Assembly: GCA_026003755.1 (NCBI GenBank)
Contig: BPHV01000003.1
Coordinates: 124,001-188,000, forward strand
Direction: 5' to 3'
Length of the DNA: 64,000 nucleotides
From: Candidatus Roseilinea sp.
Lineage (GTDB): Bacteria; Chloroflexota; Anaerolineae; J036; Brachytrichaceae
Position 1 is the first letter of the stretch, and each line of letters begins with the position of its first letter. The position numbers and the translations under genes are program-made. The notes beneath the pieces were generated by a model. It searched no databases, was not told where the DNA came from, and saw only the letters and a program-made list of their open reading frames with translations. This document shows, piece by piece, positions 1-64,000 of the stretch.

Positions 1-1063
1 AGGGCTTGCCGTTTTTGCCGGCGCGCAGTTGCGTGAAGATGACCGGCCCAGGCGATTCCAACCGAATCGCCAGGCAGGCGATGGCAACGACCGGCAAGCT
101 CAGCAGCAGGAGGATGCCGCCGAAAACTACATCCATGCTGCGCTTAACGACCCAATCCATGCCGACGATGCCGTCTTGCGCGTCACGTGGGCTGAGCATC
201 GGGATGCCGCCAAAGTCGTTCACGTCCAGCTTACGCAGGTTGATCTGCAACAGCGATGGCGCCACGTGCACCCGCACATGGTGCGCCCGGCAAATTTCAA
301 TCAACTCCAGGATCTTCGGCTGCGCCGACCAGGGCAGCGTGATCACCACGTCGTCCACCGGATAGCGCCGCAGCAGATCCGACAGCGCGTCCACCTCGCC
401 CAGTGCGGGGAAGCGGCCGATGTCGGTGTGGCCGCGTCGTGGGTCATCGTCCACGAAGCCGATGCAACGATAGCCCAGGTCAGGCCGGGCGAACAGCGTG
501 CGCATCACCGCTCGACCGAATTCGCCTGCGCCGACGATCAGCACGTTGGATACGCCGATGCCCCGCGCGCGCTGGTGCGCGTCGTAGGCGTTCTTGATCG
601 CGCGCGAGACGCCGAGCAAGGCGACAAGGAACATGCCCGCTTCGGCTATCAACAGGCGCGAATACACCGCCGGCCCGTAGATAAAGATCGCCACCCAGAC
701 GATGAACATCGCCTTGAGCACGCTGCCGGTGATCGTCCACATCTGGTCGAGCCAGGAAGGCGTGCGACGCCGCGCATACGCGCCATCCAGCCAGAAGAAG
801 GCCAACACTGCCAGGGTGAACAACACCTGAATCGGCCAATAGTCGCTGAAGGCGGCGTTGAACTCGATGTCGCGGAACAACTGCCAGCGGTAGCGCGCCA
901 CGTAACCCAGCGCGAACGCGACGTTGATCAACGCGATATCGCTGATGAGGATCGCGAGCAGGCCCCGTTTCGCCGACGCCTCGCGAGGCGCCGAACGCGA
1001 CGCGCTGCCGCGTCCAGGGGCATCCTCGCTGCGCGAAGTAGCCTCAGCCGATGGGGAGATCAT
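1..1063 (-). CDS. Polyprenyl-phosphate sugar phosphotransferase (partial, C-terminus off window)
   Basis: Initiates exopolysaccharide or O-antigen repeat synthesis by moving a sugar-1-phosphate from a nucleotide sugar to undecaprenyl phosphate at the membrane. The frame stays open from an ATG at 1063 to the window edge (about 354 codons). About four hydrophobic segments come first, then a nucleotide-binding Rossmann stretch (VLIVGAGEFGRAVMRTLF), then a fifth membrane segment and the start of the bacterial sugar transferase domain (KRSMDVVFGG, later ESPGPVIFTQLRAGKNGKP). This order matches the WbaP/WcaJ family. The start overlaps the end of the upstream GNAT-like gene by 20 bp, suggesting one transcript. 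The C-terminal catalytic part lies outside the window, and the sugar specificity cannot be read. Confidence 0.88.
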   Translation of the reverse strand, partial: MISPSAEATSRSEDAPGRGSASRSAPREASAKRGLLAILISDIALINVAFALGYVARYRWQLFRDIEFNAAFSDYWPIQVLFTLAVLAFFWLDGAYARRRTPSWLDQMWTITGSVLKAMFIVWVAIFIYGPAVYSRLLIAEAGMFLVALLGVSRAIKNAYDAHQRARGIGVSNVLIVGAGEFGRAVMRTLFARPDLGYRCIGFVDDDPRRGHTDIGRFPALGEVDALSDLLRRYPVDDVVITLPWSAQPKILELIEICRAHHVRVHVAPSLLQINLRKLDVNDFGGIPMLSPRDAQDGIVGMDWVVKRSMDVVFGGILLLLSLPVVAIACLAIRLESPGPVIFTQLRAGKNGKP

Positions 1064-2198
1064 AGATGCGGTAGGTCTTGTACACGGTCGCGCCGACCTG
1101 GGCGATGATCCGGTTCATGGCATCGTTCGTCTCCAGAATCCACGACATCTCGCCGCCGATGTAGCCCTTGGTGATGCCCGTCTGCAACATCCGCAACATC
1201 AACACGGCTTCAATGCCGGATGCGCGATACTCCTTCAACACACCGGCCAGAATCACGCGCACCGAATTCACCATCCTGCGCCGGTAGTAGAGGAATTTGA
1301 GCAGCGTCCACCATTCTGGCGTTTTGGGGTTGGGATACGCTTTGCGCAGCGGCCGGTTCACGTTCGGCAGGGCGATGCCGATGCCAACCGGCTTGCCCTG
1401 CGCTTCGACAATCAGGATGAAGTCCGGGTCGGCAAACTGCTTCAAGTTGCTGACCACGTGCTCTAATTCACGGTCGGTCATCGGCACATGCCCCCAGTTC
1501 TCGCGCCATGCGCCGGATTCGCTGGCATAGACTGCCTTGAGCGCCTGCACCTCGCGCGCCAGGTGCCTGAAATCGGCCGTGCGCACGGTGAAGCGCCCGC
1601 GCTTCTCAACCAGCCGGCTCAGCCGCTCCAGCTTCTCGCCGATGACGCGCTGCGCCGTCTCTGCGGATACCCACCACGCCCATAGGTCCATCGCCTTCGT
1701 GAACCCGTAGCGCTCGATCAATTCGACGTAGTAGCGCGGGTTATAGGTCATCAGCACCATCGGCTCACTGTCGAAGCCGTCCACCAGCAACCCGCATTCG
1801 TCGTTCAGGCTGAGCGTCGCCGGGCCACGCAACACTTTCATGCCGCGTGCCTTCACCCAATCGCGCGCAGCGTCGAAGAGCGCTGCAGCCACCTCGAAGT
1901 CGTTGATCGTCTCGAAGCCCCCAAAGAAGCCGGTCTTCTCGTTGTGGAAAGCATTGTGTCGGTTGTTTTGGATTGCGACAATCGTGCCGACGATTCGTCC
2001 ATCGCGCCGCGCCACAAACATGGCGGCGTCGGAATGCTCGAAGAAGGGGTTTTTTGCCTTGTCGTAAAACGCGACGCGCTCGCTCACCAGGGGCGGCACC
2101 CAGTAGGGGTCATCTTTGTAAATCTGCCATTGGAATTCGATAAACTGCCGGCGCTCCTGGGGCGTGCGACATTCCGAAACGGCGATGGAACTACTCAT
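1044..2198 (-). CDS. GNAT-like N-acetyltransferase family protein
   Basis: A 384-residue protein resembling the long, YghO-like GNAT-fold proteins found in many environmental bacteria. The N-terminal part has the pattern FVARRDGRIVGTIVAI, typical of strands beta2-beta4 of a GNAT fold. A later stretch (EAVLMLRMLQTGITKGY) resembles the acetyl-CoA-binding helix region. A long central insert is rich in aromatic residues. The substrate is unknown. It lies directly upstream of, and overlaps, a sugar transferase gene, so a role in surface polysaccharide modification is possible but unproven. It is divergent from rpsF, with a 188-bp intergenic region between the two starts. Confidence 0.7.
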   Translation of the reverse strand: MSSSIAVSECRTPQERRQFIEFQWQIYKDDPYWVPPLVSERVAFYDKAKNPFFEHSDAAMFVARRDGRIVGTIVAIQNNRHNAFHNEKTGFFGGFETINDFEVAAALFDAARDWVKARGMKVLRGPATLSLNDECGLLVDGFDSEPMVLMTYNPRYYVELIERYGFTKAMDLWAWWVSAETAQRVIGEKLERLSRLVEKRGRFTVRTADFRHLAREVQALKAVYASESGAWRENWGHVPMTDRELEHVVSNLKQFADPDFILIVEAQGKPVGIGIALPNVNRPLRKAYPNPKTPEWWTLLKFLYYRRRMVNSVRVILAGVLKEYRASGIEAVLMLRMLQTGITKGYIGGEMSWILETNDAMNRIIAQVGATVYKTYRIYDLPIG

Positions 2199-2224
2199 GG
2201 GCTGGTTATACCGGCGACGAATGA

Positions 2225-2254
2225 TTGTAAATCAAACCGAACTCGTGATATATT
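2225..2254 (+). promoter_or_regulatory. Candidate sigma-70-type promoter for rpsF
   Basis: TTGTAA at 2225-2230 and TATATT at 2249-2254 are separated by 18 bp, in a locally AT-rich patch about 130 bp upstream of rpsF. The spacing and both hexamers are close to the housekeeping consensus. Transcription start not known. Confidence 0.45.
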
Positions 2255-2386
2255 ATCCTGCCTGTTCACGGCCGCACAACCGCGATGCGGCTGACTTTCC
2301 GCTCTCGTCGGGGACGGTCTGCGTCATCGGCCCTCCCGAAACGAGGGCAATGATTCCGAGGAAAGGAGTGACACATACGATTCAAT

Positions 2387-2848
2387 ATGCGCAAATACGA
2401 ACTCACTTACATCGCAAAACCCGATCTGGATGCAAGCGCATTGGCTGCCTTGATCGAGCGCGTGAACGGCTTCGTGACGTCTGAAGGCGGCGCTGTTGTC
2501 GAGACCACGCCGTGGGGCCTCCGCCAGTTGGCTTATCCGATTCGCAAATACCGCGAGGGCTACTACGTCTTCTCGGTCATTGAACTCGAAGCCGTCAGCT
2601 TGGCGCGAATCGAGCAGCGGCTGCGCCTGATGGAGGACATCATCCGCTATCTGCTGGTGCGCGCCGACGCGCATGGCGGCGCCATGCCAAGCGCCGCCGG
2701 CGCTATGGGCGCCGCAGAAGTCCCAGCCCAGGATGCGCACGAGCCGCCCGCTGCCGCAGAGCCAGCCGAAGTCGTTGCGGAAGAGTCGCCCGCCCCTTCC
2801 GAAAACGATCCGCGCATCGCTTTGACCGAGCCGAGCACCAACCACTGA
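2387..2848 (+). CDS. rpsF: 30S ribosomal protein S6
   Basis: Small-subunit ribosomal protein that normally pairs with S18 on the platform of the 30S particle. The N-terminal 95 or so residues match the S6 fold (MRKYELTYIAKPDL, later WGLRQLAYPIRKYREGYYVF). About 50 extra Ala/Pro/Glu-rich residues follow, a low-complexity tail longer than in typical S6 (about 95-135 aa). An AGGAG lies at 2364-2368, an unusually long 18 nt before the ATG; a stop in frame at 2369 excludes an earlier start. ssb follows after 58 bp, but the usual neighbour rpsR is not between or after them. Confidence 0.96.
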   Translation: MRKYELTYIAKPDLDASALAALIERVNGFVTSEGGAVVETTPWGLRQLAYPIRKYREGYYVFSVIELEAVSLARIEQRLRLMEDIIRYLLVRADAHGGAMPSAAGAMGAAEVPAQDAHEPPAAAEPAEVVAEESPAPSENDPRIALTEPSTNH

Positions 2849-2906
2849 CTCTCTCGGGCGAAGTCATACAGCGCGCGCTACAGTCATCCAAGGGAGTTTA
2901 ACCACG

Positions 2907-3299
2907 ATGCGTGGACTAAACAAAGTCATGATCATCGGTCACCTGGGGCGTGACCCGGAGATCCGATACACGCCTAGCGGGAAGGCCGTCACGTCATTTG
3001 CTGTGGAGACGCGCCGTGATTGGATGACGCCGGATGGACAGCGGCATGAGGAGATCGAATGGTTCAACGTGATCGCTTGGGGAAGTCTGGCCGAGATCTG
3101 CAAGCAGCATCTCTCGCGCGGCCAGCAGGTGTATATCGAAGGCCGGCTGCAAACGCGGGGCTGGGAGGATAGCGAGGGCAAGCGCCACTACCGCACGGAA
3201 ATCGTCGCCAACGAGATGATCGTGCTGGGTGAGCGCCGCCCCCACCACGAGAACAATCACGCCCCAGAAGCTGCCGACGAGGAATCCCTCGCTTTCTGA
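2907..3299 (+). CDS. ssb: Single-stranded DNA-binding protein
   Basis: Binds single-stranded DNA during replication, repair and recombination, as an oligomer of OB folds. The 130-residue product has the SSB signature from the start (LNKVMIIGHLGRDPEIRYTP) and the block WFNVIAWGSLAEICKQHLSRG, followed by YIEGRLQTR. The C-terminal tail is short and ends acidic-hydrophobic (EESLAF), which resembles the DDxPF partner-binding tip but is not canonical. Upstream AAGGGAG gives a reasonable ribosome-binding site. It is probably cotranscribed with rpsF, as in many bacteria. Confidence 0.97.
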   Translation: MRGLNKVMIIGHLGRDPEIRYTPSGKAVTSFAVETRRDWMTPDGQRHEEIEWFNVIAWGSLAEICKQHLSRGQQVYIEGRLQTRGWEDSEGKRHYRTEIVANEMIVLGERRPHHENNHAPEAADEESLAF

Positions 3300-3403
3300 A
3301 TCACACACGCCGATTGGCGGCCCGGCGCCCCTTCTACCGCGCGTCGGCGCGCTTTGCTGCGGCCGGCGCAGGGGGATCCGCCGCGTCCACTGTTGCAATT
3401 CGC

Positions 3404-4999
3404 ATGACTAAGAAAAACGAATCGCTCAGCGCGCGCCTCACGCGCGTGCAGATGTCGCGTTACGAGCGCGAACGCCGCCAGCGCCAGATCATCATCCTCG
3501 GCAGCCTGGCCCTTGCAGTCATCGTCGGGGTGCTGGTTGTTGCGGCCCTGGTGGATGTGCTGATCATCCAGCCTCAGCGCGCAGTGGCCAGCGTCGGCGA
3601 TGAGACCATCAACATCCAACAACTGCAAAAGCGCATGCGCTATGACCAAGCCCAACTGCTCAGCCGCTTCAACCAGCTCCAGCAACAAGCCTCGCAACTG
3701 CAACAGGATAACAGTCCCAGCGCTGAGTTCCTTCAGCAGTTCTACCAACAGCAACTGCAGCAGATCGTCTTGCAAAGCGGCGCGGAGCAGATCGCGCAAA
3801 ACGCGCTGAGCGCACTGATTGACGATGCGCTCATCCGCCAGGAGGCCAATCGCCGCGGCATCATCGTTACCCCGGATGAGGTGACCGAAGCGCTGGAGAA
3901 GAGCTTCGGCTTCTACCGCAAAACCCTGACGCCGTTCCCGACCTACACGCCAGTCACCCCCGATACGCCCGTCCCCACCGCTGCCGGCGCAGTCACCGCA
4001 ACAGCCGCAGCCGACGTTACGCCTTCACCGACCGTCGTCTTGCCGACGGCTACGCCGCGACTACAGCCCACTTCGATCACCGAGGGGGACTTCCAACTGC
4101 TCCTGCAGAACACGCTCGCCGAGTATCAGCCGCTCGGCATCACCGAGCAAGACCTGCGCGACCTGGTCGCCAGCAGCCTGTATCGCGAACGCTTGCAAGA
4201 AGCCTTTGCTCAGGAGACGCCGAAGGCCGCCCCGCACTACAAGTTTGATTACGTACGCTTCAACGCGCTCGAAGAGGCTCAAAAAGCCGCCGAACGACTG
4301 GCGCGCGGGGAACTGACCTTCGCCGCGTTGATCTCGCAGACCAACGCGATCACAGAGCCTGCGCCGATCGGGAATGGGGCCAGCCTGGATTGGATCAGCC
4401 GGCGGCGTGCGCAGGACCAGTTCGGCGCCACCATCGCCGACCAGTTAGCCACCGCGCCCCTCGGCACGCCGACACCGGTGATCACGTCCTCGTTTGGCAG
4501 CTTTTACATCCTGCTCCCCTTGGGCCGCGAAGAGCGACCGCTCGCCGAAAGCGAACTTCAGAGTGAACAGCGCCGCACGTTCGACAATTGGCTCAGCGCC
4601 GCGCGCGACAATGCCGCGCAGGTGAAGCGATTGATCGACCCCACCAAAGTCATCCCGCAGGCAGTGCGTGACGCAGCGAGGAACTTCCAGGCCCAGTACG
4701 GTGGGGGGGGAGCGCTAGGCCTACATTCGCATTCATACTCATATCATTCGCGTCCCGTAAAATCGGGCAATGCTGTCGTTCAGCCAGCCGATCGTCCTCA
4801 CGCTGCTGGTGCTATTACCCATCAGCGCGTTGATCGCGTGGCCCAGGCTGTTGACGCGACGGAGAGCGGCCGGCAGCCGGCCAGGCGGTTCGTGGCGGCT
4901 GAACAAGCACGCGCTCAGCGCGCTCGTTGTGCGTTGGGCCTTGCTGACCTCGCTCATCTTCGCCCTCGCCGGCCTACAAGCTGTCCAGTTCACCAATAA
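3404..4999 (+). CDS. Membrane-anchored SurA/PrsA-like peptidyl-prolyl isomerase, 3' end frameshifted
   Basis: Probable extracytoplasmic foldase. From the ATG at 3404 there is a basic N-terminus, one membrane segment (about residues 26-50), a SurA-N-like helical region rich in Gln, a Thr/Pro-rich linker (TPFPTYTPVTPDTPVPTAAG), and a parvulin-like domain with the blocks FAALISQTN, LDWISRRRA and FGSFYILLPL. After residue about 435 the reading frame runs through a G8 tract (4703-4710) and continues 230 bp into the next gene as an Arg/Ala-rich, non-conserved tail. With one G fewer, translation would stop at 4716-4718, giving a normal C-terminus. The true end is therefore probably about 4718. Either the G8 is a sequence error or a slippage site. 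Confidence 0.8.
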   Translation: MTKKNESLSARLTRVQMSRYERERRQRQIIILGSLALAVIVGVLVVAALVDVLIIQPQRAVASVGDETINIQQLQKRMRYDQAQLLSRFNQLQQQASQLQQDNSPSAEFLQQFYQQQLQQIVLQSGAEQIAQNALSALIDDALIRQEANRRGIIVTPDEVTEALEKSFGFYRKTLTPFPTYTPVTPDTPVPTAAGAVTATAAADVTPSPTVVLPTATPRLQPTSITEGDFQLLLQNTLAEYQPLGITEQDLRDLVASSLYRERLQEAFAQETPKAAPHYKFDYVRFNALEEAQKAAERLARGELTFAALISQTNAITEPAPIGNGASLDWISRRRAQDQFGATIADQLATAPLGTPTPVITSSFGSFYILLPLGREERPLAESELQSEQRRTFDNWLSAARDNAAQVKRLIDPTKVIPQAVRDAARNFQAQYGGGGALGLHSHSYSYHSRPVKSGNAVVQPADRPHAAGAITHQRVDRVAQAVDATESGRQPARRFVAAEQARAQRARCALGLADLAHLRPRRPTSCPVHQ

Positions 5000-7700
5000 G
5001 CTGGCCGTCGTGTTCGCCATTGACGCTTCGGACAGCGTCGGGCCAAGCGGCGTGGAGCAGGCGGCGCAGTTTGTGCGCGAGGCGCTGCGCAGCATGCGCA
5101 CGGACGGGAGTGACGAAGCGGCGGTGATCGTCTTTGGCGCCGACGCCCAAATCGAACGCGCCATGTCCGGCATGCGCGACTTGGCCCCGATCGGCGCGCA
5201 GGTGCGCTCCGCCGGCACGAACGTGGAAGGCGCAATTCGGCTGGGCATGTCCCTGTTCCCGGCCGATGCGGCCAAGCGCATCGTGCTGCTGAGCGACGGC
5301 AAACAGACCATCGGCGACGCCGAAGCCGCCGTCCGGCTGGCGCGCGCCGCCGATATACGGCTGGACGTCGTCGTGTTGCCGTCGGTGCAAGGCCCCGACG
5401 CTGCCATCGAGCGCATTGACGCGCCGCAGCAGGCTTCGGTCGGCCAGATCATCCCGCTGCAGATTGTGGTGCGGTCGAACCAGGTCATGCGCGCTCAGCT
5501 CACCGTGTTCTCCGGGCCGGACATCGTGGCTCAGGAGGTGGTCAACCTCACCGACGGACTCAACGCGTTCAACGTGCGTGCGAGCGCCACGCGCACCGGC
5601 TTCAGCGCCTTTCGCGTCCAGATCGCGCCGGAGCGCGACGTGCGCCCGCAAAACAACGCGCTGGTGTCATCGGTGATCGTCGGCGGGCCGCCGCGCATCT
5701 TGCTCGTCTCGGTCCCGCCGGCATCGTCGTCCGGCGGTGTGGACGAAGTGAGCGCGCTGAGGGCAGCCCTCAGCGCAACCGGCATCGAATACGACGAAGT
5801 CTCGCCGCGCGCGATGCCTAGCGAGATCCAGTCCCTGGCCGGCTACCAGGCGGTCGTGCTGGCCAATGTGCCGGCGCGTGAGCTATCGCTGCGCGCGATG
5901 TACTCGCTGCAGAGCTACGTGCGCGACATCGGCGGCGGCCTCGTGGTCATCGGCGGGCCGAACAGCTACGGCGTGGGCGGCTACTTCAAGACGCCGCTGG
6001 AGGAGACCTTGCCGGTTGAGATGCAGGTCAAAGACCCGAAGCGCTTCCCCTCGGTGTCCATCGTGGTGGTGATGGACAAGAGCGGCAGCATGAGCGCCAT
6101 CGAGAACGGCGTGACCAAGATGCGGCTGGCTGCGGAGGCCGCCGCGCGCGTGGCGGAGTTGGTGAACGAGGATGACGAGGTGACGGTGATCGGCTTCGAC
6201 ACCGAATTGGTGGACCTCATCGGCCCGTTTCCAGGGCGCGATAGGAACAAATACATCAATCAGATTCTGAGCATCGCGCCCGGCGGCGGCGGCATCTACG
6301 TTTACGAGTCGCTGCTGGAAGCCCAGAAGGTTATCGCCAAATCCACCAAGCTATCCAAGTTCATCATCCTGCTGGCCGATGGCAACGACGCCGAGCGCCA
6401 GGAAGGCGTGCCCGAACTGGTGCGCAAGATGCGCGATGAATACAACACGACGCTGAGTGTCGTCGCCTTTGGCGATGGCTCAGACATCCCCTTCCTCAAG
6501 CGCATCGCCGCCATTGGCAAGGGACGTTATCACTTCACCGACAAGGCGGCCAATCTGCCGACCATCTTCACGGAAGAAGCCGCGCTGGCCCAACGCAGTT
6601 ACATCGTCGAGCAGCGCTTCTTCCCTAAGCTGGGGATGTCCAACCCAATCTTGAGCGGCATCAACGAAGTCCCTGCGCTGCAGGGCTATATCGCCAGCAC
6701 CGCCAAGCCGGCTGCGCAGGTGATCCTGCGCGCCAATGAGAGCGACCCACTGCTCGCCGTATGGCAATACGGCCTGGGCCGCGCAGTCGCGTTCACCTCG
6801 GATGCTACCGGGCGATGGGCCAAGCATTGGGTGCAATGGGAGAACTTCCCCCAGTTCTGGGCGCAGACCGTCCGCTGGACGATCTTAGACCGTGGGCAAT
6901 CGTCCATCCAAGTCAACGTGCAACAGCGCGACGAGCAGACGGTCATCGTCGCCGATGTGCCGGAGCCTCAGCTCGCCACGGGCCTGAAGCTGATGGCGAC
7001 CGTCATTGATAGTGATGGCCAGGCGCGCGAGCTTACGTTGATGCAGACCGCCCCAGGCCGCTACGAGGCAGAGACCTACCTCGACCAGGCCGGCGCCTAT
7101 TTCGTGCGCGTCGCACCAACCGACACGGCGGCGACGAGCCCGCCGGCCGCCGGCTTGGGCGAGACGACGGTCGCTTACGTGCGCCCGTACTCGCCCGAAT
7201 ATGCGCAGGTGGAAGGCGGCGAGGAGAACCTGCGCGATTGGGCGCTGCTCGGCAGCGGTGAAGTGTTGACCTCGCCGGCGCAGGCGTTCGCGCTGAACGC
7301 GCCGATCGCCGCATCGCGCACCGACCTCTTCCCCCTGTTGCTGGCGCTGGCGGCGTTGCTGCTGCCCTTCGACGTTGGTGTGCGGCGGATCACGGTCAGC
7401 CTCCGCAGATTGTTCGGCTCGGCCGGCGAGCGGCTCGCACCGGCCGGTAATCTGGAATCGAGTGGGCGCATGGATCAACTGTTGCGCGCCAAGACCCGCG
7501 TCACCCGCGAGCCAACGCCGCCGATCATGCCACGCCGACCGGTGCGAACTCCTTCCGCCTCGCCACAGGCTACCGCCGCCGAGGCGCAGATGCCGTCGCC
7601 CCAGCAAGCCACCGCTACTGCCTCCGAGCTGCTTCGCCGGCGCAAGCAACGCGCGCAGGTCGAGGGCGATCAGGGCGCGACGGGCGGTGAGCAGGCATAG
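4770..7700 (+). CDS. Large membrane protein with two von Willebrand A domains
   Basis: A 976-residue protein of the BatA/glutamine-amidotransferase-like vWA class. It has two N-terminal membrane segments (about 8-28 and 53-72), then a first vWA domain whose metal site reads DASDS at residues 85-89, a beta-rich region, and a second vWA domain with the canonical MIDAS DKSGS at 436-440. A further membrane helix lies near residues 850-870, followed by a basic Pro-rich cytoplasmic tail. The second half resembles chaperone-linked ChlD-type vWA domains. Its substrate is unknown. The gene lies between a secreted foldase and a membrane hydrolase, which is compatible with an envelope role. The first MIDAS has Asp instead of the usual Gly, so metal binding there is uncertain. 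Confidence 0.8.
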   Translation: MLSFSQPIVLTLLVLLPISALIAWPRLLTRRRAAGSRPGGSWRLNKHALSALVVRWALLTSLIFALAGLQAVQFTNKLAVVFAIDASDSVGPSGVEQAAQFVREALRSMRTDGSDEAAVIVFGADAQIERAMSGMRDLAPIGAQVRSAGTNVEGAIRLGMSLFPADAAKRIVLLSDGKQTIGDAEAAVRLARAADIRLDVVVLPSVQGPDAAIERIDAPQQASVGQIIPLQIVVRSNQVMRAQLTVFSGPDIVAQEVVNLTDGLNAFNVRASATRTGFSAFRVQIAPERDVRPQNNALVSSVIVGGPPRILLVSVPPASSSGGVDEVSALRAALSATGIEYDEVSPRAMPSEIQSLAGYQAVVLANVPARELSLRAMYSLQSYVRDIGGGLVVIGGPNSYGVGGYFKTPLEETLPVEMQVKDPKRFPSVSIVVVMDKSGSMSAIENGVTKMRLAAEAAARVAELVNEDDEVTVIGFDTELVDLIGPFPGRDRNKYINQILSIAPGGGGIYVYESLLEAQKVIAKSTKLSKFIILLADGNDAERQEGVPELVRKMRDEYNTTLSVVAFGDGSDIPFLKRIAAIGKGRYHFTDKAANLPTIFTEEAALAQRSYIVEQRFFPKLGMSNPILSGINEVPALQGYIASTAKPAAQVILRANESDPLLAVWQYGLGRAVAFTSDATGRWAKHWVQWENFPQFWAQTVRWTILDRGQSSIQVNVQQRDEQTVIVADVPEPQLATGLKLMATVIDSDGQARELTLMQTAPGRYEAETYLDQAGAYFVRVAPTDTAATSPPAAGLGETTVAYVRPYSPEYAQVEGGEENLRDWALLGSGEVLTSPAQAFALNAPIAASRTDLFPLLLALAALLLPFDVGVRRITVSLRRLFGSAGERLAPAGNLESSGRMDQLLRAKTRVTREPTPPIMPRRPVRTPSASPQATAAEAQMPSPQQATATASELLRRRKQRAQVEGDQGATGGEQA

Positions 7701-7839
7701 TGCGTGCTGCTCTGGCTTCAGCGCGAACGGCAGCCCTAATGGCCGACGGCTCTTGCGTCGAAAGCAACCGTTCGTCGCCCCATGGGCGAATCCTCGGAGC
7801 GCTGCGCGATGCGATAATTCGGCCTGGCTATCCTCAATC

Positions 7840-9672
7840 ATGAAATCCGTCCGGCCGTTCGTCCTCGCGTGCACCCTGACCTTTGCCCTCATTGCATCGC
7901 TCACTGCCAAGCCGCGAACCGCACGCGCCGAAGTGCCGATCCTGGAGACCAACGCGCCGGGTGGAGACTACGGCTTATTCGAGGGCGGCCAGTATGTGTC
8001 GGAGCCATGGTTCATGTGGTTCGTGCTGGGGGAGCTGTCGTCAGCCGACGACGTGGACATGGCCAAATTCGACTACCAGGCCGGCGATCGCTTCAAGGCC
8101 GAGATCTTCATCCCAGGTCACGAGGAGCTGCGCGCGTTTAACCCCCACCTGGCGCTGATCGGCCCCGGCCTGCCGCAACCGCTTGAGCCGCTGCCGTTCG
8201 AGGTTCCGGAGGGCATGGGAGCGATCGTCGCGACCAGCGACGGCACGTTCGACTATTTCGACATCTTCACGCAGATGGTGTATTTCCCGCGCGCCAAGAT
8301 CGAAGTGATCATGCCGCAGACCGGCCGCTACTACGTCGCGGTGTGGGGCGAGCCGGTAGGCATAGCGCGCTACGCCCTCGACATCGGCATCATGGAAAAC
8401 TTCGCCCCGCACGTGCTGGTGCGCTATCCGATCAACTGGTGGGAAGTGCGCGACTACTTGCAGTGGGGGCACTGGCCGGCGCTGCTGATCCCGCCGTTGA
8501 TCGCCGCAGCGCTGATCTGGCTGATGCGCCGACTGACCCGGCGCAGGCCGATCCGCCAATACGAGCAGATTACGTTTGCGATTGCGCTGGTCGGCTTGAC
8601 GATGACGTTCATCCTGCTGGTGGCACAACAGACTACCGGCTACGGCCCACAAACGGCGATCACCTTCTCGATCGCCGGCGTGATTGCGCTGTCGCTGGCC
8701 GGCTCAATCGTGTGGGGCGCATACCTCCTTACGCCGTTACGTGAGCGCTTCAACCTGCGCGAGTTCGCCGGCGATGACCAATTCGTCTGGGTCAACGGCT
8801 ATGCCATCCACTACACCGACGACGGGCCGCACAGCGCACCGTCCGTCGTCTTGATCCACGGCTTTGCCTCGTCGGTCTTCACCTGGCGCAGCATCAAAGC
8901 GGCTTTGCTTGCGGCCGGCTATCGCGTGATCGCTGTGGATCAACTGGGCAGCGGCGCGTCGGCCCGCCCGGCCGAGCCGATCTACACCACGCAGACCCAA
9001 GCCGAGCTGGTCCTGGGCGTGCTCGACGCGCTGGGCATACAGCGGGCGCACTTCGTCGGGCACTCGTTCGGCGGGCGCGTCGCCATGCAAATCGCCATCC
9101 TCGCGCCGGAGCGCGTGCAGTCGTTGGCCGCGCTGGCGCCGGAGGCTTTTGCGACCCGCCGGCCCAGCATCGCCCGCTGGGTGCGCCTGCCCGTCCTCGG
9201 CTACGTGCTGGCCTTCTACTCTACATCGCCCTGGCTGGTGCGGCTGGGGTTGCGTTTCGTCTCGGCCAAGCAACACTGGATCACCGACGCAGTGGTGAAA
9301 GGCTACGCCCGTCCGCTCTACGTGCGCGGCTCGGCGCTGGCACAGGTGTGGCAGGCGCGATCGCCCAAAGATGGCGCCAAGCCGGTGCCGCACAACCTCA
9401 GCGCCATCTCCGCGCCCACCCTGCTGTTGTGGGGCGAGCGCGATCCGGTCTTCCCCGCCGGCGACGGCGCCAGGCTTGTGCGCATCCTGCCCAACGCCCG
9501 TCTGCAGGTGTTCGAGGGCGCCGGCCACATCGTCCACGAAGAATGCCCCGAAACAACCCAGCGCGCCATCCTGGATTTCCTCAAACTCTCGACGAAGACC
9601 CAGGCTGGTCTCAGCTTTCCGGCGCACCCTCACCATCAAATTTCCGAAGCCTCGCAGGCCGCGGATGTCTGA
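7840..9672 (+). CDS. Membrane protein fused to an alpha/beta hydrolase
   Basis: A 610-residue protein. It begins with a signal peptide (cleavage likely after ARA near residue 31), continues with about 190 residues of extracytoplasmic domain, then three membrane helices (about 212-315). A complete alpha/beta hydrolase domain follows. The oxyanion region is VVLIHGFASS. Ser409 lies in GHSFGG, Asp535 in GERDPVF and His563 in GAGHIVHE, giving a full catalytic triad. With a cleaved signal and three further helices the hydrolase should face the cytoplasm. The substrate is unknown; relatives include haloperoxidase/epoxide-hydrolase-type enzymes. Its end overlaps the next gene by 8 bp, so the two are probably co-translated. 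Confidence 0.82.
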   Translation: MKSVRPFVLACTLTFALIASLTAKPRTARAEVPILETNAPGGDYGLFEGGQYVSEPWFMWFVLGELSSADDVDMAKFDYQAGDRFKAEIFIPGHEELRAFNPHLALIGPGLPQPLEPLPFEVPEGMGAIVATSDGTFDYFDIFTQMVYFPRAKIEVIMPQTGRYYVAVWGEPVGIARYALDIGIMENFAPHVLVRYPINWWEVRDYLQWGHWPALLIPPLIAAALIWLMRRLTRRRPIRQYEQITFAIALVGLTMTFILLVAQQTTGYGPQTAITFSIAGVIALSLAGSIVWGAYLLTPLRERFNLREFAGDDQFVWVNGYAIHYTDDGPHSAPSVVLIHGFASSVFTWRSIKAALLAAGYRVIAVDQLGSGASARPAEPIYTTQTQAELVLGVLDALGIQRAHFVGHSFGGRVAMQIAILAPERVQSLAALAPEAFATRRPSIARWVRLPVLGYVLAFYSTSPWLVRLGLRFVSAKQHWITDAVVKGYARPLYVRGSALAQVWQARSPKDGAKPVPHNLSAISAPTLLLWGERDPVFPAGDGARLVRILPNARLQVFEGAGHIVHEECPETTQRAILDFLKLSTKTQAGLSFPAHPHHQISEASQAADV

Positions 9673-10387
9673 CCGAATGCAAGCCAAGAGCAGCGCCTAC
9701 CACGAATTGATTGAGGCGATGTCCCAGCCGGGCTGTCCGATCTGCCGGTTAGTGGACCGCGCCGTGCGGCAGTATGTGGACGTATTCTTCTATGAGAACG
9801 TCACCAACGTCGAGCGGCGCGCGGAGATCCGCCAGGCGCGCGGCTATTGCTCGGTGCATGGCGCGCTGCTGGCCGGCCATGCGCGCATGCTCAGCATCGC
9901 CATCATCCAGCACGATGTGATCAACGATGTGCTGCGCAACGTTGACCGCGCGCTTCCGCAGGCGCATACGCATCGCCGCCCACTGGATCACCTGATCGGC
10001 GTGTCCATGCGTCGAACTGTGCTGCACGCCGTCAAACCGAAGCGCGTGTGCCCATTGTGCCAATACGAGCGCGACCAGGAAGGCATGTTGCTGCACGCCC
10101 TCGCCAACGAAATTCATGACGAAGTGATGCACCAGGCCTTCGCGCGCTCGTCTGGGCTATGCCTGCCCCACCTGCAAACCTTGCTGCAACTGCACGATGT
10201 GGACGCAAATCGCCTGCGCCTGCTCCTGCACGTCGAACGCGACATCCTGAAAGCGCTGAAGGCCGATCTGGAGGAATATCTCGCCAAGAGCAATGGCTCC
10301 TACGGCTACGCCGGCATGGGGAAAGAAGCCAACTCGCCGCTGCGCGCGACCCAGCTCGTCTCCGGCCGTGTGCTCGGACGGCGCTAA
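9665..10387 (+). CDS. DUF6062 family protein with paired zinc-ribbon-like motifs
   Basis: A 240-residue cytoplasmic protein matching the DUF6062 family seen in Chloroflexota and Thermotogota. Two similar Cys/His sets are visible: CPIC near residue 20 followed by GYCSVHG, and CPLC near residue 124 followed by LCLPHL. This suggests an internal duplication of a metal-binding half-domain. The function of the family is not known. The start ATGTCTGACC was chosen because it overlaps the hydrolase end by 8 bp in a typical operon arrangement. Confidence 0.78.
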   Translation: MSDRMQAKSSAYHELIEAMSQPGCPICRLVDRAVRQYVDVFFYENVTNVERRAEIRQARGYCSVHGALLAGHARMLSIAIIQHDVINDVLRNVDRALPQAHTHRRPLDHLIGVSMRRTVLHAVKPKRVCPLCQYERDQEGMLLHALANEIHDEVMHQAFARSSGLCLPHLQTLLQLHDVDANRLRLLLHVERDILKALKADLEEYLAKSNGSYGYAGMGKEANSPLRATQLVSGRVLGRR

Positions 10388-10417
10388 GGCGGAGCGCCAG
10401 CCCATAACACACCTCCG

Positions 10418-11524
10418 ATGCAGCCGGTGATCCACAGCACGCTTTTGTTGGATGGGGAGCGCGAACGTGCCGTTGCGACTCGCGCCGAATCGAGCGCCAG
10501 CTTCGGCGCGGTGTTGCAATCAACCTTTGCCGTCTTCGCGCGCCATCCCTTGTCAATCTTGGCGTGCAGCCTGCTGTGCTTTGCTGGCGCGGGCATTGTC
10601 GGCGCACTCATCTACGCCGCGCTGATGCTGCGCGGCATGGCAGCCCAGAACAGCTATTTCGCGCTGGCCGCGAGCGCGTTTGACTTGCAGATGCAGATTC
10701 AGGCTGCGGTCGGCGCGTTCACCTTTCTCGTCGGTCGCGGCGCGATCACCTGGATCGCGCTGCGCGCGCCGGTGGGCGCGGCGGTCACCTTGCGCGCGGC
10801 TTTCGGCACAGCGCTTCGGCGCTGGCGACCGTTGCTGGCCAGCAGCCTGCTCTACGGCGCGCTGATCACGGTCAGCCTGGTTGGCATCACGTGGATGCTG
10901 CGCGAGGCGCGCCTGGACGTCTCCAACTATCGTTGGGTGCGCCGCGACGCTCGCGCCATCCTGAACATGGCCTTGGTGCGGACAATCGCGCAGTTGCCGC
11001 CCGATCCGGGCTCGCCTTTCACCGAGCTATACGCGGCGACGCGCTTTCACCTCGCTCGTCAAAGTGGCAGTTCGCTAGGCTGGGTGCTCTATCCGCCTGC
11101 GCCAGTTCGGCTGCCCGCCGCGGTGCTGCTGGCGGGATTCGCCGGCGCGTTGCTCGCGTGCGCGACCGAAACGCTGTTGTGCATGCGCACTGCGCGCATC
11201 ATGCATGCGCCACAGCGCAGCGTGCTGGGCTGGCTGGCGCCGACGGTGCGCCTAAGCCTATCCCGCTTCTGGCGCGTCGCCGCGTGGCGGTGGAGCGTCC
11301 GGCTGGCCGTGGTTGGCCTATGCGCGGCCGTCCTGACGCTGCCCATCACCCTGCATCAGGGCGTCGTCGTCCCGCTCATAGTGAGCGAGGTGCGCGCCTA
11401 CTGGCCATATCCGGTTAACATCTCAGCCTACGCCATCGGCGCAGCCCTGGTCGGCGCATTCACCGTCCCATTTGGCCTGATCTTCGAGGCGCAGATGTTC
11501 CTGGCCTTATCGAACGATCGTTAG
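10418..11524 (+). CDS. Polytopic membrane protein of unknown function
   Basis: A 368-residue Ala/Arg-rich protein with about six hydrophobic stretches (for example ILACSLLCFAGAGIVGALIY near residues 47-66 and AVLLAGFAGALLACATETLL near 230-250). The pattern of two blocks of three helices separated by a soluble loop recalls glycerophosphoryl-diester-phosphodiesterase-like membrane domains, but I cannot assign a family. It ends tail to tail with the SH3 lipoprotein gene, the two stop codons sharing bases 11521-11524. Confidence 0.7.
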   Translation: MQPVIHSTLLLDGERERAVATRAESSASFGAVLQSTFAVFARHPLSILACSLLCFAGAGIVGALIYAALMLRGMAAQNSYFALAASAFDLQMQIQAAVGAFTFLVGRGAITWIALRAPVGAAVTLRAAFGTALRRWRPLLASSLLYGALITVSLVGITWMLREARLDVSNYRWVRRDARAILNMALVRTIAQLPPDPGSPFTELYAATRFHLARQSGSSLGWVLYPPAPVRLPAAVLLAGFAGALLACATETLLCMRTARIMHAPQRSVLGWLAPTVRLSLSRFWRVAAWRWSVRLAVVGLCAAVLTLPITLHQGVVVPLIVSEVRAYWPYPVNISAYAIGAALVGAFTVPFGLIFEAQMFLALSNDR

Positions 11525-12555
11525 TTGTCGGCGACAACCCTCAATCCGCCCGGATCGCCCTCGCACCGCAGGGCGGAAGCGATCACCCAGGCGAAGTTGC
11601 CGCGCGCCGTTGTGCCATAGAGCCAAGTGGCATCGGCGTTGCGCCCGGTGGCATTGAAGTTTGCGCCAGGGCGCAGTTGGCCGAGCAATCGGGTGGCGCG
11701 ATCTGGGCCGGCGCGCAGGTTCAACGCTCGATCAATCGCAACGATGCACGCCAGCGTCTCGGCCGGCGGCTCAGTCGCCGCAACGGCAGCGGTTGGGGAC
11801 ACCGTCGTTTCGGGCGTTGGCATCACTGTGGCAGGCGCGTTTGCGTCTGGTGCGGCGGTCGTCGTTAAAGTGATGACTTGCTCAGTCGTCGTTGGGGTGA
11901 GCATATCCGTCGGGGCTACGGTGGGCGGCGCCTCGGTCACGGCCGGCTCAGGCGTCTGCGTCGCAAGCGGGGTGGGCGTCTCCGTCACCGCAGCGGCGAC
12001 GGCCACCGGCGTCGGTATGGCTGTTTTTGCGTCCGCCATCAACGCGGGCGGCGTGACCGTTGGGCGAGGGGTGAGCAAAACGTCCGGCTCGGTAGGCCGC
12101 AAGTCCTCGAACGGCGCGCTGCAGCCCAGCACGCCGGACGGGATCCAGCCAAAGGCGATCTCTCGGTTCCAGATGAGGATCCACTGCCCGTTTGCCGTCC
12201 GACCGTAGGCGGTGACGATATCACTCGGCCGCAGCGGGGCAGTGACCCGGGCGGCGTCCTCCGGCTCTTGGCGCATGGGCGATTCGGCGCGCACGATGCA
12301 GCGCGCAAAGACCATCGGCGGCAACGGCGTCGCGGTGGGTGCAGTTGGGGTCGGTGAAGCCGATTCAATTGGCGAGGAGATCGTCGAAGACGCTGCAGCG
12401 CGTGGCAGGGGCGCCGTCGTGTGCGTGGCGACTGCGGTGAGAATCCGGCTGGTCGCTTCACGCGATAGATTGGGGCCGCCGCCCGATGCGCACGCAGCGA
12501 GAGTCAGCGACGTCAGACAGATCAGCCCAGTGAGATGGGCGAGCCGTGTGGGCAT
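11521..12555 (-). CDS. Lipoprotein with two SH3-like domains
   Basis: A secreted lipoprotein of 344 residues. The chosen ATG at 12555 has GGAAG 7 nt upstream and leads directly into a lipoprotein signal ending LTLAAC, with Cys22 as the lipidation site. Two bacterial SH3 domains are visible: one around FARCIVRAESPMRQEP...FGWIPSGVLGC and one at the C-terminus around LNLRAGPDRATRLLGQLRPG. They are separated by a long Thr/Pro/Ala-rich linker. Such domains usually bind cell-wall peptides, so the protein is probably envelope-associated. Each SH3 domain carries a pair of cysteines that could form a disulphide. Confidence 0.8.
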   Translation of the reverse strand: MPTRLAHLTGLICLTSLTLAACASGGGPNLSREATSRILTAVATHTTAPLPRAAASSTISSPIESASPTPTAPTATPLPPMVFARCIVRAESPMRQEPEDAARVTAPLRPSDIVTAYGRTANGQWILIWNREIAFGWIPSGVLGCSAPFEDLRPTEPDVLLTPRPTVTPPALMADAKTAIPTPVAVAAAVTETPTPLATQTPEPAVTEAPPTVAPTDMLTPTTTEQVITLTTTAAPDANAPATVMPTPETTVSPTAAVAATEPPAETLACIVAIDRALNLRAGPDRATRLLGQLRPGANFNATGRNADATWLYGTTARGNFAWVIASALRCEGDPGGLRVVADN

Positions 12556-12701
12556 ATCGTGCTTCCAATGGTTGGACATCCAGCCCATTGTAAGGCGTGT
12601 CCTACGCTGCGCAACCACCGGCGCACAAATGAATCGCTAGCGGCGCTCCAACGTCGCTCTGACATGCAGATTTATGATGCACAACGAGATTGCAATTCCT
12701 G

Positions 12702-12725
12702 CAGCGAGCGCGATAGCGTTCGCTG
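12702..12725 (+). promoter_or_regulatory. Hairpin in the clpB leader
   Basis: CAGCGAGCGC (12702-12711) and GCGTTCGCTG (12716-12725) form a 10-bp stem with one G-U pair and a GATA loop. It ends 11 nt before the AGAAAGG ribosome-binding site of clpB. No CIRCE element (TTAGCACTC-type) is present. The hairpin could act on clpB translation, but this is only a structural observation. Confidence 0.35.
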
Positions 12726-12748
12726 TTGAATTAGAAGAGAAAGGCACC

Positions 12749-15328
<2,580 letters not shown>

Positions 15329-15333
15329 CGACA

Positions 15334-15386
15334 ACCGCGAAGGCGCATGGGCAACCAATCGCACCTGGCGCCCACGCTTTCGCGGT
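15334..15386 (+). terminator. Long stem-loop after clpB
   Basis: ACCGCGAAGGCG...TGGGC pairs with GCCCA...CGCTTTCGCGGT (17 pairs, one G-U, a 2-nt bulge), starting 5 bp after the clpB stop. No T-run follows, so it may be a processing or weak termination structure rather than a classic intrinsic terminator. Confidence 0.4.
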
Positions 15387-15463
15387 CGGTTGAAATGGCC
15401 GGAGGGTGCTTCGGCAGAGTCCCACATTGCAGCGGGGATGTGTTAAAATGCTGCACGTCACGC

Positions 15464-15536
15464 GGTGCCTATAGCTCAATGGCAGAGCGCCTGACTGTGG
15501 CTCAGGAGGTTGAGGGTTCGAGACCGTCTAGGCACC
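15464..15536 (+). tRNA. tRNA-His (GTG)
   Basis: A cloverleaf can be drawn. The acceptor stem is GTGCCTA (15465-15471) with TAGGCAC (15529-15535). An extra G at 15464 faces C at 15536, the G-1:C73 pair specific to tRNA-His. The D-arm is GCTC/GAGC. The anticodon loop CTGTGGC has GTG in the centre, and the T-arm contains GGTTCGAGACC. CCA is not encoded. A TAAAAT about 15 bp upstream is a possible -10 element. Confidence 0.96.
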
Positions 15537-15542
15537 TCGCAA

Positions 15543-15586
15543 GAGCGCCTGTCCTCTCCGGTATTTTGCCGGAAAGGCAGGCGCTC
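15543..15586 (+). terminator. Terminator-like hairpin after tRNA-His
   Basis: GAGCGCCTG (15543-15551) pairs perfectly with CAGGCGCTC (15578-15586), with an inner TCCGG/CCGGA stem. It follows the tRNA by 6 bp. There is no clear T-tract, so termination is inferred from position and stem strength only. Confidence 0.45.
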
Positions 15587-15719
15587 GTCGTTCTGAGCGC
15601 CGCGAAAGGCGGGGCAAAGTCTTCCGGCTATGCTCGCCTGTGACTCAAGCGGGTGTAGCGTAGCGCGTCTGCCGATTGTCCCGCTCAATGGTGCGTTTAG
15701 GCGCTTAGATTGCTCAATT

Positions 15720-15905
15720 TAAGTTGACCGTTTTGTCCTTCCAATGCTGACCGAACAAGCCGTCCAGACGCGCATGCGAGGCCAAATCAGCCCGCGCCTG
15801 GCGTTCAGACTGAAGGTGCGCCGAATCGGCGGGATGATGTCACGCGGGCCAACCGTCTTGCTGTCGAACAGAAACAAGGACATGCCTAGCGATGAGCGTT
15901 GTAAA
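15720..15905 (-). pseudogene. Fragment of an IS5-like transposase
   Basis: The minus strand matches the C-terminal coding part of the IS5-like elements at 18555-19487 and 32415-33248 (shared tracts such as CTGACCGAACAAGCCGTCC). A short terminal piece of the same element (ACAAGGACATGCC...) follows, but in the wrong order relative to the intact copies. The fragment is cut at its right side by the ISKra4-like element starting at 15906, so the IS5 copy was older. No function expected. Confidence 0.7.
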
Positions 15906-17329
15906 GGGTGTAGCGCAGATTTGTGACAGTCACCGCCGGCGGCACTGACGGATTGCGGCGTCTAGCCGATTGCTGTGCAGTTCACACCAGGCGGCGAGCA
16001 TGGCCGCAGCATGCCGCCGTTCCCAGCCCCGACACAAACGTCGCCGTATCACCGTCTTGCAGCCGCTCTCCACCACACCGCTGCCAATCGGCAGCCCTTG
16101 CGCGCGGAACTCTGCATAACGCATCCGCTCCGCATTGTTGGCAAAGTAGCCCGCCAGCTCCGCTGCCTCAGCCTGAGGCAGCCCGCGCACCGCTTCCGCA
16201 ACGGCCTGCGCTCCGCCGGCCCACAGCGCGTCCAGTTGTCTCTCCGCCCAGGCCTTCGCCGTATCCGGCTGCTGAGGCCAGGCCCGTTGTGCACATGCTG
16301 AGCCGCATGCGCCCAGTCCACAATCTGGATGGCGTCGGGGAAGTTGGCGCGTGTGATGCGCTCAATCCAAGCCGCCCCGTCGTTGACCGATGTCACACGC
16401 GCGCAGTCCGGCAATCCCCGTCGCAGTCCCTCGACATACTGCCGGCGCGCCATGTCGTCTGCATCCCCCAGCGTCGCCTGATAACTGTGCCGTTCGAGCT
16501 TGACGACCGCTTTCTGCGCCGCATGACGGGCGCTTACCTGCTCGGTCTGCTGTCGGCCCACCCTGACCTGCGAGATGGCCGTCACTTTGACTTCCTTCCA
16601 CCCTTCGCCCCGAATGCGGATGAATACCCCATCGGTCGAGACATTGCCCTGTTCCTTGACCGGATCAATCCGGCATGGCGTCATCTCAGGCTCCTCCCCG
16701 CTTGCCGGCGCAATGGCATGGGCCTACGCCACTTCGGCCTCGCGCATGGCGTCAATCTTCGCTCCCTCGCCTTCACTGATGCGCCGCACGCTGTCCCCCG
16801 ATATCTGCCAGCCGGTGAGCACCTGATACGCCTGCGCCGCGCGGTCAAACGACGGCGCTTACTGCAACGCCGCTCGTGCTGCGCCTTCACTCCACCGGTC
16901 CGCTCTCAGGCGCAGCACGTGATCCAGGGGGAAAAGCCGTCTGGCCGCACCCGTTCGGACAGACGTAGTAGCTACGCTCGATCCGGCTTGGTCCTTCCAA
17001 GCCGTTGACCTGCTTGCCGCGCCGGCCTTTCAGCCGCATCGGCTTGCCACAGCTCGGACAGAGCGGCTGGGTGATGTCTGCGCGGTGCGGGCGTTGATTG
17101 ATCAGAATCTCCAATCCACGACCCATCAGCACCTGTCGCAGGGCTTCGATCTCAGCAAACGTGGCGTCCGGATGCTGGTCATACCATGTCTCTAATTCTT
17201 CATAGGCCTGGGCGGCCAGGGCCAGGAACTGTTCGCGCCGCTGCGCGTGGCTGGATACGGTTGATGGCTTCATGTCCCCTATTTTGCTCCCGCTGCAGAA
17301 AAAGTCGCCCACAAATCTGCGCTACACCC
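15906..17329 (-). mobile_element. ISKra4-like insertion sequence, copy 1 (decayed)
   Basis: About 1.42 kb, bounded by perfect 20-bp terminal inverted repeats: GGGTGTAGCGCAGATTTGTG at 15906-15925 and its complement at 17310-17329. It carries a broken transposase on the minus strand. No target duplication is evident. It sits inside an IS5-like remnant on the left and ends 6 bp before the first copy of the 1.2 kb duplication on the right. Confidence 0.85.
15930..17273 (-). pseudogene. ISKra4-like transposase, frameshifted
   Basis: The coding sequence starts at the ATG at 17273 (MKPSTVSSHAQRREQF). It contains a zinc-ribbon segment (CPSCGKPMRLKG, later YYVCPNGCG) and then reaches a C5 tract at 16927-16931 after which the conserved frame continues one base away (FPLDHVL...RADRWSEGA). 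Further downstream blocks, DGVFIRIRGEGWKEVKVT, DGAAWIERIT, VDWAHAAQH and LPIGSGVVESGCK, are in at least two other frames. These blocks are characteristic of the ISKra4 family. Several frame changes make it a pseudogene, though the first may be a family-style slippage site. Confidence 0.82.
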
Positions 17330-17485
17330 GCGACCTGGAGATATATAATCTTGACGAATAGAGCATCTCTCGAATTTGCTCAGGTATCGCTCTGAGAAGC
17401 GATCCCTGAATGCGCAGAGCGGAACATAGCCGCGCCGTGTAACGGCTGGGAATCTACTCAAGGCGAAGTTGCAATCTGAACGCCG

Positions 17486-17501
17486 ACTTCTTGAAAGAAG
17501 T
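17486..17501. promoter_or_regulatory. Palindromic operator candidate in the duplicated leader, copy 1
   Basis: ACTTCTTGAAAGAAGT has 7-bp perfect arms around a GA centre. It is flanked by two copies of GTTGCAAT 35 bp apart. The same element occurs at 25133-25148. Position about 200 bp upstream of the aldolase start fits a repressor or activator site for sugar catabolism, but no regulator gene is present nearby. Confidence 0.35.
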
Positions 17502-17702
17502 GCGTTGCAATGCTTCAGTCAACACGGTGTATTTGAGAATATCTCGAGCGATGACCCGCATGTAAGGCGAATTGATCCAACAATCCAACAATGTCGAGTC
17601 ATGCTCAAAGCACAATCGTAGCTGTATTCCCTCTCTTCGACTCGTGGATCAGACTTTATCGTCGTTTAGTAGCTGAGTTGTGGGCGTGGCATGGGAGAGC
17701 CT

Positions 17703-18489
17703 ATGTCGGTTTTGGCTAAAGACGGCAAAGCGTTGATCGTTGCAATGGATCATGGGCGCACACACGGCGTCATTGAAGGCCTCGAGGACCCCGGCAGAGT
17801 TATTGAGGCAGTTGTTTATGCGGGTGCCGATGGCATCATGGCTTCATTCGGCGTCGTGAAGCGTTATCACTCCCTGATCGCCGGTCATTTGCCGGTTATT
17901 CTGCGCCTCGATGGCGGCCCAAGTGTTTATAGGCAAGACTGGTTGGCCTACACAGAGTGGGATTTACTACATGTCGGTAGAAGACGCAGTGCGGCTCGGT
18001 GCGCAAGCAGTGGTGGTCATGGCTTTCATAGGCATTCCCGTTGAGCTCCAGACTTTTCGCATCATTGCCAAAGTAGCACGAGAATGCGCGCAGGCCGGGT
18101 TAACACTCATGGTTGAGGCACTGCCGTGTCCCAGTGAACGCATTCCGGATGCAAAGGACGCTCGTGCAATGGCGTCTGCAGCACGATTAGCCTTCGAGCA
18201 TGGTGCTGATCTCGTTAAGACCTACTACACCGGATCGCCTGAGAGCTTTAGGCTCGTGTCACAGACCTGTCCTGTGCCCGTGCTCATTGCCGGCGGTCCG
18301 AAGATGGAGACGCTGTCGGAGACCCTGCAGGTCGCATACGGCGCTCTAGAAGGTGGCGCGGCCGGCGTCGTCTTCGGACGAAATGTCTGGCAGAGTGGTG
18401 ATGCCGTGGGCGTGGTGCGTGCATTGCGTTGCCTCATCCATGAAGGTGTGTCTGTAGAGGCGGCAATCCACACACTACAGCCGGCATGA
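17703..18489 (+). pseudogene. DeoC/FbaB/LsrF-family class I aldolase, copy 1 (frameshifted)
   Basis: Would encode a 261-residue TIM-barrel aldolase (family of archaeal-type fructose-bisphosphate aldolase and LsrF). The start at 17703 has GGGAGAG 5 nt upstream. Visible blocks: [39 protein letters not shown], then after a frame change [13 protein letters not shown], and the Schiff-base lysine in [16 protein letters not shown]. Relative to copy 2, a single extra G at 17973 breaks the frame. The first half is intact up to that point. It lies within the 1.2 kb duplication; the sugar operon follows copy 2, not copy 1. Confidence 0.85.
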
Positions 18490-18554
18490 GAAACAGGTTG
18501 CCTAGAGGAGGTGGTATGTAGCTGACTTTAGAGTTTGCGTCTTAGAGTTCTGAC

Positions 18555-19487
18555 TGCTCAGTTGAAAACCTCGCATAATGCGAAGCGATGAATGCCAAAA
18601 CCAAAGCTGGACAGATGCGTGAGCGTCGGCATGTGAAAGCGGCGCGGATCATCTACGCCCAGGCGCAGGCGGCGTTCCCGCGCTACAGCCATCGGTTCAG
18701 CCCGAAGAAGTTCACCCTGCCGCAGTTGGCGACGTGCGTGCTGCTGAGCTTCTACTTCAAGATGAGCTACCGCGACTTTGAAGAGTTGCTGTTGATGAGC
18801 CAGGAACTCCGCGACGCCTTGGAGCTAACCGCCGTGCCGGACTACAGCACGCTCAACCGGATGTATCACCGCTTTCGAGCCAGTCACTTGGACAAGATGA
18901 ACGAGGCGCTGCTGAGGGCACTGGATAACGGCGGTTTGGTTCAGGAAGACGCGATCACACTCGACTCGACCGGGTTTCGCCCGACGAATGCCAGCGCCTA
19001 CTTTCAGACCCGCCGCGGCAAGCGGTTCAAACGCCGGTTGAAAGGCGCGTATGCCGTCGGTGTCAGCAGCCAGATGAGGTGCATGGCGTCGGGCCGAGCA
19101 ACGACGCGCCGCACTTGTCCACGCTCAAGCGGCGCGCAGGGCGGTATGGCAAACGTGAGAAAAGCGGTCATCCAGTTTGGGTGGCACTGGCCGACAGCGG
19201 CTTTGACAGTGCCGCCATCGGCCCACGTGACATCATCCCACCGATTCGGCGCGGTGGTAGTCTGAACGCCAGGCGCGGGCTGAGTTGGTGTCGCATGCGC
19301 GTCTGGACGGCTTGTTCGGTCAGCGTTGGAAGAACGAAACGGTCAACTCGGTCATCAAACGCAAATTTGGTGATGCGGTTCGCTCGGTGAAGCCGGCCTG
19401 CCAAAACCGTGAAAGCCGTGTCAAGTCTGTCGTTTACAACGCTCATCGCTGAGCATGTACTTGTGTCTGAAGGTTTTCAACTGAGCA
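18555..19487 (+). mobile_element. IS5-like insertion sequence
   Basis: 933 bp bounded by perfect 17-bp inverted repeats, TGCTCAGTTGAAAACCT at 18555-18571 and its complement at 19471-19487. It abuts the right edge of repeat copy 1 exactly. Related copies are the decayed element at 32415-33248 and the fragment at 15720-15905. No target duplication is obvious. Confidence 0.88.
18588..19452 (+). pseudogene. IS5-family transposase, frameshifted
   Basis: The N-terminal 165 residues (from MNAKTKAGQMRERRHVKAA) read as an IS5-type DDE transposase with FTLPQLATCVLLSFYFKMSYRD and the first catalytic Asp region DAITLDSTGF. Near 19075 the conserved frame jumps (to MHGVGPSNDAPHLSTLKRR, then ALADSGFDS, the second Asp) and near 19262 it changes again before FGQRWKNETVNSVIKRKFGDAV (the Glu region, split). 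The stop is at 19450-19452. Two frame changes make it inactive as sequenced. Confidence 0.82.
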
Positions 19488-19507
19488 AGTTAAAGTATTA
19501 AAATGCC

Positions 19508-19587
19508 GCCTAACAAGCGTTTCCAGCCGACCCGCTCCGCTTCGCTGCGCTCCGCTACGCGGGCGGCTGAAACGCAAACCGTTAGCC
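19508..19587 (+). other. attC-like integron recombination site 1
   Basis: Starts GCCTAAC (matches RYYYAAC) and ends GTTAGCC (one mismatch to GTTRRRY). Between them GCGTTTC-C-AGCCG-A-CCCGC pairs with GCGGG-CGGCT-GAAACGC, leaving an unpaired C and an unpaired A on one arm only. Such extrahelical bases are the hallmark of attC hairpins. The loop is a GC-rich variable tract. It lies upstream of the ABC exporter genes. Confidence 0.75.
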
Positions 19588-19615
19588 CGCCAGTCCTGCG
19601 CTAAAAGGAGTCATC

Positions 19616-20536
19616 ATGCAACAGAAGCCTATCGTGGAGGTTGAACATCTGCGGAAGGTCTACGGATCAACCGTAGCCGTGGACGACGTGTCCTTCGAGG
19701 TCTACGAAGGGGAGATCTTCGGTATGGTCGGGCCCAACGGAGCCGGCAAGACGACCACCATCGAGTGTATCGAAGGCCTGCGCCGACCAGACAGCGGTCA
19801 AGTACGGGTGTTAGGATTAGACCACCAACATGATGGATATGCCCTTCGTCAGCGGATCGGAATACAACTGCAGGGGTCAGTCCTGCAAGATCGCCTTAAA
19901 GTTTGGGAAGCCCTTGACCTCTTTGCCAGCTTTTACCCCCGCCCGACAGATTGGCAGCCCTTACTTGAACAGCTAGGCCTGGCCGACCAGCGTAACACGC
20001 CCTTTGCGAAACTCTCAGGGGGTCAAAAGCAGCGCCTTTTTATTGCCCTGGCCCTGGTCGGTGATCCTGAGATCGTGTTCCTGGATGAACTGACTACCGG
20101 TCTTGATCCGCAGGCCCGCCGGGCCATGTGGGATCTGGTGCACCAGATCCGAGACCAGGGTAAGACGGTTTTTCTCACCACCCATTTTATGGAGGAGGCG
20201 GAACGATTGTGTGATCGGGTGGCAATTATGGATCATGGTCGCATCGTCGCACTGGATACACCGGAAAACCTGATTCGGATGCTAGGCGCGGAGCATCAGC
20301 TCGTGTTTAGTGTTGATGGGCCTTTCGAGCCACGACAGTTGGGGCATTTGCCAGGCGTGGCTCGGATTGAGACAACCGGCGAACGCGTCATTGTCTATGG
20401 CCGTACAGATGGATTTGTCAGTGAGGTGGTTAATGCTCTGACTAAAAGTGGCGTGCCCTTCCGCGACCTGCGTAATGAACAGCCGACCCTTGAAGACGTC
20501 TTTCTCGCTTTGACCGGGCGAGAGATGCGCGACTAA
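19616..20536 (+). CDS. ABC-2 type exporter, ATP-binding subunit
   Basis: Energises export with the permease encoded next. The 306-residue protein has Walker A GPNGAGKTTT (about residues 40-49), signature LSGGQKQRL and Walker B VFLDELTTGLDP, where Leu replaces the usual Pro after the catalytic Glu. The C-terminal 80 residues resemble the DrrA/CcmA regulatory extension (LEDVFLALTGREMRD). AAAGGAG 7 nt upstream supports the start. Thirteen bases separate it from the permease gene. The pair is framed by two attC-like sites, so it may be an integron gene cassette. The substrate is unknown; relatives export drugs or lipids. Confidence 0.93.
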   Translation: MQQKPIVEVEHLRKVYGSTVAVDDVSFEVYEGEIFGMVGPNGAGKTTTIECIEGLRRPDSGQVRVLGLDHQHDGYALRQRIGIQLQGSVLQDRLKVWEALDLFASFYPRPTDWQPLLEQLGLADQRNTPFAKLSGGQKQRLFIALALVGDPEIVFLDELTTGLDPQARRAMWDLVHQIRDQGKTVFLTTHFMEEAERLCDRVAIMDHGRIVALDTPENLIRMLGAEHQLVFSVDGPFEPRQLGHLPGVARIETTGERVIVYGRTDGFVSEVVNALTKSGVPFRDLRNEQPTLEDVFLALTGREMRD

Positions 20537-20549
20537 AGGAGAAGATCTA

Positions 20550-21293
20550 ATGCACGGTTTCTGGAAATTGACCTGGACAGAGATCAAACTCTTCTTGCGG
20601 GAGCCGATGGCGGCATTTTTCACCTTGGCCTTTCCGCTGATGATGCTCTTCCTGTTCGGCAGCATTTACGGAAATGAGCCTACCCCTTTCTTTAGGGGGT
20701 ATGGTTCAGTGGATGTCTCGGTCCCGGCCTACACGGCCATGATCGTTGCCACCAGTGGTCTACTGGGCTTGCCGATTACCATGGCCTCGTACCGAGAGCA
20801 GGGGATCTTGCGGCGGCTGAAGGCCACCCCATTGCGCCCGCAAGCCATCTTGGGCGCGCACGTGATTGTGCTTTTTCTGATGACGGCGTTAGGGATGATC
20901 CCCTTGGTGATTGCCGGTAAACTGGTCTATGGCTTGCGCTTCAACGGCGATCCTCTTAGTGTAGCAGCGGCTTTTGTCCTGAGCAGCGCGAGTTTCTTGG
21001 CCCTGGGATTTGTGCTGGCGGGCCTTCTGCCTACGGCGCGCACGGCGCAGATTGTGGCCATGGTGCTCTTCTATCCAATGATTTTCCTTTCTGGAGCGGC
21101 CATCCCGCGTGAGGTTTTGCCAGAGGGCATCCGGCAGTTTGCTCAAGTTCTGCCCCTCAGTCATGTGGTGACCTTACTACGGGGCCTGTGGATGGGCGAC
21201 CCGTGGGGGAAACATCTTGGGGAAGTAAGCATCTTGGTTGCTCTACTGATGGTGGGCGTGCTTGTATCATCGAAAACCTTCCGATGGGAGTAA
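20550..21293 (+). CDS. ABC-2 type exporter, permease subunit
   Basis: A 247-residue membrane protein with six hydrophobic segments, matching the ABC-2 permease family that pairs with DrrA-type ATPases. Blocks seen: FFTLAFPLMMLFLFGSIYGN near residues 25-44, REQGILRRLKATPLRP (the conserved cytoplasmic coupling region) and PMIFLSGAAIPREVLPEGIR. AGGAG upstream overlaps the end of the ATPase gene region, suggesting translational coupling. It is followed 31 bp later by the second attC-like site. Confidence 0.92.
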   Translation: MHGFWKLTWTEIKLFLREPMAAFFTLAFPLMMLFLFGSIYGNEPTPFFRGYGSVDVSVPAYTAMIVATSGLLGLPITMASYREQGILRRLKATPLRPQAILGAHVIVLFLMTALGMIPLVIAGKLVYGLRFNGDPLSVAAAFVLSSASFLALGFVLAGLLPTARTAQIVAMVLFYPMIFLSGAAIPREVLPEGIRQFAQVLPLSHVVTLLRGLWMGDPWGKHLGEVSILVALLMVGVLVSSKTFRWE

Positions 21294-21323
21294 GATTTTG
21301 GGCTACTGTTGGTTCAGAAGGCG

Positions 21324-21397
21324 GGCTAACAACTCGCTCCAGCCGACTGCTCCCTCGCTTCGCTCGGTCGCAGCGGCTGAGCTCGGTGCCGTTGGGC
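21324..21397 (+). other. attC-like integron recombination site 2
   Basis: Starts GGCTAAC (one mismatch to RYYYAAC) and ends GTTGGGC (perfect GTTRRRY). GCTC-C-AGCCG-A-CTGC pairs with GCAG-CGGCT-GAGC, again leaving an unpaired C and A on the same arm, exactly as in site 1. Both sites have the same orientation as the exporter genes, as expected for a cassette whose attC lies at its 3' end. Confidence 0.75.
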
Positions 21398-21456
21398 GGC
21401 ATGACCACCGTCAAGGCCAAGTAACCAATACGCTACAGACTGGATGAATAATTGCA

Positions 21457-22092
21457 ATGAATGCCGATGAATATGAAGCTTGTACACCTGTACCTGTAAA
21501 ACCAGATCGTTTTAATCCAAACTGTAGTCTTCCGTATGGTTTGACAGTTGAACATGTGCGTCGAGCTATGGAAGACTTCATTGATTTTCTTGGTTTCATA
21601 AATCAACAACTCCACTCAAAAGGAATTCCTCGACTTGAGAGTTTCCTAATGCCTGCAAATTTTAGCAGCATTGTTGGAGAGTTTATCAACATTAGAATTC
21701 CCGAATATTGCCCTGACTTGGTAAAGAACCGATATCATAATGGACATCCCGATCTCATTCCAAAAGGCAGATTTCCTGGTGATGCAGTACAATATGCACA
21801 AGAGGGAATTGAAGTCAAAGGCTCGAGGCATGCAAGTGGTTGGCAGGGACATAACCCAGAATCTGTCTGGCTTATGGTATTCTTTTTTGACAGCAATACT
21901 TCTAACGATAGGATAAGAGGAGTGCCACCGAAACCGTTTTGTTTTAAGGGTGTTTATGCCGCCAAACTTGATAAAGGTGACTGGGCCTTTTCTGGACGCT
22001 CAGAAACAAGTCGTCGAACAATTACCGCCAGTGTTACGCAGAGTGGCGTAGAAAAAATGAAAACCAACTGGATATACGATGACTCAAGTTAA
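21457..22092 (+). CDS. Probable type II restriction endonuclease (PD-(D/E)XK type)
   Basis: A 211-residue protein whose partner methylase gene converges on it, overlapping by 9 bp. A nuclease motif is visible: HPDLIPKG (Asp near residue 92) followed by EGIEVKGSR (ExK near 114-116). This fits PD-x(n)-ExK. No specific restriction family is recognised. Base composition is clearly AT-rich compared with the flanking chromosome, including the attC-side sequence, indicating recent acquisition. There is no strong ribosome-binding site upstream of the ATG, so expression may be low, which would suit a toxic enzyme. The assignment as restriction enzyme rests on the motif and on pairing with the methylase. 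Confidence 0.72.
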   Translation: MNADEYEACTPVPVKPDRFNPNCSLPYGLTVEHVRRAMEDFIDFLGFINQQLHSKGIPRLESFLMPANFSSIVGEFINIRIPEYCPDLVKNRYHNGHPDLIPKGRFPGDAVQYAQEGIEVKGSRHASGWQGHNPESVWLMVFFFDSNTSNDRIRGVPPKPFCFKGVYAAKLDKGDWAFSGRSETSRRTITASVTQSGVEKMKTNWIYDDSS

Positions 22093-23031
22093 TTGGAAAG
22101 ACGTTTGTATTCCCTTGACAGGATAAAGTGAGGACAAGACTGGGATGGCCTGTAAGCTCATAGAGTAATACTCTCTGTACTTCTCAATGCCAATGGCAGA
22201 ATATCCTATGGCTTCAGCCGCGGCAATGGTAGAACCAGAACCCATGAATGGATCAAGCACTATTCCCTCCCCAAGCGGTAAAGAAGCGTACACAATTTGA
22301 CGAAGAAAAGATTGTGGTTTTAGACTTGGGTGGTCCGCTATCGCCCGTTCCTTTTGAGGTGTACGTTCACTTTCGATAACATCTTCAAAAGGATTGCCGT
22401 CTGGTTTTCGGCGCAAGCCACCTGTTTGAAAACATCTTAGACATTCACTTACTGTCATTCCTTCTGGAATAGGTTTTCGGAAAATGCCCCATGGTTCATA
22501 ACAACCGCGCGGCATTGAGCAAACACCAGGAAATTCATCTTCGGCATTCTTTGGTCTGTCACCACCTCGAAGTGTTCTAACCAATCGAACGACTTGCCCG
22601 CGAAACTCCAGGCCGGCATTAGCAATCGCGGTAAAGACTGTCTGTGAAAGGAATACATTCGATGCAAGGAAAATGTGAGCGCCGGGACGTAGAACTCGTA
22701 AAGCCAGCTTAGCCCACTCATAAAAGTAGAGTTGGATTCGCTCTCTTTCTTTTGGATTCAGTGCAGTGAACCTCGGTAAAGGTGATCTGACATGACCATC
22801 AAAGGATGGTGGAATGCGCCAAACTCCTCCATTACCATTTGACCGCTTTTCTAGCTGTTCTGGTTCATACTCCTTTATGCCATAGGGGGGGTCTGTGACG
22901 ATAGCATGAATACTATCGCTCGGTGCTTCCCTCATCCATGCAAAACAATCAGCATGTATGACTATAGATTTGGTAAAAGAATGAAACTCGTAGTTGAGTG
23001 AATAGATTCTTTCGAGTTGTTCGGTCACCAT
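22084..23031 (-). CDS. DNA methyltransferase (N4-cytosine/N6-adenine type)
   Basis: Protects DNA from the convergent endonuclease by methylating its site. Motif IV TDPPYGIKEY lies near residue 48 and motif I DPFMGSGSTIAAA near 260, a permuted order (IV before I) as in beta-class amino-methyltransferases. The ATG at 23031 was chosen over the GTG at 23040 because AGGTGG lies 5 nt upstream and overlaps the stop codon of the Phd-like gene, which implies translational coupling. AT-rich, like its neighbours. The recognition sequence cannot be read. Confidence 0.9.
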   Translation of the reverse strand: MVTEQLERIYSLNYEFHSFTKSIVIHADCFAWMREAPSDSIHAIVTDPPYGIKEYEPEQLEKRSNGNGGVWRIPPSFDGHVRSPLPRFTALNPKERERIQLYFYEWAKLALRVLRPGAHIFLASNVFLSQTVFTAIANAGLEFRGQVVRLVRTLRGGDRPKNAEDEFPGVCSMPRGCYEPWGIFRKPIPEGMTVSECLRCFQTGGLRRKPDGNPFEDVIESERTPQKERAIADHPSLKPQSFLRQIVYASLPLGEGIVLDPFMGSGSTIAAAEAIGYSAIGIEKYREYYSMSLQAIPVLSSLYPVKGIQTSFQLT

Positions 23032-23040
23032 AGTTGCCAC

Positions 23041-23283
23041 CTACTCATCAACAGTTTCACCAAGCTGGTATATAGGACCTATTTCGCGAAGGAGCCGTCC
23101 TACTGCTAGTCTTTCTCGATCATTAGATGCTAACAATCTTTCAAAATCTGATAAATTTAAGAGTATGGCTTGCGGCAAGCCTCGACGCTTGATTACGTAG
23201 CGAGAATCATTTTGAATCACGTCATCAAGAATGCGACCAAAGTTATTTTGGGCATCAGTTGAAGAGATAGTTTTTGTAGCCAT
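23041..23283 (-). CDS. Phd/YefM-family antitoxin-like repressor
   Basis: An 80-residue protein with the Phd/YefM N-terminal DNA-binding pattern: TISSTDAQNNFGRILDDVI, then YVIKRRGLPQAILLNLSDFERLL. Family members bind palindromes in their own promoter and neutralise a toxin with the C-terminus. No toxin gene is adjacent: the next gene, coupled without a gap, is the methyltransferase. The start at 23283 is used because the promoter -10 lies at 23323-23328, so a longer version would start upstream of the transcript. It could act as a controller for the restriction-modification unit. Confidence 0.82.
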   Translation of the reverse strand: MATKTISSTDAQNNFGRILDDVIQNDSRYVIKRRGLPQAILLNLSDFERLLASNDRERLAVGRLLREIGPIYQLGETVDE

Positions 23284-23305
23284 TCCAGCCATCCTATTAG
23301 ATATA

Positions 23306-23322
23306 TTGGATAATCTATCCAA
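23306..23322. promoter_or_regulatory. Palindromic operator next to the Phd-like promoter
   Basis: TTGGATAATCTATCCAA: perfect 7-bp arms with a 3-bp centre, abutting the -10 box and covering the expected transcription start. Position and symmetry fit autoregulation by the Phd-like protein. Confidence 0.6.
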
Positions 23323-23351
23323 ATTATACAACAGAACGGGCGTTTTGTCAA
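23323..23351 (-). promoter_or_regulatory. Perfect consensus promoter of the Phd-methyltransferase operon
   Basis: On the minus strand, TTGACA (23351-23346) and TATAAT (23328-23323) are separated by exactly 17 bp, a full match to the sigma-70 consensus. Strong early expression of the methylase is expected unless the adjacent operator is occupied. Confidence 0.8.
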
Positions 23352-23366
23352 GAGAGGCCGCCCAAC

Positions 23367-24950
23367 GGGTCTATTTCAGTTTGGGGGCGAAGAATAGGCA
23401 GCAGACCACATCGCGTCAAAGGCGTGACCCATGACGGCCGCCCGAATCGGGAGCAGACGCTCGATGCCGGGACGGCTCCAGCGCATCCCGCTACCGGCGA
23501 AGCGATGACGGAATTGCTTGCAGGCGCTCTCGACCACGCCGCTGCCGATCGGCCAGCCATCTTCGCGCAGGCTCTGGTATTGCATGCGTCGCCGGTTGTT
23601 CCCGAAGTAGCCCGCTTCACGCCGTAGCATCTCGGCGTGCTGGGGATGGGTATGGGCGGCCTGACGGAGTCGAGCCGCAATCCGGTCGGCATGGCCCTGG
23701 AACAAGAGGGTTTCGTGGGCACGATACCAAGCCTGGGCCGCCGGGCTGCCTGCTGCGTGCAGGCCGTGAGCGACCTGCCACAGATGCTGGCTGGCGTGAT
23801 ACCAGTCCACGGCTTGTCGGCTGTCGTAGAAGTGCTCGCTGAGCAGATTCCAAATCCACGCGGCGCCATCGCCCAAGGCGATGGTGTCACGTGCCTGCGT
23901 CCAGCCGCGACGTTGGGCGGCCGTCCACAACACCTGGCCGAACCGTTCCGGCCCGCCCAGATGGGCGACGTAGCTGGCGCGGACGGCGTGGGCCGTGTCA
24001 ACCCACTCCTCGCTCTGGCGATCCCAAGTCGGCTGTAGCACGACATCGAACACGCACCCCACCTTGAGTTCCTTCCAGCCTTCGCCACGCACATGAACCG
24101 TTGCTCCGTCCAGGGCGACACCCATCTTGCCCGGCACGGTCGCCGCCTCGGCGGTGCGCCCGCCGCCGGCCGCCAGGGCGCGTTGTGTGGCTTCTACCCC
24201 CCGAAAGCGCTCTCCCCATACCGCCACCCGCCGCCACACACTGCTGTCGGACATGACCAGCCCGCCCACCTGTCCCAGGATGCGCTCCGCTTCCTCAAAC
24301 GTCACCAGCCCGCTCAGCCACACCGCCTGCTTGGCCACCTGTTCGCTCCAGTGCTTGTCCCACACCGCCAGCTGCCGATCGAGGGGGGGAAAAGCCCGAC
24401 GCGGCAGGCTTCACAGTAGTAGTATCCTCGCTGCACGGGCAGGCTGCCCACGCGGCTCTCGACCGTGTTCCGCTTGCGGCCTTTGGAGTGCATCTCCCGC
24501 CCGCACTGCGGACAGACCGGCCCCGGCACCGGGCGGCTCGCCTCTTGCGCCTCGATCACGGTGACCGCCATCGCCTCGCTCATCCGCTTGCGCAGCTTCA
24601 GGATCACCTCCTCGATCTGCGTCAGCGTCGGCTGGCCGGCCTGTTCATTCCAGTCCAGCAATTCATCGATCACGGCCTCCGCTTCTCGCATCAGCACCGC
24701 TTTCATCTCGCCTCGCCGTGGCGAAGACGCTGACTTGCGCTGTGTCGTCGCCCTGGTCTCTTTCATGGCACACCTCCCGGATATAACTGTCCTCGCATTA
24801 TGCCCGCAGCGGCCTGCGGCTTGTCGTCCCTCGCTGAGATGCCGGTCTGTCAATCCACGACGACGTCCGTGATCTTCGGATGTTCACGCGGGCGAGGTCA
24901 ATCTGCGCGCTTTTTGAGTGCGCTCCTGCCCCAAAACTGAAATGCACCCC
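23367..24950 (-). mobile_element. ISKra4-like insertion sequence, copy 2
   Basis: About 1.58 kb between imperfect inverted ends: GGGTCTATTTCAGTTTGGGG at 23367 and the complement of GGGTGCATTTCAGTTTTGGG ending at about 24949. It is a different element from copy 1 (ends and sequence differ). It lies between the restriction-modification unit and repeat copy 2, 28 bp from the latter. No target duplication seen. Confidence 0.8.
23376..24766 (-). CDS. ISKra4-family transposase, two frames joined at a C7 tract
   Basis: The N-terminal part starts at ATG 24766 (GGGAGGTG upstream) and holds a zinc-ribbon (CPQCGREMHSKGRKRNTVES, YYYCEACRVG). At a C7 tract (24383-24389) the conserved frame continues by a -1 shift: FPPLDRQLAVWDKHWSEQVA. 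From there about 335 residues are intact with the family blocks DGATVHVRGEGWKELKVG, DGAAWIWNLL, VDWYHASQHLW and GWPIGSGVVESACKQFRHR. The register of the tract (C CCC CCC) fits a -1 slippery site. Thus it may be either programmed frameshifting or a one-base loss. Confidence 0.78.
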
Positions 24951-25132
24951 GACCTCTCCTGAGTTTGACAAGTCATCTTGGAGATATATATAATCTTGAC
25001 GAATAGAGCATCTCTCGAATTTGCTCAGGTATCGCTCTGAGAAGCGATCCCTGAATGCGCAGAGCGGAACATAGCCGCGCCGTGTAACGGCTGGGAATCT
25101 ACTCAAGAGGCGAAGTTGCAATCTGAACGCCG

Positions 25133-25148
25133 ACTTCTTGAAAGAAGT
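25133..25148. promoter_or_regulatory. Palindromic operator candidate in the duplicated leader, copy 2
   Basis: The same 16-bp palindrome as at 17486-17501, here about 200 bp upstream of the aldolase that heads the sugar ABC transporter operon. It could control the operon. Confidence 0.35.
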
Positions 25149-25349
25149 GCGTTGCAATGCTTCAGTCAACACGGTGTATTTGAGAATATCTCGAGCGATG
25201 ACCCGCATGTAAGGCGAATTGATCCAACAATCCAACAATGTCGAGTCATGCTCAAAGCACAATCGTAGCTGTATTCCCTCTCTTCGACTCGTGGATCAGA
25301 CTTTATCGTCGTTTAGTAGCTGAGTTGTGGGCGTGGCATGGGAGAGCCT

Positions 25350-26136
25350 ATGTCGGTTTTGGCTAAAGACGGCAAAGCGTTGATCGTTGCAATGGATCAT
25401 GGGCGCACACACGGCGTCATTGAAGGCCTCGAGGACCCCGGCAGAGTTATTGAGACAGTAGTTTATGCGGGTGCCGATGGCATCATGGCTTCATTCGGCA
25501 TCGTGAAGCGTTATCACTCCCTGATCGCCGGTCATGTGCCGGTTATCCTACGCCTCGACGGCGGCCCCAAGTGTTTATCGGCAAGACTGGTTGGCCTACA
25601 CAGAGTGGGATTTACTGCATTCGGTAGAAGATGCAGTGCGGCTCGGTGTACAAGCAGTGGTGGTCATGGCTTTCATCGGCATTCCCGTTGAGCTCCAGAC
25701 TTTTCGCATCATCTCCAGAGTGGCACGGGAATGCGCACAGGCCGGGTTAACACTCATGGTTGAGGCACTGCCGTGTCCCAGTGAACGCATTCCGGATGCA
25801 AAGGACGCTCGTGCGATGGCGTCTGCAGCACGATTAGCCTTCGAGCATGGCGCTGATCTCGTGAAGACCTACTACACCGGATCGCCTGAGAGCTTTAGGC
25901 TCGTGTCACAGACCTGTCCTGTGCCCGTGCTCATTGCCGGCGGTCCGAAGATGGAGACGCCGTCGGAGACCCTGCAAGTCGCATACGGCGCTCTAGAAGG
26001 TGGCGCGGCCGGCGTCGTCTTCGGACGAAATGTCTGGCAGAGTGGTGATGCTGTGGGCGTGGTGCGTGCATTGCGTTGCCTCATCCATGAAGGTGTGTCT
26101 GTTGAGGCGGCAATCCACACACTACAGCCGGCATGA
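25350..26136 (+). pseudogene. DeoC/FbaB/LsrF-family class I aldolase, copy 2 (frameshifted)
   Basis: Same 261-residue aldolase as copy 1 but broken elsewhere: one extra C in the tract at 25565-25568 (C4 versus C3 in copy 1), within the LRLDGGP region. Everything downstream is intact, including [14 protein letters not shown] and the Schiff-base lysine block [11 protein letters not shown]. It is followed by the substrate-binding protein, two permeases and an FGGY kinase. The natural job is therefore probably cleavage of the phosphorylated sugar made by the kinase. The frameshift may be real or a homopolymer error. Confidence 0.85.
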
Positions 26137-26273
26137 GAAACAGGTTGCTTAGAGGAGGTGGTATGTAACTGACTTTAGAGTTTGCGTCTTAGAGTTCTGA
26201 CGAATACAGCAACATCCGTCACACATGTTTCTGGAGAGCCTTTTTTAGCTTGCTTTCTGAGGAGGATGTAACC

Positions 26274-27908
26274 ATGCGACAAACAAAGCCGCAATCGCTC
26301 GTGATCGCACTTGCGACTGTGACGCTGATTACAGCCTGTGCTGTGCAACCTGGCCAGCAGCCGGTTGCTCCCGCTCAGCCAACACCCACACCCCTTGGAC
26401 AAGAAGAGAATGTTGCTCAAGTGGTGAAAGCAGGAGAGCTCAAACCACCCGTCGTTGCTCAGCCTTGTGGCGATAATTGTCCTTACAAAGATCAGACGGT
26501 GACCGTCATCGTCAACGCTGCTGGTGAGAAAGGCCCGATCTCTGGCCCGCTGTACGAAATCCGCGAAGAGTTTGAGCAAGCCACCGGAGCCAAGCTGAAC
26601 ATCGTTGAAGTACCCTTTGCAGAGCACTTCCCGAAGTTACTGACGGACTTCACCACCGGCAGCGGCCAGTATGACATCTCGATTGCCGGTGCTTGGTGGC
26701 TGGGTGATCTAGTCGGGGGCGATTACATCTTAAGTTACGACGATTGGTACAAAGACCCGCGCTTCCCGCAGTGGGATATCGAGGATGTGCAGCCCGGCCC
26801 ACGATCGCTGCTGGAGTATGGCGGCAAGAAGTACATGGTGGCCAACGATCATGATGGCCAAGTCATGTATTACCGCCGAGACCTCCTTGAAGACCCCAAC
26901 CACAAAGCAGCTTTCAAGGAGAAGTATGGCTACGATCTGAAAGTGCCGGAGACCTGGAAGGAGTTCCGTGATGTCGCTGAGTACTTCAACGGAAAAGACC
27001 TGAACGGCGACGGCAAGCCGGATAACGGCCTCACGATGCATCTCAAGGTTGGTGGGCAGGGCATGTTCCACTTTATGTCTTTCGCCGCGCCGTTCGTGAT
27101 TGGCCCGGAGAACACCAAGCTCTTTTGGTTTGATCCGGAGACGATGAAGCCATTGATGGACAGCCCCGGCCATCTCCGCGCACTTGAGACGCTGGTGGAC
27201 TTGATCCAGTTCGGGCCGGAGGCGATGATGGGTTGGAGCCTCGGTGAGGCTTGGGATCACTTCCTGCGCGGTGAAGCGGCTTTGACCTTCACGTGGGGTG
27301 ACCTCGGCGCGCTTGCCCAGCAGGAGGGCAGCAAGGTGAAAGGGAAGACCGGCGCTGCACTCCTGCCCGGCACAACGGAGTATTACAACCTCAAGACGGG
27401 TCAATGGGTGAAGGTCAACGGCGTCAATCGCGTGGGCAACACTACCGGGGGGTCGTGGGCCGGCGTGATCTCCAAGTTCTCCAAAGCGCCGGAGGCGTCT
27501 TACTATCTGCTCGCGCTGATGGCCAGCAAGCCCAAGTCGCTGATCTATGCAGCACGGGGTTGGGACGGCGTTGACCCTGGCCGCTTCAGCCACTATCTGC
27601 CACCTGCCGGAACGGCCAAGATCGAAGACTACCTTGCTGCCGGTTGGGATGAGAAGGATATCCGTGACTATACCCAAGCCTACTTCGATAACTTCAGCGC
27701 AGAGCTGCAGTTCCCCTACCTGCGCATCCCTGGCACCTTTGAGTACTGGACGGCGCTGGATATTCATCTGTCCGAAGCGGCAACCAAGCAGAAGACCCCT
27801 GAAGAAGCCTTGAAGGCAACTGTGGCTGACTTCGAAGCCATCACCGATCGTCTGGGACGGGAGAAACAGCGGGAGATCTACGTAACGTCTCTCGGCCTCG
27901 ATCAGTAA
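26274..27908 (+). CDS. Sugar ABC transporter substrate-binding lipoprotein
   Basis: Captures a sugar or polyol outside the membrane and delivers it to the two permeases downstream. The 544-residue product starts at ATG 26274 (GAGGAGG 7 nt upstream) with a lipoprotein signal [10 protein letters not shown] (Cys22) and a Pro/Gln-rich linker. It then has the family-1 solute-binding fold (for example [20 protein letters not shown] and [13 protein letters not shown]). It is longer than typical MalE-like proteins (about 400-450 aa). No ATPase gene is in the operon, so the importer must borrow one (MsmK-like) encoded elsewhere. Confidence 0.92.
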
Positions 27909-27954
27909 AGGGTCATTGCAGCAAGACAGTCGTGCTTGCAATCTCGTATGCTGC

Positions 27955-27992
27955 TGCTGGCGTATCAGCCTAGAACGACTGATACGCCAGCA
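27955..27992 (+). terminator. Intercistronic stem-loop after the substrate-binding protein gene
   Basis: TGCTGGCGTATCAG (27955-27968) and CTGATACGCCAGCA (27979-27992) are perfect 14-bp arms with a 10-nt loop. No T-run follows, and the permease start lies 11 bp downstream. This kind of structure commonly protects the upstream mRNA and lowers permease expression relative to the binding protein. Confidence 0.6.
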
Positions 27993-28002
27993 CCTCGTGT
28001 CT

Positions 28003-28920
28003 ATGGCGACGATTGCGACTACCCAGATTCCTCAAAAGCACATCAGACTCGCCCAGCACCGTGATCGGGTCAAGCGTTTCTTTCTTCTGCCGGCCGTTGT
28101 GTGGGTGCTTGCCTTTTCAATCTTCCCGCTGGTTTATGCGCTCTACAACAGTCTGTTCAGCTTTCGCTTCGGACGGATCAATGAGTTTGTCGGCTTACAG
28201 AACTTTGGGCGTCTCCTCACGGATGCCAATCTTCATTCAGGGCTGCGCACTACACTGATATTCGTAGCTGCCACGGTGATCGTGCAAATGATCCTGGGCT
28301 TTGGGCTCGCATTGCTTCTCAACCAAGAGATGCGTGGCAAGAACGTGTTGCGCGCAATCATGATCCTCCCGCTCTTCGCAACGCCAGTAGCAATTGGTTA
28401 TCTGGGCATCACCATCTTCTACGAGCAAAACGGACCGCTGAATGTATTCTTGCGCGCGCTCGGCATCGAGCCGGTGCCTTGGCTGTCTAATCCTTTCTGG
28501 GCGCTCATAGCAGTCATTCTGGTTGATATCTGGCAGTGGACGCCTTTCGTCTTTCTCGTTTCTCTCGCTGCCTTACAGGCCCTGCCAATAGATCTCTATG
28601 AAGCAGCAGAAGTAGATGGCGCTTCGCGCTTTGCCGCATTTCGATACATTACGCTTCCCCTTATGCTACCCACACTGTTCCTCATACTGCTTCTGCGGCT
28701 CGTCGAGGCATTCAAGGTGTTCGACATCCCCACCAGCCTCACGTTGGGCGGCCCAGGACGAGCCACGGAGGTCTACAGCCTGTTCACCTATCGAACAGCG
28801 ATGCGCTTCTTCGATCACGGATACGCCGCTGCGCAGGGGTTTCTATTGTTGGTTATCGTGAGCGTCATCGTCACCCTACTCTTCCGGCGAATCGGTCGGC
28901 TTTACGACGTGGAGAGCTGA
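28003..28920 (+). CDS. Sugar ABC transporter permease (MalF-like)
   Basis: First transmembrane subunit of a CUT1-type importer, 305 residues with six hydrophobic segments starting [20 protein letters not shown]. The cytoplasmic EAA loop is clear: [20 protein letters not shown] near residues 202-221, the contact site for the ATPase. The ATG at 28003 is preferred because it follows the intercistronic hairpin and gives a normal-length N-terminus. Twelve bases separate it from the next permease gene. Confidence 0.93.
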
Positions 28921-28931
28921 TTGGAAAGGTC

Positions 28932-29774
28932 ATGTTTCGCAAACTTTCTCCCGCTGCTCAAGTGCTCACATTGGGGCTACTCTTCGTGGCCGTAGCGTGG
29001 GTTGCTCTACCCTTCTACTGGGCTTTTCTCAACTCGATCAAAAAACCCGCCGATACCTTCGCTAACACCTTCGTTCCATTTCTTCAGTTCCAGCCCACCA
29101 TAGACCATTGGATTGGTGAACTGGCCATTCCAGAGACGCGACAGGCGTTGCTCAACAGCACTGCCATCGCACTCGGTGCGGCCACCCTCTCTATCTTTAT
29201 CGGCACACCGGCGGCATATGCCCTAGCACGCTTTCGTTTCCGTCGCCCAAGCAATGGCTTTCTGACCACGTGGTTTCTCTCGCAGCGCATTCTGCCGCCG
29301 GTACTCTTCGTTGTCCCCTTCTTCCTCATCATGCGAGAGCTACGCCTACTGGATAGTATCGTGGCGCTCGTGTTGTTAAACGCCACTTTCACGCTGCCCT
29401 TCTCTGTGATTATCTTGAGTCAGATGTTTCGGGAGCTGCCACGCGAACTCGAGGAGGCGGCCTACGTGGATGGAGCAACGACGCTACAAGCTTTCTTGCG
29501 CGTCGCACTTCCGCTCGTGCTGCCCGGTTTGGTGGCAGCTTGGATCATCTGCATGGCCTTCAGTTGGAACGAGTTTCTATTTGCGCTGTCTTTGACCACT
29601 AAGGCCGCCATTCCGATGCCTGTAATCATCGCCGGCGCGGAACACACGCGCGGCGTACAGTTCTGGTATGTGGGCGTGCGCACATTGCTTACGTTACTTC
29701 CGCCCACCATCCTCGCCTTATTGGCACAGCGGTACATCGTTCGTGGCCTGACATTTGGCGCAGTGAAGGGTTAA
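28932..29774 (+). CDS. Sugar ABC transporter permease (MalG-like)
   Basis: Second transmembrane subunit, 280 residues with six membrane segments (first: LGLLFVAVAWVALPFYWAFL). The EAA loop reads EEAAYVDGATTLQAFLRVAL near residues 176-195. GAAAGG precedes the ATG. It ends 8 bp before the kinase gene, so binding protein, both permeases and kinase form one transcription unit. Confidence 0.93.
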   Translation: MFRKLSPAAQVLTLGLLFVAVAWVALPFYWAFLNSIKKPADTFANTFVPFLQFQPTIDHWIGELAIPETRQALLNSTAIALGAATLSIFIGTPAAYALARFRFRRPSNGFLTTWFLSQRILPPVLFVVPFFLIMRELRLLDSIVALVLLNATFTLPFSVIILSQMFRELPRELEEAAYVDGATTLQAFLRVALPLVLPGLVAAWIICMAFSWNEFLFALSLTTKAAIPMPVIIAGAEHTRGVQFWYVGVRTLLTLLPPTILALLAQRYIVRGLTFGAVKG

Positions 29775-29782
29775 TCTATGCG

Positions 29783-31312
29783 ATGACCTCACCAAGCGCA
29801 CTGCTGCTCGGTATTGACATCGGGACGACGAATCTGAAAGCACTTGTCTTCAACAGGGCGGGGCGCGTCGTCGCTCATGCCAGCGCTCCAACCCCGACGC
29901 ATTACCTAGGCGCGGGGCAGGCGTATTACGAACCTGAGGAGATTTGGCAACAAGTGCTCGGCTTGATTCGAACCGCAGTCTCCCAAGTCGAGCAAGCGCG
30001 GAAGATTGCCGGCGTGGCCTGCTCCAGTATGGGAGAGTCGGGAGTGCCGATAGACGGAGAAGGTCATCCGCTTTACCACGCTATTGCTTGGTTCGACCGC
30101 CGAACAGAGCCACAGGCTGCCTACCTGGCGGAACATATTGGTCGAGAGCACATTTTCAAGTCTTGCGGGCTAGATGTCTATCCGATTTACGGCCTGTGCA
30201 AGATACTCTGGCTGCAAGACAATCATTCTGATGTGCTTGCGCGTGCGGAGCGCTGGCTAAACATGGCCGATTTCATTGCCTATAGGCTATGTGGCGTTGC
30301 TGCTACCGATTACTCGCTCGCCTCGCGCACGTTGGCGCTGGATCTCCGCGGCCTCCGTTGGAACGATGACTTGCTGCATGCGATAGGAATCCGGCCATCG
30401 CTTCTGGCACCACTTATGCCGAGCGGCACACACCTCGGATCTATCTTGCCCGAGGTGGCCCGGGCAACGGGTTTACCGGAATCTGTGCAAGTAGCGACCG
30501 GTGGACACGACCATGTCTGTGCCGCGTTAGCAGCGGGCGTCATACGCCCGAGTGATGTCCTCGATTCAATTGGCACAGCCGAAGCGCTGTTCATGCCGCT
30601 CTCCAACGTGCTCGACGACATCACATTGGCACGGATGGGTTACGCACAAGGTGTTCACGTCGCGGGCGGGTACTACATCCTTGGTGGACAGTTTTCTTCT
30701 GGGGCAGCAATCGAGTGGTTCAAACAGGTGCTTGGCGAAAGCCACGACTATTCCATTTTGATCGAGGAGGCGAAGCGCGTTCCACCGGGCAGCGAGGGTG
30801 TAAGCTTTCTGCCCCATCTGCGTGCAGCTAATACGCCTTACAACGATCCACTCGCGATGGGTGCATTTCTCGGTCTGACGACGGATGTGCGCAGAGGCAA
30901 TCTCTTTCGCGCACTCCTCGAAGGGATAGCGATGGAGATGCGCAGCGCTCTCTATCCGCTCCTGGCTTTACAGCAGCGAACTCCTGAGCGCATCCGTGCT
31001 ACGGGCGGTGGCACACGCAATGCGCTGCTCATGCAAATCAAAGCTGATGTATTTGGTGGCCGCATAGACATCTTCGATGTCGAAGAAGGTGCTGCATTGG
31101 GAGCTGCTATGCTTGCCGGTATAGCTGGTGGCGTTTACGCGGACATTGAAGAGGCTGTGAGTGTCGTCACGGCCTCTCATCCTGTAACCGTCGTGTCACC
31201 CAGCGAACATGCGGCCTTCTATGACCGTCTCTACACAGAGGTTTACCAACACGTTTACTCCGCGCTTCATCCAATCAACCAAGCCATACGCCGGTTGCTC
31301 AGTCAAGGCTAG
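29783..31312 (+). CDS. FGGY-family carbohydrate kinase
   Basis: Phosphorylates the imported sugar or polyol with ATP in the cytoplasm. The 509-residue protein has the FGGY N-terminal phosphate-binding block LLGIDIGTTNLKALVFNRAG, the mid-protein VATGGHDHVCAALAAG and the C-terminal ATP-binding IRATGGGTRNALLMQIKADV. Length and order match xylulose/glycerol-type kinases, but the sugar is not identifiable from sequence. The downstream partner would be the aldolase at the head of the operon, which is broken as sequenced. Confidence 0.93.
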   Translation: MTSPSALLLGIDIGTTNLKALVFNRAGRVVAHASAPTPTHYLGAGQAYYEPEEIWQQVLGLIRTAVSQVEQARKIAGVACSSMGESGVPIDGEGHPLYHAIAWFDRRTEPQAAYLAEHIGREHIFKSCGLDVYPIYGLCKILWLQDNHSDVLARAERWLNMADFIAYRLCGVAATDYSLASRTLALDLRGLRWNDDLLHAIGIRPSLLAPLMPSGTHLGSILPEVARATGLPESVQVATGGHDHVCAALAAGVIRPSDVLDSIGTAEALFMPLSNVLDDITLARMGYAQGVHVAGGYYILGGQFSSGAAIEWFKQVLGESHDYSILIEEAKRVPPGSEGVSFLPHLRAANTPYNDPLAMGAFLGLTTDVRRGNLFRALLEGIAMEMRSALYPLLALQQRTPERIRATGGGTRNALLMQIKADVFGGRIDIFDVEEGAALGAAMLAGIAGGVYADIEEAVSVVTASHPVTVVSPSEHAAFYDRLYTEVYQHVYSALHPINQAIRRLLSQG

Positions 31313-31389
31313 ACCGCAACGCGTACTGTCTCTTTCAATGTAGGCGAGTTTGAACAAACGCCTCCCTAAGGGGCACAAGGCGGTATCTA

Positions 31390-32070
31390 GGCCAGTTGCA
31401 CGAACGACAACCCCATTGCCCGCTCCGGTCTCGCCACGCGCTTTACCCTGCGCATCCCCACCAGGCGCTGCCGAATCCGCCCAATCATCCGCTCAACACG
31501 ATTGTTCGTCGCCGGCGCCTCCGCCCGCCTCCGATCCGGCACATACCGCTCCCACAGATTCGACCGCTGCAGTGCGATCTGCGCCAGCGCCCCTCGCTGC
31601 CGGCGCTCCAACCGGCTGACGATGCGCTCATCCACACCATACAATGCTTTGCCCACGTCGGGCGCGCGCGCCTGCACCCTCGCCCAGACGTGCGGCACCA
31701 GCACCACGCCGGACTCGTCTAGCTCCCGTTCTAGCGCCGCCAGCGCCCGCCTCACCGACGCAACATGTGGAAGGCACTCCCTGATGCTTCACCTCAGGCG
31801 CATCCGTGACGCTTCGAAAGCTGCCCAGGTCATCACTCACCACCATTTCCATCCCGAGCGCTCTCACCAGCAGCGCAAGCGCCGCCTGAAGCGCCTGCGG
31901 GTCACGCTCGTCTCCCTCGAGCAACACCACCGGTCATCTCTGCCCCATGTCCACTGCCACCACCATCCCGCGCCCTTGGCCGCTGACGCGCGCGCCAACG
32001 CCGTCCACGCCCAGCACGCGCACCTGCTCCCCCCAACCCCCATCTGCTTGACGCGCTCACCCAGGGCGCG
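31390..32070 (-). pseudogene. Decayed MULE-like DDE transposase
   Basis: Fragments of one transposase in three frames: VLGVDGVGARVSGQGRGMVV (first Asp), then an in-frame stop, EGDERDPQALQAALALLVRA and MEMVVSDDLGSFRSV (second Asp), then after a frame change RAEAPATNNRVERMIGRIRQ (Glu region). No intact ends were found. The next 275 bp (32140-32414) shows no gene that I can support. Confidence 0.68.
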
Positions 32071-32414
32071 CATCATCGCGCCAGGCGCTCATCCGCGCCA
32101 CTACGATCCCGAATTGCCCCCGTACCGACACGCCTAACCCCCTACAATAGCCCGCATCGCTGCGACAGTCGCTCGCTGCGCTGCTGGCGCGTCACCCCTT
32201 CCGGATAAACCTTGAAAGGTGCGCTGGCATCCCGTGTAGAGGTAGCGACGCGCCGTGGCTGTGCGGTGCCACAGCCTTGTAGGGCAGTGCATCCGCACCG
32301 TGGATATGCTGACGGACGTGTTGTTGGCGCCTGCCCAACTTCGGGAAAGCGAAGGATCACTTGGCGCATCGTTCCTGCACCTGTCTCGCGGTTGCTTTCC
32401 TATGATTTTAGAGA

Positions 32415-33248
32415 TGCTCGGTTGAAAACCTTCAGACACAAGGACATGCTCAGCGATGAGCATTGTAAACGACAGACTTGACGCGGCGTTCACGGTTTTG
32501 GTAGGCCGGCTTCACCGAGCGAACCGCATCACCGAATTTGCGTTTGATGACCGAGTTGACGTTTTCGTCCTCCCAAAGCTGACCGAACAAGCCGTCCAGA
32601 CGCGCATGCGAAGCCAACTCGGCCGGCGCCTGGCGTTAGGTTGAAGGCATGCCGAATCGACGGAATGATGTCATACGGTCCAAGCGTCTCGGCATCGGAG
32701 CCGCTTTCGTCCGTCCTTCCCCGAACCGGACGACTGGGTTCATCGCGTTTGCCATGCTGTCCTGCGCGCCGCTCGAGCGCGGACAAGTGCGGCGTGTCGT
32801 TGCTCGGCCCACCTTCATGCGCCTCATCCGGCTGCCGACGCCCATGCGCGTCTTTCAGCCGGCGTTTGAACGGCTTGCCGCTGTCGGGCGAGAGGAGGGT
32901 CGAGTCGAGCGTGGTCGCGTCTTCCTGAACCCAACCGCCGTTATCCGGCAGCGCCTCCTTCATCTTGTCCAAGCGAGCGGCTCGAAAGCGGCGATGCATC
33001 CGGCTGAGCGTGCTTTAGTTCGGCGCGGCGATCAGCTCCACCAAGTCGCGGAGTTCCCGACGCATCAACAGCAACCCTTCAAAGTCGCGGCAGCTCATCT
33101 TAAAGCAGAAGCTCGGCGGCCCGCACGTCGCCGACCGCGCCTGGGCGTAGATCATCCGCGCCGCTTTCGCATGCCGACGCTTACGCAGCCGTCCACCTTT
33201 TGTGTTGGCATTCATCGCTTCGCACGATGCGAGGTTTTCAACTGAGCA
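32415..33248 (-). mobile_element. Decayed IS5-like element
   Basis: 834 bp between TGCTCGGTTGAAAACCT (one mismatch to the end of the element at 18555) and the exact 17-bp end AGGTTTTCAACTGAGCA at 33232-33248. It is in reverse orientation to the 18555 copy and about 100 bp shorter through internal deletions. It abuts the L,D-transpeptidase gene by 4 bp. Confidence 0.85.
32450..33215 (-). pseudogene. IS5-family transposase remnant
   Basis: Begins MNANTKGGRLRKRRHAKAAR at 33215, matching the 18588 copy, with an internal deletion removing the FTLPQLATC block. It then continues in a second frame (MHRRFRAARLDKMKEAL, EDATTLDST). The C-terminus is further shifted. Inactive. Confidence 0.8.
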
Positions 33249-33251
33249 CGC

Positions 33252-34298
33252 TTAGATTACAAACACCGGCGTGGCCGTTGGGTCCTGCGTGCGAATCTCG
33301 ACCTGGTCGTAGGGCTGCACCGGCGTCGTCCAGCGCCACACCCACAGCGCTACCGGCGCCGGCACGTTGACGCAGCCGTGGCTGCGCCGCCGGCCGAAGT
33401 CGTTGTGCCAATACGCGCCGTGAATGGCGATCGCGCTTCGCGTGAAGTAGCTGGGGAAAGGCACGCCGGGAAGGTCATAGTAGTCCGCGCCCGTCCCGCC
33501 GATCATGCGCGATGTGGTGCGTTTGCGGATGATGCGGTACTGGCCTTTGGGCGTTTGAAAGGGGCCGAAGCCGGTCGCCGTGCGCGAAACGAGCAAAGGC
33601 TTCTCACCCTCATACGCCGTCATCAGTTGCCGGCTCAAGTCAATGACGATGCGCTTGTTTTCGGCGTTCGGCGAGAGTGGGGTCAGCTCGGCGGGGTCGA
33701 AGCGGCGGATGTGCGCAGCGGGCACGTACGGCCCCGGGCTGAAGGTTACCCCGTCCTGCAGGCGATACCACCATTCGCCCGTTGCATCCTGAACAGCGGC
33801 GATGACGCGAAAGACACAAGTGTAATACAGGCGAACCCATCGCCGGGCGTTAGGATCCGGCGCGACCCGCGCGTCGCTAAACGGCACGGTGATCTCCCCC
33901 CAGAACTTCTCTGCCGCGTGCATCGGCTCCGGTGGATTCTTGATGTCGTTCACCGGTTGCACCCAGGACGAATAAACGTAGCCGTCGTCGGTCTTATACC
34001 AGACGTCGTTGTGCGGCATCTCGGCGTCGCCGGTCACTTGGGCGTAGAGCCGCAGCACTTCATCACGCTTGGCGGCGCGGACGAGCTTGGCGCGGGTTTT
34101 TGGCGCTTCGCGGATTTGCACTTGCCAGTTTGCCACGCGCCCCAGCGGCGCCGGCGGCGCATCCGGCTCCGGCTCGTTTTCGATCTCCAAGTCAATCCGA
34201 TGGGCGAACAGATGCGTCAGGTTCGTCAACGGCAGCGCGGCCATCGCTGCCGCCACACTGCCCGTCAGCTTTATCAGTTTGCGACGTGAAATGAGCAT
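33252..34298 (-). CDS. L,D-transpeptidase (YkuD) with SH3-like region
   Basis: Secreted peptidoglycan cross-linking enzyme, 348 residues. The N-terminus MLISRRKLIKLTGSVAAAMA resembles a Tat signal. SH3-like strands follow (VANWQVQIREAPKTRAKLVR). The catalytic YkuD domain starts near KRIVIDLSRQLMTAYEGEKP. The active site is IHGAYWHNDFGRRRSHGCVN, with His and the SHGC nucleophile cysteine at canonical spacing. It is one of three such genes within 2.7 kb, with a PIG-L deacetylase between them. The 3' end lies 4 bp from an IS remnant but is complete. Confidence 0.93.
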   Translation of the reverse strand: MLISRRKLIKLTGSVAAAMAALPLTNLTHLFAHRIDLEIENEPEPDAPPAPLGRVANWQVQIREAPKTRAKLVRAAKRDEVLRLYAQVTGDAEMPHNDVWYKTDDGYVYSSWVQPVNDIKNPPEPMHAAEKFWGEITVPFSDARVAPDPNARRWVRLYYTCVFRVIAAVQDATGEWWYRLQDGVTFSPGPYVPAAHIRRFDPAELTPLSPNAENKRIVIDLSRQLMTAYEGEKPLLVSRTATGFGPFQTPKGQYRIIRKRTTSRMIGGTGADYYDLPGVPFPSYFTRSAIAIHGAYWHNDFGRRRSHGCVNVPAPVALWVWRWTTPVQPYDQVEIRTQDPTATPVFVI

Positions 34299-34370
34299 CG
34301 CTCACTATACTACTAATGATCTGCACTGGATCAAGTCAAGCGGGCGCAACACGGGGCATGCACGCATCGG

Positions 34371-35108
34371 TCACAAATCGGTGCGACACGCCCAGTAACG
34401 CTCACCCCCCGCCCGCGATACGTAGCCACGCACGCGCTCCGGCATCGCTGCCGCCGACCCAAACACGGCGGATAACTGCGACCCATAGCACGCAATCGCG
34501 CGAATGCGCGCGTCCACTTCGCACGCATTTAACGCAATCTGCTCAAGCGTGCATCCCCGCGGCAGGTCGAGTTGATCGAATTTGTCCGCGTAGGGAAAGT
34601 CCTCGTAGTAGCGGATGGCGTCTTGGCCGGCCAGCGATTCGACAGCGCGGCGGACGATGACGTGATCCACATGCCCGCCGATGGCCAACGGGCAATAGAC
34701 CTGTGTCGCGCCCTGGACGAGCAGCGCTAGCGCGGCCCGCGCCTGAGGGAACTGCGCTTGCCAATCATAAGGATGAACCGCGCCGCCGATGAAGTCGTTC
34801 GTATAGAGCGGCGCGCCGTGTGCGTCCCGCCGATAAATGGCGTCGAGCAAATTAAGGTGCAGCGGGGTTGCCCCTAATAGGCGACAGGCATGCATATCTT
34901 CAGCGCGACGGCCCTGGTAAGGTTGGTCGCCGAGCTGCCATTGCCGGTGCTCATGCTGCGCAGCCTCCGACAACGGCCAATCCACTGGCGGATCCGCCGT
35001 GCATACCGTCGCAATGGTGACCGACCGGCCGGCAGACGCGAGGCGATAGACCAGCCCGCCACAGGACAGGGCGACATCGTCGAGGTGCGGCGAGATAAAG
35101 AGGAACAC
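34371..35108 (-). CDS. PIG-L/LmbE family deacetylase
   Basis: A 245-residue zinc-dependent N-acetyl-sugar deacetylase. The zinc/catalytic motif PHLDD lies at residues 7-11 and a third histidine in GGHVDHVIV near 144-152. Members act on GlcNAc-inositol, GlcNAc-lipids or bacillithiol precursors; the substrate here is unknown. There is no signal peptide, so it is probably cytoplasmic. It begins 6 bp after the end of the short L,D-transpeptidase gene, so the three genes are likely one transcript. Confidence 0.87.
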   Translation of the reverse strand: MFLFISPHLDDVALSCGGLVYRLASAGRSVTIATVCTADPPVDWPLSEAAQHEHRQWQLGDQPYQGRRAEDMHACRLLGATPLHLNLLDAIYRRDAHGAPLYTNDFIGGAVHPYDWQAQFPQARAALALLVQGATQVYCPLAIGGHVDHVIVRRAVESLAGQDAIRYYEDFPYADKFDQLDLPRGCTLEQIALNACEVDARIRAIACYGSQLSAVFGSAAAMPERVRGYVSRAGGERYWACRTDL

Positions 35109-35114
35109 CGGTTG

Positions 35115-35468
35115 CTATCCGGGCCGAACGACGGCCAGTGTGCCCAGCGGCGTCCGGCAATATAACTTGGCAGCATCGGGGATATTGAGCGCCACGCAGC
35201 CGAATGAGCCGCGCACGCCGACGCGCCAATTGACCAGCCGGCCGTTGCGCGAGGGCATAGCATGGATGCCGTTCTCGATGCTGCCGGCATTTACGGCGTA
35301 TCCCGGGTTCCACAAATCGGCGCGCGCCATGGGCATTTTCGTCTCGAACGTGTAGGCGAGCTGGCCGCTGATCGAGCCGGCGGGCGGCGCGGCTGACACG
35401 GCGGGATGCACACTCCCGCCGATGAGCAGCGCAACTAGGACGCTGAGCGTTCGCCGGATACGCTTCAA
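35115..35468 (-). CDS. Short L,D-transpeptidase-like protein (SFGC active site)
   Basis: A 117-residue secreted protein with a signal peptide (LSVLVALLIGGSVHPAVSA). The catalytic part of YkuD is recognisable: ENGIHAMPSRNGRLVNWRVG followed by SFGCVALN, with Phe replacing the usual His of SHGC. The N-terminal beta-strands present in its neighbour (EIFVSISRQRLWAYEDG) are missing, so the domain is truncated and activity is doubtful. It is clearly a paralogue of the next gene, sharing ENGIHAMP and SFGC. Confidence 0.8.
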   Translation of the reverse strand: MKRIRRTLSVLVALLIGGSVHPAVSAAPPAGSISGQLAYTFETKMPMARADLWNPGYAVNAGSIENGIHAMPSRNGRLVNWRVGVRGSFGCVALNIPDAAKLYCRTPLGTLAVVRPG

Positions 35469-35471
35469 GTA

Positions 35472-35966
35472 CTACCGCCGGATATACACGGGCGTGCCCA
35501 GCGGCGCCCAGCGATATAGCGCGGCTGCATCGTCGGCAGTGGCGACGATGCAGCCGAACGACGCCGGATAGCCGACCGGCCACCGCACCAAAGCGCCGTT
35601 CTTGCGCATGGGCATCGCATGAATGCCGTTCTCAACTGTCCCAACGGTGTAGATGCCCATCCAGTACGGCATGCGCAGTTGCCATACGTTCGACCAAGCC
35701 TCAGGTATTTTGCTCTGCACGCGGAAATTGCCCTGTCGCGTGCCGCGCTTTGGCTCGCCGCTGCTGATGAGGAAGGTCATGACCACGTCGCCATCCTCGT
35801 ATGCCCACAACCGCTGCCGGCTGATGCTGACGAAGATTTCACGGCCGCGCCCCTTGATGATCTTATCGCCGGGGGTGCCCTGCTTAGCAAAGACTGCGCT
35901 TGCCGGGGCGGCCAACATGCCGAGGCTGCCCGCAATAAGGCCGGCGAGAAAAGATCTGCGGTTCAT
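35472..35966 (-). CDS. L,D-transpeptidase (YkuD, SFGC active site)
   Basis: A 164-residue secreted enzyme. The Tat-like start MNRRSFLAGLIAGSLGMLAA is followed by a compact YkuD domain: EIFVSISRQRLWAYEDGDVV, EPKRGTRQGNFRV, then VENGIHAMPM and ASFGCIVATADDAA. The nucleophile motif is SFGC rather than SHGC. Three bases separate it from the short paralogue downstream. The 230 bp upstream, to the GH3 gene in the opposite direction, holds no gene and should contain both promoters. Confidence 0.9.
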   Translation of the reverse strand: MNRRSFLAGLIAGSLGMLAAPASAVFAKQGTPGDKIIKGRGREIFVSISRQRLWAYEDGDVVMTFLISSGEPKRGTRQGNFRVQSKIPEAWSNVWQLRMPYWMGIYTVGTVENGIHAMPMRKNGALVRWPVGYPASFGCIVATADDAAALYRWAPLGTPVYIRR

Positions 35967-36197
35967 CGTCCAGCCAAGTGTAGCGGGGAGCGGACAAATC
36001 TACAAGAGCAGAGGCGGAAGGCGATGAGCAGGGTAGGGGGATGTCTAGCGGCTTCGAGCGCGCCGGCGCGCGCCATGCTTGACGATGTTTTGGTCAGCCG
36101 AGTTTGAACATGCACGCGCCACGGTTGCGGCTTAACAGCGTGTGCACTAAACTGAGGGCCATCCATCAGTTCATACCCCGAGATCGAAGAGCAGACC

Positions 36198-38480
36198 GTG
36201 ACACCCAACGTTCACCCCCAAGTGCGCGACTTACTCGCCCGCATGACGCTTGAAGAGAAACTCGCCCAGCTCAACGCCTGCTGGATGCGCGACCTGCTCA
36301 CCGACGGCCGGCTCGATGCCGACAAGTTACGCCGGCATCTCCGCCACGGCATCGGCCAAATCACCCGCCCCGGCGGAAGCTCTGCGCTGCCTCCCGACGC
36401 GCTGGCCGAGGCTGCCAACCAAATTCAGCGCTTCCTCGTGGAGGAGACCCGGCTGGGCATCCCGGCCATTTTGCATGAGGAGTGCTGCGCCGGCGCGATG
36501 GTGCGCCAGGGCACCATCTTCCCTCAGCCCATCGGCCTGGCGAGCGCCTTCCAGCCAGACCTCATCGCCGAAATGACCGAGGCTATTCGCCGCCAATTGC
36601 GCGCGGTTGGCTTGCATCACGGCCTGGCGCCGGTGCTCGACTTGGCCCGCGACCCGCGCTGGGGGCGCCTGGAAGAGACCTTCGGCGAGGACCCGCTCCT
36701 CGTCGCGCGCTGCGGCGTGGCTTACGTTCGCGGCCTGCAAGGCGACGATTTGCGCGACGGCGTGATGGCCACCGGCAAACACTTCATCGGTCACAGCGCC
36801 TCGCAGGGCGGCCTGAACTGCGCGCCGGCCTGGCTGGGCCGCCACGAGCTGTTCGAGGCTTACCTGCTGCCCTTCCAGGCAGCGATCCAAGCGGCCAGCC
36901 TGGCCGCCATCATGAACGCCTACCCAGAGTTAGACGGCGAAGTGGTGGCCGCCTCGCGCCGGCTGCTCACCGACTTGCTGCGCGAGACGCTCGGCTTTGA
37001 CGGCCTGGTGGTCTCCGACTACGAGGCGATCAAGATGATCCACACGTATCACTTCGCCGCCGAGAGCCTGCGCCGCGCTGCCGTGCTCGCCATCCAGGCC
37101 GGCATAGACATCGAGCTGCCCACCCCTTGCTGCTATGGCGACCTGCTGCGCCAGGCGCTGGAAGCCGGCGAGGTGGACATGGCGACCCTTGACCAAGCGG
37201 TGAGCCGAAACTTGCAAAAGAAGTTCGAGCTAGGCCTGTTCGAGCGCCCCTACGTGGAGGCGGAGCACGCTGCTGCGACCTTCGCCGACCCGCGCCCCCG
37301 CGCGCTCGCCCGCCGACTGGCGCGCCAGAGCCTGGTGCTGCTGAAGAACGACGGCCTGCTGCCACTGCCGCGCGATCTGCGCGCGCTGGCCGTGATCGGC
37401 CCGAACGCCCACGACGCGCGCAACCTGCTCGGCGATTACACCTATCCGGCCCACCTTGAAGACCAATTCCCTGCCGAGACGGCAGAAGAGTTAACGCGCA
37501 TCCCCACCGTGCTGGATGGCATTCGCGCGCTGGCCGCGCCGGGGACGCAGGTGCGCTACGCGCGCGGCTGCGATAACCTCGACCCCAGCACCGATGGCTT
37601 CGCCGAGGCCGTCCACGCTGCCGAACAGGCTGACGCGGTGGTGCTGGTGCTGGGCGATCGCTCCGGCCTAACGCCGCGCTGCACCTCTGGCGAAACGCGC
37701 GACAGCGCTTCGCTGCGCCTGCCCGGTGCCCAGGAGGCGCTGGTGGAGGCGATCTTGGCCACGGGCAAGCCGGTTGCGCTCGCGCTGGTCACCGGCCGGC
37801 CGTATGTGCTCACGGGGCTGGCGCCGCGCGTCCAGGCCATCCTCCAGGCGTGGCTGCCCGGCGAAGAGGGCGGCCTGGCCATCGCCGAGGCGCTCTTCGG
37901 CGAGGTCAACCCCGGCGGCAAGCTGCCGGTCACCTTCCCGCGCAGCGCCGGACAAGTGCCGATCTTCTACAACCACAAGCCCTCTGCCTCGCGCTCGAAC
38001 TGGCACGGCGACTACATGGACGAGTCGGTGCGGCCGCTCTATCCTTTCGGTCACGGCCTAAGCTACACCCATTTTGGTTACGGCGGCTTGATCATCTCAC
38101 CGGCCCAGGTCACGCGCGGGGAGCAGGTGGACATCTCGCTCGAAGTGTGCAACAGCGGCGAGCGCGCCGGCGATGAGGTGGTGCAGCTCTATGTGCGCGA
38201 CGAGTACGCCAGCCTGCCACGGCCGGTCAAGGAGTTGAAGGGCTTCGCGCGGCTCACGTTGGCGCCGGGCGAGCGCCGGCGCGTGACTTTCCATTTGCCG
38301 GCAGACGCGCTCGCCTTCTACGACGCCGATCTGCGCCTGGTTCTGGAGCCGGGCCGCATCCAGGTCATGGTGGGCAGCTCGTCAGAGGACATCCGACTGA
38401 CCGGCGCGTTTGAGATTGTTGGCGAGGGTCCGATGCCGGTCGGCCGGCGCGTGTGGGATTGTCCGGTCAGCGTTGCGTGA
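36198..38480 (+). CDS. Glycoside hydrolase family 3 beta-glucosidase
   Basis: Hydrolyses terminal non-reducing beta-glucosides or xylosides. The 760-residue product has the GH3 N-domain (MTLEEKLAQLN, later TGKHFIGHS), nucleophile Asp274 in GFDGLVVSDYEAI, the GH3 C-domain (LVLLKNDGLLPLPRDLRALA) and a C-terminal fibronectin-III-like domain (AGDEVVQLYVRDEYASLPRP). A signal peptide is not evident, so it is probably cytoplasmic and acts on imported oligosaccharides. The start is a GTG; no in-frame ATG gives a better N-terminus. It stands alone, convergent with the B12 operon. Confidence 0.94.
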   Translation: MTPNVHPQVRDLLARMTLEEKLAQLNACWMRDLLTDGRLDADKLRRHLRHGIGQITRPGGSSALPPDALAEAANQIQRFLVEETRLGIPAILHEECCAGAMVRQGTIFPQPIGLASAFQPDLIAEMTEAIRRQLRAVGLHHGLAPVLDLARDPRWGRLEETFGEDPLLVARCGVAYVRGLQGDDLRDGVMATGKHFIGHSASQGGLNCAPAWLGRHELFEAYLLPFQAAIQAASLAAIMNAYPELDGEVVAASRRLLTDLLRETLGFDGLVVSDYEAIKMIHTYHFAAESLRRAAVLAIQAGIDIELPTPCCYGDLLRQALEAGEVDMATLDQAVSRNLQKKFELGLFERPYVEAEHAAATFADPRPRALARRLARQSLVLLKNDGLLPLPRDLRALAVIGPNAHDARNLLGDYTYPAHLEDQFPAETAEELTRIPTVLDGIRALAAPGTQVRYARGCDNLDPSTDGFAEAVHAAEQADAVVLVLGDRSGLTPRCTSGETRDSASLRLPGAQEALVEAILATGKPVALALVTGRPYVLTGLAPRVQAILQAWLPGEEGGLAIAEALFGEVNPGGKLPVTFPRSAGQVPIFYNHKPSASRSNWHGDYMDESVRPLYPFGHGLSYTHFGYGGLIISPAQVTRGEQVDISLEVCNSGERAGDEVVQLYVRDEYASLPRPVKELKGFARLTLAPGERRRVTFHLPADALAFYDADLRLVLEPGRIQVMVGSSSEDIRLTGAFEIVGEGPMPVGRRVWDCPVSVA

Positions 38481-38503
38481 GCAGGACGACGGGACAACCG
38501 GCA

Positions 38504-39964
38504 TCAGGCCGGGCGCAGCATCAGCCCTGGCCAATGCGCCATCACTGCCTGCGCCACCCGGTCCAGCTCGGCGTCAAGGCGTGCGTGCCAATCCTGAGCC
38601 GTTCCCTGCCAGCCGAGCTGCGCCAGCCACCATTGGCGGTAGGCCGTGTGCTTGAACAGGTCGTGCAGATAGACGCCGATCACGTTGTCCTGCCGCCAGC
38701 CGAGGCCGTCGCTCAGGTGTGGGCGGGCGTGTGGGCCGGCCACGGTGACGCCGTGGTGAATCTCGTAGCCCGTCACCGATCCAACTTCCACGCAGTGCGC
38801 CTCGCGTTGTTGGGTGACCTTGGCCGGAGCCAAATCGGTGGTCACGTCCAGCAGGCCCAGGCCGGCGATCTCGCCGCCGCTCTCCACCCCGTGCGGGTCG
38901 CGCAGCGCTCGGCCGAGCATCTGCATCCCGCCGCATACGCCGTGGATCAGGGCGCCGCGCTGCGCAGCGCGCCACACCTCGGCAGCCAGCCCACTGGCGC
39001 GCAGCGCCGAGAGACTGGCGGCGGTGTGCTTGCTGCCGGGCAGGATGACGGCGTCGAAATCGTCCAGCGGCTGCCGATGGCGGATTACACTCACCGAGAC
39101 GCCCGGCTCGTCCACCAGCGGGTCGAACTCGTCGAAGTTGCTGGCGTAGGGGTAGGCGAGGATCGCCACGCGGACTCGGCGCCCATCACCGGGGCGCGCG
39201 CGGTCGGCGCGGGCTGCCAGTACAGCGATGTCGTCCTCCTCCGGCAGCCCGTGCGCCAGCATCGGCACGACGGCCACCGTCGGCACGCCCGTGCGCTCGC
39301 GCAGCCAGTCCATGCCGTCGCCCAACAGCGCCGGGTCGCCGCGGAACTTGTTCAGCACGAAGCCTCGGATCAACGCTTGCTCCTCCGGCGCGAGGCAGAG
39401 AAAAGTGCCCAGCAGGTGGGCAAACGCGCCGCCGCGGTCAATGTCGGCCACCAAATACACATCGGCTTGCACCTCCAACGCTACGCGCATGTTGGCGATG
39501 TCGCTTGCGCGCAGGTTGACCTCGGCCGGACTGCCGGCACCCTCGATCACCACCAGCTCGAAGTCGCGCAGCAGCGCGCACAAGCTCTCGCGCACCACGC
39601 CCCACAGGTGGGGCTTGCGCGCCAGCCAGGGCGTGTCGGTGATGCGCGGATCGTAGCGCCCCAGGACGATCACCTGCGAGCGCGTCTCGGCCTGCGGCTT
39701 CAACAGCACCGGCTGCATCCGCGCCTCTGGCCGAACGCGCGCAGCCAACGCCTGCACGAATTGGGCGCGGCCGATCTCCAGGCCGTCGGGCGTGACCGCT
39801 GCGTTGTTGCTCATGTTCTGAGCCTTGAAGGGCGCCGCGCGCACGCCTTGGTTGGCGAAGTGGCGGCATAGAGCTGTGACCAGGAAGGACTTGCCGGCGC
39901 TGCTGGTGCAGCCCACAATCATGATCGGCTTGTAGCGCGTTCGGGGATGTGCAAGGTCTGCCAT
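38504..39964 (-). CDS. cobQ: Cobyric acid synthase
   Basis: ATP- and glutamine-dependent amidation of four carboxylates of adenosylcobyrinic diamide. The N-terminal P-loop-like segment is [16 protein letters not shown], followed by APFKAQNMSNNA, and the C-terminal glutaminase-like domain has nucleophile Cys in HGVCGGMQMLGRAL and a histidine in GYEIHHGVTV. The start at 39964 gives the usual KPIMIVG N-terminus. An ATG at 39922 overlapping the cobD-like stop as ATGA is a plausible alternative. Last gene of the B12 operon. Confidence 0.93.
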   Translation of the reverse strand: MADLAHPRTRYKPIMIVGCTSSAGKSFLVTALCRHFANQGVRAAPFKAQNMSNNAAVTPDGLEIGRAQFVQALAARVRPEARMQPVLLKPQAETRSQVIVLGRYDPRITDTPWLARKPHLWGVVRESLCALLRDFELVVIEGAGSPAEVNLRASDIANMRVALEVQADVYLVADIDRGGAFAHLLGTFLCLAPEEQALIRGFVLNKFRGDPALLGDGMDWLRERTGVPTVAVVPMLAHGLPEEDDIAVLAARADRARPGDGRRVRVAILAYPYASNFDEFDPLVDEPGVSVSVIRHRQPLDDFDAVILPGSKHTAASLSALRASGLAAEVWRAAQRGALIHGVCGGMQMLGRALRDPHGVESGGEIAGLGLLDVTTDLAPAKVTQQREAHCVEVGSVTGYEIHHGVTVAGPHARPHLSDGLGWRQDNVIGVYLHDLFKHTAYRQWWLAQLGWQGTAQDWHARLDAELDRVAQAVMAHWPGLMLRPA

Positions 39965-40914
39965 GCCTCGATCAATTTGCGGTTGTCGGCCGGCGTGCGG
40001 GTAGCCACGCGCACACGGTCGGGTAGGCCGAACGATGCGCAATCGCGTATGCGGATGCCCTGCGCGCGCAGCGCTGCGGCCACGGCTGTCGCAGCGCCCA
40101 CGCGAACGGTGAAGAAGTGCAGTCCCGTTTCATCGCCGCCAAGGTCTTGCGCCAGTTGCTTGGCCCAGTCTCGCACGATGGGCAGGGTGCGTGCCAAGAA
40201 GTCGCCCTGAGTGGGCAGGGCCGCTAGCGCCGCTGCCAACGGCGAGGGGATGGCCCAGGCCGGCTGCAAGGCGCGCAGATCGCGCGCGAGGCGCGGTTCG
40301 GCCAATGCATAGGCCAGGCGCATCCCCAGCAGACCGTGGGCCTTACCCGGCGAGTGCACGCGCACCAGGCCCGGCCACGGCGCAACCGCCAGCGGCGCAG
40401 CGACGAACGGCAAGTAAGCCTCGTCGGCGATCACCACGCCGGCAAACGTGCGCAGCCGATTTAGGTCGAGGTAGTGGCCGGTGGGGTTGTGCGGGTTGGA
40501 GAGATACAGCACGCGCGCCGCCGGCTGCGTGAGACACGCGCGCAGGCCGTCCTCGTCGCGCGGCAGTGTGCGCAGCTCGCCGCCTTGCTGCGCGACGGCG
40601 TGGGCGAACTCACCAAAAGGCGCGCCCAGGCTGAGCACCACGTCGCCAGGGCGCACCAACAGCCGCGCCAGGCGATGCAGCAACTCGCTCGCTCCGACGC
40701 CCAGCACTACGCCGTCGGGATGCCACTCGTGCCAGGCGGCCAGCGCCTCGCGCGCCCGCGTGTAATGCGGGTCGGGATAGTTGGACAACGGCGCCTCGCG
40801 CCAAACGCGCACCAAGGCCGAATTGGGACCCAGCGGGTTGGTGTTCACGCTGAAGTCCAGCAGCGCATCGTCCGGCCCCTGTGGGCCGCCATGCGTGAAG
40901 GCAAGCGTGCTCAT
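39919..40914 (-). CDS. cobD: L-threonine-O-3-phosphate decarboxylase-like PLP enzyme
   Basis: Supplies aminopropanol phosphate for the nucleotide loop of cobalamin. The 331-residue fold-type I PLP protein has [14 protein letters not shown] at the N-terminus, NPHNPTG, the IADEAYLPF aspartate, and the PLP lysine in [15 protein letters not shown]. It is short and close to histidinol-phosphate aminotransferases, but its place between cbiB and cobQ supports the cobalamin role. Its start overlaps the end of cbiB by 4 bp (ATGA). Confidence 0.88.
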
Positions 40915-41816
40915 CGCCAGCCTCCCATTCGCAGCGCCAGCTCGACCGCGCCGGCGAGGACAACCCACGTCCACGCCGCAACGTTGCACCAGCGCAGCGC
41001 GCGCCAAACGTCCGCATCGGCCGGCAGGGGGAACTCCGCGCCCAGCGCGTATAGGTCGCGCTTGGTCAGGTTGACCCGCAGCGCGCCGGCCGCGACGCTC
41101 ATCGGCTGGCCGGCGTTGGGCGAGGGCGTCCGCCGGCCATCGCGCCGCCACACGCGCCGCGCGCTGCGCGCGTCTAAGCGCAGCAGCCACGCCGTGACCA
41201 GCAGCAACAAGGCGGTCAGTCGAGCGGGGATGAAGTTCAGCGCGTCGTCGGCGCGTGCGGCCCACTTGCCGAACCACTCCAGCGCCGGCGTGCGGTAGCC
41301 CCACATGGCATCGGCGGTGTTGGCGAATCGGTAGAGCGCGGCGCCCGGCAGCCCGCTCACCAGGAACCAGCACAGCGGCGCCACCACGCTGTCGCTCAGG
41401 TTCTCCGCCAGCGACTCGATCGCGGCGCCGTTGACCTCGCCGGCGCTCAGGTCGCGCGTGTCGCGGCTCACCAAGTGCCAGCTCAACAAGCGCCTTTTCT
41501 CGTCCAGCGCGTCGGCGCGGAGGATCTCCAGCACAGCCGCGCGCAGCGCGCGCCAGGCAAAAAGCGGCTTGAGCAAGATGCCCATCGCAACGATCACCAG
41601 CATCGGCGGCAGCAGGGTGCTAACGATGGATTGCAACAGCCCGGCGATGCCGGTGACGAGTAGCGCGCCGACCAGCCAGGCCGCTGCGCCCGCGATGAAT
41701 GTCCTGGGCAGACGGGCTTGCATGTATCGGAGCAGTTGCCCCATCCACACCACCGGATGCAGGCGTGTCGGCGGCTCGCCGAACAGCACATCCAGCAAAA
41801 AGGCGATCAGGATCAT
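40911..41816 (-). CDS. cbiB: Adenosylcobinamide-phosphate synthase
   Basis: Membrane enzyme joining aminopropanol (phosphate) to cobyric acid. The 301-residue protein starts [20 protein letters not shown], the family signature, and contains [20 protein letters not shown] and [16 protein letters not shown], plus [13 protein letters not shown]. Several hydrophobic segments are present. The ATG at 41816 overlaps the upstream ferredoxin-like gene as ATGA, which is why the longer frame was rejected. Confidence 0.95.
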
Positions 41817-42150
41817 GGTAGCTTTTCGCACGCCGCAAAAGGGCAAACATTTAGCCGGCGCACCTGCCAATTGCTATCCTGCCGGGCATAGGAGTTGAAC
41901 ACGCAGGGGCGCAGCGATTCCGGCACGGGCAACAGCCGGTTGGCTGCCAACATGGCCTCGATGTAGTCGTACAGCGCCAGCCCCTGCCACTTGCGGCGCT
42001 CCCACGCGTTGGTGAAACCGCTCCGCCGGCACCGGCGGGTGTCCCCGCTCGACGTGACCGCAGCAGCCCTTGCACACAAACAGGTGCCCCGACTTCAGGA
42101 TCATATTTGCCGTCGCTGCGCAGCACTCGCGTGTGGGGTTGAGCACTCAT
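41813..42150 (-). pseudogene. Small thioredoxin-like [2Fe-2S] ferredoxin-type gene, frameshifted
   Basis: Start ATG at 42150 directly after cobO ([20 protein letters not shown]). The conserved frame then continues as [20 protein letters not shown], reached by removing one G of a G4 run near 42085. A second one-base change near 42020 is needed to reach [17 protein letters not shown] and the C-terminus [15 protein letters not shown]. The last frame ends with TGA overlapping the cbiB ATG, which supports it as the genuine end. The protein would be about 110 residues. Such proteins often accompany B12 clusters. Two lesions: real decay or sequence errors. Confidence 0.6.
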
Positions 42151-42151
42151 C

Positions 42152-42799
<648 letters not shown>

Positions 42800-42829
42800 G
42801 GGAGGTCACAGAAACTGAATTGATACAGC

Positions 42830-43176
42830 TCACGCACAGGACGATTGTTTGCGCGCATGCCACACGAACACGGCCTCCAGCGTGGCTGCGCGCACGGCTT
42901 GGCCGATCCGCGCGCCGACGGACGAGATCGGTCCGCCGTATTCAAACCACGCGCCGCGACCGGTGCAGGCGATCACCAACGCGTCGGTGCCGGTACCGCT
43001 GGCCAGGTGGCCCTCAGGCGTGCGCAGGCTGCACTCGGCCAACACCAGGCTCTTGGCCTCGGTGGCCGTGATAACTGCTCGGCGTTGCCCGACGGAGCGC
43101 GGTAGCGGCCGGTGCAGATGAGGACATGCCGGGCATAAGGCACCATGGTGGGAAGGTTCAGCGCATCGGTTCCCAT
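42830..43176 (-). pseudogene. Remnant: CbiZ-like adenosylcobinamide amidohydrolase C-terminus
   Basis: From 43081 to the stop at 42830 the frame matches the C-terminal half of CbiZ (TATEAKSLVLAEC, HLASGTGTDALVIACTGRG, SSVGARIGQAVRAATLEAV). CbiZ salvages corrinoids by removing the nucleotide loop. Upstream, in another frame from ATG 43176, lies MVPYARHVLICTGRYRAPSG, which instead resembles a ferredoxin-type N-terminus. The region therefore looks like two gene pieces joined with a frame change, too short for a full CbiZ (about 200 aa). It overlaps btuD by 19 bp. Confidence 0.6.
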
Positions 43177-44024
43177 CGTTGATACACCTCTTGCAAGTAG
43201 CGCTGCACCGCGTCGCCTGCATCGGCGAAGATGCGCAGGAGGTCTCCCTGCCGGCATATCTCCGCCGGCGCGCCGGCGACGAACGCCCCATCGCTGCCCA
43301 TCAGCCACAGCCTATCGGCGAAGCGCAGCGCCAGCTCTAAGTCGTGGGTGCTGAGCAGCAGGGCGCGGCCGGTCTGATGGGCCAAATCGCGCAACAGGTG
43401 CATGATCTCGATGCGTCTTGGCAAGTCGAGAAAGGCCGTCGGTTCATCGAGCAGGATGATAGGCGTCTGCTGCGCCAGCGCGCGGGCGATCATCACGCGC
43501 TGGCGTTCGCCATCGCTGAGTTGAGCCACCATGCGCGCGGCCAGCGCCTCGCAGCGTGCCGCGCGCATGGCTTCTTGTACGATTGCCTCATCCTCCGCGG
43601 TGAGACGGCCATCCCAGCGGGTATAGGGCGTGCGCCCTAGCGCAGCGAGCGCATAGGCCGTCATATAGCCGGCATCCACGCGGTCGGTGAGCACCACGGC
43701 CAGCTTGCGCGCCCGGCGGTCCGGCGAGAGGGCATGGAGCAGTTCGCCGTCAATCCATACTGTGCCGGCGAGCGGCGGCTGCAAGCCGCACAGCGTGCGC
43801 ATCAGGGTGCTCTTGCCGGCGCCGTTTGGGCCAAGCAGGGCGGTGAGTTTGCCGCGCGACAGGCTCAAGTTCAAGCCGCGATGCACCACTCGCCGACTTG
43901 TGCCGTTGCGATAGCCGGTGGTCAGGTCTGTGGCGCGGATGGCAGGCTCGTCCCTGTTCGGCCGTGCGTCGGATGCGTCTCGAATCGTTGGGGGGCGAGT
44001 GAACGCGAATCGGTGGGCGATCAT
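43158..44024 (-). CDS. btuD: Cobalamin ABC transporter ATP-binding protein
   Basis: ATPase of the B12 importer. The 288-residue product has Walker A LLGPNGAGKSTLM, signature LSDGERQRVMIARALAQ and Walker B IILLDEPTAFLDLP, with the H-loop LLLSTHDLE. The preceding DRVDAGYMTAYALAALGRTP is typical of FepC/BtuD-type ATPases. The ATG at 44024 has GAGGAG just upstream; a longer frame was rejected. Seven bases separate it from btuC. The C-terminal 50 residues are an accessory tail of unknown role. Confidence 0.94.
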   Translation of the reverse strand: MIAHRFAFTRPPTIRDASDARPNRDEPAIRATDLTTGYRNGTSRRVVHRGLNLSLSRGKLTALLGPNGAGKSTLMRTLCGLQPPLAGTVWIDGELLHALSPDRRARKLAVVLTDRVDAGYMTAYALAALGRTPYTRWDGRLTAEDEAIVQEAMRAARCEALAARMVAQLSDGERQRVMIARALAQQTPIILLDEPTAFLDLPRRIEIMHLLRDLAHQTGRALLLSTHDLELALRFADRLWLMGSDGAFVAGAPAEICRQGDLLRIFADAGDAVQRYLQEVYQRWEPMR

Positions 44025-44031
44025 ACGCTCC

Positions 44032-45129
44032 TCACACTCGCCCGAAGCTCTGGCGGCGCAAGACGATCCACAGCACCACCGGCGCGCCAACGGCTGCGGT
44101 GACGACGTTGATCGGCAAGGCGACGCGCATGCCGGGCATCTGCGCGATCAGATCAAAGATGAGCGCCAGCCCACCGCCCAACAGCGCGCTGGCCGGCAGC
44201 AGCACACGATGGTCGCTAGTGCCGAACAGGGCGCGGCACAGGTGCGGCACAGCAACGCCGATGAAGCCGATCGGGCCACAGAACGCCGTCACCGCGCCGG
44301 TCAGCAGCGAGGCGCTGGCGGTCACCCACCAGCGCGCCGCGCGCACGTTGACCCCCATGCTGGCCGCGTAGTTTTCGCCCAGCAGCAGTGCGTTCAGCGG
44401 CTTAGCCGTGAGCAGCGCCGCGCCCAGCCCCAGCAACAGCGTCGGCGCAAAAGCGCGCATCTGCTGCCAGGTGACCCCGCCGAAGCTGCCGAAGGTCCAG
44501 TTGAGGTAGGCGCTGACCTGCTCGGGGATGCTGAAGTAGATCAGCACGCTCACGACGGCGCCGGCCAGGTAGCCGATCATCAAACCCAGCACCAACAGCG
44601 TGATTACGCTTTGCACCCGGCGAGCCATGGCCATGACCAGGAGCAAGACCGCTGCCGCGCCCAGCGAAGCGGCCGTCACCAGCCCAAAATCTCCCAACCA
44701 GGCCGTCCGGCCAAAGACGCTCACGCTGGCCGAGGCACCGCCCAGCACCACCAGCGCCACCCCCAAGCCGGCGCCGCTGCTGATGCCCAGCACAAACGGG
44801 TCGGCCAGCGGGTTGCGGAAGAGCGTCTGCATCTGCAAGCCGGCCACAGCCAGCGCTGCGCCGGCCAACAGCGCAGTGAGGGCCTTGGGCAGGCGAAAGA
44901 CAAGGACGATGGTCTGCCAGGTGTCCTTGCTGGCCTGGCCGCCCATCAACACGCGCACCACCTCGGCGAGCGGGATCTGCACCGAACCAACGGCCAGCGA
45001 GAGCAAGAAGGCAAGGGCAGCAAAGGCGACCAGCAGCGCCAGCACGCTGCGCCGCATCCCCAAGGGCGGGAAAGGGTGAGCCGGCGCGCGTGGCCGGCCC
45101 ACCCAGGCGGAGGCGAGGGAGACTTTCAT
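44032..45129 (-). CDS. btuC: Cobalamin ABC transporter permease
   Basis: Integral membrane subunit of the FecCD/BtuC family, 365 residues with about ten hydrophobic helices. Signature blocks: RLPKALTALLAGAALAVAGL, NPLADPFVLGISSGAGLG, and the C-terminal coupling region CGPIGFIGVAVPHLCRALFG. The ATG at 45129 overlaps the btuF stop as ATGA, so the two are translationally coupled and the longer upstream frame is not real. Confidence 0.95.
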   Translation of the reverse strand: MKVSLASAWVGRPRAPAHPFPPLGMRRSVLALLVAFAALAFLLSLAVGSVQIPLAEVVRVLMGGQASKDTWQTIVLVFRLPKALTALLAGAALAVAGLQMQTLFRNPLADPFVLGISSGAGLGVALVVLGGASASVSVFGRTAWLGDFGLVTAASLGAAAVLLLVMAMARRVQSVITLLVLGLMIGYLAGAVVSVLIYFSIPEQVSAYLNWTFGSFGGVTWQQMRAFAPTLLLGLGAALLTAKPLNALLLGENYAASMGVNVRAARWWVTASASLLTGAVTAFCGPIGFIGVAVPHLCRALFGTSDHRVLLPASALLGGGLALIFDLIAQMPGMRVALPINVVTAAVGAPVVLWIVLRRQSFGRV

Positions 45130-46475
45130 TGCGCAGGCGCAACGGGGATTTGCCGCCAGAACACCAGCTCGTGATCCGGCAGGAGTTCGGGGTGCAAGAT
45201 CTTTACCAGGTCCGCCAACAGCAGGTCGGGGTTGCCCACGCCGGTTTCCCAGTAGTCGTTGCCGCCGTTCTCGTTCACGCGCTTGTCGTTGTTCCAGACG
45301 TTGCCGTCCTTCACCGCGGCCATTTCGGCGTAGCGCGGCTCCTCCTCCAGGATGGCTTTGATGCTGTCGTAGCGTTGGAAGCTGTTCAGCAGCCACACGT
45401 CGGCATTGACCGCCTTGTCGTACACCTCCTCGAAGGCTAGCGAGAGGCTGCCGGCGCTGATGTCGTCGGCGTAGAGGTAGGCGCCGCCGGCGTCCAGGAT
45501 CAGCCGAGCCATATAGCTGCCGCCGCCGGGCACGCTCCACTTGTCTTTGCTGGCCATGCTGGAGATGACGGTGGGCTTGTTTGCAGCCGCTTTGGCCTGC
45601 TCCGCCACGTTTTGATAGCGCTGCTTCATTGCGGCGTATGCTTCCTGCGCCTTGCCCTCCTTGTTGAAGAACAGCGCGGTGAACTTGATCCACTCGGCGC
45701 GGCCTAGCGGTGTGCCTTCCATGTATTCGGCGTTGAGCACGGTGGGGATGCCCGCCTCCAAGAGTTTGGGGTGTGCGTCGTATTGCGGGTCGCCCACGCC
45801 GTAGGTCATCACCAGATCAGGCTTCGCCACGATGGTCTTCTCTACGTTGACCTGCGCGCCGAAGCCGATCTCGATCAACGCGCCGGCCTCGATCAGCGCG
45901 CGCACCTTGGGGTTGTTCACGTAGGTGAAGCTATCCAGGCCGATCAGCCGGTCGAGCAGGTCGAGCTTCTCCAGGTGCGGCAACTGCGTGGTGCTCATGG
46001 CGATCACGTCCTTGGCCGGGGCTTCGATCACCACGGCGTTCTCGAAGCCTTCCGGCTTGGGCGCGCCGCACTGCACGATGACGTACTTGAACTGCTGATC
46101 GGCGCCGCGCCATGGATTCAGCACGTTGACGACCTTGTAGTGCTTGAAGTACTGCACGGTGAAGCCGGTGGCGTCTTCGAGGGTGACTTTCTCCGGGAAG
46201 TAGTCAACGTCTGGGCTGAAGGTCTCGACGCAGCCGTCGGTCAGGTTGGTTGTTGGCGCTTCGACGGCCGGCGCAGCCGTAGCGGTAGGTTGAGCCTCTG
46301 GCGTGGCGGTCGGCTTAGGCGCGGCCGTAGGCGTAGGCGGGGCCGGCACTTGCGGTTGAGCAGGAGAGACGGTTGGCACCGGCGTCGGCACGGCGCAAGC
46401 GGTCAACGCCGCGGCCATCAGGGTTGTGGCGAATAGGCGATAGAAAGATTGGTTTGTCTTGTTGGCGTGTGACAT
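45126..46475 (-). CDS. btuF: Cobalamin/corrinoid substrate-binding lipoprotein
   Basis: Binds corrinoid outside the membrane for BtuCD. The 449-residue protein has a lipoprotein signal ending AAALTAC (Cys27), a Pro/Thr/Ala-rich linker to about residue 75, then a class III periplasmic-binding fold: VVIEAPAKDVIAMSTTQLPH, DLVMTYGVGDPQYDAHPKLL, and a C-lobe with DVWLLNSFQRYDS. It is longer than E. coli BtuF (about 266 aa), and the match is to the wider Fe3+-siderophore/B12 group. The upstream cobalamin riboswitch supports the B12 assignment. ATG 46475 has GGAA 8 nt upstream. Confidence 0.9.
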   Translation of the reverse strand: MSHANKTNQSFYRLFATTLMAAALTACAVPTPVPTVSPAQPQVPAPPTPTAAPKPTATPEAQPTATAAPAVEAPTTNLTDGCVETFSPDVDYFPEKVTLEDATGFTVQYFKHYKVVNVLNPWRGADQQFKYVIVQCGAPKPEGFENAVVIEAPAKDVIAMSTTQLPHLEKLDLLDRLIGLDSFTYVNNPKVRALIEAGALIEIGFGAQVNVEKTIVAKPDLVMTYGVGDPQYDAHPKLLEAGIPTVLNAEYMEGTPLGRAEWIKFTALFFNKEGKAQEAYAAMKQRYQNVAEQAKAAANKPTVISSMASKDKWSVPGGGSYMARLILDAGGAYLYADDISAGSLSLAFEEVYDKAVNADVWLLNSFQRYDSIKAILEEEPRYAEMAAVKDGNVWNNDKRVNENGGNDYWETGVGNPDLLLADLVKILHPELLPDHELVFWRQIPVAPAQ

Positions 46476-46524
46476 GGTGAATCGTTCCAAAGTTCATTCA
46501 ACGCGCGCAGAGGGTTGACAAACG

Positions 46525-46547
46525 AAAACCCCGCCTTCTCGGCGGGG
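46525..46547 (-). terminator. Intrinsic terminator of the cobalamin riboswitch
   Basis: On the minus strand CCCCGCC-GAGAA-GGCGGGG is followed by TTTT, 50 bp before btuF. Position between the aptamer and the first gene indicates transcriptional attenuation as the control mechanism. Confidence 0.85.
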
Positions 46548-46582
46548 TGATGATGTCGCTGAACCGAAGTCACACACCAGAT

Positions 46583-46600
46583 TTATGGTGCATTCGGCAT
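46583..46600 (-). CDS. Candidate 5-codon leader ORF (MPNAP) under the riboswitch
   Basis: ATG-CCG-AAT-GCA-CCA-TAA lies between the aptamer and the terminator. It is preceded by an almost perfect ribosome-binding site, AAGGAGGTGG at 46613-46604, with 6 nt between AGGAGG and the ATG. This is the best ribosome-binding site in the operon, yet it serves no long gene. Either a micro-ORF is translated to influence the attenuator, or the sequence is part of an antiterminator. Confidence 0.4.
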   Translation of the reverse strand: MPNAP

Positions 46601-46638
46601 GCTCCACCTCCTTGATCACGAGAAGGTAACGCAACGCT

Positions 46639-46785
46639 CATCGAGGCAAGCATCCTGGCTCGTGCGCTCGGCGGCGCACTTACAGTTGCGGCACAGCGCC
46701 GGACTCTCACCGGCTTCCACCTTTAAGCCCTAGCTTCCGAGCTTTTCAGCCCGCGCAAACGCGCAGGCATCGGGTCACCTCGACG
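46639..46785 (-). ncRNA. Cobalamin riboswitch aptamer
   Basis: On the minus strand the closing stem CGTCGAGG/CCTCGATG encloses the conserved core: GGTGAGAGTCC, then GCCGCAACTGTAA, and near the 3' side the B12-box relative AGCCAGGATGCTTGCC. Order and spacing match the AdoCbl riboswitch class. A TATACT (46809-46804) about 20 bp upstream is a likely -10 box. It should turn off the whole btuF-to-cobQ operon when adenosylcobalamin is abundant. Confidence 0.93.
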
Positions 46786-46872
46786 TATTCAGTTGTAAGA
46801 GCGAGTATAGCACAACCATGGCGCGCCGCGTGGCTGACGCGTTTGTCGCGTTTTCGGCGAAGATGGGCTTCG

Positions 46873-49800
46873 CTATGGGGCTTTGCGCACAAGCGGTGCA
46901 AATGTGCGGTATTTCACCTTCACCCCCACGCTGTTGGAAGACACAACTGCCGGGTAAGTGACTGAGGTCACGGTAGCCGTGTTGGCCAACACCATGCCGG
47001 CCGTGACCGGCGCGGTAACCGCAATCTGAATGGGCGGCGCCGTGCCGACGCTGAGCGTTGGCCGCGTGCAGGTTACGATCAGCGCTGATTCGCTGCACGT
47101 CCAGCCAAATCCCAACGCGCTCACAAAGCCCACGCCGGCCGGCAGCACATCGGTCACGATGACGTTGCTGGCGGCGCCCGGGCCGAGGAGGCTCACTGCT
47201 AAGGTGTAGGTGAACGTCCCACCCGGAGCCACCGCGCTCGAAAGTGGGCCAGCCGTGTTCACCGCCTTGTCAACTACCAAGTGCGACACCAGCGTGAACA
47301 CCGTGGCGCTGTTGTCGGCCGGGTCAACCTCAGCTTCATCAGCGCTGGCAGTGACGGTGTTGGTGATCACGCCGACTAACGAGGTGTTGACTTTGTAGAT
47401 CATCACCGCGGTGCCGAGCGGGCTAAGCGAAGCTAAGGTGAACGTCACGCCATTCGTGCTGCTGCCTTGTAGCGACACCCCGGCGGACAGACCCGCCACA
47501 CCCACAAACGTCACACCGCTGCCCTGGAAGACGTCTGTGATGACCACGTTAGTGGCGGTGATGCTGCCCAGGTTTTTGAGTGTGACCACGTAAAACACGT
47601 CTTGGCCCGGAAGCGCCGGTGAAGGCGTGGCGAACTTTTTCACCCACAAGTTGACGGCTCCTGTCACCGGCGTGGTAATGGTGAACACATTGTCGGCGGG
47701 GTTAGCGTCAACGTCGGCGGACGCTACGTGCACGGTGTTCGTAAATATTCCGCTCACCGGTGCAGTGGCCGTGAACACCAGCGCGGTGGAACCGCCAGCA
47801 GGCAAGCTGATCAAGCTAAACACAGCTTGGGTGAAGGTGCTGCTGCTTAGCGCAAAGCCGCCGCTGTTAACCACGCCTTGGAAGATGGCGTTGCCCTCTA
47901 AGGTTTCGGTCAAGACGATGCTGCTGGCCGGAGCGAGGGGGCTGAGGTTAGTCACGAGCACGGTGTAGGTGACGGGTTGGCCGGCCAGGGCCGGAACCGG
48001 CTGCACCGACTTGCTCACAGCGAGGTCGGGCAGCTCGCGCTCAAACGCGCCGAGGTCGCAGGCCAGCCCCTGCGGGCGAGGGACGCCGCGCTGATCGTCG
48101 CTTGCGCCGCACGCGATGGCCGCATTGATGGCGGGGCTGCCGGCAGACAGCGCATGGTTCAGCGTGGGTCCACCGTTGAGCGCCAGCGGTTGCAGGAGCG
48201 GGTTGGTATTCAGAATAGTGACGCCGCATGTGGCATCGCTCGACAGCGAATTCCCTACGCCCGTGAGTGCTGTGTTGCAGTTGCCGCCGGCGTTGTAGGC
48301 CAACAGAGCAGAAGCAACTTGCACCAATCCGGATGATAAGCTCACGCCGGCGCCCTGCGTGTTGCTGGCGACCGTGGTGTGGGTGAGATACGCTGTTCCA
48401 CCTACGTTGCGCAGCCCACCGCCGTTTGGCGCACCATTGGCGCTGAACGTGCTGTTGATGCTTTCTAAGGCCGCAGCGTTGTAAGCCCCGCCGCCCAAGC
48501 TACTGGCGACGTTGCTGACCAGCGCGCTATACAGGAACTTCGCCTGACCATCGTTGTAGAGCCCACCGCCGAGGGCTGCGCTGTTGTTGCGCAGCGTGCT
48601 GCTGATGCTCTCGAGCGTCCCGCTGGCATCGTTATATGCGCCGCCGCCAGCCCCCGAAACGATGTTGTGGGCGAGTACGCTGCGTTCTACCCGCAGATGG
48701 CCCTGACTGAACAGGCCGCCGCCGTTGAGCGAGCTGTTGTCTTCGAGGACAACGTCGAGGAGGGTGAGGCGACCTACATTGTCATTGTATGCGCCGCCGC
48801 CCCGGTCATCGGCGAGGTTATCGCCGATCACGGCCGAGCGGACGAGCACGTTGTCGCCGGCATTGTAGATGCCTCCACCTTCTCTGAACTTAGGATGGGA
48901 TCCAGCATAGAAGGCGCGGTTGAAGCGCACCACGCTGTCATGCATGTGCGCTCCGTCAACCTGGTTAAACCATCCTCCGCCCTGGACGGCGGTGTTGCTC
49001 AGCACTTGAGTCTCGCTGATCAAGGCGCTCTGCCCGATGGTGTTGATTCCTCCGCCACTCGCAAAGATAGGAGCCGTGGCTGTGTTGCTCACCACCTGCG
49101 CGCGCGTCATTGTCAATACGCCGTAGCTCGCCAGCCCACCGCCGATTGCAGACCCACCATGCGCGAGGTTGTAGCTCACCTCGCTGTCTTCAAGCTGTAG
49201 CCATGCGCTTTCAATGCCGCCGCCGGTTGCGCCTCCGAAAACGCTGAAATCGCCTTGCGCGGTGTTGCTCACCACCCGGCTTTGTTGGCGCACAACAAGC
49301 TGCGAACTGCCGCCGGGCGGCTGCACGCTGGCAACGCCGCCGCCGTTCGCCCGGAAGCCATCCGCAGTGTTTGCTTGTATCAGCACCTGGGTCAGCGTCA
49401 GCGAGCTGTTCGTGGCATAAATGCCTCCGCCGTGCACTTGCGCCGACACGCTTGCGTTGTCTCTCATCGCGCGATTGCCTGCCACCACCGTACCGCTGAG
49501 CTGGCCGGTGCCGCTGATCCACAAGCCGCCGCCGGCCGCTGCGATGTTGAACGACCTGACCTCGTTGTTGCTGATTGCTCCACCCACCACATGCAGGGAG
49601 GCTGCCCGTTGATGGATGCCACCGCCGCCAGGAGGAGGTATCAGCGGCGCCGTCCCACTCACCAGCGCTCGGTTGCTCAACACTGCGGTGTTGCTTAACA
49701 CTAGGCTGCCGCTGCTCCATATCCCGCCGCCGCTCGCCGACAGGCTTAAGGACATGCCGGCCGTGTTGCTCAATACCACGCTGCTCTCCAGCCGCAGCTC

Positions 49801-50712
49801 GGTCGTCGCTTGGTTGTGGATGCCGCCGCCATCCCCTTCTGCCCAGTTGAAGGCGATCAGGCTGCTTGAGATCACCTTGGTGGCCACACCACCTACCGTG
49901 ACCATGCCGCCGCCGACGCCGCTGATGGCCGTATTGCCCCGCAGCTCACTACTTTGCATCATCAGGCTCGCCGCTGCCTCCCACAGCCCGCCGCCGGCGT
50001 TCGCGGTGTTGGTGAGAAGCTGGCTGCCCTCGATGACAAGCGCCCCGCCCGACTGGTGGCATACGCCGCCGCCTCGGGTTGCCGCTGCGCTCACCTGCAC
50101 GATCACGTTTTGCAACATCAAGCCGCCGCTGCGATTCCGCACCCCCCCGCCTCCGCCGAAGCAAGAATCGGCGCTGTTGCCGGTTTCATTGGAAGAGCCA
50201 GGGGGCACAAGGCCGCCCTGAATGGTGAGGTTGCGCAACACCACCGAGGCAGTTGTCGCACTTGAGGCCACAATGTCGAAGATGCGGTCGTCCCAGGTTG
50301 GCACGCCGGGTTGGACAACGACGCCGCCGGGCCCGCCGTCAATCGTCAGCGTCACCCCGCCAGAGGCCGACGCATCGTCAACAAGGATGTCAAGGTCGAG
50401 GTAGGCGTTGTTGTCGTTATCGGGCGGCGCAGTGATCGTGTTCGTCAGCGTCACCGTGCTTATGCCGGCCGCGAACACGACGACGTCGCTGCCAAACGCC
50501 CCGTCGCCGATGCAATCGCCGAAGTTAGCGTTGATATTGGCCGCTTGAATCGCATCTCGCAATGAGCACCCTGCGCCAGCAGAAGCGTTAAAGAGATCAA
50601 CGCCAGTAGTGACGGTGATCGTGGCAGCGTGAGCGGTGCTCCAAGAGAGCAACAACGCTCCGCCCCACACCGCGATCAAAGATATCAGCGATTTCAACAA
50701 ACGGATATGCAT
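46873..50712 (-). CDS. Giant secreted beta-helix protein with DUF11 domains
   Basis: A 1279-residue secreted or surface protein. The start at ATG 50712 has GAGGTGAT upstream and a signal peptide (LISLIAVWGGALLLSWSTAHA). A CSLREA-type opening (GCSLRDAIQAANINANFGDC) leads into about 700 residues of right-handed beta-helix repeats with NTA, GGG and GGI turns. A choice-of-anchor segment follows (NPLLQPLALNGGPTLNHALS, then LACDLGAFE), and three DUF11-type domains (for example DLAVSKSVQPVPALAGQPVT). The C-terminus YRTFAPLVRKAP resembles the short LPLV-like ends common in secreted Chloroflexota proteins. Role unknown, perhaps adhesion or sheath. Confidence 0.85.
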   Translation of the reverse strand: MHIRLLKSLISLIAVWGGALLLSWSTAHAATITVTTGVDLFNASAGAGCSLRDAIQAANINANFGDCIGDGAFGSDVVVFAAGISTVTLTNTITAPPDNDNNAYLDLDILVDDASASGGVTLTIDGGPGGVVVQPGVPTWDDRIFDIVASSATTASVVLRNLTIQGGLVPPGSSNETGNSADSCFGGGGGVRNRSGGLMLQNVIVQVSAAATRGGGVCHQSGGALVIEGSQLLTNTANAGGGLWEAAASLMMQSSELRGNTAISGVGGGMVTVGGVATKVISSSLIAFNWAEGDGGGIHNQATTELRLESSVVLSNTAGMSLSLSASGGGIWSSGSLVLSNTAVLSNRALVSGTAPLIPPPGGGGIHQRAASLHVVGGAISNNEVRSFNIAAAGGGLWISGTGQLSGTVVAGNRAMRDNASVSAQVHGGGIYATNSSLTLTQVLIQANTADGFRANGGGVASVQPPGGSSQLVVRQQSRVVSNTAQGDFSVFGGATGGGIESAWLQLEDSEVSYNLAHGGSAIGGGLASYGVLTMTRAQVVSNTATAPIFASGGGINTIGQSALISETQVLSNTAVQGGGWFNQVDGAHMHDSVVRFNRAFYAGSHPKFREGGGIYNAGDNVLVRSAVIGDNLADDRGGGAYNDNVGRLTLLDVVLEDNSSLNGGGLFSQGHLRVERSVLAHNIVSGAGGGAYNDASGTLESISSTLRNNSAALGGGLYNDGQAKFLYSALVSNVASSLGGGAYNAAALESINSTFSANGAPNGGGLRNVGGTAYLTHTTVASNTQGAGVSLSSGLVQVASALLAYNAGGNCNTALTGVGNSLSSDATCGVTILNTNPLLQPLALNGGPTLNHALSAGSPAINAAIACGASDDQRGVPRPQGLACDLGAFERELPDLAVSKSVQPVPALAGQPVTYTVLVTNLSPLAPASSIVLTETLEGNAIFQGVVNSGGFALSSSTFTQAVFSLISLPAGGSTALVFTATAPVSGIFTNTVHVASADVDANPADNVFTITTPVTGAVNLWVKKFATPSPALPGQDVFYVVTLKNLGSITATNVVITDVFQGSGVTFVGVAGLSAGVSLQGSSTNGVTFTLASLSPLGTAVMIYKVNTSLVGVITNTVTASADEAEVDPADNSATVFTLVSHLVVDKAVNTAGPLSSAVAPGGTFTYTLAVSLLGPGAASNVIVTDVLPAGVGFVSALGFGWTCSESALIVTCTRPTLSVGTAPPIQIAVTAPVTAGMVLANTATVTSVTYPAVVSSNSVGVKVKYRTFAPLVRKAP

Positions 50713-50787
50713 TTGGCTATCACCTCTCCACCCAAATGACCGTGCTGCGCCACTGAGGGACGGCCTCTCGCTCAGGCGCGTCAACGA

Positions 50788-53700
50788 CTACGAACAGCCA
50801 GTCGTGCTGCCGCAAGTTTCACACTTCAGGCAGGTCCCATTGCGCACCAGCGTCCATGCGCCACATTCTGGGCATGGGTCGCCTTCATAGCCCTTTAGGC
50901 GCGCGAGCCGCGCCTTCTCGCTGCGGCTGACGTCGGCGGGGATGGCGGTGGCTGCGCCGCTTGGGGTGGCCCGCGAAGCGGCTCGGACGTTGTTGGCGGC
51001 CCTGTGCGCGCCGGCGCGCGTGTGGCCGTTCTGCTGCGCCGTCTCATCGCTGAAGGCGCGGCTGGGCAAGCGCAACTGGGTGGGCGGCACCGCGCGTTCG
51101 CTGATCACTTCTTCGTCGAGATATTCCGGCTCAGGCACCTCCGACGTCGCGCCGACGTGGGCCAAGTCTTCGCGACCGAGATAGGTGATGGCCAGCTCGC
51201 GGAAGATGTAGTCAATCACGCTGGTGGCCATCTTGATGTGATCGTTGCCGGTGACGACGCCGGACGGCTCGAACTTAGTGAACACGAACTGATCCACGAA
51301 CTCATCGAGCGGCACGCCGTATTGCAGGCCGAGCGACACGGCAATGGCGAAACAGTTGAGCAAACTGCGGAAGCCGGCGCCTTCTTTGTGCATGTCAATG
51401 AAGATCTCACCGAGCGTGCCGTCTTCGTATTCGCCGGTGCGCAGGAAGATGCTCTGGCCGCCGATCTTGGCCTTTTGTGTGTAGCCGGCGCGCCGGTTGG
51501 GCAGGCGACGTTGCTTGGCCAGATAGCGCACGACGACTTTTTCGATCACCTGCTGTTGCTGCGGCGGCACCGGCAATTGCTGACTCGCCTCGCTCACCAA
51601 CTCGGCGGCGGCTTCTTCCTCCGCGTCGCTGCTCGTGTTCAACGGCTGGCTGAGCTTCGATCCATCGCGATAAAGCGCATTGGCCTTGGTGCCGACTTGC
51701 CAGGACAACATGTAGGCGTTCGCCACATCTTCGACTGTGGCCTCATGGGGCAGGTTGATCGTCTTGCTGATGGCGCCGCTGAGGAACGGCTGAGCGGCGG
51801 CCATCATCAGGATGTGCCCCTCAGGAGATATGAAGCGCTTGCCGTACTTGCCGCACTTGTTAGCGCAGTCGAACACCGGCAAGTGTTCGGCCTTCAGGTG
51901 CGGCGCGCCCTCCAGGGTCATGGTGCCGCACACGTAGTCGTTGGCCGCGCTGATCTCGGCTTTGTTGAAGCCGAGCGCCTGCAACATGTTGAACTTGTAG
52001 TCGTTCAATTGCGCATCGCTGAAGCCGAGGACCTTCCTGCAGAAGTCTTCGCCCAGCGTCCACTTGTTGAAGGCAAACTGAATCTCAAAGGCTGTGGCCA
52101 GCGCCGCCTCGACTTTGGCCAACGCTTCGTCGGTGAAGCCGCGCGCCTTGAGCGACTCGGGGTTGATGAACGGGCATCCGACCAGGGTGCCATGTCCGAC
52201 GGCGTATTTCACGATGTCCTCGATCTGCGCCTCGCTGTAGCCCAGCCGGCGCAGCGCCGGCGGCACGCTCTGGTTGACGATCTTGAAGTAACCGCCGCCG
52301 GCCAGTTTCTTGAACTTCACCAGCGCGAAGTCCGGCTCGATACCGGTGGTGTCGCAGTCCATCACTAACCCGATCGTGCCCGTAGGAGCGATTACCGTCA
52401 CCTGCGCGTTGCGATAGCCATACTGCTCGCCCAGTGCCAGCATCCGGTCGGCATCCTCGCGCGCGGCCTTCAGCAGGTCGGGCGGACAATGCGCGGGGTC
52501 GATGCCCATCGGCGGGATGCTCAAGCCCTCATACTCTCCCGCCGGCGCGTTGTAGGCCGCGCGGCGATGGTTGCGAATCACCCGCAGCATGTGTTCGCGG
52601 TTGCGCGCATAGCCGGGAAACGGCCCCAGCTCGGCAGCCATTTCTGCGCTGGTCGCGTAGGCGTGGCAGTGCATGATGGCGGTCAGCGCGCCGGCGATGG
52701 CGCGCCCACGTTCACTGTCGTACGGCACGCCCATCACCATCAACAGCGCGCCCAGATTGGCGTAGCCCAGGCCCAACGTGCGGAATTCGTAGCTCAGCTC
52801 GGCCACGCGCCGGCTGGGGAACTGGGCCATCAGCACGCTGATCTCCAGCACGATCGTCCATAGCCGGACGGCGTGGCGATAGGCTTCGATGTCGAACCTG
52901 CCGCTTTCGACGTCGTAGAAACGCATCAGGTTCAGCGAGGCTAGGTTGCAGGCCGTGTCGTCCAGGAACATGTACTCCGAGCAGTTGTGCACCACGATGC
53001 CGTTGGCCACGAAGTGATTTGTGTCTGGCTCGGTCAGGTCATATACCGGCTCGACCCCTAGATATTCCAGGCTGTCCACTTGGTCGAACATCCGGTCTGG
53101 ATACGCGCCTACCTCACGATTGAGCTCAGCCAGGCGATCAGCTTTATCGCTGCCGGGGATGAAGCCGATCTCCTGCTCGAAGCGCAGCCGCGAACTCCGG
53201 CTAATGCGCAAACTGTGCATCTGTTTGACGGGGTACTCGCGCACACCGCCTTGCCCGTCCGGCATCAGCGTCGTCATCTGATCGGCCGTCCGCCGGTTGC
53301 GATATAGCTTGCTCTTGATGCCGAAGGCCAGCAGCATCAACTGCACCTGGCGCAGCAGGGGTTCGCTTGTGCTGTCCAGCGAGACATATTGGGACTTCGC
53401 GCCGTAGTTGGCCACCGTGCCGTCGGCGGTGAACAAACCGCGCAACAAGGCAGCCATGGACTGCCGATCCAGGCGAAAGGCCTCAGGCGTGAACTGCTTG
53501 TGCGCACTGCCCGCATCCAGGACCGCGAAGCGCTCGGCTTGCTCGACGATGACACGCGATGCAGTCGCTACGCGGAGCGTTCCCTGTGGTTGGTTGATGT
53601 GTGTGTCACGGCGTGAGCGCCCGTCCAGGGCATGCGCCGCTTTGTAGGCCGTAACTCCCGCATGAATGCGCTCGGCAACGCGCATCTCTTCGGGCGCAAG

Positions 53701-55506
53701 CGTCACTATAGCTGTCTTCTGCTCACCCATCAGACAGCCATCCCCAATGAGCATCCCGATGAATTCAGCCAACCGCTCGTCGAGGCTCACCTGGCCGAAT
53801 CGAGGCGCGGCCAGCGCAACGAGGTCATCCTTGGTCAGCTCCGCTGCTGGCACATCGCCGCGGTTGATCGTGTAGACCCGATGGTCGGCGGTGAGTTTGA
53901 CCTCATAGCCGCAGCGCGTGCGCAGACGATACACCGGCTTGTAACCGGTGCAGAAAGCTGGCTGCACCGGGTGCAACTGCCCATCGCCGCCCAATACATC
54001 GAAGGGACGATCGAGCAGCGTATCAATCCGGCGCAGGCCCTGCCCGGTTGCAACCAATGTGTCCCCGGCGACACAGGGATTGCTGCCGCGGATTTCGCCA
54101 TCCGCCGGACAGGTGTGCCACTCGTTGATGGTGGTGTGGTACTGGATGCCCGGGTCGGCGCAGTGCCAGGCCGCTTCGGCGATCTTGCGCCACAGCTCAC
54201 GCGCCTTCACCATGCGCTTGGGCTTGGGCGCGCGGCCTTCTTTCTTCGCCTTCTCGATCTCCGTGCGCCAGATCAGCCCCCATTCCTTGTCCTCGATCAC
54301 CGCCCGCATGAATTCATTGGTGACGCGCACGCTGTTATTGCTGTTCTGGCCGCTGACGGTCGCATAGGCTTCGCTGTTCCAGTCGGTGTCGTATTCTGGG
54401 AAGTGGATGCTGGTGTACCCCTGCTGCGCAAACTGGATGACGCGCTCGATGTAGTTTTGTGGGATCAGGGCGCGGCGCGCCTCGGCGATCGCCTGCGCCA
54501 GCTTGGTGTTCTGTTTGCGGTCGAAGCGCGTCGCCGGGTCTTCCCATTCGTGGCAAGCCCGCATGATGGCGTTCAGGTGCTTGTTGTTGAGCTTGCTGCC
54601 GGTCACCAGCGATGCCACTTTCTGCTCTTCGATCACCTTCCAGTCAATGAAGGCTTCGATGTCGGGGTGATCCACGTCCAGGATGACCATCTTGGCCGCG
54701 CGGCGCGTGGTGCCGCCGCTCTTGATCGCGCCGGCGGCGCGGTCGCCGATCTTGAGGAAGCTCATCAGTCCGGATGACTTGCCGCCCCCGCTCAGCGGCT
54801 CGTTCTCGGCGCGCAGCTTGGAGAAATTGGTGCCCGTGCCGCTGCCGTATTTGAAGATGCGCGCCTCGCGCACCCACAGGTCCATGATGCCGCCCTCGTT
54901 GACCAGGTCGTCCTCGATGGACTGAATAAAGCATGCGTGCGGCTGTGGGCGGGTGTAAGCATCCTCGGAGCGCTTCGCCTTGCCGGTGTGCGGGTCTACG
55001 TAATAGTGCCCCTGCGACGGGCCGGTGATGCCGTAAGCCCAGTTCAAGCCGGTGTTGAACCACTGCGGGCTGTTCGGCGCGGCCATCTGCTTGGCCAGCA
55101 TGTAGCACAGCTCGTCATAGAAAGCGCGAGCGTCGGCTTCGGTGTCGAAGTATTTGTGCTTCCACCCCCAGTAGGTCCAGCACCCGGCCATGCGGTTGAA
55201 CACCTGCCTGCTATCGCGTTCACCGTGGTCGAGCGTTGCGCCTTTGGCTGGCACGCTGCGCTGCAACCAATCGGGTACCCCACGTTCACGCACGCGCACC
55301 GTGGCGTTGGGCACGCCTGCCTTCCGAAAGTACTTTTGCGCCAGGATGTCGGTGGCCACCTGCGAAAAGTGCTCCGGCACATCAATATCGTGCATCTCGA
55401 ACACCGCCGAGCCGTCGGGATTGCGAATGACGGAACTACGCTTAACGAACTGGATGTCTGCGTATGGGCTCTCGCCGGCTCGGGTAAATCGTCGTGTGAT
55501 CTTCAT
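50788..55506 (-). CDS. nrdJ: Adenosylcobalamin-dependent ribonucleotide reductase with intein
   Basis: Class II reductase making dNTPs with adenosylcobalamin as radical source. The precursor is 1572 residues; the spliced host would be 1208, the length of the long NrdJ form. Conserved blocks: [31 protein letters not shown]-type sequence after the intein ([20 protein letters not shown]), [20 protein letters not shown] and a C-terminal zinc-binding tail ([18 protein letters not shown]). The intein (residues 478-841) interrupts GSNP/CSEYMF. It follows nrdR by 31 bp on the same strand, an operon with its own regulator. The B12 operon lies 4 kb downstream. Confidence 0.96.
52984..54075 (-). mobile_element. 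Intein with LAGLIDADG homing endonuclease in NrdJ
   Basis: A 364-residue protein-splicing element encoded in frame. It begins with Cys1 ([20 protein letters not shown], block A), has TADHRVY (block B, with the conserved His), a DOD endonuclease with [12 protein letters not shown] and [10 protein letters not shown], block F ([20 protein letters not shown]) and ends VVHN before Cys+1 of the host. All splicing residues are present, so splicing should work. The insertion point is the conserved active-region GSNP^C of ribonucleotide reductase, a known intein site. Confidence 0.95.
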
Positions 55507-55537
55507 GCTGACACCTGATTCGAGTGATGACTGATGA

Positions 55538-55990
55538 CTAGCGCTCTGCTAGGAGCCGTTCGATCTCGTTCTTTACACTTTCAAGGTCTTTCAGGTTGAG
55601 ATAAACGATGGCATAACGGATGTAAGCCACTTCGTCCAGCTCGCGCAAACCCTGTAGCACCATGTCACCGATGGCGCGCGCGGGGACCTCGCTGACGTTC
55701 ATGGCAAACACCTGCGCCTCGATCTGGCTGGCCAACCGCTCGATGTCTTGCGCAGCAACCGGCCGCTTGGCGCAGGCGATGCGCACCCCTTCGAGAATCT
55801 TGTCTCGGTTGAACGCTTCGCGCCGACCGCCGCGCTTGACGACCAGAGGGGTCGTTTCTAGCACGCGTTCGATGGTGGTGAAGCGATGGCCACATGCTCT
55901 GCAACTGCGCCTGCGGCGTATTCCCCCCGAAGGCTCACGCACCGTGTCAATGACATGGGTATCACCAGAAGCGCAGCTTGGACATTTCAT
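55538..55990 (-). CDS. nrdR: Transcriptional repressor NrdR
   Basis: ATP/dATP-sensing repressor of ribonucleotide reductase genes. The 150-residue protein has the zinc ribbon [16 protein letters not shown] with cysteines 3, 6, 30 and 33, then an ATP-cone domain ([20 protein letters not shown]). Length and order are standard. It is the first gene of an nrdR-nrdJ operon. Candidate NrdR boxes lie directly upstream, so autoregulation together with nrdJ is likely. Confidence 0.97.
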
Positions 55991-56002
55991 GACTCATGCG
56001 TG

Positions 56003-56043
56003 CCATATCTGGCGTTAGAACATTTGCTCTGCCCCATATATAG
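56003..56043. promoter_or_regulatory. Candidate pair of NrdR boxes
   Basis: On the minus strand CTATATATGG (56043-56034) fits the NrdR-box core CWATATATWG at 9 of 10 positions. A weaker copy CCAGATATGG (56012-56003) is placed exactly 31 bp away, the three-turn spacing typical of NrdR box pairs. They lie between the promoter and the nrdR start. Confidence 0.5.
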
Positions 56044-56059
56044 CCGAACGGGGACGTTA

Positions 56060-56088
56060 ATTCTAAGAACCCATTCGCTCAAAGTCAA
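56060..56088 (-). promoter_or_regulatory. Promoter of nrdR-nrdJ
   Basis: TTGACT (56088-56083), 17 bp, TAGAAT (56065-56060): one mismatch per hexamer to consensus. The first NrdR-like box lies just downstream of the expected start point. Confidence 0.6.
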
Positions 56089-56210
56089 CGAGGGACGGGA
56101 AATTTAAGGTTGACGACAGGTCGTCCGAAGGGCGACAGGGTGACCGCGTGCAGGCGGATCACCCCGTCGCTGCCATGGATGAACGCCGAGGTCGCCTCGA
56201 CGTGCTCAAG

Positions 56211-57371
56211 CTATCGCCGTCGCAAGAAAGAAGGAAGCTCCAGGTTATCGGGGTCGAATTGAGCAGCGCGGGCCAGCGAAGGCTCGGCCTCGCTGCGCGA
56301 GGCGTCTGTGTTGGGTGAGGACGACGCGTAACTGGCTGCGGCGGTCCGCATTGCTGCGCTGCTTGGGCGGATCATCCGGCGCGGGACGTTGCCCTGGTGG
56401 TCGAAGCCGGTGGCGATCACCGTGATGCGCACTTGATCTTTCATATTCTCGTCCACCACTGCGCCGAAGATCACATTGCAGTCGGGGTGGGCCGCCGACT
56501 TGATAATCATGGCTGCCTCGTTCACCTCGAACAGGCTGAGATCTGGGCCGCCGGTGATGTTGAAGAGAATACCGCGCGCGCCGTCAATGGTCACATCCAG
56601 CAGGTTAGACGTAATCGCTTGCTCGGCCGCCGCGCGCGCCCGCCCTTCGCCGCTGGCCGTGCCCACTGCCATGAGCGCGGCGCCTCCCTCGGACATGATC
56701 GTGCGCACATCCGCAAAGTCGAGGTTGATCAGCCCAGGGACGGTGATCACCTCGCTGATGCCCTGGATGCCCTGACGCAACACGTCATCGGCTGTGCGGA
56801 AGGCTTGTTGCAGGGTGGCCTTTTGGCCGACGATGTCCAGCAAGCGGTCGTTAGGGATGACGATCAACGTGTCCACGTGCTCCTTAAGCCGTTCGATGCC
56901 GGCCTCAGCCGTGCGCATGCGCGGCGTCCCCTCGAACGAGAAAGGCTTGGTCACTACGCCGATGGTGAGCGCGTTCAGCTCTTTGGCGATGCGCGCGATG
57001 ACGGGCGCTGCGCCGGTGCCCGTGCCACCGCCCATGCCGCATGTGATGAAGACCATGTCGGCTCCCTTGAGCAAGCTGTAAATCTCATCGGCCGACTCTT
57101 CCGCGGCTTTCTCACCAATCTCGGCGTTGCTCCCTGCGCCGAGGCCGCGCGTCACCTTCTCGCCGATGCGCACGCGAATGGGCGCATGGCTGAGCATCAG
57201 GGCTTGCTGGTCGGTGTTGACGGCGATGAACTCGACGCCGGCGAGGCCCTCGGCGATCATCCGATTGACCGCATTTTGACCGCCGCCGCCGACGCCAACG
57301 ACTTTGATTTGAGCAGGTGACTCGGCACGCATGTCCGTCCAATGCTCTTCTGGTTGTAGATTCATAGGCAT
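56211..57371 (-). CDS. ftsZ: Cell division protein FtsZ
   Basis: Tubulin-like GTPase forming the Z-ring. The 386-residue protein has the nucleotide-binding start [16 protein letters not shown], the tubulin signature GGGTGTG at residues 114-120, NTDQQAL and the T7-loop region [15 protein letters not shown]. The C-terminal peptide is [10 protein letters not shown], which fits the conserved FtsZ tail that binds FtsA. GGAGG lies 5 nt before the chosen ATG. A promoter with embedded DnaA boxes precedes it. Confidence 0.98.
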
Positions 57372-57424
57372 GCTTCCTCCGTTACTGCTGCAAATGTTCC
57401 CGCTCGCTCACAAGTAGTTCACAG

Positions 57425-57466
57425 ATTCTATGCTGCTTATCCACAGTGTCAAGCGGTTTATCCACA
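57425..57466 (-). promoter_or_regulatory. ftsZ promoter overlapped by two perfect DnaA boxes
   Basis: On the minus strand TTGACA (57452-57447), 16 bp, TAGAAT (57430-57425). Two exact TTATCCACA boxes (plus-strand reading) lie at 57437-57445, inside the spacer, and 57458-57466, 5 bp upstream of the -35. Their starts are 21 bp apart, two helical turns. DnaA bound here would occupy the promoter directly. Confidence 0.75.
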
Positions 57467-57588
57467 GCTTTTCCAAACATCGAGAGTTTTAAGCCAGGGA
57501 ATGCCCGGGTTATCCTGTGCGCGCGCGATGTCGCGCGCAGCCGGCCCGGACACTCCACGCAACGCGGTCGAAAGGACCGCCCTTCAGT

Positions 57589-58818
57589 TCAATCCGGCAA
57601 CAAATTCCTCAACCACCCTGGCAAGTCCAAGCGAGGGTTGAAGCGTCGGCGTTTGCTAGGCTGCGCAGCTACGCCCTGTAATCCCCAATGCAGCATTCCA
57701 ACCGCGGTCGAGAAGGCCGGAGACTGCAGAGCGTCCACCAAGCCGTACAAATTCATCGGGCGCGTCAAGCGAACCGGTCGCCCCGTCGTCTCGCGCGCCG
57801 ATTCCCTCAAGCCTGGCAAGAGCGAACCACCTCCTGTGATCACGAGTCCGGCCGGCAACAGGCCGTCATAACCGCTGCGCTTGATCTCCTGTTCAATCAG
57901 GCTGAACAGCTCGTCGGCGCGGGCGCGTAGAATCTCTGCGGCCTCGCGCCTGGAGACGCGCACGAGCGGCTCATCACCAAACCCCTGAACGTCGCAAACC
58001 TGATCGCCCGGCACATCGGGCGGATGGGCGTGTCCGTAGTGCACTTTCAAGTGCTCGGCGGCGTCCATCGGCAGGCGCAGCACCTGAGCCAGGTCGCTGG
58101 TGAAGTGCGCCCCGCCCACCTCAAGCACTTTGGTATGCCATGCCGATCCGTCAATAAACATGGCGATGCCCGTAGTGCCGCCACCAATATCCACCAATAC
58201 TGCGCCCATCTCGCGTTCGGTCGGGGTGAGCACGGCCTCGGCTGAAGCCAGCGTTGAGAGCACGAACTCGCTCACGTCCACGCCGGCCATGTGCGCGCAC
58301 TTGAGCAGGTTCTGCATCGCGGTCGTCGCACAGGTGATGATGTGGGCCTGCGCCTCCAGCCGGAAGCCCAGCATACCGATCGGGTTGCGTACGCCATCCT
58401 GATCATCCACTCGGAAGTGCCGCGGGATCACGTGCAGGATCTCGCGGTTGTTCGGCACGGCGATGGCTTGCGCCGATTCCAGGCAACGATTGATGTCGTC
58501 GAACGACACGCCCTGGTCGCCTCGGCCGATGGCGACTGCGCCCTGGCTGTTCTGCGAGGCGATATGGTTGCCGCTGATGGACATGAGCACGTGCGATGCC
58601 TTCACCCCCGAGGAGGCTTGCGCGCCGGCCAACGCCTCCTTCAGGCACGCTGTGGCGTCGCTCACGTTGATGATTTGGCCGCGCCGGATGCCGCGAGCGA
58701 CCGTCATACCTACGCCGATGATGGTGAAGCCGACCTCGTTGTCAGCGGCCTCGCCCACCAGCGCCACGACCTTCGTGCTGCCCACGTCCAAAACGGTGAT
58801 CGTCTTTGGTTCTGCCAT
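57589..58818 (-). CDS. ftsA: Cell division protein FtsA
   Basis: Actin-like protein tethering FtsZ to the membrane. The 409-residue product begins MAEPKTITVLDVGSTKVVAL, the phosphate-1 block, and has the SHS2 subdomain region (ISGNHIASQNSQGAVAIG), VLVDIGGGTTGIAMFIDGS (phosphate-2) and LVITGGGSLLPGL (adenosine). The C-terminal amphipathic segment LDLPGWLRNLLPD fits the membrane-targeting helix. A longer upstream frame reaches into repeat sequence and was rejected. Confidence 0.97.
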   Translation of the reverse strand: MAEPKTITVLDVGSTKVVALVGEAADNEVGFTIIGVGMTVARGIRRGQIINVSDATACLKEALAGAQASSGVKASHVLMSISGNHIASQNSQGAVAIGRGDQGVSFDDINRCLESAQAIAVPNNREILHVIPRHFRVDDQDGVRNPIGMLGFRLEAQAHIITCATTAMQNLLKCAHMAGVDVSEFVLSTLASAEAVLTPTEREMGAVLVDIGGGTTGIAMFIDGSAWHTKVLEVGGAHFTSDLAQVLRLPMDAAEHLKVHYGHAHPPDVPGDQVCDVQGFGDEPLVRVSRREAAEILRARADELFSLIEQEIKRSGYDGLLPAGLVITGGGSLLPGLRESARETTGRPVRLTRPMNLYGLVDALQSPAFSTAVGMLHWGLQGVAAQPSKRRRFNPRLDLPGWLRNLLPD

Positions 58819-58825
58819 GATTTCC

Positions 58826-58894
58826 GAGTCTGCAGATTGGAGATTAGAACCAGAGATTGAAGTGACCAATCTCTAATCTCTAATCCCTCCAATC
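58826..58894. repeat. Heptamer repeat cluster between ftsQ and ftsA, inverted
   Basis: Left part reads AGATTGGAGATTAGA and the right part carries the inverse type CAATCTCTAATCTCTAATC, so the whole can fold back. The units are the same heptamers (GATTAGA/GATTGGA) that frame the S23-like gene at 61700-62239. No gene lies inside. It looks like the same repeat unit without cargo. Confidence 0.75.
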
Positions 58895-59692
58895 TCATTG
58901 GACGATGTAGTACGGCGCCTCCACGAAACGCACATCCAACACTCGCGCTTCGATGCCCTGATCCACCAATTGCTGTTGCAACGCACGCGCCAGGCGCAAC
59001 TTGTCGCTCATCGCGCCGTCATAGGGGGCATCGCCCAGCCGCACGCGCCATTTGCGATCGTTGACCCACATCAGGCCAAACTGCGACGAGTACGCATAGC
59101 GCCTCACGTTGGGTTGCGCAGCGATCAGCTCGTTCAGGGCGCGCAACAGGCGCGGATCGAGCCGGCTGCCCAGCGGCGGCAGCGCGCCATCCTCGACGCG
59201 GATGAAGAGCTGGGCCGGCATGTCTGCCTGCGCGACTTGCACCCTGCCTTCGAGGTCGTTCCATACCTGGCCGTCCCGGCTTTGCCACAACGCCATTGGG
59301 CGCGCCGGCTGAACGGTGATCACGCACTGGACGCGCCACACCCAACGACACGTGACCGACGCCGCCTCCACGCCCGGCAGGTCATCCACTGCCTGAGCCG
59401 CTGCGTCCAGGTTGGCGAAGTGGAAGTGTTCGCCCTGTAGCCCGCTGGCGCCGATAATCGCTTCGACCGGCACGCCGTCGTTGTTCTGCACCGCGATGTC
59501 GCCGATGCGCCAACTCTCGCCGCTATACCACTGCGCGCCGAGCATCGCTCCGGCGACGCATACGACAGCAGCGAGCGTCCGCGACCGGCGCGCCCAGCGC
59601 CGCTCGGCTCGCTGCGCCAGCGCCACATCGAAGCGCGTCCACGGCGTCGGCTTGCGGTCTGGCGGGGGGCGGTAGTTCAACATCTCCTTCAT
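58895..59692 (-). CDS. ftsQ: Cell division protein FtsQ
   Basis: Bitopic divisome protein of 265 residues: basic cytoplasmic N-terminus, one membrane helix (RTLAAVVCVAGAMLGAQWYS near residues 38-57), a POTRA domain (WRIGDIAVQNNDGVPVEAII, and NLDAAAQAVDDLPGVEAASV) and the FtsQ beta domain with its C-terminal VRFVEAPYYIVQ. It starts at the ATGA shared with the ddl stop. It is separated from ftsA by a heptamer repeat cluster. Confidence 0.92.
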   Translation of the reverse strand: MKEMLNYRPPPDRKPTPWTRFDVALAQRAERRWARRSRTLAAVVCVAGAMLGAQWYSGESWRIGDIAVQNNDGVPVEAIIGASGLQGEHFHFANLDAAAQAVDDLPGVEAASVTCRWVWRVQCVITVQPARPMALWQSRDGQVWNDLEGRVQVAQADMPAQLFIRVEDGALPPLGSRLDPRLLRALNELIAAQPNVRRYAYSSQFGLMWVNDRKWRVRLGDAPYDGAMSDKLRLARALQQQLVDQGIEARVLDVRFVEAPYYIVQ

Positions 59693-60705
59693 GGCTCCAT
59701 CGCCAACGCAATCAGGCGGTCCAGCAGCTCGCTATACGGGATGCCGGTGGCCGCCCACAGCTTCGGATACATGCTGATGTCGGTGAAGCCGGGGATGGTG
59801 TTGATCTCGTTGATGAACACCTCTCGGCTCTCGCCGTTCATCAAAAAGTCCACGCGCGCCATGCCGCGCGCATCAGTCAGCATGGCCGCTTTTACTGCCA
59901 TGTCGCGGATCCGCTGCGCCAGTGCATCTGGGATGGGCGCCGGAATATGCAGGCCAGAGGCCGCCTCACCCTTATCCAGGTATTTGGCGGCGTAGTCATA
60001 GAACTCGCGGCTGGGCGTAATTTCGCCGACGACCGACGCCTGCAGATCGTCGTTGCCCAGCACGCTCACCTCTAGCTCGCGCGCATGCGGCACCGCCTGC
60101 TCGATCAGCACCTTGCGATCCCATTTCAGCGCCTCGGCCATGCCCGCATGCAACTGCTGGACGTTCTTTGCCTTAGTGATGCCGACGCTGCTGCCCATGT
60201 TGGCCGGCTTGACGAAGCATGGGAAGCCGAGCTGCGTCCTCACCGCGCGCTCCACGTGCTCCGGGGCCGATAGCCATTGGCGCCGGCGCGCAACGATGTA
60301 ATTCACCACCGGCAAACCATGCGCGCGCATCACATCCTTGAAAATCACCTTGTCCATCCCAACCGCCGAGCCGACCACACCGGCGCCGACGAAGGGCACT
60401 CCGATCAGGGTGAGCAAGCCCTGCACGGTGCCGTCCTCGCCCATCGGGCCGTGCAGCAGCGGAAAGACCACGTCGAACTTGCGCAGGTCTTCCAGCGGGA
60501 TCGTCCACTCACCCGCTCTGCTGATGAACACCGGCGTGACCTCGTACTTGCGGCCGTCTAGCGCCTGCATGACCGATGCCGCCGACATCAGGCTCACGTC
60601 GTGCTCGCCGGATTGGCCGCCGTATAGCACGGCCACTTTGAGCTTTGCGCCGCGAGTCGCAAGCCCTGAGTTGTGTTGGGCCTTGGGCAATGGGTCATCA
60701 CTCAT
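59689..60705 (-). CDS. ddl: D-alanine--D-alanine ligase
   Basis: Makes D-Ala-D-Ala for peptidoglycan stems. The 338-residue ATP-grasp enzyme has VAVLYGGQSGEHDVSLMSAA, LLHGPMGEDGTVQGLLTLIG, PCFVKPANMGSSVGITKAKN and ARVDFLMNGESREVFINEIN with the metal-binding N/E residues. The ATG at 60705 (MSDDPLPKAQ) is chosen because the frame upstream offers only a TTG. Start and murB stop are 2 bp apart. Confidence 0.97.
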   Translation of the reverse strand: MSDDPLPKAQHNSGLATRGAKLKVAVLYGGQSGEHDVSLMSAASVMQALDGRKYEVTPVFISRAGEWTIPLEDLRKFDVVFPLLHGPMGEDGTVQGLLTLIGVPFVGAGVVGSAVGMDKVIFKDVMRAHGLPVVNYIVARRRQWLSAPEHVERAVRTQLGFPCFVKPANMGSSVGITKAKNVQQLHAGMAEALKWDRKVLIEQAVPHARELEVSVLGNDDLQASVVGEITPSREFYDYAAKYLDKGEAASGLHIPAPIPDALAQRIRDMAVKAAMLTDARGMARVDFLMNGESREVFINEINTIPGFTDISMYPKLWAATGIPYSELLDRLIALAMEP

Positions 60706-60707
60706 GT

Positions 60708-61679
60708 TCAATCATGTTCAATTTCAGACGCTCGGCTGCCGCCGCGCAGTTTCCCTGGGCCTAGCTCTGCGGCCGCCCACTCACCCACCAGCTCGATCTC
60801 CAGCTCCAAGTCCACGCCGAAGCGCTGCAGCACGGCATCGTGCGCCAGGTCAATCAATGCCTTCACGTCGCTGGCGCGGGCGTCGCCGGAGGCGTTGATG
60901 AAGAAGTTGGCGTGCTTGTCGCTGATCATGGCGCCGCCGATGCGCTTGCCCTTCAGCCCGCAGGCTTCAATCAATCGGCCGGCATAGTCGCCTTCGGGAT
61001 TCTTGAACATGCTGCCGATGGACGCGCCGGACGGTTGTGTTGCTTTGCGCTTGGCGATGAATTCGTTCGCCCGGCGCTCCAGATTCCCGCGATAGTCCAG
61101 CTTGAGGTCGAAGGTGGCGCTGAGCACAATCGGCCGGTTGGCCGGCGCATAGCGCTTGAGCGCGCTGGTGCGATAGCCGAACTGCAACTGGCGCGGCGTC
61201 CAGTACTCCGGCGGCTGGCCGCGTCGCATGACGCGCGCCAGGTTCAGGTTGCTGGCGATGTCCGCGCCATGGGCGCCGGCGTTGCCGACCACGCCCCCGC
61301 CTACCGTGCCTGGGACGCTGACGGCCCATTCCATGCCGGCCAGCCCCCGCTCGATGCAATCGCGCGCCAGCGTCGTCAGCATCACGCCGCTGTCCACCTC
61401 GACGCGCGCCTTGCCCCCGCGCAGGTTGAACTTGACCTCCCGCGCGCGGTTGATGATCACCAACCCGCGCACGCCGGCGTCGCTCACCAGCACATTTGCG
61501 CCGCCGCCGAGCACCAGATAGGGCAGCTCCATCTCATCGGCGCGCTGGGCCACAGCGATGAGTTCATCGGTGGTGCGCACCTCGATCAATAGGTCGGCCG
61601 GGCCGCCGATGCGCGCCGTCGTATGCTTCGACAGCGGCTCGTTGCGTTTGGCGCGGGATTGCAGTTCGTTTAGGCTCAT
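60708..61679 (-). CDS. murB: UDP-N-acetylmuramate dehydrogenase
   Basis: FAD enzyme reducing enolpyruvyl-UDP-GlcNAc in peptidoglycan synthesis. The 323-residue protein has the FAD-binding PYLVLGGGANVLVSDAGVRG, then AVSVPGTVGGGVVGNAGAHG, the catalytic Ser in GSMFKNPEGDYAGRLIEACG and the KHANFFINASGDA block. The Ser-Met-Phe loop and lack of the type I insert suggest a type II MurB. It is followed directly by ddl. Confidence 0.97.
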   Translation of the reverse strand: MSLNELQSRAKRNEPLSKHTTARIGGPADLLIEVRTTDELIAVAQRADEMELPYLVLGGGANVLVSDAGVRGLVIINRAREVKFNLRGGKARVEVDSGVMLTTLARDCIERGLAGMEWAVSVPGTVGGGVVGNAGAHGADIASNLNLARVMRRGQPPEYWTPRQLQFGYRTSALKRYAPANRPIVLSATFDLKLDYRGNLERRANEFIAKRKATQPSGASIGSMFKNPEGDYAGRLIEACGLKGKRIGGAMISDKHANFFINASGDARASDVKALIDLAHDAVLQRFGVDLELEIELVGEWAAAELGPGKLRGGSRASEIEHD

Positions 61680-61695
61680 ACCGGAATGGAGACCA

Positions 61696-61760
61696 GGGAT
61701 TAGAGATTAGAGATTAGAGATTGGAGATTGGAGGTTGGAGGTTGGAGGTTGGAGGTTGGA
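61696..61760. repeat. Heptamer tandem repeat, left of the S23-like gene
   Basis: About nine consecutive 7-bp units on the plus strand: GATTAGA three times, GATTGGA twice, then GGTTGGA four times. The gene on the minus strand reads into it, so its last residues (TSNLQPPTSNLQSLISNL) are encoded by repeat. The inverse-type array lies at 62253-62324. Confidence 0.9.
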
Positions 61761-62239
61761 TCACTTTTGATCCATGCAATGTCTTTTTCGTCGAAAATCA
61801 AGGCCGATTCGTCCACAGGTCCGGCGATGTATGGCACTTGTTCCTCACGCAAGGAGGGCTTCGATGTTTTTGCGTCACGCTTCTGCATCTTCAGGCTATT
61901 TGCGAATTGATTGATTTGGCGAGCCAGATTAGTGAGCGCATTCGAATAATCTTGCGCGACATTGCTTTGCAGCAAACCCCGATGAGCCGCTCGGTTCAGC
62001 CAATACTTCGTTTCGAACAAGCTGCCGCGCGCGTAATAGAGAAACTGTAGCTTTTCGCCGAAGTTGAATCGGCCGAAAGACTCAGCAATATTCGCTCCAA
62101 TCGAGTCCGTTGCTCGTACAAGCTGGCTTCCCAACGCGTCGCGCGCAAAGGCATCCCATTGGACGACATATCGCCAGATCTCATCGGCAATGCTTTCGGC
62201 AGCTCGAAGCACTTTCAAATCTTCCAACGAAGTTCCCAT
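61700..62239 (-). CDS. Four-helix-bundle protein (S23/IVP, Avd-like)
   Basis: A 179-residue member of the 23S-rRNA-intervening-sequence protein family, which also includes the Avd accessory protein of diversity-generating retroelements. Family blocks: LRAAESIADEIWRYVVQWDA, LVRATDSIGANIAESFGRFN, and YYARGSLFETKYWLNRA. AGGAGG 5 nt before the ATG is supplied by the end of the right repeat array. The C-terminal 20 residues come from the left heptamer array. It interrupts murB and murC in the dcw cluster. No reverse transcriptase or variable repeat is seen nearby. Function unknown. Confidence 0.9.
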   Translation of the reverse strand: MGTSLEDLKVLRAAESIADEIWRYVVQWDAFARDALGSQLVRATDSIGANIAESFGRFNFGEKLQFLYYARGSLFETKYWLNRAAHRGLLQSNVAQDYSNALTNLARQINQFANSLKMQKRDAKTSKPSLREEQVPYIAGPVDESALIFDEKDIAWIKSDPTSNLQPPTSNLQSLISNL

Positions 62240-62252
62240 TTCAACCTCCTAT

Positions 62253-62324
62253 TCTCCAATCTCCAATCTCCAATCTTCAATCTTCAATCTCTAATCTCTA
62301 ATCTCTAATCTCTTCTCTAATCTC
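62253..62324. repeat. Heptamer tandem repeat, right of the S23-like gene
   Basis: On the plus strand CTCCAAT three times, CTTCAAT twice, CTCTAAT three times, then a degenerate end. This is the inverse type of the left array, so the S23-like gene is bracketed by inverted repeat arrays. It ends 3 bp before the murC stop. Confidence 0.9.
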
Positions 62325-62327
62325 CTC

Positions 62328-63725
62328 CTACCTCCTCAACATCTCCAATAACCTCTCGCCCACCTGGTTGCCATCACCGGCGCTGAGCGTGATGACCACG
62401 TCGCCGCCCCTCACCTGCGCCAGCAGCATGCCCAGCGCGTCGCCGAACGAGGCTGCGTTGCGCGCGTCGCGATGGCGGATCTTGCGCGCGATCTCGATCG
62501 GATTGAGCGCATTCGCGATGAAGCCGAAATCCTCCTGGCGCTCGCGCGCCGCGTAGATCGGCAGCACGATCACGTGGTCGGCGTCGTCGAAGGCCTCGGC
62601 AAACGCATCCAGGAGCGCGGCGGTGCGGCTGTAGGTGTGCGGTTGCCAGATCGCCCAGATGTTGCCTAACGGATAGCGCTGGCGCGCGCCGCGCAGCGTC
62701 GCTTTGATCTCGGTCGGATGATGCGCGTAATCGTCGAAGATGCGCACGCCGCGCGCCTCGCCCTTTAGCTCGAAGCGACGGCCGGCGCCTCGGTAGCCGC
62801 CGAGCGACTTCACCGCTTCGCCCATCGGCACGCCGCAGGCATCGGCCGCCACCAGCGCCGCCAGCGCATTCAGCACGTTGTGTTCACCCGGCACGCGCAA
62901 CGAACATGCCCCACTCACTTCGCCGCGGATTCCTGCGCCCGTGAAGGAGAAGTCCACGCCGCCCAGCGGGTTTGCGCGCAGGTGGGATGCGCGCCACAAG
63001 CCGCCCCGGATGCCGTAGTCCACGACCGGGGCGGACAAGCCGGCGCGCTTGAGCATGGCCACACAACCGGCATCGTCGGCGCAGGTGATCACCACGCCGT
63101 CTTTGGGCACGCTCCGCACGAACATCGCGAAAGCGTCCAACGTCGCATCGAGATCCGCAAATGTGTCGGGGTGGTCATACTCCACGTTGGTCACCACGGC
63201 GACCCGCGGCTGAAAGTGCAGGAAGGTATGGTCGTACTCGTCGGCCTCGACGACGAGGGCTTCGCCTGCGCCCCAGCGCGCGTTCACGCCCAGCGGCTGC
63301 GGCGTCGCCCCGATGACGAACGACGGGGCAAGGCCGGCCTCGGTCAGGATCGTTGCGATCATGCCCGCCGTTGTGCTCTTGCCGTGCGTGCCCGCAACGG
63401 CGATGCCCACTTTGTCCTGCATCAAAGCGCCGATCAAGTCGCCGCGATGCCAAACCGGAATGTCGCGCCGCTGCGCTTCGACCAGCTCCGGCTCATCTTT
63501 GGCGATCGCCGACGACGGCACGAGGATGTCCACCCCGTCGAGATGGCGCGGATCGTGGCCGACGACGACCGGGATGCCTTCGGCCTGCAGCGCCCTGAGC
63601 GTCGGCGAATCGGCGCGGTCGTCGCCGCTGACGCGCACCCCGCGCGCATGCAGCAGGCGGGCCAGCGCGCTCATGCCGGCCCCGCCGACGCCCATGAGGT
63701 GGATGTGTTTATCGAGCCAACTCAT
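62328..63725 (-). CDS. murC: UDP-N-acetylmuramate--L-alanine ligase
   Basis: Adds L-alanine to UDP-MurNAc. The 465-residue enzyme has the N-terminal HLMGVGGAGMSALARLLHAR, P-loop GTHGKST at residues 112-118, VVEADEYDHTFLHFQP, and the C-domain IFDDYAHHPTEIKATLRGAR. Length is standard. Its start overlaps the upstream membrane-protein gene as ATGA, indicating coupling. Confidence 0.98.
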   Translation of the reverse strand: MSWLDKHIHLMGVGGAGMSALARLLHARGVRVSGDDRADSPTLRALQAEGIPVVVGHDPRHLDGVDILVPSSAIAKDEPELVEAQRRDIPVWHRGDLIGALMQDKVGIAVAGTHGKSTTAGMIATILTEAGLAPSFVIGATPQPLGVNARWGAGEALVVEADEYDHTFLHFQPRVAVVTNVEYDHPDTFADLDATLDAFAMFVRSVPKDGVVITCADDAGCVAMLKRAGLSAPVVDYGIRGGLWRASHLRANPLGGVDFSFTGAGIRGEVSGACSLRVPGEHNVLNALAALVAADACGVPMGEAVKSLGGYRGAGRRFELKGEARGVRIFDDYAHHPTEIKATLRGARQRYPLGNIWAIWQPHTYSRTAALLDAFAEAFDDADHVIVLPIYAARERQEDFGFIANALNPIEIARKIRHRDARNAASFGDALGMLLAQVRGGDVVITLSAGDGNQVGERLLEMLRR

Positions 63726-64000
63726 ACCAGAACCACGATGACGAACAGGAAGATCAGGATGAGCACGAAGACCAGCAGCGAGCCGCTGAAGATGACCGGC
63801 GCCCCGCTCTTGATGAAAAAGAACTCATTCCAACCTCCCGGCGGCGGCGTGAAGAGATTGGCGTATTGTCCATCCAGCAAGCCCGCTTGTAGCGCCCAAA
63901 AGGCCAGTGAGCTGAACAACAAGTAGCCGTTGAACATGCCAACCAGGAACGACAGCAAGCCATACTCGAAGCGATTCGCGCCGTTAGCCTGAAAGCGACC
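63722..64000 (-). CDS. Membrane protein, 5' end off window
   Basis: The frame is open from the window edge to the stop overlapping murC. It encodes about 92 visible residues with two hydrophobic segments (LLSFLVGMFNGYLLFSSLAF and a C-terminal VFVLILIFLFVIVVLV) around a loop containing TPPPGGWNEFFFIKSGAPVI. It does not resemble FtsW or MurG, the usual upstream neighbours of murC. I do not recognise the family. Confidence 0.6.
   Translation of the reverse strand, partial: GRFQANGANRFEYGLLSFLVGMFNGYLLFSSLAFWALQAGLLDGQYANLFTPPPGGWNEFFFIKSGAPVIFSGSLLVFVLILIFLFVIVVLV

Follow-up and report, generated by a model that had tools for sequence, protein, structure and literature searches.

A predicted DnaA operator on the core promoter of ftsZ in a Candidatus Roseilinea genome

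The coupling of replication initiation to cell division is a long-standing question, and control of division genes by the replication initiator DnaA is already known from ftsZ in Caulobacter crescentus and ftsL in Bacillus subtilis. In C. crescentus, ftsZ is activated by DnaA, the ADP-bound form having been proposed as the active one, and the ftsZ promoter carries two DnaA boxes (PMC8203912, PMC3193534). In B. subtilis, ftsL is bound by DnaA (reviewed in PMC8203912), and in Escherichia coli, DnaA boxes upstream of ftsZ were later shown to have no effect on ftsZ transcription (reviewed in PMC8203912). Direct control of ftsZ by DnaA is well supported only in Caulobacter and has been refuted in E. 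coli. As DnaA activates ftsZ in the one organism and the ftsZ boxes are irrelevant in the other, the direction of control cannot be assumed for a new case. DnaA sites within or across a core promoter have been described at other E. coli genes: a box inside the promoter spacer of uvrB goes with repression, and at guaB DnaA lowers expression from a site that overlaps the core promoter (PMC6015884, PMC2885671). For E. coli nrdAB, it has been proposed that DnaA-ATP activates at low levels and represses at high levels (reviewed in PMC8203912).

We analyzed a 64,000-nucleotide stretch of a Candidatus Roseilinea genome, hereafter the window, in which an exact-match search found two copies of TTATCCACA directly upstream of ftsZ (Table 1). 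Read on the minus strand, which encodes ftsZ, they are direct repeats of TGTGGATAA spaced 21 bp start to start, a register of about two helical turns. They sit on a sigma70-like promoter, TTGACA-16-TAGAAT, that matches at 11 of 12 positions, and shuffles of the region contain on average 0.3 such sites. The layout in the direction of transcription is TGTGGATAA accgc TTGACA c TGTGGATAA gcagca TAGAAT ctgtgaac, so that the centers of the distal and proximal boxes fall at about -44 and -23 relative to the predicted transcription start, near 57418. The original prediction, of two exact boxes 21 bp apart on a near-consensus promoter just upstream of ftsZ, is borne out by these features, and the interval it gave (57425-57466) runs exactly from the -10 element through the distal box. 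One box lies inside the spacer and the other is 5 bp upstream of the -35 element. A candidate third and weaker site, TGTGAACTA, is located 22 bp downstream of the spacer box, and its TGTGAA core is also found in several genera. Within-genus comparison shows that the ftsZ start codon kept across the genus is the ATG listed in Table 1, not position 57371. The open reading frame upstream of the promoter is, from its position and sequence, presumably ftsA.

Table 1. Features of the ftsZ upstream region, in coordinates of the window
Feature	Position	Strand	Basis
Distal DnaA box TGTGGATAA	57458..57466	-	Exact match; 8/9 columns invariant in eight genus genomes
Proximal DnaA box TGTGGATAA, in -35/-10 spacer	57437..57445	-	Exact match; 8/9 columns invariant
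Candidate third, weak DnaA site TGTGAACTA, at predicted start	57415..57423	-	Seen in the sequence; putative function
-35 element TTGACA	57447..57452	-	Promoter scan; 6/6 columns invariant in genus
-10 element TAGAAT, 16-bp spacer	57425..57430	-	Promoter scan; 5/6 columns invariant
Half-site CTTAAAACTC	57484..57493	-	Resembles palindrome upstream of dnaA in 9/9 genus genomes; putative link
ftsZ coding sequence	56211..57365	-	Translation; genus-conserved start ATG at 57365; GGAGG at 57376-57380
ftsA (presumed), upstream division-cluster gene	57589..58818	-	Position and sequence

This arrangement resembles that of C. crescentus, likewise with a pair of DnaA boxes at the promoter of ftsZ and with a predicted link between the initiator of replication and the protein of the Z ring. 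It differs in that DnaA activates the Caulobacter gene, whereas here a box fills the core spacer, the phylum is unrelated and DnaA binding is predicted. E. coli uvrB and guaB also have a DnaA site that lies in the core promoter or overlaps it, but those are repair and purine genes rather than division genes, and their sites are shared with LexA or PurR. High-affinity boxes next to a promoter are likewise found at E. coli nrdAB, where the target is ribonucleotide reductase rather than ftsZ; the local nrdR-nrdJ genes have a promoter-like site of their own. The E. coli boxes in ftsQA are also upstream of ftsZ but lie inside coding genes, and the B. subtilis case shares DnaA at a division-gene promoter, with ftsL rather than ftsZ as the gene. 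The open literature that we searched contained no paper treating DnaA together with ftsZ for this lineage, which the nearest named ftsZ relatives indicate to be of Chloroflexota type, in keeping with the original supposition that so compact an overlap is undescribed there. It also held no account of a spacer-embedded two-box design, of its conservation across genera or of a paired site at mraZ.

On balance, we favor a reading of this element as an operator through which DnaA acts on the ftsZ promoter, most likely as a repressor that excludes RNA polymerase, perhaps with dual control like that of nrdAB. The two boxes, both of high affinity and on one side of the helix, would be occupied by DnaA, and this occupancy would probably extend to the weak third site at the predicted start. 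DnaA bound in the spacer box would exclude RNA polymerase and thereby repress ftsZ; as the promoter around that box is near consensus in its own right, repression is the effect we consider most likely, with precedents at E. coli uvrB and guaB. ftsZ would be released once free DnaA drops, for example after initiation through DnaA titration or conversion. At low occupancy, the distal box could let DnaA aid RNA polymerase, as proposed for E. coli nrdAB.

The element is conserved in the genus. The box pair, with at most one mismatch per box and with the -35 element between, is present in every one of the eight genus genomes that yielded an ftsZ gene. When these eight genomes were aligned with MAFFT, 16 of the 18 box columns were invariant (mean pair identity 0.97), compared with 34 of the 200 other positions of the ftsZ upstream alignment (mean pair identity 0.57) and 20 of the 73 non-element columns within 30 bp of the element. 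Elsewhere in the family, the layout of -35 element and spacer box is kept in g5 (2/2), g8 (3/3) and g2 (1/4), with different letters between the elements. In G014, two boxes with an 11-bp pitch remain upstream and the spacer box is degenerate, G026 has partial boxes, G011 and G019 keep the promoter without boxes, and the region upstream of ftsZ is rearranged or different in G009, G021, G025, g3 and g6. As several family genomes are without the boxes, this control appears to be dispensable in the lineage. The original prediction, against which a lack of conservation in close relatives would have counted, passes this check: the boxes are kept in close relatives and also in further genera within the family. 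It is thereby partly supported, as regards a conserved DnaA-box operator on the ftsZ promoter, and a direct switching of ftsZ transcription by DnaA, up or down, would be its predicted consequence.

On a tree of ftsZ proteins, whose deep forks are weakly supported, presence of the spacer box requires four changes and is clustered far beyond shuffles. As the box is both clustered on this tree and spread over deep branches, we take it to have been present in the ancestor of the family and lost repeatedly, the weak support of the deep forks applying to this reading as well. The boxes are confined to the family: a box with at most one mismatch lies within 400 bp upstream of ftsZ in only 2 of 30 genomes from other families of the class, one of the 30 having almost no upstream sequence, and in only 2 of 80 named outgroup loci. 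We therefore rejected class-wide conservation of the ftsZ boxes. A search for the composite TTGACWNTGTGGATWA in 396 genomes of the class gave 14 matches within the family, 13 of which, in 13 genomes, are at ftsZ. The 368 genomes outside the family gave nine matches, none at ftsZ. A wider regulon based on these was rejected, since eight of these matches fall within genes and the remaining one is intergenic, just downstream of ftsH.

A second, genus-wide site with DnaA boxes is found at mraZ, with which the division cluster that includes ftsZ begins; mraZ is 17 kb from ftsZ and outside the window. There, an array of TTATCCAAA, TTATCCCCA and TGTGGATAA lies just upstream of the mraZ -35 element (L201:5512-5553; G000:C3:198511-198552). 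In eight genus genomes, a TTGCRA hexamer resembling a -35 element is preceded, at a distance of about 4 bp, by TGTGGATAA, which usually faces TTATCCCCA, and MraZ-type GTGG repeats follow; the array is absent from the other family genera that were checked. The two sites suggest that both ends of the division cluster may respond to DnaA in this genus. A farther-reading proposal, which we regard as possible and hold only tentatively, is that the best DnaA sites of the genome are not at the origin but at two division promoters, those of ftsZ and mraZ, and that DnaA would be a dedicated transcription switch gating the entire division cluster and blocking ftsZ by way of the spacer-embedded box. The presence, in a distant phylum, of a predicted operator whose two conserved boxes hold a fixed place on the core promoter of ftsZ, together with the mraZ site, suggests that replication control has been wired into division more than once in evolution, and that in this poorly studied family the wiring into division control may be direct.

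The mraZ site also bears on the direction of control. DnaA might act chiefly as an activator of ftsZ, as it does in Caulobacter, by binding the distal box in a class II-like position near -44, with the spacer box tuning this effect or being tolerated. The likewise two-box promoter of the DnaA-activated Caulobacter gene fits this alternative, as does the activator-like place of the genus mraZ box, 4 bp ahead of a weak -35 element (TTGCGA); at this weaker promoter the position of the box leaves room for activation at low occupancy. The pattern in G014, with upstream boxes retained and the spacer box degenerate, would also fit an activator role. However, a near-consensus ftsZ promoter should not need an activator, and the spacer box, which would block RNA polymerase, is as well kept as the distal box. 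We consider predominant activation unlikely, while still according it some weight, and repression through the spacer box remains our preferred reading.

We also asked which protein would read the boxes. The genome encodes one DnaA (PF08299 match, E 3.8e-29), whose domain IV aligns to the DNA-binding domain of E. coli DnaA (1J1V) with the box-reading GGRDHTT motif intact. As this is a canonical box-reading helix, the consensus box is its expected target. Recognition of the TGTGGATAA repeats by a regulator other than DnaA could draw on the presence of a second element, CTTAAAAC, which is also upstream of ftsZ and recurs at dnaA. We think it improbable, given that the ftsZ 9-mers are letter-perfect consensus DnaA boxes, that the sole other clustered relaxed sites in the genus are upstream of dnaA, and that the DnaA of this genome has the canonical helix.

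As a separate observation, a palindrome, CTTAAA-N-TTTAAGG, is found upstream of dnaA (G000:C1:492393-492417; L309) in 9/9 genus genomes and almost nowhere else. CTTAAA half-sites also occur upstream of ftsZ (Table 1) and of nrdR, hinting that dnaA, ftsZ and nrdR may share a second regulator.

The ftsZ pair is exceptional within the genome. Shuffles of the window contain a mean of 0.08 exact boxes and never reach two. The 3.34-Mb genome (G000) has 12 exact boxes, for which simple arithmetic predicts about 0.001 pairs within 30 bp, and 49 relaxed TTWTNCACA sites versus 26 for a reversed control. The ftsZ promoter is the only spot with two boxes within 400 bp, whether exact or TTWTNCACA, and holds the only tight same-strand pair. 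Three of the 12 exact boxes are at the two division promoters, ftsZ and mraZ, and the remaining ones are mostly within open reading frames. Across the genus, relaxed direct pairs are found in two places, the ftsZ promoter and the region upstream of dnaA, with one further match in G003, at a contig end, that was not placed.

That the sole tight exact pair of G000 is at ftsZ, that its dnaA region has no box within one mismatch, and that the GC skew of G006 is shallow would be compatible with the boxes being part of a replication origin, or a site of DnaA titration or reactivation, that stands before ftsZ by happenstance. We give this explanation very little credence. The boxes are locked to the -35 and -10 elements across genera, and no oriC-like array of several boxes is present at ftsZ, which has two boxes and one weak site only. 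Another, intergenic array of degenerate TCCACA boxes, conserved in eight genus genomes, lies at 3.163 Mb of the single-contig genome G006 (G006:C1; L295), 420 kb from ftsZ and 860 kb from dnaA; in G000 it corresponds to an array near C2:596.5 kb (L298). The GC-skew transition of G006 is broad and shallow, at about 3.0-3.5 Mb, with the array inside it and ftsZ, at 3.58 Mb, at its edge. Taken together, the dnaA neighborhoods, the GC-skew samples of G006 and the alternative array disfavor an origin at ftsZ. The replication origin is probably elsewhere, with the degenerate array near the GC-skew minimum, far from dnaA, as the candidate, a placement that the shallow skew makes suggestive only. Least probable of all is that the boxes arose by chance or are conserved merely through overlap with a conserved promoter: the spacer-box columns are partly shielded because that box overlaps the promoter, but the distal box lies outside it and is conserved to the same degree, drift is seen in the other columns of the spacer and flanks, and the promoter does not require boxes, as G011 and G019 keep it without them.

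Just downstream of ftsZ are nrdR and nrdJ, separated from it by a 220-bp gap (window 55991-56210). We considered whether DnaA control of ftsZ might reach nrdR-nrdJ and rejected this, as the gap has its own promoter-like site and contains no DnaA box. This site, TTGACT-17-TAGAAT on the minus strand, is preceded by AACCTTAAAT and kept in most genus genomes. Adjoining nrdR and ftsZ is a very large class II-type ribonucleotide reductase open reading frame (50788-55506, minus strand; 1572 aa), which contains a stretch resembling an intein that ends in VHNCS. On the other side, the gap between an ftsQ-like gene and ftsA contains short imperfect repeats (58830-58898), variants of AATCTCTAATC and its complement. 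The division cluster also has an insertion between its murB-like and murC-like genes, a small protein (61700-62239, minus strand) that resembles a four-helix bundle of the S23 type.
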